A DNA stretch of 40,826 nt, from positions 1-40,826 of the forward strand of contig JAQUCY010000002.1 of NCBI GenBank assembly GCA_028685975.1. The letters run 5' to 3'. The stretch is from Acholeplasmataceae bacterium (GTDB lineage: Bacteria > Bacillota_I > Bacilli_A > Acholeplasmatales > UBA5453). Position 1 is the first letter of the stretch. Every line of letters starts with the position of its first letter. Positions 1 through 40,826 of the stretch are shown in pieces. The position numbers were made by a program, and so were the translations under genes. The notes below the pieces were generated by a model. It worked only from the letters and a program-made list of their open reading frames with translations. It had not been told where the DNA came from and ran no database searches.

Positions 1-1186
1 TTGTCAGAGAAGAAGGTTTTTTCTTTTTAACTTTTTCTTTTTTAATTAAGTTAAACTGTTCAAATTCGATTTCCAAATCATCTAAATCTTTTTTTCCTAA
101 ATTTTCGAAGTTTGCGATAATGTCTTCATGGTATCTCAAAAAGTTATTGGTGATTTCGATTTGTTTTGTAAGATGATCTAAAGATTTTTTTTGTTTGGTG
201 TATTTCGAATAAAATTTTTGAGCATTTTCATTAAGAGTCATCGAATAATCAAGTTCGTAACCTTTAAAACTACTGAAGTGACTTTTTAAATCAAGTCCAG
301 ATGCATATATATCATCGGCTAAGACTCTATATTGGTCATAATCCTGGTTTATTTGATAATCTTCAGATAGTTTTTGTTTCTTGGATTCTAATTTTTTAAC
401 CTCTTTAATTGATATTTCTAGCAAATAGTTTTGAGTTTCTGGTTGTAAAGCATAGTAATAGTTTAATAACTCCGACAAAGTACTGAAATTTTTCTTATCA
501 CCAGTCAATTTCAAATCGATAGCATGAAATACTGTTCTATTAGAAATGTAGATAGTGGGGTTGGTTGGCTCTAAATCTATGTTTATTTTGTTATTGAAAA
601 CAAATTTCGCAAGATCTTTAGAAAACCCCATGTAATTTTTAAAGAGTTCTTCAGGACTTGATAAATAATCTAAATCCTTGAAAATAAAATCTTTTTTATC
701 CTGTGGGAACACTTCATATTGTAGTTTTGGTAATATTGATCTTTTGTCTTCGTTAAAGAGCTTATTGTAACTATCGATAATAATATCATTTTCATCTAAT
801 AATATTAAATTTGAAGATTTTCCCATTACTTCAAAGATTAAGCATCTGTTTACAAAACCTAAAAAGGTATCTACAACCGTAAAACTAAATTTTAAGATTC
901 TGTCTTTTTTATATTGTGTAATGCTTTTAAGCTCGGCGTTTAACAAATGTTTTTTTAAATGAATAATGAAATTCGAAGTTTCAGCATCGACTAAATCATT
1001 CGTAAATCTTAGGTTTGGGCTAGTTAAGTTGAGATCTAATAATAGGTAATAACTTTGACCAAATTGGTAAAATTCTAACAAAAAAGAAGTCTTGGTAGGA
1101 CTTTTGATTTTTCTTAATTTTCCATTTACAATTTTAGGTTCTAATTCACGAACCATTCTGTCTAAAAAATACCCATCTATTGGCAT
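1..1186 (-). CDS. rqcH: RqcH/NFACT (FbpA-like) ribosome quality control protein, C-terminal part outside window
   Basis: Reverse-strand reading from ATG at 1186 gives MPIDGYFLDRMVRELEPKIVNGKLRKIKSPTKTSFLLEFYQFGQSYYLLLDLN..., typical NFACT-N start; open to the window edge, so absent from the ORF track. Confidence 0.85.
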   Translation of the reverse strand, partial: MPIDGYFLDRMVRELEPKIVNGKLRKIKSPTKTSFLLEFYQFGQSYYLLLDLNLTSPNLRFTNDLVDAETSNFIIHLKKHLLNAELKSITQYKKDRILKFSFTVVDTFLGFVNRCLIFEVMGKSSNLILLDENDIIIDSYNKLFNEDKRSILPKLQYEVFPQDKKDFIFKDLDYLSSPEELFKNYMGFSKDLAKFVFNNKINIDLEPTNPTIYISNRTVFHAIDLKLTGDKKNFSTLSELLNYYYALQPETQNYLLEISIKEVKKLESKKQKLSEDYQINQDYDQYRVLADDIYASGLDLKSHFSSFKGYELDYSMTLNENAQKFYSKYTKQKKSLDHLTKQIEITNNFLRYHEDIIANFENLGKKDLDDLEIEFEQFNLIKKEKVKKKKPSSLT

Positions 1187-1260
1187 CTTATCACCAAAAT
1201 TAGTATAACATATTTTAGCTTAAATAGAGAAAAAAACGATGAAAAAGTTTCAAGTATTCC

Positions 1261-1289
1261 TTTACTATTTATCAATTGTGGGTTATAAT
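1261..1289 (+). promoter_or_regulatory. sigma-A-type promoter for gmk-rpoZ
   Basis: TTTACT (1261) - 17 nt - TATAAT (1284-1289), upstream of gmk. Confidence 0.55.
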
Positions 1290-1333
1290 GATAGGTAATA
1301 TAAAAATATTTTCTTAGGGGGCAGGTGATTAGG

Positions 1334-1951
1334 ATGAAACTCAATGATAAAGGTTTACTTATAGTCCTTTCAGGTCCTTCAGGTGTTGGTAAAAGCACAG
1401 TAAGAAAAGCATTATTCAACAAAAAAGGGCATGATCTTGTCTATTCAATATCTATGACAACTAGAAAACCAAGAGCTGGTGAAGTTGATGGTGTAGATTA
1501 CTATTTTGTTGATAAACCTACCTTTGAGAAAAGAATTAAAGAAGGCAAGTTTCTTGAATGGGCAGAGTTTGTGGGAAATTATTATGGAACCCCAAAAGAC
1601 AAAGTTGAAGAACAACTGGCAAAAGGTCATGAAGTTGTCTTAGAAATTGAAGTTGCTGGCGCATTACAAGTAAGGAACCAAATGCCTGATGCTGTGTTTA
1701 TCTTCATTGTTCCACCAGGAAAACAAGCTTTATATGCGAGGCTTAAAATAAGAGATACAGAACCAGAAAGCATTATCCAAGAACGGATTGAAAAAGCTGA
1801 TCGAGAATTCTTATTAGCGCACAAATATGATTACATCGTGGTGAATGATGATGTCAACAATGCTGCTGATCGTATTATGAATATTATTCGTGCGGAACAC
1901 GCAAAAACAGAAAGAACCATTCATCAATATATGAAGATGTTAGGAGAGTAA
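1334..1951 (+). CDS. gmk: Guanylate kinase
   Basis: LLIVLSGPSGVGKSTVRKAL P-loop, TTRKPRAGEVDGVDYYFV, EIEVAGALQVRNQMPDAVFIFIVPP. ATG at 1334 preferred over the in-frame GTG at 1325, which lies in the AGGTGAT ribosome-binding site. Confidence 0.97.
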   Translation: MKLNDKGLLIVLSGPSGVGKSTVRKALFNKKGHDLVYSISMTTRKPRAGEVDGVDYYFVDKPTFEKRIKEGKFLEWAEFVGNYYGTPKDKVEEQLAKGHEVVLEIEVAGALQVRNQMPDAVFIFIVPPGKQALYARLKIRDTEPESIIQERIEKADREFLLAHKYDYIVVNDDVNNAADRIMNIIRAEHAKTERTIHQYMKMLGE

Positions 1952-1953
1952 AA

Positions 1954-2181
1954 ATGGAAAAAAACCAACAAGGTATGAGATACCCATCAATTGATAACTT
2001 ATTAGATGTTGTTAATTCAAAATATAAGTTAGCATACATTGCTGCTAAAAGAGCTAAAACAATTCAATTTGAAGGCACTTCATTAGAAGAATACAAATGT
2101 GTTAAACCGGTAGGAATTGCATTAGAAGAAATATTAGCGGGTAAAATTACAGTAGAATTTGAAGAAAAAGCAGAAGAATAA
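1954..2181 (+). CDS. rpoZ: RNA polymerase omega subunit
   Basis: MRYPSIDNLLDVVNSKYKLAYIAAKRAKTI..., directly after gmk as in Firmicutes. Confidence 0.92.
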   Translation: MEKNQQGMRYPSIDNLLDVVNSKYKLAYIAAKRAKTIQFEGTSLEEYKCVKPVGIALEEILAGKITVEFEEKAEE

Positions 2182-2195
2182 CATCTGCTTTTTTT
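2167..2195 (+). terminator. Rho-independent terminator overlapping the end of rpoZ
   Basis: AAAGCAGA-loop-TCTGCTTT followed by T-run; left arm lies in the last rpoZ codons. Confidence 0.7.
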
Positions 2196-2235
2196 ATTGT
2201 TCAGTGAAATATGATAAAATATAGATGGTGATAAC

Positions 2236-3990
2236 TTGGAACTTATAAAAGAAAAACTTAAACTACTTCCTGATCAACCAGGTAGTTATCAGTTCTATAA
2301 TAAATTTGGTAAAATCATCTATGTCGGTAAAGCTAAAAACTTGAAAAGTAGAGTTAAAAGTTATTTTACTGGAGCTCATAACTTGAAAACGACAAAATTA
2401 GTCAGCGAGATTGCTGATTTTTCGACGATAATTACTAAGACTGAAAGAGAAGCTTTAATCTTAGAATTGAATTTAATTAAAGAAAATCTACCCAAATACA
2501 ACATTAAATTAACTGATGATTCTACTTACCCATTTATTGTCATTACGAATGGAATTGCACCGAAAATAATGGTTTCAAGAGAACCTAATAAAGGAAATGG
2601 CACATATTTTGGACCTTATCCAAATGTATATAGTGCTAAAGAAACAGTCCGGTTATTAAATAAAATCTATCCGGTTAGGAAGTGTGACAAATTACCTAAA
2701 AAGGCCTGTTTATATTATCATATGAACCAATGTTTAGCACCTTGTATCGCTAAAGAACCAATAAACTGGGATCCAATATTAAATGAAGTAAAAGTATTTT
2801 TAAAAGGCGATACTAAAAAAGTGAAAGATAAGTTAAAAGAAGAAATGTATTTAGCGAGCGAAGAACTGAAATTTGAGAAAGCGTTAGAGTATAAAAACCT
2901 TATTGATCATATTGATCACACCACAGAGAAACAATTAATGAATCTGAATGATTTTAAAGATAGAGACTTTATTGCTTATGCGAGTGATGAAGAAGACATT
3001 AGTTTACAGATATTGAAAATGAGAAGTGGTAAAATAGTTGATTCTAGCACTGATATTTTTCCTAAATATTTGGATGCTTCTGAACAAGTAATCACTTATT
3101 TGTATCAATATTATGATACTTACCCAATGCCAGATGAAGTTCTATTTCAAGATTTGTTTTCACCTGAATCATTAATGGAAGCATTTGGAAAGAAAGCGAT
3201 TATTCCAAAAATAGGTGACAAGAAAAAACTAGTTGATCTAACTTATAAGAATGCGTTATATGATTTAGAAAATGAAAGGTTACTACATAAAAATGTCTCT
3301 GAAAAAATTAGTGAAGCCCAGGAAGCTTTTAAAGATTTATTAGGTTTAGATAATATATCTAGGATTGATATATTCGATAATGCACATCTTTTTGGGGCTA
3401 ACCCAATAAGTTGTATGGTGGTATATAAAGATGGAAAACCAGCTAAAAACTATTACCGTAAATACAAACTAAAAAACACTAAAAAAGGTGATGACTATGG
3501 TGCGTTTAAAGAAGTTATCTATAGAAGGTGCCAAAAAGCTCTCTTTGAGAAACAAGAATTGCCTGATATGATTCTAGTAGATGGTGGTAAAGGTCAAGTT
3601 AGTAGCGCACTTTTTATCATAGAATCCTTAGGTTTATCGATACCAGTAGTCGGTTTAAAGAAAAATGACAAACACCAATTAGATGCTTTGGTGTATAATA
3701 ATAATGATGTTCCTTTAGAAAAAGGCACTTACCTATATACTTTGTTAGGTAAAATGAGTGAAGAAGTACATAGATTTGCGATAACTTTCCACCGCCAACA
3801 ACGCTCTAAAACTTTAATGAAAAGTAAACTAGATGATATAAAAGGGGTTGGATCTGTTAGAAAAAGAAAATTGTTAGATAAGTTTATCACTATAGATAAC
3901 ATGATCCAAGGTTCTATAGATGATTATAAAAGTATTGGTATTAATGAAACATTAAGAGAGAGTATCATTAACCAATTAAAAGAAAGTTGA
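2236..3990 (+). CDS. uvrC: Excinuclease ABC subunit C
   Basis: GIY-YIG domain (PGSYQFYNKFGKIIYVGKAKNLKSRVKSYF), UVR motif, C-terminal endonuclease domain (DIFDNAHLFGANPISCMVVYKDGKPAKNYYRKYKLK), HhH end; TTG start after GGTGAT; TGA stop. Confidence 0.96.
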   Translation: MELIKEKLKLLPDQPGSYQFYNKFGKIIYVGKAKNLKSRVKSYFTGAHNLKTTKLVSEIADFSTIITKTEREALILELNLIKENLPKYNIKLTDDSTYPFIVITNGIAPKIMVSREPNKGNGTYFGPYPNVYSAKETVRLLNKIYPVRKCDKLPKKACLYYHMNQCLAPCIAKEPINWDPILNEVKVFLKGDTKKVKDKLKEEMYLASEELKFEKALEYKNLIDHIDHTTEKQLMNLNDFKDRDFIAYASDEEDISLQILKMRSGKIVDSSTDIFPKYLDASEQVITYLYQYYDTYPMPDEVLFQDLFSPESLMEAFGKKAIIPKIGDKKKLVDLTYKNALYDLENERLLHKNVSEKISEAQEAFKDLLGLDNISRIDIFDNAHLFGANPISCMVVYKDGKPAKNYYRKYKLKNTKKGDDYGAFKEVIYRRCQKALFEKQELPDMILVDGGKGQVSSALFIIESLGLSIPVVGLKKNDKHQLDALVYNNNDVPLEKGTYLYTLLGKMSEEVHRFAITFHRQQRSKTLMKSKLDDIKGVGSVRKRKLLDKFITIDNMIQGSIDDYKSIGINETLRESIINQLKES

Positions 3991-3994
3991 TTGT

Positions 3995-4840
3995 ATGAAA
4001 CGTGTAATTAGACAAATAGATGAAGAAAACAAAATTTTTGGTTGCTTAATTAGTGGCAATATGACTTATTTTTATTTAACTAAATCTCAAGCTAAGAAAT
4101 ACTTTGATTATTTAGATATTGGTGTATTTGTTGATTTTAAAGTCTTTGATCAAATTAAAGTTATTGACAAAAAGAAATGCTATAAAGTAAGCCACTTTAA
4201 CTCAATTGAAAGAAAAACAAATAGAACTACACTATCACTTTTTGATTTAAATAAGCTAAGAAGTAATATGAAATTAGTATTAGAGGGTTTTGATTATTAT
4301 TTATTCTTAGATTTAGAAATGACTATGCCGCCTTATTATAAAACCGAGTTTGAAGCTGAAATTATCCAAATAGGTTACCTATTAACGAATGCTTCAGGTG
4401 AAACCATACGACAAAACCAATATTATATTAACCCAACTAAATATCAAACAATTTCTAAAAGAACTTTAAAATTCTTGCAGGTAGAAAGAACTCAGTTTGA
4501 TAATGTCCCCTCTTATGATTATTTTTATAAAGATTTTAAAGATATAATTGATACTTATGATCCTAAAATTGTCGTTTGGGGAAGAAATGATCAACTTGCA
4601 TTGGATGCATCTTATATAATTAACAAAGTTAAACCACTTACAAACAATAGTTCATTTATAAATTTACTTCAAGTCCATAAGAATTATTACAATTTAACTG
4701 ATGATATTGGATTGTTCAAAAGTTATGAGTTCTATTATGGTGGTTCTTATGATCAAGCCCATAATGCTTTTACTGATGCATTAGTCACAATGCATGTGTT
4801 CAAGGGTTTAATTAGCACTATGAAAGAACATGATAAATAA
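3995..4840 (+). CDS. DEDDh-family 3'-5' exonuclease with an N-terminal extra domain
   Basis: DLEMT (D-x-E), VVWGRNDQLALD, and HNAFTDALVTMHVF (H...D) match the exonuclease I/II/III motifs; about 95-aa N-terminal extension of unknown type. Confidence 0.75.
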   Translation: MKRVIRQIDEENKIFGCLISGNMTYFYLTKSQAKKYFDYLDIGVFVDFKVFDQIKVIDKKKCYKVSHFNSIERKTNRTTLSLFDLNKLRSNMKLVLEGFDYYLFLDLEMTMPPYYKTEFEAEIIQIGYLLTNASGETIRQNQYYINPTKYQTISKRTLKFLQVERTQFDNVPSYDYFYKDFKDIIDTYDPKIVVWGRNDQLALDASYIINKVKPLTNNSSFINLLQVHKNYYNLTDDIGLFKSYEFYYGGSYDQAHNAFTDALVTMHVFKGLISTMKEHDK

Positions 4841-4882
4841 AAAGAAGTTGCGAAATATTAAAATATCGCAACTTCTTTTTAT
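4838..4882. terminator. Bidirectional terminator between convergent exonuclease and rnj genes
   Basis: AAAAAGAAGTTGCGA...TCGCAACTTCTTTTT long inverted repeat with A/T flanks. Confidence 0.85.
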
Positions 4883-4891
4883 AATACACGA

Positions 4892-6568
4892 TTAAACATT
4901 CATAATGATTGAAATTAACATAGGTCGTCTTTGGGTTAAATCATAAATGTAACTAGATAAGTCTGATTCAATAAATGATTTAATTTTTTCAGTTGGATAG
5001 TTCTTAGGTCGGTGGTTGAAATAACTTTCTTGAGCCTTATTTTGGATCATGTTAATCATTTCTTCATTACCTTTCATGTAAATAAATCCTCTTGAAACGA
5101 TGGTTGGTGTGGTAATTAAACTACCGTCTTCTTTGGTAGATAAAACGACAGCTAAAACACCATCTTCGGAAAGTTCCTTACGTTCTTTAAGTAAGGTCGT
5201 TCCAGTCGAACCGATGCCTAAACCGTCGATATAAACATCGCCAGCTTTGATCGTTCCAGCGAGTCTCAATGAGTCTTCAGTTAATGCCGCAACATCTCCA
5301 TTATCCATAATGAGGATGTTTTCTTTTTTAACACCTAAATTAACAGCTAAATCTTTATGTTTTTTCAACATACGGTGTTCACCATGCATAGGAATAAAGA
5401 ATTTAGGTTTTGTTAAAGCCAGCATCAACATTAAGTCTTGTTGAGCACCGTGTCCTGAGGTGTGAGTATCAGCCACTGGACCATTAACAATTACTTCGAC
5501 TCCCTTACGGTAGAGTAAATCAATAATTCTGTTGACACCTTCTTGATTTCCAGGTATTGGACTAGAAGAAAAAATGACTGTATCGTTAGGTTGAACTTTG
5601 ATTTGTCGATGGGTGTTAGCAGCAATTCTTGATAAAGCTGCCATTGGTTCACCTTGAGAACCAGTTGATAAAATAGTAACTTCATTAGCTGGATAGCTAT
5701 TGATTTCATCAGGGGTTACTATTGTACCTTTAGGTGCTTTTATATAGCCTGTTTCCATTCCTATTTGCATCGCTTTTTCCATCGAGCGTCCTATAACGGC
5801 AACTTTTCTACCATTAAGGTAAGAAGCAGTTACTATTTGTTGCATACGGTACATATTAGAAGCAAACGTCGCAATAATAATTCGTCCTTTAAGATTAGAG
5901 AAAATATCTGTAATTGATTCTCCAATCGTTCTTTCTGATGGTGTTGTTCCAGGTACCAGTGCATTGGTAGAGTCAGAAAGTAAACATAATACACCTTCAC
6001 TACCTATTTTTGACAATTTATCAAATTCGGCTTGTGGACCAACTGGTGTGTAGTCAACTTTAAAATCACCTGTATGGAATATATGTCCGTAAGGTGTCTT
6101 AAAATCTATTCCAAACATATCAGGAATAGAATGGTTTAGTCTTATAAAACTAATTTCAGTTTTGCCAAATGTGAAAATATGATGGGCTTTAAAACTGACA
6201 ATTTTAGGGACTTTTAGGTTTTCGTGTTCAGTGAGTTTGTTGGCAATTAAGTCTACAGCGATTCCGCTCGCGTAAATAACAGGTATTTTTACTTGTTTAA
6301 GTAAATAAGGGATACCCCCGATATGATCTTCATGGCCATGGGTAATAAAAAGACCCACTATTCTTTCTTCATTTTTAACCAAATAATCATAATCAGGTAT
6401 CACATAATCTATACCTAGTAGTGTATTATCAGGAAACATAATTCCTGCATCTACGATAAAAATCTTATCTTCTATTTCATAAATATAAGTATTTTTTCCA
6501 ACCTCGCCTAAACCACCTAACGCAAAAATCCCAATTTCATTGGTATTTAACAATGTGTTTCGGCTCAA
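4892..6568 (-). CDS. rnj: Ribonuclease J (metallo-beta-lactamase/beta-CASP)
   Basis: GLGEVGKNTYIYE, FITHGHEDHIGGIPYLL, HTGDFKVDYTP, SSSPIPGNQ, HTSGHGAQQDL, MHGEHRML. Confidence 0.96.
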   Translation of the reverse strand: MSRNTLLNTNEIGIFALGGLGEVGKNTYIYEIEDKIFIVDAGIMFPDNTLLGIDYVIPDYDYLVKNEERIVGLFITHGHEDHIGGIPYLLKQVKIPVIYASGIAVDLIANKLTEHENLKVPKIVSFKAHHIFTFGKTEISFIRLNHSIPDMFGIDFKTPYGHIFHTGDFKVDYTPVGPQAEFDKLSKIGSEGVLCLLSDSTNALVPGTTPSERTIGESITDIFSNLKGRIIIATFASNMYRMQQIVTASYLNGRKVAVIGRSMEKAMQIGMETGYIKAPKGTIVTPDEINSYPANEVTILSTGSQGEPMAALSRIAANTHRQIKVQPNDTVIFSSSPIPGNQEGVNRIIDLLYRKGVEVIVNGPVADTHTSGHGAQQDLMLMLALTKPKFFIPMHGEHRMLKKHKDLAVNLGVKKENILIMDNGDVAALTEDSLRLAGTIKAGDVYIDGLGIGSTGTTLLKERKELSEDGVLAVVLSTKEDGSLITTPTIVSRGFIYMKGNEEMINMIQNKAQESYFNHRPKNYPTEKIKSFIESDLSSYIYDLTQRRPMLISIIMNV

Positions 6569-6635
6569 AATAAATCCTCCTTATAGTTTTTTGTTTGTAT
6601 AAACATCTTCATTACCATTTTACACTAAAATCTTG

Positions 6636-6641
6636 TATAAT
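6636..6641 (+). promoter_or_regulatory. -10 box for HAD gene
   Basis: TATAAT in the divergent rnj/HAD intergenic region. Confidence 0.4.
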
Positions 6642-6681
6642 CAAATTATGCGCAATTAATTTTACAAGAAAAGGTGAATTT

Positions 6682-7458
6682 ATGAAGACAATGTTATTCT
6701 TTGATGTTGATGGAACGTTATTTGATAATAAAAATTTAAAAGTGTGGGAAAGTACCACAAAGGCTATTAAAGCACTTGCCCAAAATAAAGATTATATCTT
6801 AGGACTTGCCACTGGTAGAAGCTATAGTCAACTTAACGCAATCGCTGAATTGCTTCCTTATTTCAGTTATAAAGTGTTAATTAATGGTGCGACTGCTTAT
6901 CATAATGAGGAATTCTTGTTCGGTAAAAGTATGAATAAACAAGACACCGAACATATATTCAAATATGCTCAAACTAGAGGTTTTGGGGTTGCATATATAG
7001 GGGCAAAGGAATTTGCCATTTCTGATTTAACTGACGCTTCTAGAGCAAGTCTTCGGGACTATGATTTAAGAATACCGAAGATTGATCCATTCTATCATCA
7101 TTATAATGATATTTATCAAATGTGGGTGTTTTGTCCAAGAGAAGAATATCTAACATTTAAAGAAAAATTTAGTCATTTAACTGTCTATCCTTGGACAACG
7201 GATGGAGTAGACTTAACCAGTAGAGAAGTCAATAAAGGTGTAGCAATTTCAAAAATTAGACAGTTAGAACATGTTGAGAAACTTATATCTTTTGGTGATG
7301 GTGCTAATGACCTAGAAATGTTACAGGTAGCTGATGTTAGTGTTTGTATGGGAAACAGTCAGTATGATTTCTTAAAAAAAGCAGCAACTCATGTTACTGC
7401 TCGCATTGATGAAGATGGTTTAAGCAAAGCGATTTATCATCTAGGCTTGCTTAAGTGA
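6682..7458 (+). CDS. Cof-type HAD-IIB family hydrolase
   Basis: MKTMLFFDVDGTLFDNK, LATGRSYSQL, SFGDGANDLEML; ATG at 6682 preceded by AAAAGGTG. Confidence 0.92.
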   Translation: MKTMLFFDVDGTLFDNKNLKVWESTTKAIKALAQNKDYILGLATGRSYSQLNAIAELLPYFSYKVLINGATAYHNEEFLFGKSMNKQDTEHIFKYAQTRGFGVAYIGAKEFAISDLTDASRASLRDYDLRIPKIDPFYHHYNDIYQMWVFCPREEYLTFKEKFSHLTVYPWTTDGVDLTSREVNKGVAISKIRQLEHVEKLISFGDGANDLEMLQVADVSVCMGNSQYDFLKKAATHVTARIDEDGLSKAIYHLGLLK

Positions 7459-7932
7459 ACGTTTAATTCCTTTGACAATTTCTTCTTTAATAATTTTTGG
7501 CACATAAGGTGAAATGTCTTGATCATAATAAACCAACTCTCTAATGGCACTACTAGATAAATAAGTGTACAAATAGGTTGGGAATAAGACAATCGTTTCA
7601 ATTCGATTATCAATATTCCGGTTAAAATGATATAGTGCTATCTCTGATTCAAAGTCTTTGATGTTTCTAAGGCCTCTTATCAGTGTTGTTGCCCCTTTTT
7701 CTTCAGCAAACTTAACAACTAAGTCATCGGTCCATGCGACTTCAATATTATCAGCTTTAATAACTTTCTTAATCATATTAACGCGTTCTTCAATCGTGAA
7801 TGTAGAATGTTTATCAATATTAACAGTAACGAGCACATATAATTTATCAACTAATTTAGCTGCTCTTTCCATAATATCGATGTGTCCATTACTTAGAGGA
7901 TCAAAAGATCCTGCATAAACTGCTTTTCTCAT
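7441..7932 (-). CDS. coaD: Phosphopantetheine adenylyltransferase
   Basis: MRKAVYAGSFDPLSNGHIDIMERA, LIRGLRNIKDFESEIALYHFNR, YLSSSAIREL. Confidence 0.96.
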   Translation of the reverse strand: MRKAVYAGSFDPLSNGHIDIMERAAKLVDKLYVLVTVNIDKHSTFTIEERVNMIKKVIKADNIEVAWTDDLVVKFAEEKGATTLIRGLRNIKDFESEIALYHFNRNIDNRIETIVLFPTYLYTYLSSSAIRELVYYDQDISPYVPKIIKEEIVKGIKRSLKQA

Positions 7933-8034
7933 GATGATTTCATAGCCTCATTTCGTATTAATTATACCATAATCTCTTATCATTGTTAACAAAAAGAGAT
8001 TTTCTGTGCTAAACTATAAGTGGAGTGATTTTAT

Positions 8035-8424
8035 ATGCAAATGTTAAGAAGAAGTATCGTTTTACAAATAGTATTTTATACAGGGTTCTTTTTTTATGGT
8101 GTTGATTACATATTAAGATTCCTTATCACTAGAGATACCCTATTTAAAGTATTAGAGTTAGTCTTTTTAGGTCTGGTTATTGTGGGTGGCATTATTTGGT
8201 ATTTTATGACTAAAAAAGATGATTTGGTCGTTGTTAACCAAAGAGATACACAACATATTAAAATTGTCTTATATGTGATTGCCGGCGCTTTAATCTTAGG
8301 TATATTCTCATCTTTATTACCGAATTATGAAACGTATTTAATGGTTATCTCTGGTTCGGTGATGAGCCTTGCTTCCCTATATGGATTATACGTTTCGGTA
8401 AAAATATTTATCACAAATGACTAA
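8035..8424 (+). CDS. Small membrane protein (about 4 TM), unknown function
   Basis: Complete ORF, hydrophobic segments, followed by terminator; no family recognised. Confidence 0.65.
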   Translation: MQMLRRSIVLQIVFYTGFFFYGVDYILRFLITRDTLFKVLELVFLGLVIVGGIIWYFMTKKDDLVVVNQRDTQHIKIVLYVIAGALILGIFSSLLPNYETYLMVISGSVMSLASLYGLYVSVKIFITND

Positions 8425-8448
8425 ACCACTGACAAGTGGTTTTTTTTA
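8423..8448 (+). terminator. Rho-independent terminator
   Basis: AAACCACT GACA AGTGGTTTTTTTT. Confidence 0.8.
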
Positions 8449-8820
8449 CGCTAAATTTTGACAGTTCTCACAATAACCATACACCGTTAAATCATGAGAT
8501 TCCACTTTAAAATGATGTTTTTTGGTTTCTACGTCTAAGAAACTATCCACATGACAATCAATTTCAATCATTTTATGACAAGTTTTACAAACTAAATAAT
8601 GTTTATGTTCATGAGAACTAATTTTATAGTAAGCAATGTTACTTAAATTTGTTTTATCAACTAATCCTGCTGTTTCAAAAACTTCTAAAGAACGATAAAT
8701 CGTTGATAAGTTCATAGAGCCTTGCGGTAATTTTAAATAAATCATTTCAGCAGATAATGGCTTCGATGATTTTTTCAAATAATTTAGTAGTAAAGTTCTT
8801 TGTTTAGTCATTTTTAACAT
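8446..8820 (-). CDS. zur: Fur-family metalloregulator, likely zinc-responsive (Zur)
   Basis: MTKQRTLLLNYLKKSSKPLSAEMIYLKL winged helix, HEHKHYLVCKTCHKMIEIDCH, CENC; last gene of the zinc transporter operon. Confidence 0.85.
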   Translation of the reverse strand: MLKMTKQRTLLLNYLKKSSKPLSAEMIYLKLPQGSMNLSTIYRSLEVFETAGLVDKTNLSNIAYYKISSHEHKHYLVCKTCHKMIEIDCHVDSFLDVETKKHHFKVESHDLTVYGYCENCQNLA

Positions 8821-9629
8821 TATTCAATTCTCCTAATCAATTTATATAAATATAATACACCAAACGTAATTCCGTGTAAGACAATAATTGTAGAACCAGC
8901 TGGAAAACTTAAAAAATGTCCGATGATAATACCAGTAATTGTCACAAACACATTAATAATCACACTATTAATCACCATATGTTTAAACGACTTCGCAATC
9001 AAACTACCTGATACAGCTGGAAAGATGATAAAAGCGCTTATCAGTAGTGTTCCAATTATCTGAACGCCCACTACAACCACCACCGCAGTTAAAGCGGCTA
9101 AGGTATAATCATAATAAACCTCTTTTATTTTACTAAATTTTGCATAAGTACTATCAAACGTGATGGTAAAAAGTTTCTTATAACTGAATATGACAAAGAT
9201 TAAGACTAATATTAACATAATCCCTGAATATAAAACATCAATCCATTTAGTAGAAAAGATTGATCCAACTAACATGGATTCAACACTCATATTAAAGCCA
9301 GTTGATTTAGAGATTAAAATAAATCCAATAGCGAGTGCAAAACTTGAGACCAAGCCAATCGCAGTATCACCATGTAGTTTATTAGAACGCATTAAGAATT
9401 TAATGAGTATCGATGCTAATATCGCAATCGGTATTGCAACATATAAAGGGTTATTACTAAGTAAAACGCCAATGACAACACCAGTAAAACTAATATGAGC
9501 CAATCCATCTCCGATTAATGATTGATTAGAGCTAACTAGATAGTTAGATATAAGAGAAGTTGATATAGCTAAGATTATTCCGATTAGAATAGCTCTAATA
9601 ATAAAAGGATGTAACAGAAAATCAAACAT
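8820..9629 (-). CDS. znuB: Zinc/manganese ABC transporter permease
   Basis: MFDFLLHPFIIRAILIGIILAISTSLISNYLVSSNQSLIGDGLAHISFTGVVIGVLL...; start re-assigned to 9629, since the track ORF runs into znuC. Confidence 0.9.
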   Translation of the reverse strand: MFDFLLHPFIIRAILIGIILAISTSLISNYLVSSNQSLIGDGLAHISFTGVVIGVLLSNNPLYVAIPIAILASILIKFLMRSNKLHGDTAIGLVSSFALAIGFILISKSTGFNMSVESMLVGSIFSTKWIDVLYSGIMLILVLIFVIFSYKKLFTITFDSTYAKFSKIKEVYYDYTLAALTAVVVVVGVQIIGTLLISAFIIFPAVSGSLIAKSFKHMVINSVIINVFVTITGIIIGHFLSFPAGSTIIVLHGITFGVLYLYKLIRRIE

Positions 9630-10293
9630 GATAATGTTCACCACCCTTTTCATCATGATGATGCTCATGATAATTTTGAAACTGCTCAAAGGTTCCTTTA
9701 AAGCGGATTGTTTGATCCAGTTGAATGATTTTAGAACCTCTTCGTAAGCCATCTGATAAATCATGAGTGACATGAACTATGGTCATCCCATTATTGTGAA
9801 GTGCTTCAATATAATTGTAAAATTTATCTCTAAAACCCGGATCAAGCGCACTAGTGGGTTCATCTAAAATTAATACATCTGGTCGTGATAACAGCGCACG
9901 AATAATATAAACTCTTTGAGATTCGCCTCCACTAAGTTGTTTCATCTTATGATATTTTAATCCGCTAATATTCATTAATTCTAAATAGACATCAATCTCT
10001 GAATCTTTGACTTTATTTAAGTTAGATAGTTTTAAAACTTCATAAACGGTTGCCGGGATGAATTTAGGATTATGGAGATGTTGGGGAATATAACCTAACT
10101 TATACTCACCAAACCGCACAATCCCTTCAGTTGGTTTTGTTAAACCGGTCATAACCTTTATTAAAGTAGTTTTACCAGATCCATTAGGCCCGATTATATT
10201 TAAATAATCGCCCTTATTAACAGTGAATGAAATATCTTTTATTATACAAGTATCAAACTTTTTTACAGAAACATTATCAAAACTTAATATCAT
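9622..10293 (-). CDS. znuC: Zinc ABC transporter ATP-binding protein with His-rich C-terminal tail
   Basis: GPNGSGKTTLIKVMTGL, LSGGESQRVYIIRALLSRPDVLILDEPTSALD, C-terminal NYHEHHHDEKGGEHYHV. Confidence 0.92.
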   Translation of the reverse strand: MILSFDNVSVKKFDTCIIKDISFTVNKGDYLNIIGPNGSGKTTLIKVMTGLTKPTEGIVRFGEYKLGYIPQHLHNPKFIPATVYEVLKLSNLNKVKDSEIDVYLELMNISGLKYHKMKQLSGGESQRVYIIRALLSRPDVLILDEPTSALDPGFRDKFYNYIEALHNNGMTIVHVTHDLSDGLRRGSKIIQLDQTIRFKGTFEQFQNYHEHHHDEKGGEHYHV

Positions 10294-10295
10294 AT

Positions 10296-11216
10296 TTATA
10301 CCCCGTAAGCTAGTTTTATATTAGCTAAATTCTCATTCCATAAATCTAGTATGCTTGTCTTATTTTCAAACTGATCTTTACTAATGTTGTGCATAGAATA
10401 AAGTGGTTTTTTTACAATCTCATAAGAATCATTTAATAAATCAGTTTCAATAGAACTAGCTGTATTTAATCCTTCAAACTGATCATAGAAGAAGACATTT
10501 GATTTAGATCCTTTTATTTGATTAATCATCTCGAGGATATCTTGAGAGGTTGGATCCACTTCAGTTGTAAAAGAATCGGTCAAAGAAATGATATTTAGGT
10601 TAGTTTCTTCACTGAATAAAGAAAAGACGTTATGGCCAATAAAGTACAAAGGAATATTGGTTAAAGGTAAATCTAAAAATTGAGCTTTGATATCATTAAG
10701 GTCATCTTTAAGTTTAGATGCATTAGTCGTAAAAAAAGTGTTTTCTTCAGGTTTAATTTCTATTAAAGCACTTAAAATAACATCAACCATTTCAATTTGA
10801 TTTTCAAGTACAGTCCAGTAATGAAGATTTTCATCATGACCATGACTTTTATGATCATCAACGTACTCCTCATCGGTTTCATTGTGGTGTAAAGCAAAAA
10901 TATTCGCAACACTTAAATCGACAAAATTGCTTTTTCCATGATCTAGATTAACTACCCAAGGATCCATATCATTAGAAGTGAATAAAAACACCTTAGATGA
11001 TTCGATTTGGATTATTTGCTTAGAAGTTGGTTCAAAACTATGTGCATCTGCACCAATGGGCATAACTAAGTTGTAAGTCAATTTATCCCCCGCAATACTT
11101 CTAACCATATCGTATTGAATATAAAGAGTTGTGACAACATCATATTTTTCAGATGTTGTACAAGATGACAGTAAAATTAAAACTGCTAAAATTGGCAATA
11201 TCAAGATTTTTTTCAT
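10296..11216 (-). CDS. znuA: Zinc ABC transporter substrate-binding lipoprotein
   Basis: Signal peptide with lipobox LLSSC; VMPIGADAHSFEPTSKQI; His/acid-rich loop HHNETDEEYVDDHKSHGHDENLHYW. Confidence 0.93.
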   Translation of the reverse strand: MKKILILPILAVLILLSSCTTSEKYDVVTTLYIQYDMVRSIAGDKLTYNLVMPIGADAHSFEPTSKQIIQIESSKVFLFTSNDMDPWVVNLDHGKSNFVDLSVANIFALHHNETDEEYVDDHKSHGHDENLHYWTVLENQIEMVDVILSALIEIKPEENTFFTTNASKLKDDLNDIKAQFLDLPLTNIPLYFIGHNVFSLFSEETNLNIISLTDSFTTEVDPTSQDILEMINQIKGSKSNVFFYDQFEGLNTASSIETDLLNDSYEIVKKPLYSMHNISKDQFENKTSILDLWNENLANIKLAYGV

Positions 11217-11242
11217 AATATCCTCCTAATAGATACCACATG

Positions 11243-11271
11243 ATTATAGCATAAAAAAACGTATTTGCAAA
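11243..11271 (-). promoter_or_regulatory. znuA promoter
   Basis: Minus strand TTTGCA (11271-11266) - 17 nt - TATAAT (11248-11243). Confidence 0.65.
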
Positions 11272-11280
11272 TCATTTGCA
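11266..11280. promoter_or_regulatory. Fur-family (Zur) operator, perfect 7-1-7 palindrome
   Basis: TGCAAAT-C-ATTTGCA overlapping the znuA -35; flanked by a further half site (TTTGCATTTGCAAA). Confidence 0.75.
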
Positions 11281-11306
11281 TTTGCAAAAAGGGTTAAATA
11301 TATTTA

Positions 11307-11335
11307 TTGAATGTTGATTAAATTAATGATATAAT
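11307..11335 (+). promoter_or_regulatory. Promoter of rimP-nusA-infB operon
   Basis: TTGAAT - 17 nt - TATAAT. Confidence 0.65.
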
Positions 11336-11345
11336 AAATTGTAAT

Positions 11346-11369
11346 GTGAGTGGATGAAGATCCGCTCAT
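11346..11369 (+). other. 5'-leader hairpin upstream of rimP
   Basis: GTGAGTGGAT GAAG ATCCGCTCAT stem-loop followed by TTTTATT. Confidence 0.55.
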
Positions 11370-11388
11370 TTTATTGAGGTGATAGATT

Positions 11389-11826
11389 ATGAACTTAGAA
11401 AACATAAAAAAAATCATTGAACCAGCATTGGCTACGGAAAAACTATCTTTATATTCTTTGAAGACAAAAAAAGAATTTGGGATGAGTATTTTAGAAGTAT
11501 TGGTCGATGGAGACAAACTAGATTCTGATACTTTATCAACTGTTAATCAAAAAATTAACGATCTTATTGATAGCGAGTTACCTGAAGATTACTACCTAGA
11601 AGTATCTTCACCTGGTGCAGAAAGAGATATCAGATCTTTAGAAGAAGCAAACCGTTTTATTGGTAAATATGTCTTCTTTAAAACAAACAGTATGGAACAT
11701 GAGGGTACTTTAGAAAAGATTACCGGTGAAACATTGAGCATTAAAGTAAATTTAAAAGGTCGATTTAAGACATTCGAAATAAACTATAGTGATATAATTA
11801 AATTAAGATTAGCAATTAAATTTTAG
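11389..11826 (+). CDS. rimP: Ribosome maturation factor RimP
   Basis: YYLEVSSPGAERDIRS motif, position before nusA. Confidence 0.93.
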   Translation: MNLENIKKIIEPALATEKLSLYSLKTKKEFGMSILEVLVDGDKLDSDTLSTVNQKINDLIDSELPEDYYLEVSSPGAERDIRSLEEANRFIGKYVFFKTNSMEHEGTLEKITGETLSIKVNLKGRFKTFEINYSDIIKLRLAIKF

Positions 11827-11834
11827 GAGGAAAT

Positions 11835-12911
11835 ATGGTAAGCAAAGCATTTTTTGAAGCGCTAGACGCTTTAGTAGAAGAAAGAGATTTTACATATGAA
11901 CAAATAGTTGATGGCTTTATTAAAGGAATGCACGCTGCATTCAAGAAAACAAAAGGCCATTCTTCATGTCGCGTTGAAGTAAATAAAGAAAGAAACGAAA
12001 TCCTTATTTTTGAACAACAACTTGTGGTTCCTGATGAAGGTTTTGATTTGGAAGCAGATCCAAAGTACAAACAAATTAAGTTATCAGAAGCAAGAAAAAT
12101 TAAAAAAAGAATCAAAGTTGGGGAAATTTTAGAAGAATCGATTAACCCTAAAGAATTTTCACAAGCTGCAGTTCAAAACTTAAAGAACGTTTTAAATCAA
12201 AACTTAAAAACAATTGAAAAAGACAAACTTTATGAATTCTTTAAACAAAAAGAAAAAGAAATGATTGTTGGACGAGTGATTGGAGAAGATGAAAATTATT
12301 ACCGTCTTGAATTAGGTAGAGAGGTTACTACATTACTTCCAAAAAAAGAATGTCTTCCAAACGATCAGTTTGTTGAAGGGGAATCTATCAAAGTCTTTAT
12401 TTCTCAAGTTGAAATGAAATCTAAAGGACCAAAAGTGTTAGTGACACGTTTAGATAAGAGTTTTGTGACTAGATTATTTGAAGATTTAATTCCTGAAGTC
12501 AAAGATGGTATCGTTGAGATTATGGGAGTTGCCCGTGACGCGGGAGATAGAGCTAAAATAGGCGTTAAATCCAATGATCCTAATGTTGATGCGATTGGTT
12601 CATGTGTTGGCCCAGACGGTATTAGAATCAAGGAAATCGTTAGAGCATTGTCAGGGGAAAAGGTTGATTTATTCTTATGGAGTGAAAATGAAAAAGATTT
12701 AATCGCTAATTCTTTACAACCTGCTGACGTTATTAACGTGATTAATATTGATCAAAGTCAAAAAACAGCACTTGCGATCGTTGAAGATGATAAATTATCT
12801 CTTGCGATTGGTAAAGGTGGACAAAATGTGAAACTTGCCGTTCAAGCAATTGGATGGAAGATTGATATTAAATCAGTATCTATGGCTAACAGTGAGGGTA
12901 TAGATTATTAA
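11835..12911 (+). CDS. nusA: Transcription termination/antitermination factor NusA
   Basis: S1 and KH regions (DPNVDAIGSCVGPDGIRIKEIVRALSGEKVDL, LSLAIGKGGQNVKLAVQAIGWKIDI). Confidence 0.97.
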   Translation: MVSKAFFEALDALVEERDFTYEQIVDGFIKGMHAAFKKTKGHSSCRVEVNKERNEILIFEQQLVVPDEGFDLEADPKYKQIKLSEARKIKKRIKVGEILEESINPKEFSQAAVQNLKNVLNQNLKTIEKDKLYEFFKQKEKEMIVGRVIGEDENYYRLELGREVTTLLPKKECLPNDQFVEGESIKVFISQVEMKSKGPKVLVTRLDKSFVTRLFEDLIPEVKDGIVEIMGVARDAGDRAKIGVKSNDPNVDAIGSCVGPDGIRIKEIVRALSGEKVDLFLWSENEKDLIANSLQPADVINVINIDQSQKTALAIVEDDKLSLAIGKGGQNVKLAVQAIGWKIDIKSVSMANSEGIDY

Positions 12912-12923
12912 TAGGTGATATTT

Positions 12924-13193
12924 ATGAAAGTTAAAAAAATTCCAATGAGAACTTGTGTTGTAACAAAAGAACAACGACCAAAACAAGATTTGGTTCGTGT
13001 TGTGGCAACAAAAGAAGGTAAAATCAGTGTTGATTTAACTGGAAAAGCCAATGGTAGAGGGGCTTATTTGATACTCGATAAAAGTGTGATAGAAAAAGCC
13101 ATTAAAACAAAGGTTTTGGATAAGAAACTTGAAGTGAATATACCTAATGAAATTTATGAAGAATTATTAGAACTTGTTAAAAATGCCAAATAG
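12924..13193 (+). CDS. ylxR: YlxR family RNA-binding protein (RnpM)
   Basis: MKVKKIPMRTCVVTKEQRPKQDLVRVV, GRGAYL; operon position. Confidence 0.92.
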   Translation: MKVKKIPMRTCVVTKEQRPKQDLVRVVATKEGKISVDLTGKANGRGAYLILDKSVIEKAIKTKVLDKKLEVNIPNEIYEELLELVKNAK

Positions 13194-13461
13194 ACTAGGA
13201 CTTGCTAAAAAAGCATCTAAACTTACTGTTGGGACCGACCAAGTTATTAGAGCAATTCAAGCTGGAAAAGCGAAACTTGTTTTTCTTGCCAATGATGCAG
13301 CTTTTAATACTACTAAGAAAATTACCGATAAATGTCATTTTTATCAAGTTGAAGTATTAACAATGTTTGATTCTAATACTTTATCTAAAGCAGTTGGAAA
13401 ATCAAACATCAAATGTGTCGCAATACTAGATGAAGGATTTAGGGACATGTTTAAAAACTAA
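13183..13461 (+). CDS. ylxQ: YlxQ, L7Ae/L30e-family protein
   Basis: MPNRLGLAKKASKLTVGTDQVIRAIQAGKAKLVFLANDAA; overlaps end of ylxR. Confidence 0.9.
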   Translation: MPNRLGLAKKASKLTVGTDQVIRAIQAGKAKLVFLANDAAFNTTKKITDKCHFYQVEVLTMFDSNTLSKAVGKSNIKCVAILDEGFRDMFKN

Positions 13462-13480
13462 ATAAAAAGGAAGTGATTAC

Positions 13481-15331
13481 ATGAAGAAACGTTATGAAAT
13501 AGAAAAAGACGTTGAATCAAAGAAATACAGCAAACAAGAAGTGAGACAAACCAATCTCCCAAAGAAAAAAACAGTAACGGCTAAAGGAAAGGTTTTAATT
13601 TATAAACCTAATATGTCAGTAAGTGATGTGGCTACCAGTTTGGGGATTTCTAATGCTGAAATTATTAAGCGATTAATGGGTTTAGGGGTTATGACCTCTA
13701 TTAACCAAACAATAGATCGTGATACCATTGAACTTATTGCGATTGATTTAGGATTTTCCATTGAAAATGAAGTTATTACAGATATTACTAGATTTGATGA
13801 AATGACATTTGATGATAAGGAAGAAGACCTAATTCATCGACCACCTATCGTAACTGTTATGGGACATGTTGACCATGGCAAAACAACACTACTAGATGCG
13901 ATAAGACATACAAGAGTTGCTGCAGGAGAAGCCGGTGGGATTACTCAACATATAGGTGCTTATCAAGTTGAGATAAAAGGTCAAAAAATAACTTTTATCG
14001 ACACCCCAGGCCACGCTGCATTTACTGAAATGCGTGCTAGAGGAGCCCAAGTAACAGATATTGTCATTATCGTTGTTGCTGCAGATGACGGGGTTATGCC
14101 TCAAACTATTGAGGCAATTGACCATGCTAAATCTGCAGGTGTTCCAATTATTATTGCAGTCAACAAAATTGATAGACCTCAAGCCAATCCAGAACACGTT
14201 AAAACTGAATTATCAAATTTAGGCGTTGTTCCTGAAGATTGGGGCGGCAAAATCCCATTTGCGGAAATATCAGCTCTAAAGAATATGGGGATTGAGGATT
14301 TACTAGAAGTTGTTGTATTAGTTAGTGAAATTGAAGATTTAAAAGCGAATCCAAATAGACTTGCTACAGGTACAGTTATTGAAGCAAGACTTGATAAAGG
14401 AAGAGGGGTTGTCACAACTGTTATTGTTAAGAATGGAACATTAAAAATAGGCGATAACTTAGTATGTGGTAACACCTATGGTAAAGTTAGAACTATGTCT
14501 GATGGATCAAAAAAACGAATCCATGAAGCATTACCAAGCCAACCTATAGAAATTACTGGTCTAATGGATGTTCCATCGGCAGGGGATAAGTTTGTTTGTT
14601 TAGAAGATGAAAGACAAACCAGACAAATCGCTGAAGAAAGAACCTCTCGTCAAAGAGAAGGGGATCTTGCAAAACAAAAGAAAGCATCATTAAAGACATT
14701 GTTCAAAGAAGCTGAAGAACAAGAAAAAGAACTGGTCTTAGTCATTAAAGGTGATACACAAGGTACTATTGAGGCGTTAAAAAATTCATTAGAAAAAATT
14801 GATGTTGAAGGCTTACATGTTAATATCATACGTTCTAGTGTTGGTGCCATTACAGAATCAGACGTTACTTTAGCAGATGCTTCAAATGCAATTATCTTAG
14901 GTTTTAATGTAAGACCAATCGCAATGGTAAGAGACCTTGCTAAATCTCAAGGTGTGGAGATTCGTTTATACAATGTCATCTATAAAGCAATTGAAGATAT
15001 TGAAGCCGCACTTTCTGGTATGCTAGCGCCTGAATTTGAAGAAGTCGTTACTGGACAAGCTGAGGTTAGGGAAATCTATAAAATCAGTAAAATTGGTACG
15101 GTTGCAGGAAGTTATGTTACTGATGGATCAATCATTAGAAACAGTGGAATCAGAGTCCTTAGAGAAGGAATCGTAATATTCGAAGGTAAAATGTCTTCCT
15201 TAAAACGTTTTAAAGACGACGTTAAAGAAGTTAGACAAGGTTATGAATGTGGCATTAGTGTCGAAAACTTTAATGATATAAAAGTAGGAGACATTTTAGA
15301 AGCATTCAGAGATAAAGAGGTAGAAAAATAA
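13481..15331 (+). CDS. infB: Translation initiation factor IF-2
   Basis: [70 protein letters not shown]. Confidence 0.98.
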
Positions 15332-15690
15332 TGGAAAGTGTTACATTAGAAAGACTTCAATCATTATTTCTAAGAGAACTTGCAGTTATTGTCAATAAAG
15401 ATCGTAAGATAAAAGGACAAATGTATTTTAATATTACAGAAGTTAAAATAACAAAAGATCTTTCATTTGCGACAGTATATTACACTATATTATCTGATAA
15501 AGAAGAGGACTTAGATATTGCTAAAAACACATTAAATCAATACAATAAACAAATTAGGCAAGAATTATCTCAAAAGATTAGAAATATACGTAAAATGCCA
15601 GAACTTAAGTTTAAGTATGACGAAGCACTTGCTTACGGAAATAAAATTGATAAAATAATTAAGGAATTAAACACAACTAAAAATGAATAG
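15331..15690 (+). CDS. rbfA: 30S ribosome-binding factor A
   Basis: Follows infB with TAATG overlap; RIRKMPELKFKYDEALAYGNKIDKII-like C-terminus. Confidence 0.92.
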   Translation: MESVTLERLQSLFLRELAVIVNKDRKIKGQMYFNITEVKITKDLSFATVYYTILSDKEEDLDIAKNTLNQYNKQIRQELSQKIRNIRKMPELKFKYDEALAYGNKIDKIIKELNTTKNE

Positions 15691-15697
15691 TAATTAA

Positions 15698-15727
15698 GCC
15701 ATAATCTCGCTGGATTATGGCTTTTTA
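15698..15727 (+). terminator. Rho-independent terminator of the nusA-infB operon
   Basis: GCCATAATC TCGCTG GATTATGGC TTTTTATT. Confidence 0.9.
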
Positions 15728-15768
15728 TTATAAAAATTTTTAAATATTCAAAAAAATATAAAAAAGTA

Positions 15769-15797
15769 TTGTAATATTCAAATTAATACATTATAAT
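15769..15797 (+). promoter_or_regulatory. Promoter for the 15817-nfeD-SPFH cluster
   Basis: TTGTAA - 17 nt - TATAAT. Confidence 0.6.
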
Positions 15798-15816
15798 GAA
15801 ATTAAGAGGTGATTAG

Positions 15817-16188
15817 ATGAGCATAAAATGGATTAACGTTAACAACAATCAGTTAACGGCAACCTTGTATGATACAAACATCACATTAAACAAGCCATCA
15901 AGTTATTATTTTGAAAGTGCTTATAAAGTGCTTGTTGGGATGGATGTTGAGAACAGACTAGTTCTTATCAAGCATTTAAATAAAGAAGAGTCTTTAAGAG
16001 GCAACATTGATAAAAACAATTTATTAGATTTAAAGATTAAACCAAGTTATGGTAGAATAAGTAGTAGGAAAGTAATGTTGGAAATAGAAAAAACATTTGG
16101 GTTAGACTTTAGTGAACATCTAAAGTTTCCAGCTACTTGGGATAGCACTTCTAAAATGTTAAAAATAAATCTAAATGGGGTGATTTAA
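15817..16188 (+). CDS. Conserved-looking hypothetical protein, 123 aa, no recognised family
   Basis: Clean SD (AGAGGTGATTAG), TAATG overlap with the nfeD-like gene; soluble composition. Confidence 0.7.
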   Translation: MSIKWINVNNNQLTATLYDTNITLNKPSSYYFESAYKVLVGMDVENRLVLIKHLNKEESLRGNIDKNNLLDLKIKPSYGRISSRKVMLEIEKTFGLDFSEHLKFPATWDSTSKMLKINLNGVI

Positions 16189-16640
16189 TGGACACAATTC
16201 AAATAATAATGATTAGTGTTTGGGTGTTTGTTTTGATCGCAACTGTTTTGCTTGAATTTGAAAGTCCACAATTGGTTAGTATATGGTTTTCTGTTGGGGC
16301 AATTGTAGCGTTGTTGATGGCAGCATTTAATGTTCATTATTTGTGGCAAATAGGGGCATTTGTTATTGTATCAATGATATTAATATTATTAACAAGACCA
16401 CTTTCAAAACGATTTATGAACAGAGAAATAATCAAAACCAATGTCAGTAGTTTGATTGGTCAACAAGGTACTATATTAAAAGAAGTAAGTTTAAACCAAA
16501 GAGGAGAAGTTCAGGTACAAACTAGAATTTGGACAGCTTTTACAACGGAAAACATAACTATTTTAGAAGGCGAGTTAGTTAGAATTGTTGATATCGAAGG
16601 AAATAAATTATTGGTAGAACCAATTAGAAAGGAAGATTAG
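16188..16640 (+). CDS. NfeD-family membrane protein
   Basis: N-terminal TM helices with LEFESPQLVSIWFSVGAIVALL, C-terminal OB-like domain (LIGQQGTILKEVSLNQRGEVQVQTRIWTA); next to SPFH gene. Confidence 0.85.
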   Translation: MDTIQIIMISVWVFVLIATVLLEFESPQLVSIWFSVGAIVALLMAAFNVHYLWQIGAFVIVSMILILLTRPLSKRFMNREIIKTNVSSLIGQQGTILKEVSLNQRGEVQVQTRIWTAFTTENITILEGELVRIVDIEGNKLLVEPIRKED

Positions 16641-16644
16641 TTAC

Positions 16645-17583
16645 ATGGATCCAATTATTGTTGTTTTAATTATTTTAGGGATTATATTATTAATTGCTTT
16701 AATTATATCCTTATCTAGTGTTAAGATTGTTAGACAATCAGAAAGTGTTATTATTGAACGTTTGGGACGTTACTTCAAGACTTGGGAAACTGGGATTCAC
16801 TGGTTGGTTCCTTTCTTTGATCGCGTCGCATCCAAAGTTTCATTAAAAGAACAAGTCATTGACTATGAACCTCAACCCGTTATTACAAAAGATAACGTGA
16901 CAATGCAAATTGATACAGTAGTTTATTACCAGATTACAGATGCAAAATTATTTACTTATGGCGTTAATAATCCTACAAATGCATTAGCAAATCTAACCGC
17001 AACCACATTAAGAAATATTATCGGTGCCATTGATTTAGATGAGGCTTTAACTTCGAGAGAATTAATTAACTCTAAATTAAGAATCATCCTTGATGAAGCG
17101 ACTGATCCATGGGGAATGAAGGTCGTCAGAGTAGAACTTAAAAATATTATGCCTCCGAAAGATATTAGAGATGCTATGGAAAAACAAATGCGTGCTGAAC
17201 GTGAAAAACGTGAAGCAATTCTAAATGCAGAAGGAGAAAAACAATCAAAAATTCTTATTGCTGAAGGAAATAAAACAGCGATGGTATTGGATGCAGAAGG
17301 TAAAAAACTAGCGGCAATCTTAAAAGCTGAGGGTGAAGCTGAAGCAATTCTTAAAGTACAAGAAGCTACTGCTGAAGGGATTCGTTTAATTAGAGAATCA
17401 CAAGCAGATAGTAGTGTTCTAGCAATCAAAGGTTTTGAAGCCATGATTGAAGTATCAAAAGGGCAAGCAACAAAACTTATAATTCCTTCTGATTTAACCA
17501 GTATTAATACAATAGTAAGTAGTGCTAAGGAAGCTTGGGAAGCAAAAACTCCTGAAGGTCCAAAAGAATCAAATCCTAAATAA
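16645..17583 (+). CDS. SPFH/band 7 (stomatin/QmcA-like) protein
   Basis: VKIVRQSESVIIERLGRYFKTWETGIHWLVPFFDRV, KQMRAEREKREAILNAEGEKQSKILIAEG. Confidence 0.94.
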   Translation: MDPIIVVLIILGIILLIALIISLSSVKIVRQSESVIIERLGRYFKTWETGIHWLVPFFDRVASKVSLKEQVIDYEPQPVITKDNVTMQIDTVVYYQITDAKLFTYGVNNPTNALANLTATTLRNIIGAIDLDEALTSRELINSKLRIILDEATDPWGMKVVRVELKNIMPPKDIRDAMEKQMRAEREKREAILNAEGEKQSKILIAEGNKTAMVLDAEGKKLAAILKAEGEAEAILKVQEATAEGIRLIRESQADSSVLAIKGFEAMIEVSKGQATKLIIPSDLTSINTIVSSAKEAWEAKTPEGPKESNPK

Positions 17584-17590
17584 TTTATTG

Positions 17591-17618
17591 TGAGCCCTAA
17601 TCCAGGGCTCATTTTTTT
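17591..17618 (+). terminator. Rho-independent terminator
   Basis: TGAGCCCT AATCC AGGGCTCA TTTTTTT. Confidence 0.9.
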
Positions 17619-17630
17619 CTTATATTATGG

Positions 17631-17636
17631 TATAAT
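17631..17636 (+). promoter_or_regulatory. -10 box upstream of priA
   Basis: TATAAT directly after the terminator. Confidence 0.45.
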
Positions 17637-17654
17637 TTTAGATAGGTGAAGTTT

Positions 17655-19967
17655 ATGTATGCTCAAGTTATTGTTGATATATCTTCAAAACATTTAAATC
17701 AAATATACGATTATAAAATCCCTTTTTATTTAGAAGGATCTATAAAAATTGGAATGCGTGTTGTGGTGGATTTTAATCATCAAAAAAGACTTGCCTATAT
17801 AATTAATCTTATGAAGACTTCTAAAGTAGCTACAAAAGAAATCTTATACACCTTAGAAGACGAACCAACGCTAATAACCTCTCAACTTAAACTTATAAAA
17901 TATATTCAAGAAACCTCATTTTCTAGTTATAATGAAGCTTTTGAAGTGGTTGTCCCAAATGCTTTACAAGCTGCTTACGAACATTATGTTACCATTCGAG
18001 ATTTGGATCTTGTCTCAAAACATCTTAGACACTATGTTAAAGAGGGTGTTATTTGGTTAGATGATCTAAATAGCGAAGACTATAAAGAAGTGAAAAATTT
18101 AATTCATAAAGGTATCTTAACAAAAGAAGTTGAGGTTGTTAATAAAGGTGGAATTAAATTTCTTCCAGCTGTTTTTTTGAATGATTTTGATTGTAGACTA
18201 ACATCTAAACAAACAGAAATTGTTAAGAGAATCGGTCGTGAAACTTTCTTTGTTAAAGATTTAGTCAAGGAAGGATATTCAAAAAGAATTATTCATACAT
18301 TGGTAAGTAAAGGTGTTTTAGGGCTAAAAGATATTGAGTATTACCAACAAGAAATATCTCATTATGAATCTCATGAAGATGTGATAACATTAACAAATGA
18401 ACAATCCCTAGCAATTAAACAAATAGATATTAATAAATATAAGCGCTATTTATTGTTTGGTCCGCCTGCATCAGGTAAAACAGAGGTTTATTTAAGAGTT
18501 ATAGAAAAAGTGATGAATATAGGTAAGCAAGTATTAATTTTAGTGCCCGAGATTGCCTTAATTTATCAGATGACTTCAAGATTAAAGGAAAGATTTGCTG
18601 AAGAAGTTTTGATTTATCATAGTAATCTTAATACCCAAGAAAAATACGATGCGTATCGAAAAACGAAAGACGGCAAAATAAAATTAGTTGTTGGAACTAG
18701 AAGTGCGCTATTTCTACCTTTAAATAGGTTAGGATTGATTGTTATTGATGAAGTCCATGATACTTCATACATTCAAAAACAAATGCCTTTTTACGATACT
18801 AAAGAACTAAGTTATCGATTAGGCGAACACTATAATATTCCCGTTCTGATGGGATCTGCAACGCCGACTATATCTATGATTTATGAGACTGACTTAGAAA
18901 TGATAAAGCTGTTGACATTATCTAAGCCAATCTTTGAAAATAAAATTGGTATAAAATTAATAGATATGAAAAAAACACCTACTTTAAAAGATGATTTTAT
19001 CTTTTCAGTAGATTTAATCACTAGTATCAAACAAAGGTTGATTCAGAATGAACAAGTCATCTTGCTTGTAAACAGACGTGGTTACGCACCGTTTGTGATG
19101 TGTAGAACTTGTGGAAATGTGCCTACTTGTCCAACTTGTGGGGTAAATCTTGTTTATCATAAAGAGCATAACCTATTATTGTGTCACCACTGCGGTTACA
19201 AAGAATCTTATAGTGAAATCTGTAAAGTTTGTAAATCTAAGCAAGTTTTACCAGTTGGATTTGGAACTGAACAAGCTTTAGAAAGTTTAAACAAGCTATT
19301 TCCTTTCGCAAAAGTACTGAGAATGGATTTAGATACAACTAAGCGTAAAGGTGCATATGATAAAATGTTGACAGAATTTAAAAAAGGCAACTACGATATA
19401 TTGTTGGGGACACAAATGGTCTCTAAAGGACATCACTTTGAAAATGTTACTTTAGTAGGTGTTTTATTAGCTGAACAGATGATAAATTTAAATAGTTATT
19501 TGTCTAATGAAACTACTTATAACATCATTAAACAACATATTGGTCGATTAAGAGGTGTAAAACAAGGGGATGCGATAGTTCAAACTTATAATCCGAATCA
19601 TTTTGTCTTAAAGAGTCTTGAAACTAATAACTTTGAATTATATTATATGCAAGAACTTAACAACCGAAAAATCTTAAAGTATATGCCTTATAATCAAGTT
19701 ATCAAAGTTACATTTAAAGGTTTAGATGAAAATAAAACGGTTAATACCTTAACGAGAATTAAAAACAATATTATTGCGAAAAACAGTCAAATTGAAATCT
19801 TAGGACCAACGCCTGATTATATTCTTATGGACAAGGATAGATATAATTACAGTATTTTACTTAAAACATTGCGACACTTTGATCCAAGTTATTTAATGAA
19901 TTACTTAGATAAACGTTTTTACAAGGACTATTTAATCGTAATAGATTATTATCCAGATATGGTATAG
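17655..19967 (+). CDS. priA: Primosomal protein N' (PriA helicase)
   Basis: LLFGPPASGKTEVYLRVIE, VGTRSALFLPL, IDEVHD, eight-Cys zinc region CRTCGNVPTCPTCG...CHHCG...CKVC, GTQMVSKGHHFENVTLVGVL. ATG 17655 preferred to GTG 17646. Confidence 0.95.
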   Translation: MYAQVIVDISSKHLNQIYDYKIPFYLEGSIKIGMRVVVDFNHQKRLAYIINLMKTSKVATKEILYTLEDEPTLITSQLKLIKYIQETSFSSYNEAFEVVVPNALQAAYEHYVTIRDLDLVSKHLRHYVKEGVIWLDDLNSEDYKEVKNLIHKGILTKEVEVVNKGGIKFLPAVFLNDFDCRLTSKQTEIVKRIGRETFFVKDLVKEGYSKRIIHTLVSKGVLGLKDIEYYQQEISHYESHEDVITLTNEQSLAIKQIDINKYKRYLLFGPPASGKTEVYLRVIEKVMNIGKQVLILVPEIALIYQMTSRLKERFAEEVLIYHSNLNTQEKYDAYRKTKDGKIKLVVGTRSALFLPLNRLGLIVIDEVHDTSYIQKQMPFYDTKELSYRLGEHYNIPVLMGSATPTISMIYETDLEMIKLLTLSKPIFENKIGIKLIDMKKTPTLKDDFIFSVDLITSIKQRLIQNEQVILLVNRRGYAPFVMCRTCGNVPTCPTCGVNLVYHKEHNLLLCHHCGYKESYSEICKVCKSKQVLPVGFGTEQALESLNKLFPFAKVLRMDLDTTKRKGAYDKMLTEFKKGNYDILLGTQMVSKGHHFENVTLVGVLLAEQMINLNSYLSNETTYNIIKQHIGRLRGVKQGDAIVQTYNPNHFVLKSLETNNFELYYMQELNNRKILKYMPYNQVIKVTFKGLDENKTVNTLTRIKNNIIAKNSQIEILGPTPDYILMDKDRYNYSILLKTLRHFDPSYLMNYLDKRFYKDYLIVIDYYPDMV

Positions 19968-19976
19968 AGGTGTAAT

Positions 19977-20894
19977 ATGAACATTGTCTTTATGGGAACC
20001 CCTTATTTTGCTGTTCCTATCTTAGAAAAATTAAATGAAATTTCACCCATTAGTCTTGTTGTTACACAACCAGATAAAAGGGTAGGCAGAAAACAAGAGT
20101 TAACTTACTCACCAGTTAAATTATTTGCAATTAGAAACAACATTGAAGTTTTTCAGCCCCAAAACATTAAAACAGATTATCAACGAATCATTGATACAAG
20201 ACCCGATATAATTGTTACAGCTGCTTATGGACAAATGATTCCATCTGAGTTAATAGATAATTATATTATGGTAAACATTCATGGTTCATTATTACCTAGA
20301 TATAGAGGTGGTGCACCTGTTCAAAGAGCTATTATGAATGGCGATGAAACAACGGGGGTTACATTAATGTATATGGCACAAAAAATGGATAGTGGAGCAA
20401 TTATTGCTCAAAAAGAAATTTTGATTGAGGATGACGATACCACTACTACATTGATGAGAAAACTTTCCTATATCGGAAGAGATTTATTAATTGAAAACTT
20501 AGAAGACATTTTAAACAAACAGATTAATCCAATCCAACAAGTTGATTCCCAGGTTACATACGCCTATAATTTAAATAAGAATGATGAAATACTTAATTTT
20601 AATCAATCAACATATTTAGTAATGAGACAATTAAATGGGTTGCTAGATGAGCCTGCTGCATCGATATTTATTAATGGTGTTAGAATAAAGGTTTTCAAAC
20701 TAGCAAAAAGTGATATAATATCAAGTATGAAGCCAGGAACAGTGGTTTCTATTGATAAAGAACTGCACGTTAAAACATTAGATGGTGTAGTTAGAATTAT
20801 GGAGTTATCTGAACAAGGGAAAAATAGAATGACCGACGAAGCATATTTGAACGGTCAAAAAATAATTCTTGAAGGGAGTGTTTTCAATGAGTAA
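19977..20894 (+). CDS. fmt: Methionyl-tRNA formyltransferase
   Basis: MNIVFMGTPYFAVPILEKL, NIHGSLLPRYRGGAPVQRAIMNGDETTGVTLMYMAQKMDSGAI. Confidence 0.97.
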   Translation: MNIVFMGTPYFAVPILEKLNEISPISLVVTQPDKRVGRKQELTYSPVKLFAIRNNIEVFQPQNIKTDYQRIIDTRPDIIVTAAYGQMIPSELIDNYIMVNIHGSLLPRYRGGAPVQRAIMNGDETTGVTLMYMAQKMDSGAIIAQKEILIEDDDTTTTLMRKLSYIGRDLLIENLEDILNKQINPIQQVDSQVTYAYNLNKNDEILNFNQSTYLVMRQLNGLLDEPAASIFINGVRIKVFKLAKSDIISSMKPGTVVSIDKELHVKTLDGVVRIMELSEQGKNRMTDEAYLNGQKIILEGSVFNE

Positions 20895-21456
20895 AAAATT
20901 ATTATTTTCGCGTGAAGAAATGACAAGATTGTGTGTTGAGGCTTTAAAAAGTCGTGGGGTTGAAATAGATGATATTGCAAAAATCAGCTATAAACAACAA
21001 GCAAGATATACCGACGACATCAAGTTTGAAACATGTCGTGAGTCAGTTTTAAAAATATTATCCTTAAGAGACATATTTCATCATGTTTTACTAGCGGTTG
21101 AGTTAGATAAAATGGCAGAAAAGAAAATGTTTGAAGGTCCGATTCAAGATATTATTGAAGCTGATTTAGGTTTATTTGGTGTTGATGAGGTTTTAGGGTT
21201 AGATGTTGCGAGGATTTATGGGGTTATTGGGATGACCAACTTTGGTGATATTGACGTCAATAAACATGGTATTGTGAATCATCTAAATACAGAAGGAAAA
21301 AAACCTGGGGTTGTCCATACGTTTTTAGACGATATTGTTGGGGCAATTGCAGCTGCAGCATCCACTAGGGTTGCTCAAGTTATTAATGAAGAAATGGCTC
21401 AAACTGAGACACACGAAAAAATATCACTATTCGATAATATAGAAGAGTTAAAGTAG
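20887..21456 (+). CDS. pgpA: Phosphatidylglycerophosphatase A family protein (PgpA/YutG-like)
   Basis: GLFGVDEVLGLDVARIYGVIGMTNFGDIDVNKHGIVNHLN...VHTFLDDIVGAIAAAASTRVAQ; ATG at 20887. Confidence 0.8.
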   Translation: MSKKLLFSREEMTRLCVEALKSRGVEIDDIAKISYKQQARYTDDIKFETCRESVLKILSLRDIFHHVLLAVELDKMAEKKMFEGPIQDIIEADLGLFGVDEVLGLDVARIYGVIGMTNFGDIDVNKHGIVNHLNTEGKKPGVVHTFLDDIVGAIAAAASTRVAQVINEEMAQTETHEKISLFDNIEELK

Positions 21457-21466
21457 GGAATAATTA

Positions 21467-22756
21467 ATGGCGAAAAAGGATAAATTTAAAAAGGCGACTA
21501 AGGGACTATTTAATCGTTTTTTTGGGTTTGAAACAGGGGTTGATATTACCGATGAAGTTGCGGTATTACATAGACGTAATATTGTTATTAAAAATATCAC
21601 ATTTGTTTCAAACATTTTTTATTCTATTATTTTATTTATTGTAGCTTATTACTCCGGTAAGGCTTCAGATTGGCTATTTACAGCATTGTTTTTTCCGTTC
21701 ACTTTCTTCTTAAATACAGTTATAAAACGTTTAATAACTTCTGATACCCACGATAAAACTAAACAAGAGGTAGCCATGTATCTTTTGGCTACTTATATGT
21801 TTATCTCAGCCATATTATTTTACGCAAGATTTTATCAAACCGATTCTTTAGAAACCGCTGCTTATGTCATGATTTATTATGCGATAGTTGTGATTAGTTT
21901 ATATCAGTCTAAAAAACTCATTTTATGGAGTGCTTTTGGAATGTTGCCTGTCATGACAATTATTCATTTTACTTGGACGTATCGCATTAATACAGATTAT
22001 CAAGGTTTGGAAATTAGTGAATTTTTTAATCGTTTTATTCATGATCCTGCATTCAGTGATATATTACTTAGAACACTAATATTTATCATATTCATTATGG
22101 TGGTTTATGCTATAGTCTCAATAGGTCAGTATATGCAATATGAAAGACGTAATGAATTAGTCAAAAGACGTGAAGTTCAAGAAGATTTCACAACTATTGT
22201 TTCAGATTTGTTTAAAGTTGTATTGTCTTCTAAATCATCATTTTTAGATTTACAACATGTTAATTTAGTTAGTAAAATGAGTAATAAGTTGGGATTAATT
22301 TATGGTACAGATGAATCTAAGATGAGTAAAATTAACACTTTTTCTAATATTCATTTAAGATATAAGGAAATTGAAGATTTAGTGAATCCACCTGAAGAGG
22401 CAACGACAGATTACGATGATTTAAAAGAAAAAACAATGTTAGGGAATCAAATTGCGAAAAGATTACAACTGGCTCAAAAGGCTGAGGATATTGCTAGAGC
22501 TCATATTGAAGGAGCGGCAAATCATAACTTTGTTCTTGAAATGCAAAAGATCCAACCTGAAATTACCTCACAAATAATTTTGTTGTGTGATCTTTATATT
22601 ACCATGCGTAGCACAAAGAGTTATAAGCGTCCATACCCACATAAAACAGTAATTGAGTTATTCCAAACTCAGTTTAATAGTTACTTTGAGTTTCAGTTAT
22701 TAGAACGATTTTTAAGTTATAAAACTGAATTTGAATCAATGTATAATGATTTCTAA
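21467..22756 (+). CDS. Polytopic membrane protein (about 6 TM) with a degenerate HD-GYP-like C-terminal domain
   Basis: Six hydrophobic segments then a soluble region; ...IILLCDLYITMRSTKSYKRPYPHKTVIELFQTQFNSYFEFQLLERFL resembles the HD-GYP end (ADVYDALTS.RPYK...FDP.LV..F), HD and GYP residues not conserved. Confidence 0.6.
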   Translation: MAKKDKFKKATKGLFNRFFGFETGVDITDEVAVLHRRNIVIKNITFVSNIFYSIILFIVAYYSGKASDWLFTALFFPFTFFLNTVIKRLITSDTHDKTKQEVAMYLLATYMFISAILFYARFYQTDSLETAAYVMIYYAIVVISLYQSKKLILWSAFGMLPVMTIIHFTWTYRINTDYQGLEISEFFNRFIHDPAFSDILLRTLIFIIFIMVVYAIVSIGQYMQYERRNELVKRREVQEDFTTIVSDLFKVVLSSKSSFLDLQHVNLVSKMSNKLGLIYGTDESKMSKINTFSNIHLRYKEIEDLVNPPEEATTDYDDLKEKTMLGNQIAKRLQLAQKAEDIARAHIEGAANHNFVLEMQKIQPEITSQIILLCDLYITMRSTKSYKRPYPHKTVIELFQTQFNSYFEFQLLERFLSYKTEFESMYNDF

Positions 22757-22784
22757 TTGAAATATCATTAACTTGTGTTATAAT
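22757..22784 (+). promoter_or_regulatory. metK promoter
   Basis: TTGAAA (22757) - 16 nt - TATAAT (22779-22784). Confidence 0.55.
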
Positions 22785-22797
22785 ATAACTACATCTT

Positions 22798-22927
22798 AAA
22801 ATTCATTAAGAGCTACGGAGGTTAATCACCATTGATGTAGCAGCAACCTGCATAAGCAAGGTGCTTTCGATAAGGGGGAAACCCAACAATGAGTAATTGC
22901 TCTTTTCGTTGGGAAAAGAGTTTTTTT
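22798..22927 (+). ncRNA. SAM-I-like (S-box clan) riboswitch with transcription-attenuation platform, upstream of metK
   Basis: P1 ATTCATT/AATGAGT, AAGAG core, P2 CTAC/GTAG with GGAGG...TGAT kink-turn-like loop, GCAACC...GGTGC P3, candidate pseudoknot CACC with GGTG; then terminator. Confidence 0.8.
22900..22927 (+). terminator. Intrinsic terminator of the metK riboswitch
   Basis: CTCTTTTC GTTGG GAAAAGAG TTTTTTT; competing antiterminator CCCAAC (22882-22887) with GTTGGG (22908-22913). Confidence 0.85.
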
Positions 22928-22951
22928 ATAGAAAAAGGAGAATTTTGAACT

Positions 22952-24100
22952 ATGAAAAGAAAACTATTTACATCTGAATCAGTCACTATGGGGCATCCTG
23001 ATAAAGTTTCAGATAGGATTGCAGATGCCGTATTAGATGCAATATTTAAAGATGATAAAGACGCACACGTTGCTTGTGAGGTGTTAACTACTACCGGATT
23101 GGTTTTGGTGGCAGGCGAAGTAGAAACAAAAACCTATATTGACATCGAAAGTATCGTAAGAAAAACTGTAGAAAGTATAGGTTATACCCGCGGAAAATAT
23201 GGATTTGATGCTGACAATTTGGCTGTATTAACAGCTATTCACAGTCAGTCACCAGATATTGCACAAGGCGTTAATAAGTTAGATGGGTCTATTGGTGCCG
23301 GTGACCAAGGATTAATTTTTGGGTTTGCTTGTGACGAAACGCCAAATTATATGCCATTATCAATCACTTTGGCACATAATTTAGTAAAACGGCTTGATGA
23401 AGTAAGACAAAAGGGTATTCTTGATTTTGTTAGACCTGATGGAAGGTCTCAAGTTACCTTGGAATATGATGAGAATGATAAACCATTTAGAGTTGAAGCG
23501 GTGGTTGTTTCTACACAGCATCAAGACATGGATATTAATGTTTTAAGAGAAACCGTTAAAAAAGAAGTTATTTTTAAAGTGATACCAAGTGAATTGATTG
23601 ATGAAAATACTAAGATTTTCATTAACCCAACAGGGAAGTTTGTTATCGGTGGACCTAAGGGGGATACAGGCGTAACAGGAAGAAAAATTATTGTTGATAC
23701 TTACGGTGGTTATGCGAGACATGGTGGCGGGGCAATGAGTGGTAAAGATCCATCTAAAGTGGATAGAAGTGCAGCATATATGTCTAGATATTTAGCTAAG
23801 AATATTGTGGCTAGTGGTATTGCTACTAAATGTGAAGTTCAATTAGCTTATGTGATTGGTGAGGTTCAACCAGTATCTGTTAGAGTTGATACTTTTGGAA
23901 CATCAATTGTTTCAGAGGCAGATATTGTAGAACAAATAAGAAAACATATTGATTTAACACCAAGAGGTATCATTGACAGATTTAAACTTTTAAGACCTAT
24001 TTATGAACAAACAAGTTTTTATGGTCATATGGGGCGAGAAGATTTAGAATTACCTTGGGAAGAATTAGATTCCATAAAATATTTCAGTGAACTTAAATAA
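22952..24100 (+). CDS. metK: S-adenosylmethionine synthetase
   Basis: [92 protein letters not shown]. Confidence 0.98.
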
Positions 24101-24108
24101 TAAATGAC

Positions 24109-24135
24109 AAAAGGTGAAATAAGACCACCTTTTTT
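24109..24135 (+). terminator. Rho-independent terminator after metK
   Basis: AAAAGGTG ... CACCTTTTTTT. Confidence 0.8.
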
Positions 24136-24215
24136 CATTTAATTACTTGGGGATTAGTATTATTTATGTTAAAATAATATAGAAATTCAAAATAGAAAGA
24201 AAAGTTGTGATAACA

Positions 24216-26699
24216 ATGTTTAAAAAAATATTTGACAGTGGCTATAAAGAATTAAAAAAAGCAAGACCTGTCGCCGATAAAATAGATGCGTTAGCGTTAG
24301 AAATGGAAGCATTAACAGACGAAGAACTTAAGGCTAAAACGCCTTATTTTAAAGAACGTGTTCGTAATGGTGAAACTTTAGAAACGTTAATGGTTGAAGC
24401 TTATGCAGTTGTAAGAGAAGCGTCTAGAAGAGTTACTGGACTTTATCCATATTATGTTCAATTATTGGGGGCTATCGTTATTCATGGTGGTAACATTGCC
24501 GAAATGAAAACTGGTGAAGGTAAAACCTTAACTGCAGTCATGCCAGCTTATTTAAATGCTTTAAGTGATCAAGGGGTTCATATTGTTACGGTAAACGAAT
24601 ACTTAGCAAGACGTGAAGCCGAAGGTGAAATCGGGGATATATTTAGATTTTTAGGGATGAGTGTAGGCTTAAATATTAGAGATCTTAATCCTGATCAAAA
24701 ACGTGAAGCATATGCATGTGATATTCTTTATTCTACTAACAGTGAATTAGGTTTTGATTATTTAAGAGATCATATGGTTTTATATGAAGCAGATATCGTT
24801 CAAAAACGTGGATTAAGTTATGCAATTATTGATGAAGTTGACTCCATCTTAATTGATGAAGCCAGAACGCCACTCATTATTTCAGGTCCTGCTAAACAAA
24901 ATCAAAATCTTTATCAAAGTGCGGATAGATTTGCGAAAAGTTTAAGGGATGAAGATTATTTAATCGACATTGAAGCAAAGGCCATAGAGTTGTCTGAATC
25001 AGGTATCTCAAAAGCTGAAAAAATCTTTAGTGTTGAAAATTTATATGATATTAAAAATGTTAACTTAGTTCACCATATTAACAATGCCTTAAGAAGTAAC
25101 TATATTATGTTTAGAGATAAAGATTACATGGTGGTTGATAATGCAGTGCTTATCATTGACCAATTTACTGGGCGTGTATTACCAGGGAGACAATTTTCTG
25201 AAGGACTTCACCAAGCTTTAGAAGCCAAAGAAAATGTTGAAATTAAAAAAGAAACGATTACAGTTGCAACTATTACCTATCAAAACTTCTTTAGAATGTA
25301 TAAAAAATTATCTGGGATGACTGGGACTGCTAAAACTGAGGAAGAAGAATTTAGAGAAATTTATAACATGTACGTGGTTGAAGTTCCAACCAACGAACCT
25401 GTTATTAGAAGAGATGCACCGGATTTCTTATTTGCAACATTAGATGAAAAATATGAAGCTTTAATTGATGATGTCGAAGAAAGACATTTAAAAGGTCAAC
25501 CCGTCCTATTAGGTACGGTTGCTGTAGAAACGTCTGAACACTTGAGTTTACTACTTAAGAAAAGAAAAATACCACATGAAGTATTAAATGCTAAACAACA
25601 TGAAAGAGAAGCTGAAATTGTTGCTAAAGCTGGTTACTTAGGGGCAGTTACTATCGCAACCAATATGGCTGGACGTGGAACCGATATCAAGTTAGGCGAA
25701 GGTGTTGTTGAAGTGGGTGGACTTGCGGTAATTGGTTCAGAAAGACATGAATCAAGAAGAATTGATAATCAGTTGAGAGGACGTTCAGGACGTCAAGGTG
25801 ACCCAGGATTCTCAAGATTTTACTTATCAGCTGAAGATGAATTATTAATGCGTTTCGGTGGTGAATCATTTAAGCAGCGAATTCAAATGATTCAAAACTT
25901 GAATCAAGACAAAAAGAATCCTTCTTCAAAACCTATACCACTAGAGTCTAAGATGTTCACAAGATTTATTAAAAATGCTCAAAAACGTATTGAAGGTCAA
26001 AACTATGATTTACGTAAGAGTGTTTTAAAATATGATGACGTTATTCGTAAACAAAGAGAAATCATGTACGAACAACGAACCATGGTTATTACGACTCAAG
26101 ATATTGAACCTTTCGTTCTAAAGACGATTCAAACCTATTTAAAAGAGTTTGTTGCTGATTTTATTTATAACAAACCAAATTTTACAGCTCATGATATTAT
26201 TAGTGCTTTTGACGGTCATATCTTTGTTACAGGGTCATTGAGTGAGGATTTATTAAGTGGTATTGATGCAAAAAACATGGAAACATTCATGTTGGATTTA
26301 GCAGAAAAAGAAGTCTTTAAGAAAAAAGACAATGTACCACTTCAAATTTATCAAGAATTTTTAAAAGTGATTACCTTAAGAGTTATTGATACCCATTGGA
26401 CACGACATATTGACCAAATGAGTGAACTTAGACAAAATGTTCGTCTACAATCCTATGCACAATCTAATCCACTTCAAATTTATCAAGAAGAAGGATTTAA
26501 GATGTATAAGGATATGAACTATAGCATTTCCAAAGATATTACAACCTTCGCTATTAGAGCTCAAATTAGGGTTAATACTGAACGTGAACAAGTTATTAAA
26601 AATACTTCTACTAATGAAGGCAGAGAATTAAAAGGAAATAAAAACCAACCTAAAGGAAAAGGCAAGAAAAACAAGTACCAAAGAGCACTTGGACGATAG
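24216..26699 (+). CDS. secA: Preprotein translocase ATPase SecA
   Basis: EMKTGEGKTLTAVMPAYLNAL, DEVDSILIDEARTPLIISGPA, NMAGRGTDIKLG, GRSGRQGDPG; no C-terminal Cys/His zinc motif. Confidence 0.97.
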   Translation: MFKKIFDSGYKELKKARPVADKIDALALEMEALTDEELKAKTPYFKERVRNGETLETLMVEAYAVVREASRRVTGLYPYYVQLLGAIVIHGGNIAEMKTGEGKTLTAVMPAYLNALSDQGVHIVTVNEYLARREAEGEIGDIFRFLGMSVGLNIRDLNPDQKREAYACDILYSTNSELGFDYLRDHMVLYEADIVQKRGLSYAIIDEVDSILIDEARTPLIISGPAKQNQNLYQSADRFAKSLRDEDYLIDIEAKAIELSESGISKAEKIFSVENLYDIKNVNLVHHINNALRSNYIMFRDKDYMVVDNAVLIIDQFTGRVLPGRQFSEGLHQALEAKENVEIKKETITVATITYQNFFRMYKKLSGMTGTAKTEEEEFREIYNMYVVEVPTNEPVIRRDAPDFLFATLDEKYEALIDDVEERHLKGQPVLLGTVAVETSEHLSLLLKKRKIPHEVLNAKQHEREAEIVAKAGYLGAVTIATNMAGRGTDIKLGEGVVEVGGLAVIGSERHESRRIDNQLRGRSGRQGDPGFSRFYLSAEDELLMRFGGESFKQRIQMIQNLNQDKKNPSSKPIPLESKMFTRFIKNAQKRIEGQNYDLRKSVLKYDDVIRKQREIMYEQRTMVITTQDIEPFVLKTIQTYLKEFVADFIYNKPNFTAHDIISAFDGHIFVTGSLSEDLLSGIDAKNMETFMLDLAEKEVFKKKDNVPLQIYQEFLKVITLRVIDTHWTRHIDQMSELRQNVRLQSYAQSNPLQIYQEEGFKMYKDMNYSISKDITTFAIRAQIRVNTEREQVIKNTSTNEGRELKGNKNQPKGKGKKNKYQRALGR

Positions 26700-26703
26700 A
26701 TTT

Positions 26704-26737
26704 AAAGGAAAAAGGCATTTTTGCCTTTTTCCTTTTT
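26704..26737 (+). terminator. Rho-independent terminator after secA
   Basis: AAAGGAAAAAGGCA TTT TTGCCTTTTTCCTTTTT. Confidence 0.9.
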
Positions 26738-26764
26738 ACAAACACAAACATTATAACTATATGT

Positions 26765-26770
26765 TATAAT
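26765..26770 (+). promoter_or_regulatory. -10 box upstream of prfB
   Basis: TATAAT. Confidence 0.4.
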
Positions 26771-26786
26771 TATTTAGAGGTGTAAT

Positions 26787-27881
26787 ATGGAACGCTATGA
26801 AATAAATAAATACTTAAATGACTTTGAAATAAGGATAGAAGATTTAAAAACCTCATTAAATTTAGATAAAATTAAAAGTGAATATCAACATCTTTGCCAA
26901 GTTCAATTAGAACCTGGTTTTTGGGATGATGTGAAACACGCTCAAGAAACAATTGAAAAAACGAATGATATTAAAGAACAAATAGATACGATAGAAGATT
27001 TACAAGGGAGTTATGAAGTTATCTACGAACTTTTTGAATTAACAGAAGAAGGTTCTGTTGAATGGAATTTAATTGAAGATGAGATTATAGCCTTAGAAAA
27101 AAGATTAAAAGCTTTTGAATTATTAACGCTATTAAACGGACCTTATGATAAAAATGATTGTATTTTAGAGCTACATCCTGGTGCTGGTGGGACAGAATCT
27201 CAAGACTGGTGTGAAATGTTATATAGGATGTATTCTAGGTATGCATCTAGACACCGTTATAAAGTTGATCTATTAGATTTACAACCAGGTGAAGAAGCGG
27301 GGATTAAAAGTGTTACTTTAAAAATTAAAGGTAAATATGCCTATGGGAACTTAAAAAGTGAAGTAGGCGTTCATAGATTGGTCCGAATTTCACCATTTGA
27401 TTCTAATAAACGAAGACATACCTCGTTTGTTAGTTGCGATGTAACACCTATTATTGAAGATGTGAGTGAAATCATTATCAACGATGAAGATATTCGAGTG
27501 GATGTTTACAGGTCAAGTGGAGCTGGTGGGCAGTCTGTTAACACAACGGATAGTGCAGTAAGAATCACACACATACCAACAGGTATTGTCGTAACCTGTC
27601 AAAATGAAAGAAGTCAACTGCAAAATAAGACGGTTGCAATGAACATTTTAAAATCAAAATTAGCAGCTTTACAAGAAGCAGAACGCATGGCTGAACTTGA
27701 AGGGTTAAAAGGAACTCAAAAAGACATTGCCTGGGGTTCTCAAATTAGAAGTTATGTGTTTCATCCATACCAAATGGTTAAAGATCATAGAACTGGTGCT
27801 GAAACAGCTCAAACAGATTTGGTCATGGATGGAGATATTGATTCTTTTATTAATAGTTATTTGAAACAGGTGGTCAAATGA
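26787..27881 (+). CDS. prfB: Peptide chain release factor 2, uninterrupted frame
   Basis: DPGFWDD-like EPGFWDDVKHAQ, LHPGAGGTESQDWCEMLYRMYSR, SSGAGGQSVNTTDSAVRITHIPTGI; SPF-equivalent HRLVRISPFDS. Confidence 0.96.
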   Translation: MERYEINKYLNDFEIRIEDLKTSLNLDKIKSEYQHLCQVQLEPGFWDDVKHAQETIEKTNDIKEQIDTIEDLQGSYEVIYELFELTEEGSVEWNLIEDEIIALEKRLKAFELLTLLNGPYDKNDCILELHPGAGGTESQDWCEMLYRMYSRYASRHRYKVDLLDLQPGEEAGIKSVTLKIKGKYAYGNLKSEVGVHRLVRISPFDSNKRRHTSFVSCDVTPIIEDVSEIIINDEDIRVDVYRSSGAGGQSVNTTDSAVRITHIPTGIVVTCQNERSQLQNKTVAMNILKSKLAALQEAERMAELEGLKGTQKDIAWGSQIRSYVFHPYQMVKDHRTGAETAQTDLVMDGDIDSFINSYLKQVVK

Positions 27882-28744
27882 GAATGAATAAAACTTCAGC
27901 TATTGAAATTACACAAATCATCTTAGGTATAATTTTAATGAATTTAGGATTCTATTTTTTCTTATTACCTATTGACTTGGTTACTGGTGGAGTATCGGGG
28001 ATTGCGGTTATTCTTAACACATTTGGTATATCACCATCATTGTCTATTTTGTTAATGAATATTGCTTTTGCAATTTTAGGTTTATTTATTATGGGCAAAA
28101 ATTTCTTTTTCAAAGTAATTTTAGGCTCACTAATGTCTCCCCTAGTGATTTTTATTTTAGAATTTTTGAATGTTGATCAAATGCTAATTTTGAATCAATT
28201 AACTGAATCTAGACTTTTGGTGTCTTCTCTGCTTGGCGCTTTAAGCGTCGGCTTTGGGTTAGGGATAGTTTTTAGAAATGGTGGATCTACTGGCGGAATT
28301 GATATCCTCCAAAATATCATGAATAAAAAACACCATTTATCTTATAATGTGGCTTTTATATTAACAGATGGCGTAATCGTTTTAATTGGACTGTTATTCT
28401 TTAAAAATATCGAAAATTTCTTGTTTTCTGTTGGCGTTGTTATCCTTTCTGGATTAATTATCGATAATATTTCTATTTTAGGCCGAGCAGGACAAACTTT
28501 GTTTATCGTGACAGAAAAAGAAGATGAAGTTAAACAAGCGATATTTAAAGAACTAGATCGAGGAACAACGGTTATTGAGGCTAAAGGCGGCTACTCTGGT
28601 AAAAATAAAAAATTGGTAATATGTGTTACATCGAAGCGTGAACTTAATCTTGTGAGGACGGTTGTTGATCAAGCTGACCCAGATGCATTTACGTTTATCG
28701 CTCAAACAAAGGAGGCGGTTGGACGTGGTTTTTCGCGGGATTAA
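27878..28744 (+). CDS. YitT family membrane protein (DUF2179 C-terminus)
   Basis: GFYFFLLPIDLVTGGVSGIAVIL, FRNGGSTGGIDILQNIMNKK, LDRGTTVIEAKGGYSGKNKKLVICV. Confidence 0.92.
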   Translation: MRMNKTSAIEITQIILGIILMNLGFYFFLLPIDLVTGGVSGIAVILNTFGISPSLSILLMNIAFAILGLFIMGKNFFFKVILGSLMSPLVIFILEFLNVDQMLILNQLTESRLLVSSLLGALSVGFGLGIVFRNGGSTGGIDILQNIMNKKHHLSYNVAFILTDGVIVLIGLLFFKNIENFLFSVGVVILSGLIIDNISILGRAGQTLFIVTEKEDEVKQAIFKELDRGTTVIEAKGGYSGKNKKLVICVTSKRELNLVRTVVDQADPDAFTFIAQTKEAVGRGFSRD

Positions 28745-30113
28745 AACTTTAGTTAAAACAATTTTAACGGGCTTAGTCGTTGTTGTACTTTCAAGTTGTA
28801 CAATTCAATTCACGAATCCAAATACAAACTATCAAAATAGATCTGTTAATTCTCAAGTTAATGAGGTTTACGATATATTAAAAGAGTTGTATTATGAAGA
28901 TTTACCGTTAGATTTAACTAAAATTGACACTTTAGATGAATTGTTAGGCTATGTTGATCCTTATACGTATGTTTATGAAGCTGATACGAGAAGTATTGAA
29001 ACTGGTGAAACTTATGTTGGGGTTGGATTAACTATTCAAGAACACCCAAATGGATTACTTGTTACAGCTGTGAATCCATTGACAGATAACTATTATTTAA
29101 TGTATGTTGGTGATATTATTACTGAGGTTAATTCAGTTGTTTTAGAAGGGTTAAAGTTTGAAGAGAAAACCCCTTTATTAAAGGGTTTAATAGGGGAAGA
29201 AAAACAACTTAAAATAATTAGATTCAATCAAGAAATCGAGTTAAGTATTCATCTACAAGATGTACCGTTTAATAGCATTGTTTCACAAAAGATTGGCACA
29301 GTTGGTTATATTGAAATTAATCGATTTGCTGGAACAACTGCAGATTTATTTTCAGAAGCTTTATTAGGATTAGAAACTGAGGGAATAGAAGCTTTGGTGA
29401 TTGACGTTAGAGATAATGGTGGCGGGTATTTATCAGCTGTTACTGATATATTAGAAAACTTTGTTTATGGTGAGGATGAATACCTCTATCTTTATAATGT
29501 TAAAGCGGATAGCTATAGTGCCTCTAAACCAAAAACGGATGTTATCGCAAAACCTTATCCAATTGTTACATTGGTTAACAACAATAGTGCCAGTGCTTCA
29601 GAGGTATTGGCAGGGGTTTTAAAACAATTTAATTACCCTGTTTTTGGTGAAAGAACCTTTGGTAAGGATGTCTACCAAATTGGATATCCAGTTAAAAGTG
29701 TTGGGGAAAATTTTTATCTAAACCTTACTGGTGGATATTGGATGTTAGGAGACATGACTCGAGTTACGGGTGGAATAGTTCCCACTAAATATCATGTACA
29801 AACAGGAATTAAAGGGTTACTTTATCCTGTTTTAGAAGATACATATGAATTAGGTGATGCCAATCCTTATATCGAAACTTACCAATATTTGATTAATATG
29901 TCGGTTGGTGGGAATTATGAAGCTGGGTTATTTGATGCAGATTTTAAGAATATGGTGGAATTGTATCAACAAGTGAATAGTTTAACTGTCAATGGTATGC
30001 TAGATGAACCAACCATCTTAACATTGGTGGACTTTTATAAAATAGAATCTCTGAAACAAGAGTTGGATCATCAATTGACTGCAGCACTTTTGTTTGCTGG
30101 AGGTTTGTTCTAA
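28725..30113 (+). CDS. S41 (CtpA-like) carboxy-terminal processing protease, lipoprotein, with PG-binding-like C-terminus
   Basis: GTG start after AAAGGAGG; lipobox VLSSC; PDZ region GVGLTIQE; VIDVRDNGGGYL; NNNSASASEVLAGVLKQ; TFGKDVYQ; C-terminal VELYQQVNSLTVNGMLDEPTILTL. Confidence 0.9.
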   Translation: MVFRGIKTLVKTILTGLVVVVLSSCTIQFTNPNTNYQNRSVNSQVNEVYDILKELYYEDLPLDLTKIDTLDELLGYVDPYTYVYEADTRSIETGETYVGVGLTIQEHPNGLLVTAVNPLTDNYYLMYVGDIITEVNSVVLEGLKFEEKTPLLKGLIGEEKQLKIIRFNQEIELSIHLQDVPFNSIVSQKIGTVGYIEINRFAGTTADLFSEALLGLETEGIEALVIDVRDNGGGYLSAVTDILENFVYGEDEYLYLYNVKADSYSASKPKTDVIAKPYPIVTLVNNNSASASEVLAGVLKQFNYPVFGERTFGKDVYQIGYPVKSVGENFYLNLTGGYWMLGDMTRVTGGIVPTKYHVQTGIKGLLYPVLEDTYELGDANPYIETYQYLINMSVGGNYEAGLFDADFKNMVELYQQVNSLTVNGMLDEPTILTLVDFYKIESLKQELDHQLTAALLFAGGLF

Positions 30114-30856
30114 TGGTCATCACTGAAATAAAACGGGTTAAAAATGGATATCATTTAACAATCGATAATGAGGTAGTACACTTAGAAACCTCGGTAATGG
30201 TCGATTATAAATTAAAGAAAAACCAAGTTTTATCATTAAAAGAATTTAGAGAAATAATTGAACAAAACGATCTTGCGAAAATCAAAAGATTAGCGGTTGT
30301 TTACGTAGCTAAGGCTCGAAGTGTTCACTCTTTCAAAGAGTATTTAAGAGGCCTAGACGCCAAAAAAGAGTATATTGAACTACTTACTAAGCAGTTTAAA
30401 GAAAAAGGGTATTTAAATGATTTTTCTTATGCGGCAGATTTTGTGCATCGTTATGAAAAGAAATATGGTGAAAAAAGACTTAAAAATATGTTGATTGAAA
30501 AAGGTATTCATCCTGATGTTATTGAAAAAGTCTTGAAAGACCATACCGATATAAATTTAGAATCTCAAGTTCAAACTCTTTGTTTAACAGTGAAAGCGGA
30601 TAATTATGAGAAAGCGAAAATAAAAATCACAAGAAAGATGATTGGATTAGGGTATGAACTAAATCAAACCATAACATATATTGATAAGTATTTAGATAAA
30701 GCCAAATTTAATGAGGATTCAGTAATTAATAAGTACTACAAGGTAGCTCTAAAAAAATATCAGAAGAAGTATGAAGGTTATGAATTACAAACCAAAATCA
30801 AGAAATACTTATATGATCAAGGCTTTAGTTTAGATACAATCGATAAAATATTATAG
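30113..30856 (+). CDS. recX: RecX regulatory protein
   Basis: ARSVHSFKEYLRGL, FKEKGYLNDFSYAADFVHRYEKKYGEKRLKNMLIEKGI. Confidence 0.85.
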   Translation: MVITEIKRVKNGYHLTIDNEVVHLETSVMVDYKLKKNQVLSLKEFREIIEQNDLAKIKRLAVVYVAKARSVHSFKEYLRGLDAKKEYIELLTKQFKEKGYLNDFSYAADFVHRYEKKYGEKRLKNMLIEKGIHPDVIEKVLKDHTDINLESQVQTLCLTVKADNYEKAKIKITRKMIGLGYELNQTITYIDKYLDKAKFNEDSVINKYYKVALKKYQKKYEGYELQTKIKKYLYDQGFSLDTIDKIL

Positions 30857-30875
30857 AGAAAATTGGGAGGAAACT

Positions 30876-32726
30876 ATGTTTAAATTGTCTAGTGAAGATG
30901 CTTATTTTTTTAATCAAGGTCGACTTTATGATGCGAAAAGAATTTTTGGCTCGTTTTTGATTAAAAATGACAAAGGAATTATTGTAGGTACACGTTTTAC
31001 AGTTTATGCCCCTAATGCGAAAATGGTGAGTGTCGTTGGGGAATTTAATGGCTGGAACAATGATTCTCATCACTTAGAAAAGATTGATGAGAATGGGGTT
31101 TGGAGTATTACCATTCCTTGGAACTTGGAATGGGCTGCTTATAAGTATTGTATTGATACAGGATCGAGTTTATTGTATAAAGCAGATCCTTACGCAACGT
31201 TTGCCGAAGAAAGACCAAATACTGCGTCAAAAGTCTATGATATTGATGGATATGAATGGAATGATGCTGAATGGTTTCATACTAAAAAAAAGGTTTATGA
31301 CCAACCTTTGATTATTTATGAACTACATTTAGGAAGTTGGCGAAGAAAATATGGTATGTTTTTTAAGTTTAATGAGATTGTTGAGCAATTGATAAAACAC
31401 CTAAAAGAACAAAATTATACACATGTTGAATTGATGCCTATTTATGAACATCCATTGGATGATTCATGGGGGTATCAAGGGACAGGGTATTATGCCGCTA
31501 CATCGCGTTATGGGGTTCCTAAAGACTTAATGTATATGATTGATCGACTTCACCAAGAAGGTTTCGGTGTTATTATGGACTGGGTTCCAGGGCATATTTG
31601 TAAAGACGCTCATGGGCTTTATTTCTTTGATGGTTCACCTCTTTACGAATATGATGAAAAATGGAAACGTGAAAATGAAGTATGGGGAACCGCAAATCTA
31701 GATTTATCTAAAGGAATTACGAGAAGCTTTTTAATATCTAATGCTTTATTTTGGATGGAGTATTTTCATGTGGATGGGTTTAGAGTGGATGCAGTATCTA
31801 ACATTATTTACTATTTAGGTGACCCTAGAAATGGAACCAACACTGGGGCGATTGAATTTTTAAGAGAATTATCAAGAAATATTTTTAAAAAAGATGACCG
31901 AGTTTTATTAATGGCAGAAGACTCAACTGCACATCCTGGTGTTACTAAACCAGTTGATGACGGTGGATTAGGGTTTAACTATAAATGGAATATGGGTTTT
32001 ATGAATGACGTTTTACGTTATTTTAAGAAGGATCCTATTTATAGAAAATGGCATCATGAGGATATAACATTCGGATTAACCTATGCTTTTAGTGAACAAT
32101 TTGTCTTACCGTTTAGCCATGATGAAGTTGTTCATGGAAAAGGAACACTGCTTACCAGGATGCCAGGAGATTACTGGCAGAAATTTGCCAATTATAGAGC
32201 CTTAATTGGTTTATGGGCAACCCATCCAGGCAAAAAATTACTTTTTATGGGCCAAGAATTTGCTCATTTTGCGGAATGGGATGTTAATAAGGATTTAGAT
32301 TGGAATTTATTCCAGTTTGAGAGTCATTCTAAGGCGAACGTATTTGTTAGAGACATGTTGTGGCTCGTTAAAAGTGAAAAAGCATTATATGAAAAAGACC
32401 ATGATTCAAGTGGATTTAACTGGATTGATTCTACGAATGCGGAACAATCTATTTTCTCATTTTTAAGATACGCTGGTGACGGTTCGTTTGTTGTGGTAGT
32501 ATTAAACCTAACCCCTAATGTTTATCACGGGTTTGAATTAGGAGTCCCAGAAAAAGGTAAATATATCGAAATTATGAATAGTGATCTTTCTAAATATGGA
32601 GGGTCTAATCAATACAATGGTGAGCCACTCTTTAGTTCTGATGAAACTAGACATAATCAACCCTATCACGTCAAGATGCTTGTAAGTCCGCTATCGGTAA
32701 CGATTTTAAAGTTAAGCAACAACTAA
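30876..32726 (+). CDS. glgB: 1,4-alpha-glucan branching enzyme
   Basis: VVGEFNGWN, YELHLGSWRR, ELMPIYEHPLDDSWGYQGTGYYA, DGFRVDAVSNI, MAEDSTAHPGVT, LPFSHDEVVHGKGTL. Confidence 0.97.
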   Translation: MFKLSSEDAYFFNQGRLYDAKRIFGSFLIKNDKGIIVGTRFTVYAPNAKMVSVVGEFNGWNNDSHHLEKIDENGVWSITIPWNLEWAAYKYCIDTGSSLLYKADPYATFAEERPNTASKVYDIDGYEWNDAEWFHTKKKVYDQPLIIYELHLGSWRRKYGMFFKFNEIVEQLIKHLKEQNYTHVELMPIYEHPLDDSWGYQGTGYYAATSRYGVPKDLMYMIDRLHQEGFGVIMDWVPGHICKDAHGLYFFDGSPLYEYDEKWKRENEVWGTANLDLSKGITRSFLISNALFWMEYFHVDGFRVDAVSNIIYYLGDPRNGTNTGAIEFLRELSRNIFKKDDRVLLMAEDSTAHPGVTKPVDDGGLGFNYKWNMGFMNDVLRYFKKDPIYRKWHHEDITFGLTYAFSEQFVLPFSHDEVVHGKGTLLTRMPGDYWQKFANYRALIGLWATHPGKKLLFMGQEFAHFAEWDVNKDLDWNLFQFESHSKANVFVRDMLWLVKSEKALYEKDHDSSGFNWIDSTNAEQSIFSFLRYAGDGSFVVVVLNLTPNVYHGFELGVPEKGKYIEIMNSDLSKYGGSNQYNGEPLFSSDETRHNQPYHVKMLVSPLSVTILKLSNN

Positions 32727-32732
32727 AATGAA

Positions 32733-32759
32733 ATCGGTTGCACGTCCTAGTAAACCGAT
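32733..32759. repeat. Interrupted inverted repeat between glgB and glgP
   Basis: ATCGGTT (32733-32739) - 13 nt - AACCGAT (32753-32759); half-site centres 20 bp apart. Confidence 0.45.
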
Positions 32760-32778
32760 GTGATAGTATTTTGTATGA

Positions 32779-32784
32779 TATAAT
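32779..32784 (+). promoter_or_regulatory. -10 box upstream of glgP
   Basis: TATAAT. Confidence 0.45.
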
Positions 32785-32813
32785 AAGTTGGTTTAAAAAA
32801 GGAGAATGCAAAA

Positions 32814-35221
32814 TGAATTACTTTAAAGATAAAGAAACATTTAAAAAGAAATTTAAAAATAGAGTTGAAATGACTTATGCGATTCCGTTTGAAAAATCTA
32901 ATAGTTATCAACAATATGTTGCTTTAGGTGAACTTGTTAAAGAGTATATCGCTTATGATTGGATTGAAACCAATAATAAAGTAAGCGACAAACGTCAAGT
33001 ATACTATTTTTCAATGGAATTTTTGATGGGACGCATGATCACAAACAACTTAATGAATGCTGGGCTTTATGATGTGACAAAAGAAGCTTTTGAAGATTTA
33101 GGCTTAGATATTAATGAAATTGAACATATGGAATCAGATGCCGGTTTAGGAAACGGGGGATTAGGAAGATTAGCTGCTTGCTTCTTGGATAGTGCTGCTG
33201 CTTTAAAAATGCCTGTTCATGGAAACTGTATTAGATACCGATATGGATTCTTTAAACAATCTATTGAAAATGGATACCAAGTTGAATACCCAGATCATTG
33301 GTTAAAAGATATTCATGTTTGGGAAGTTAGACGTCAAGAAGAATCGGTTGAAGTACCTTTTTATGGTCATATTGAAATAGAAGTCGATTCAAATGGTAAA
33401 CTTAGAGTTAATCATAAGAACGCTGAGTATGTTAAGGCTGTCCCTTATGATGTGCCGATTATTGGCTATAATAATGGTGTTGTCAATACCTTAAGATTAT
33501 GGAATACAGAACCGTCTGATAAATACCATAATATGGGGGGCACGTTTGAATATCATAAAAAATTAAGACAAATCAGTGAAATGTTGTACCCTAACGATGA
33601 TACAGATGAAGGTAAAATATTAAGGCTTAAACAACAGTATCTGTTTTCTGCAGCAGGTGTGAATGCTATATTAAGAAAACACAAGGCTGAATTTGGGACT
33701 TTAAAGAACTTAGATAAATATGCTGTTTTTCATATTAATGATACACACCCAACGCTTATTATACCTGAATTAATGCGCGTTTTAGTGGATGAAGAACGTT
33801 TCGAATGGGAAGATGCCTGGAAGATCACTAAGAACTGTGTTGCTTACACAAACCACACTATATTAGCGGAAGCCTTAGAAAAGTGGCCAATACGCTTATT
33901 CCAACCTTTACTACCAAGAATTTATACCATCACAGAAGAAATTCACCGCCGTTTTGAAATTGAAGTTAAAGAAAAATATGGTGAACACGCTTCTGAAGTA
34001 TATGAAATGAGTATCTTAAAAGATGGTCAAATTCATATGGCTAATTTAGCAATTGTGGGATCATTTAGTGTTAATGGAGTAGCTGCCCTTCATACAGATA
34101 TCTTAAAGAGCATTACTATGAAAACATTTAATGATTTTTACCCACATAAGTTTAACAATAAAACGAACGGTATTACCCATAGAAGATGGTTATTACAATC
34201 CAATCCAGAGTTAGTTAGCCTTCTAAATGATACGATTGGGTCTGATTGGATTAGAAAGCCTGAACAATTAGAAAAAGTATTAAAATATAAAGATGATAAG
34301 AATTTCAAAAAACGTTATGAAGATATGAAACTAGCAAGAAAAACGCATTTAGCTGGCATGATTGAGCGCCAAATAGGTGTTAAGCTTGATCCTCATAGTA
34401 TTTTTGATATTCATGTAAAAAGATTACACGAATATAAACGTCAATTAATGAATGCCTTACATATTATGTATCTTTATAATGAGCTAAAAGAAAATCCAGA
34501 GTTAAGACGTAATTTCCACCCTCAATCATTTATCTTTGGCGCTAAAAGTGCACCGACATATTATTTTGCAAAGAAAATCATTAAATTAATTAACACGATT
34601 CAAGATAAAGTTAATAATGATCCAGAAATTTCTAAGTTCATTAAAGTTGCCTTTGTAGAAGATTATAATGTTACTTATGCAGAATCTATTATGCCTGCAG
34701 CAGACATATCTGAACAAATCTCTACCGCTTCAAAAGAGGCTTCAGGAACCGGTAATATGAAATTTATGATGAATGGTGCCATCACCCTAGGAACAATGGA
34801 TGGGGCTAACGTAGAAATTCATGATTTAGTTGGTAAAAACAATATCATAATCTTTGGTTTATCAGCCAAAGAAGTGACTGAGTTTGAAAATAATAATAAC
34901 TATAATCCAATGGAAATCTACAACAATAACCCTAAACTCAGAAGAGTTATTGATCAGTTAACCAATGGTTTCTTTGAAAAAGTTAACAAAAATGAGTTTG
35001 AAGAAATTAAAAAGAGTCTCCTTGAAAGAGATCAATACTTCATCTTAAAAGATTTTGACTCCTATAAAAATGCTCAAGCAAAAGCCAATACAGCTTACCA
35101 AGATAGAGAAACATGGATTGAAAAGACCATTATCAATACTGCTAAATCAGGATTCTTCTCAACCGATAGAACAATTAGTGAATACAACAAAGATATTTGG
35201 AAGTTAAAAGAACTTAAATAG
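32814..35221 (+). CDS. glgP: Glycogen/starch/alpha-glucan phosphorylase
   Basis: YYFSMEFLMGRMITNNLMNAGLYD, SDAGLGNGGLGRLAACFLDS, FDIHVKRLHEYKRQLMN, EASGTGNMKFMMNGAITLGTMDGANVEI; ATG 32814 with GGAG SD. Confidence 0.97.
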
Positions 35222-35250
35222 AAAAAAGACGCTAGCTAGCGTCTTTTTTC
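35221..35250. terminator. Bidirectional terminator, perfect 30-nt palindrome
   Basis: GAAAAAAGACGCTAGCTAGCGTCTTTTTTC. Confidence 0.9.
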
Positions 35251-36056
35251 AAATATTCATCTAAATAAAGAATTAATCCATTTTCGTGGTTATCATATTC
35301 CGTTATCGCATCGGCAGCTTGTTTTGTTTCTTCAACGGCATTTTTCATGGCTACACCATGATATGCTACTTTTAAGAGTTCAACATCATTAAGACCATCT
35401 CCAAAAGTAATGATATTTTCCCGAGGAATCCCTAAATAGGAAGCAACATGCAAAATTGCATCTCCTTTAGAGGCTCTTTTTTGATAGACTTCATAAACTG
35501 CATTATTCATATCTTTACCCCAACTTCTAAATGTTAGTAAGCCTTCTGTTTCAGTTTCTAAGAAGGATTCAAAAGGGAGGTCAAATGGTCTTCTAATCGC
35601 CATCATTATGCCATATGGTTCAGGTAAACCTGGTTTATCAAAAGGTGTTTCTGTTACCAAGGTATCATGATTTAAATGATATAAGAAACTTAAGCGTTCT
35701 TGAGGTCTAAAAACAAAAAGTTCATCATCTACACTATAAAAAGCTGTTTCAATGTACGCTTTGGAAAATTTAAATATTTTATCAATAATTGATTTCTTTA
35801 TTTTTAAATAAACCGGCTTAAACAAAGGATCGTTTGCCTTATAAATTGAACTACCATTATCGCAAATAAGAGGTGTATCCAAGCCTAATTCATCATAAAA
35901 TTCACGACAACCACGATAGGGCCTTCCAGTCGCAATAACAACTTTATGACCTTGTTGGATAACATGTTTTAAATAAGCTAGTGTCTCTTTTGAGATTTCT
36001 GAGGAAGCATTTAAAGTCGTTCCATCTAAATCGATTCCAATTAAGTATTTTTTCAT
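35232..36056 (-). CDS. Cof-type HAD-IIB family hydrolase
   Basis: MKKYLIGIDLDGTTLNASSEISKETLAYLK, VIATGRPYRG, ITFGDGLNDVELL. Confidence 0.93.
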   Translation of the reverse strand: MKKYLIGIDLDGTTLNASSEISKETLAYLKHVIQQGHKVVIATGRPYRGCREFYDELGLDTPLICDNGSSIYKANDPLFKPVYLKIKKSIIDKIFKFSKAYIETAFYSVDDELFVFRPQERLSFLYHLNHDTLVTETPFDKPGLPEPYGIMMAIRRPFDLPFESFLETETEGLLTFRSWGKDMNNAVYEVYQKRASKGDAILHVASYLGIPRENIITFGDGLNDVELLKVAYHGVAMKNAVEETKQAADAITEYDNHENGLILYLDEYLKKDAS

Positions 36057-36183
36057 TTAATCACCTTATTCATTATCACATACTTTCCATTATTTTTCAA
36101 TGTTTAGAAGTAAAGATATCGGAAAGATATTCCAGTTATATTTTTTTACCATTTTTGGTATAATAGAGGAAAGGAGATAGCTC

Positions 36184-36927
36184 ATGTGGACTGATTTTTT
36201 AGATTGGAAATATTTAGTAGTCTTTTTATCGGGTATTTTTTTTGGGTTTCTCTTTTTATCATTGGTATATGTATACAGTGTAATTGTGTCACTAAACCGA
36301 AAAAATAAACGATCAAAAAAAACCACACTTGAAATTGATCAATTAGAAATACAAATGTTGATAGATGATGCCAAAACAATATTAAAAGATAAAGAAGTAA
36401 GAAAAGAAATAGGGTTAGTTCCTCATCTGAAAACAACCGTCATTGATTTAACAACTGATATTTCAAAGAAGTATTACCCTACTAGTAAATATCCATTACT
36501 AGAACTTACTTTAGATGAAACCTTAAAACTTACACACTATATTTCAAATCGAGTTGATGAGTTAATGCAGGCGAAGATTCTAACGATGTTTCGCAATAGA
36601 ACCTTAGCTCAAATTAAAAGCTTATATGATACAAAAGCTAAAATTAATGATACGAAAGTCGTAAAAGTGGCAGGCGACCTAAAGACAAAAAAAATTAGTA
36701 AAACCATCTCAGGTGCATTAAATGCTTTAAACCCTGCTTATTGGATTAAAAAAGTTACTGTTGATAAACTAACTGAACTAGTGATTATGAAAATCTGTCT
36801 TGCGATTGTTCAAATAGTTGGTGAAGAAACTTATAAAATATATTCAAAAAGTGTTTTTAGAACCCCTGAAGAAGAATTTAATATTGATGAATTATATGAA
36901 GAAATTAAAAAAGGAGAGATATCGTGA
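36184..36927 (+). CDS. Membrane-anchored protein of unknown function (N-terminal TM plus C-terminal NPAYW/VGEE region)
   Basis: LDWKYLVVFLSGIFFGFLFLSLVYVYSVIV TM; GALNALNPAYWIKKVTVDKLTELVIMKICLAIVQIVGEETYKIYSKS; overlaps ftsK by 4 nt. Confidence 0.7.
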   Translation: MWTDFLDWKYLVVFLSGIFFGFLFLSLVYVYSVIVSLNRKNKRSKKTTLEIDQLEIQMLIDDAKTILKDKEVRKEIGLVPHLKTTVIDLTTDISKKYYPTSKYPLLELTLDETLKLTHYISNRVDELMQAKILTMFRNRTLAQIKSLYDTKAKINDTKVVKVAGDLKTKKISKTISGALNALNPAYWIKKVTVDKLTELVIMKICLAIVQIVGEETYKIYSKSVFRTPEEEFNIDELYEEIKKGEIS

Positions 36928-39062
36928 GTCTATTTAACCGAACACCGATAGTTCCACCAAAACCTAAACAAGAAGATACGTTTAAAATTCCTCAGTTTGT
37001 AAAAATTGAAGGCTTAAAAACCAATCAAAAAACAAAATATAAACCGACAGAATATATCTCGCCGATTTTTGGATTAGCAGTAAAAGATGTTACTGTTGCT
37101 CCACATGTTAATAAAGATACTGGAGACGTTGCCAAGAAGTTTGACTTTATTAGAGAAAATCCGATTGAAGACAGACAAACCTATCGTGAGTTTAAGTCAG
37201 TGATTATTGATAATGAAGTACGTAAAGAGGTGTTTGGAGAAAGTGCAGTTATAGACAACACTAGAAAATATGTTGATCCAAGAAAAAAAGAGCCTTCAAT
37301 CGAAGTCCCTTATACAGGTAAAAGCGAAATGCCTACTTTTGATAAAGTAAAGATTCCTTTAAGTGATGAAAAGTTGCGTTTTGAAGAAACTAAACCGGCC
37401 TATAAATCACCTTTAGATGAACTATTCACGAAAGATGAACCGGTCATAGATATGCCTGTTGTTACAGCGGAAGAGAAAGAAAAACCAACATTAATGAGGC
37501 GCTTTAATACAGGTGAAACACCTAAAGTATCTTATATTAAACCTAAATCTGAAGCGGTTGAATCATATGAACCGACGCCTTTAGAAGAACAAACCCCAAC
37601 TGAAGTTACCGCAAAACCAATGCCTACTAGAAAACCTAGAGCAGTTTATAAGTTTCCTACACCTGATATGTTTTCAAAGGTAGAACGCGACCAAAATGCT
37701 AGACCGGAATGGTTGATTGAACAAGAAGCTAAAGTAAATGAAACTTTAGCCCAATTTGGCGTTCAAGGTAAAGTTCATAAAATTATTAAAGGACCTACGG
37801 TTACTCGTCATGAAATCGAATTAGAACCAGGTGTTAACGTTAAAGCAGTTAAGAATATTGAAGATAACTTAATGATGAACCTTGCGGCTAAGAGTTTAAG
37901 AATTGAAGCACCAATTCCAGGGAAACCATTTGTAGGATTAGAGTTACCAAACGGACAAGCAGAAATAGTTGCTTTTGGTAATGTTGTTTCTGATTTGGAG
38001 TTTATTAATGATAAAACACACCCTTTAAAGATTGCTTTAGGGGTTGATATTGATGGCAACAATATTTTCTCAGACATCAAGAAAATGCCACACGGTCTTA
38101 TCGCTGGTGCGACTAACAGTGGTAAATCAGTTTGTGTGAACACAATTATTATGAGCTTATTGATGAAAAACCATCCAGATGATTTAAAGTTTATTTTAAT
38201 TGACCCAAAAATGGTAGAGTTATCGATTTATAATGAGATACCTCATTTAGCAACGCCGGTAATCACCGATGCAAAAATGGCTGCCACAGCGCTAAATTGG
38301 GCTTGTGAAGAGATGGATAAACGTTTCTTACGATTTGCTCAATCAAGAACCAAAGACTTAGACAGTTATAATGAAAAAGCGGAAACAGATTATAGTTTAG
38401 AGAAAATGCCTTATATAGTGATTATCATTGATGAATTAGCAGATTTAATGATGGTTAGTGGTAGTGAAGTTGAAAATTCAATTCAAAGATTAACACAAAA
38501 AGCTAGAGCAGCTGGAATTCATTTATTAGTTGCTACACAAAGACCAACCACTGACGTTGTTAAAGGTACTATTAAAGCAAATATTCCAACAAGAATTGCC
38601 TTTAGGGTGTCTTCATTTACAGACTCAACCACCATTTTAGATGGTATGGGTGCGGAACAACTATTAGGTCGAGGAGATATGTTATACAAAGCAGCAGAAA
38701 GACCAATTCGACTTCAAGGGGCATTCTTGAAAGACTCTGAGATTGAAGCTGTAACAGACTTTATAAGAGACCAGATGGAACCGCATTATCTAATTGATCA
38801 TGATGGATTACAAAATTTCTCAATTAAGAAAGAAACAATTGAGGCAGATGACTTATTACTTCCAGTTGCACAATTTGTTGTTCAAGAACAAAACGCTTCT
38901 ATAAATGCGATTCAAAAACAATTTGGTATTGGGTTTAACCGAGCTCAAAAGTTAGTTGAAACCCTAGAAGCTCAAGGTATTGTATCAGCCAATGAAGGCA
39001 CGAAAGCACGACAAGTCCTCGTTACCGAAAGAGAACTGGAGAATATGATTAATGAAAATTAA
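36924..39062 (+). CDS. ftsK: FtsK/SpoIIIE DNA translocase without N-terminal TM domain
   Basis: HGLIAGATNSGKSVCVNTIIMSLLM Walker A, YIVIIIDELADLMM Walker B, ATQRPTTDVVKGTIKANIPTRIAFRVSS, C-terminal winged-helix gamma domain; GTG start. Confidence 0.95.
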   Translation: MSLFNRTPIVPPKPKQEDTFKIPQFVKIEGLKTNQKTKYKPTEYISPIFGLAVKDVTVAPHVNKDTGDVAKKFDFIRENPIEDRQTYREFKSVIIDNEVRKEVFGESAVIDNTRKYVDPRKKEPSIEVPYTGKSEMPTFDKVKIPLSDEKLRFEETKPAYKSPLDELFTKDEPVIDMPVVTAEEKEKPTLMRRFNTGETPKVSYIKPKSEAVESYEPTPLEEQTPTEVTAKPMPTRKPRAVYKFPTPDMFSKVERDQNARPEWLIEQEAKVNETLAQFGVQGKVHKIIKGPTVTRHEIELEPGVNVKAVKNIEDNLMMNLAAKSLRIEAPIPGKPFVGLELPNGQAEIVAFGNVVSDLEFINDKTHPLKIALGVDIDGNNIFSDIKKMPHGLIAGATNSGKSVCVNTIIMSLLMKNHPDDLKFILIDPKMVELSIYNEIPHLATPVITDAKMAATALNWACEEMDKRFLRFAQSRTKDLDSYNEKAETDYSLEKMPYIVIIIDELADLMMVSGSEVENSIQRLTQKARAAGIHLLVATQRPTTDVVKGTIKANIPTRIAFRVSSFTDSTTILDGMGAEQLLGRGDMLYKAAERPIRLQGAFLKDSEIEAVTDFIRDQMEPHYLIDHDGLQNFSIKKETIEADDLLLPVAQFVVQEQNASINAIQKQFGIGFNRAQKLVETLEAQGIVSANEGTKARQVLVTERELENMINEN

Positions 39063-39921
39063 AGAAGCTCAAGCAATATTAAACAATAGTGAGATTGAAG
39101 AAACAATCCAAGATGAAGCTTTAGAACGAATCGAAAAAAGTATTATTGTTAAACTAGTGGTTGTGTTTATAACTGGGGTAGTGTTATTGGTTCTAACCAC
39201 TGTATTTTTAGCTAATAATATGGCTCGGTTTTCTACCGAAAGCGGGATCATCATTCTGCTAAGTTTGTTAATCTTTGCAACATTTATCAGTCTAGCATTT
39301 TTGGCATACCATTTATTAGGAAAAGTTGAAAAAATTTATTTGGTTAAGAGTTATAAATTCTATGATTTTTTCCAATTTGTTGTTCTTGCAATTATTCTCA
39401 TTTTATTTGCACAAACTTTCTTCATTAAAACTGCAGATGTGTCAGGCAGTTCAATGGAACCAACCTTACACGATGGAGATAAGGTGTTTGTTTGGCAATT
39501 GAATTTATCAATCGATAGAGAAGAGATAGTTGTTATGAATGCTGAAAAATACCCAAATATAAATCCAATAACTTTTGAAATACCTTTAAATGGATTACAA
39601 AATCCAATTTCAGAAAAATATTATGTTAAAAGAGTCTGGGGATTACCCGGTGATTCAATAACTTATATTGATTTTGATAATTATACCGAATTATATGTAG
39701 AAGATACTTTGATTCAAACGATTACCAATAGTAGTTATCGTTCAATTATGAAGCATTTAATTGAAGAAGTTAGTTATGTTATTCCTCAAAATAAATACTT
39801 GTTGTTAGGAGACAATATTCAATTTTCAAAAGACTCAAGAAGTTTTGGGTTTGTTGATGAAAACGATATTTTAGGCTCTGTCCATGTTAGATTATTGAAA
39901 TGGCCGTGGTTATTATCATGA
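39052..39921 (+). CDS. lepB: Signal peptidase I with extended N-terminal membrane region
   Basis: DVSGSSMEPTLHDGDKVFVW, YYVKRVWGLPGDSI, LLLGDNIQFSKDSRSFGFV. Confidence 0.92.
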   Translation: MKIKEAQAILNNSEIEETIQDEALERIEKSIIVKLVVVFITGVVLLVLTTVFLANNMARFSTESGIIILLSLLIFATFISLAFLAYHLLGKVEKIYLVKSYKFYDFFQFVVLAIILILFAQTFFIKTADVSGSSMEPTLHDGDKVFVWQLNLSIDREEIVVMNAEKYPNINPITFEIPLNGLQNPISEKYYVKRVWGLPGDSITYIDFDNYTELYVEDTLIQTITNSSYRSIMKHLIEEVSYVIPQNKYLLLGDNIQFSKDSRSFGFVDENDILGSVHVRLLKWPWLLS

Positions 39922-40748
39922 TACAATGGTACCCTGGCCATATGGCCAAAACAAAAAAAGAAGTTAAAGAGGCAATAAAAAAGGTAGATATCGTCTACCT
40001 TCTTTTAGATTCTAGAGCCCCATTAAGTTCATTAAATCCGGATCTTGAATCTATAATAGGAAATAAACCAACATTGTATTTATTTAATAAATCCAGTTTA
40101 GCAGACATCACCACTTTAAAAGAAGTGATTAGGTCTGAAAAATTTGAAGAATATATTATTATTGATGCATTAAAGAGAACCAACTTAAAACAAATAAAAC
40201 TAAAAACTCTAGAAATGTTAGCCCCAATGATTGAAAAGAAAAAATCGAAAGGGTATCAAAAAGTTAGTGTTAAAGCGATGATAGTAGGAATACCCAATGT
40301 TGGTAAATCAACACTAATCAACGCGATTACCAATAAGAAAATTGCAGGAACCAATCCTAAACCAGGATTTACTAAGCAATTACATTGGGTGTATTTAGAT
40401 GATGACATTCACTTACTTGATACACCTGGTGTTTTGTGGCCAAAGTTCGAAAATGAGCAAGTGGGATATCATCTTGCGTTATCAGGGGCGATAAAAGAAA
40501 CGTTATTACCTAATGAAAAACTAGCCTATTACGCTGTTGAATTTATGGAGAAATATTACCCAAATAGATTAAAAGAGTTTTATCAAGTTGAATTTGATGA
40601 CAAAACAGCATTCTTTAATAACTTGGCAATAAAACGAGGTTATTTACTTGAACAAGGAAAACCAAATATTGAACAAAGTTTCTTAACGCTTTTAGATGAT
40701 ATAAAAAAGGGATTACTTGGAGGGGTTTGTTTTGACAGACCTATATGA
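39918..40748 (+). CDS. rbgA: Ribosome biogenesis GTPase A (RbgA/YlqF)
   Basis: MIQWYPGHMAKTKKEVKEAIKKVDIVYLLLDSRAP, LFNKSSL, GIPNVGKSTLINAI, DTPGVLWPKFE (circularly permuted order). Confidence 0.95.
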   Translation: MIQWYPGHMAKTKKEVKEAIKKVDIVYLLLDSRAPLSSLNPDLESIIGNKPTLYLFNKSSLADITTLKEVIRSEKFEEYIIIDALKRTNLKQIKLKTLEMLAPMIEKKKSKGYQKVSVKAMIVGIPNVGKSTLINAITNKKIAGTNPKPGFTKQLHWVYLDDDIHLLDTPGVLWPKFENEQVGYHLALSGAIKETLLPNEKLAYYAVEFMEKYYPNRLKEFYQVEFDDKTAFFNNLAIKRGYLLEQGKPNIEQSFLTLLDDIKKGLLGGVCFDRPI

Positions 40749-40826
40749 ATTTGAAAATAAATTACAAGGTGCAGGATTTAAATATATCTGTGGGGTTGAT
40801 GAAGCTGGTAGAGGTCCATTAGCAGG
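40732..40826 (+). CDS. rnhB: Ribonuclease HII, N-terminal fragment
   Basis: TTG start after TTGGAGGGG SD; MTDLYEFENKLQGAGFKYICGVDEAGRGPLAG; truncated by window end. Confidence 0.9.
   Translation, partial: MTDLYEFENKLQGAGFKYICGVDEAGRGPLA

Follow-up and report, generated by a model that had tools for sequence, protein, structure and literature searches.

The leader of metK in an Acholeplasmataceae bacterium raises the question of whether a SAM riboswitch with an unfamiliar 3′ half is a new member of the SAM clan or an ordinary SAM-I RNA. The product of metK makes S-adenosylmethionine (SAM). The gene lies in a 40,826-nt stretch of genomic DNA, all of which was analysed and is referred to here as the window. 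The initial annotation, made from the letters alone, had described a SAM-I-like riboswitch with a terminator/antiterminator switch and a divergent, restructured P4/J4-1 half. Using Rfam covariance models, SAM-I (RF00162) matches 22800–22895 at 50.0 bits against a curated cut-off of 44.4. The match spans the full length of the model (positions 1–108; E = 1e-8 over the window), and no other RNA family reaches its curated threshold anywhere in the 40.8 kb. SAM-I is also the top-scoring clan member in a permissive close scan, with other families far below their own cut-offs. Weak Rfam matches to bablM, PyrR, snoRNA and tRNA, likewise far below cut-off, were set aside as chance. A SAM-clan match was one of the checks that the annotation had proposed, and its SAM-I-type assignment, its choice of gene and its terminator/antiterminator platform all hold. 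We conclude that the metK leader is a real, functional-looking and essentially ordinary SAM-I riboswitch, not a new class. We put the probability that it is a SAM-I (S-box) riboswitch acting by transcription attenuation at roughly 0.94, with SAM as the ligand and the OFF direction taken from the family. Its parts are as follows.

22757–22784, forward strand: promoter-like site TTGAAA-16-TATAAT with an extended −10 TG, agreeing at 11 of 12 consensus positions
22801–22807, forward strand: 5′ strand of P1, AUUCAUU, with the SAM-pocket residues A6 and U7 retained
22808–22811, forward strand: J1/2, AAGA, containing G11 and A12 of SAM-I (conserved positions; PMC3764141)
22812–22841, forward strand: P2 arm, with P2a GCUAC/GUAGC, kink-turn GGA/AUUGAU and P2b GGU/ACC
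22823–22827, forward strand: L2 loop, UAAUC
22825–22827, forward strand: L2 half of the pseudoknot, AUC, pairing with GAU in J3/4
22842–22865, forward strand: P3, AGCAACC-UGC-AUAA-GCA-A-GGUGCU, 100% paired in 27 leaders
22866–22874, forward strand: J3/4, which holds the pseudoknot strand GAU (22869–22871)
22875–22884, forward strand: short P4, GGG-GAAA-CCC, from folding and covariation
22882–22913, forward strand: antiterminator, CCCAAC (22882–22887) with GUUGGG (22908–22913) and GAGU (22891–22894) with GCUC (22899–22902), −11.7 kcal/mol
22885–22887, forward strand: J4/1, AAC, with AWC or AGC in 27 of 27 aligned leaders
22888–22894, forward strand: 3′ strand of P1, AAUGAGU
22899–22927, forward strand: intrinsic terminator, GCUCUUUUC-GUUGG-GAAAAGAGU and seven U, −10.4 kcal/mol
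22936–22940, forward strand: Shine-Dalgarno sequence AGGAG, 11 nt before the AUG, read directly
22952–24100, forward strand: metK, methionine adenosyltransferase, 382 aa (TIGR01034, 554.8 bits against a cut-off of 309.4)

Folded alone, the aptamer gives P1–P4 (folding z = −2.8); in the full leader the terminator forms as well (z = −3.3). The elements that the annotation had quoted, namely both strands of P1, AAGAG, the CUAC/GUAG of P2, GCAACC...GGUGC, the terminator and CCCAAC/GUUGGG, all lie where it placed them. In P2, the tandem G.A of the kink-turn (G19-A20/G35-A36) can be read in the letters as GGA and UUGAU, predicting the turn. Of the 22 residues that we mapped from a list of those conserved in SAM-I (PMC3764141), 20 are kept. 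The two exceptions in our alignment are A24 and A61 (22866), both U in the window, substitutions that alone do not define a class; position A61 is also variable across the alignment of metK aptamers described below. The SAM-pocket residues U4, A6, U7, G11, A12, G43, C44, A45, U57, G58, A87 and U88 are intact. They include the SAM-contacting internal loop of P3 (G43 C44 A45/U57 G58), and the P1 pairs A6-U88 and U7-A87 are present in the letters when read against the same list (PMC3764141).

Covariation was assessed on 27 distinct metK aptamers from the same bacterial order; metK was carried by 41 of the loci fetched before the alignment stage. Across P1, P2a, P2b, P3, P4 and the L2-J3/4 pseudoknot, paired cells make up 96.4% of the total, and 12 of 26 pairs show two-sided changes. 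Neither value was reached in any of 500 shuffles, and sliding the pairing partners abolishes the signal. Each helix of the P1-P2-P3-P4 four-way junction has at least one two-sided pair. P1 is 99.4% paired with one such pair, P2a is 100% paired with changes in three of five pairs, and P4 is 98.8% paired with changes in two of three. The pseudoknot changes on both sides in all three of its pairs, and its own partners beat permuted ones (0 of 5000 permutations as good); kinship inflates such tests, while the opposite-side changes GUG/CAC, GUC/GAC, AUC/GAU and UCGGU/ACCGA are direct evidence. Relatives extend the pairing to up to five pairs, as in UCGGU/ACCGA, AGUGG/CCACU and GGUGA/UCACC. The window has only three contiguous pairs, weaker than most. 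The annotation had also asked for covariation in relatives' metK leaders, and these results provide it. They do not bear out the loop pairing of CACC with GGTG that it had drawn: CACC belongs for the most part to P2b, as its 3′ strand, and relatives have CGCC, GACC or UCU in its place, while the GGUG of P3 does not vary. We therefore rejected that pseudoknot.

Relative to RF00162, the leader has the expected P1, kink-turn P2, P3 with GCAACC/GGUGC, P4, L2-J3/4 pseudoknot, terminator platform and metK target. It departs from the consensus in a P4 of only 3 bp with a GAAA loop, a top P1 pair that is U-A rather than C-G, a J4/1 of AAC rather than AAA, the A24 and A61 changes, and an antiterminator that additionally uses the 3′ strand of P4. 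The short P4 and the AAC, weakly aligned to the Rfam consensus, are what could be said for a new or structurally divergent class within the SAM clan, one that resembles SAM-I/IV or SAM-IV and has a remodelled 3′ half, a reading to which we give very little weight. SAM-I/IV (RF01725) is without the P2 internal loop and PK-1, and SAM-IV (RF00634) is without P4 and has PK-2/P5 after P1 (PMC6890682, PMC2864571). The window RNA shares the clan and the ligand core with both, but it has a covarying kink-turn loop and L2-J3/4 pseudoknot, unlike SAM-I/IV, and a covarying P4, unlike SAM-IV, and the hairpin after its P1 is the terminator. SAM-I is moreover the best clan model, and similar 3′ halves occur in metK leaders that score far higher for SAM-I, at 69–75 bits in Lachnospiraceae and 84.8 bits in a bacterium of the same class (L196).

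The 3′ half is thus not restructured, as had been claimed. A short P4 sits in its normal place, and the linker from GGUGC to the 3′ strand of P1 is 23 nt, within the 22–26 nt found in most other Bacillota metK leaders. The GGG noted as an alternative partner for CCC does pair with it, although this GGG-GAAA-CCC is simply P4. Compensatory changes in P4 (GAG/CUC in L041, GGA/UCC in L008) favour alignment columns 88–90/100–102, and a register one base off given by RNAalifold was rejected on these grounds. Because the first P1 pair is U-A instead of C-G, the bases before AUGAG are AACA and not AAAG, and for this reason the canonical "GAAAGAU" seemed to be missing. The Lachnospiraceae leaders (e.g., L126, L139) and L196 resemble the window in having P1 CUUAUU/AAUAAG, a short P4, J4/1 AAC and a spacing of 22–25 nt from GGUGC to the 3′ side of P1. 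They differ in their P4 (CGA/UCG or CAAG/CUUG) and expression platform. Since the short P4 and AAC recur in these leaders, the window leader is, judged by sequence, a recurrent metK-type form of SAM-I found before metK in many related bacteria.

Less probable again is a decayed or reassigned SAM-I scaffold, in which SAM is not bound or a related ligand such as SAH is, leaving an attenuator only. The changes at A24 and A61 and a score only 5.6 bits over the cut-off would fit such a history, but the pocket residues are intact, the RNA is kept before metK in the 27 aligned leaders, and compensatory changes continue.

The expression platform also speaks for the ordinary SAM-I reading. The terminator arms CUCUUUUC/GAAAAGAG and the seven U at 22921–22927 are where the annotation placed them, and a terminator scan returned one terminator-like site against 0.0 expected. 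The antiterminator, which also joins GAGU from the 3′ side of P1 to GCUC in the 5′ arm of the terminator, cannot coexist with P4, P1 or the terminator. Its stability was equalled by 0 of 200 shuffles of 38 nt and 4 of 200 of 51 nt. In predicted folding of the growing transcript, the antiterminator appears at 22913–22917, followed by P1 and the terminator at 22921. An antiterminator that forms first in the nascent chain, with P1 and the terminator later, is the usual kinetic arrangement. Upstream, the promoter-like site would place the transcription start about 10 nt ahead of the aptamer, though it is weak evidence, since shuffled sequences often contain such sites (1.7 on average). That the hairpin is a constitutive terminator or attenuator of readthrough from priA-fmt-pgpA-hyp429, unrelated to SAM, is the least probable reading of all: metK does follow these genes with the terminator standing between, but the covarying aptamer and dedicated antiterminator would go unexplained, and the promoter-like site lies just upstream.

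In the proposed SAM-I mechanism, P1, P4 and the L2-J3/4 pseudoknot would keep 22882–22894, the 3′ portion of the aptamer, engaged when SAM is bound. The GCUCUUUUC/GAAAAGAGU hairpin could then form, polymerase would stop at the U7 tract and no SAM synthetase would be made, so that metK is off when SAM is plentiful. With little SAM, CCCAAC from P4 and J4/1 together with GAGU from P1 would pair with GUUGGG and GCUC in the arm and loop of the terminator, blocking it and allowing metK to be transcribed. We consider it very probable that the leader halts metK transcription when SAM is abundant; we infer SAM as the ligand and the OFF direction from established S-box biology.

The terminator/antiterminator switch proposed for the window recurs in relatives. 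A terminator was scored in 28 of 33 relatives' leaders, the strict hairpin rule having missed those in the other five, which are visible by eye. By script, 25 of the 28 can form an antiterminator from P1- or P4-side strands; L097 and L102 gave none from these strands despite a scored terminator. These two, with L076 and L107, belong to one genus with 0.7–1 Mb genomes, and in the metK SAM-I leaders of this genus both the aptamer and the terminator are good. The missing antiterminators, the changes at A24 and A61 and the short pseudoknot of the window are the points that count against our reading. Of the 11 scored leaders in the window's family, 9 build the antiterminator from J4/1 and the 3′ strands of P4 and P1; leaders of other families mostly rely on P1 and J4/1 in a AAUAAGGAAA/UUUCCUU-type pairing. 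The attenuation logic thus appears to be kept across families while the pairing partners change. The complementarity in those nine leaders raises the possibility, which we hold only tentatively, that the 3′ strand of P4, and not P1 alone, is the switching strand, with SAM binding read out through P4 and P1. As part of the same tentative proposal, P4 may have been reduced to 3 bp in this lineage, its CCC also serving as the antiterminator's 5′ strand.

A separate observation concerns SAM-I RNAs with still less periphery. About 60 sampled RNAs from the order and some sister families have a linker of only 11–12 nt from GGUGC to the 3′ side of P1 (UAAWGCUUGAAU-GAUGG), and therefore no P4 at all (L005:1501-1587, L027:1501-1587, L030, L048, L053:201-287, L211, L214 and ~50 more). 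Around ten entries of a first listing were false, a P1 match having been called too early; the short linker is common to the true ones. They have a CAAGC/GCUUG pseudoknot and P1 ACCAUA/GAUGGU, and those that were rescanned still score 46–63 bits as SAM-I. Genomes that carry them have up to five SAM-I matches each (G026). Outside Anaeroplasmataceae, many precede small proteins without a Pfam match or an AAA ATPase, not methionine genes. In Anaeroplasmataceae, a P4-less SAM-I precedes priA in the cluster priA-fmt-hyp429-metK (L033, L042, L066, L122, L161, L162). The window's family has priA-fmt-pgpA-hyp429 and then metK (17646–24100 in the window), so the position of SAM-I differs by family, before priA in the one and directly before metK in the other. 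The hyp429 product (21467–22756; 429 aa, without a Pfam or NCBIfam match) is probably a membrane protein; throughout the order it is conserved as a neighbour of metK, at 36–97% identity. A pattern search found no P4-less SAM-I in the window's genome. The literature that we searched, mostly excluding subscription papers, yielded no relevant report of SAM-I in Mollicutes or Acholeplasma, or of P4-less SAM-I.

Of the 13 genomes of the family, 12 have RF00162; across the order the count is 112 of 160. One genus of the order, g15, with strongly reduced genomes of 0.3–0.9 Mb (G059–G072 and others), has no SAM-I match, which suggests that SAM-I control was lost with genome reduction. The window's own genome bin (1.08 Mb, 84% complete) has one SAM-I; the nearest named relative that we found, Acholeplasmataceae bacterium UBA5409, has a MetK 95% identical. 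Taken together, SAM synthesis in this small-genome relative of the Acholeplasmatales is probably under one SAM-I switch, placed on metK and working in the classic way. Its 3-bp P4, along with the P4-less RNAs, bears on the question of the smallest SAM-I periphery that function requires.
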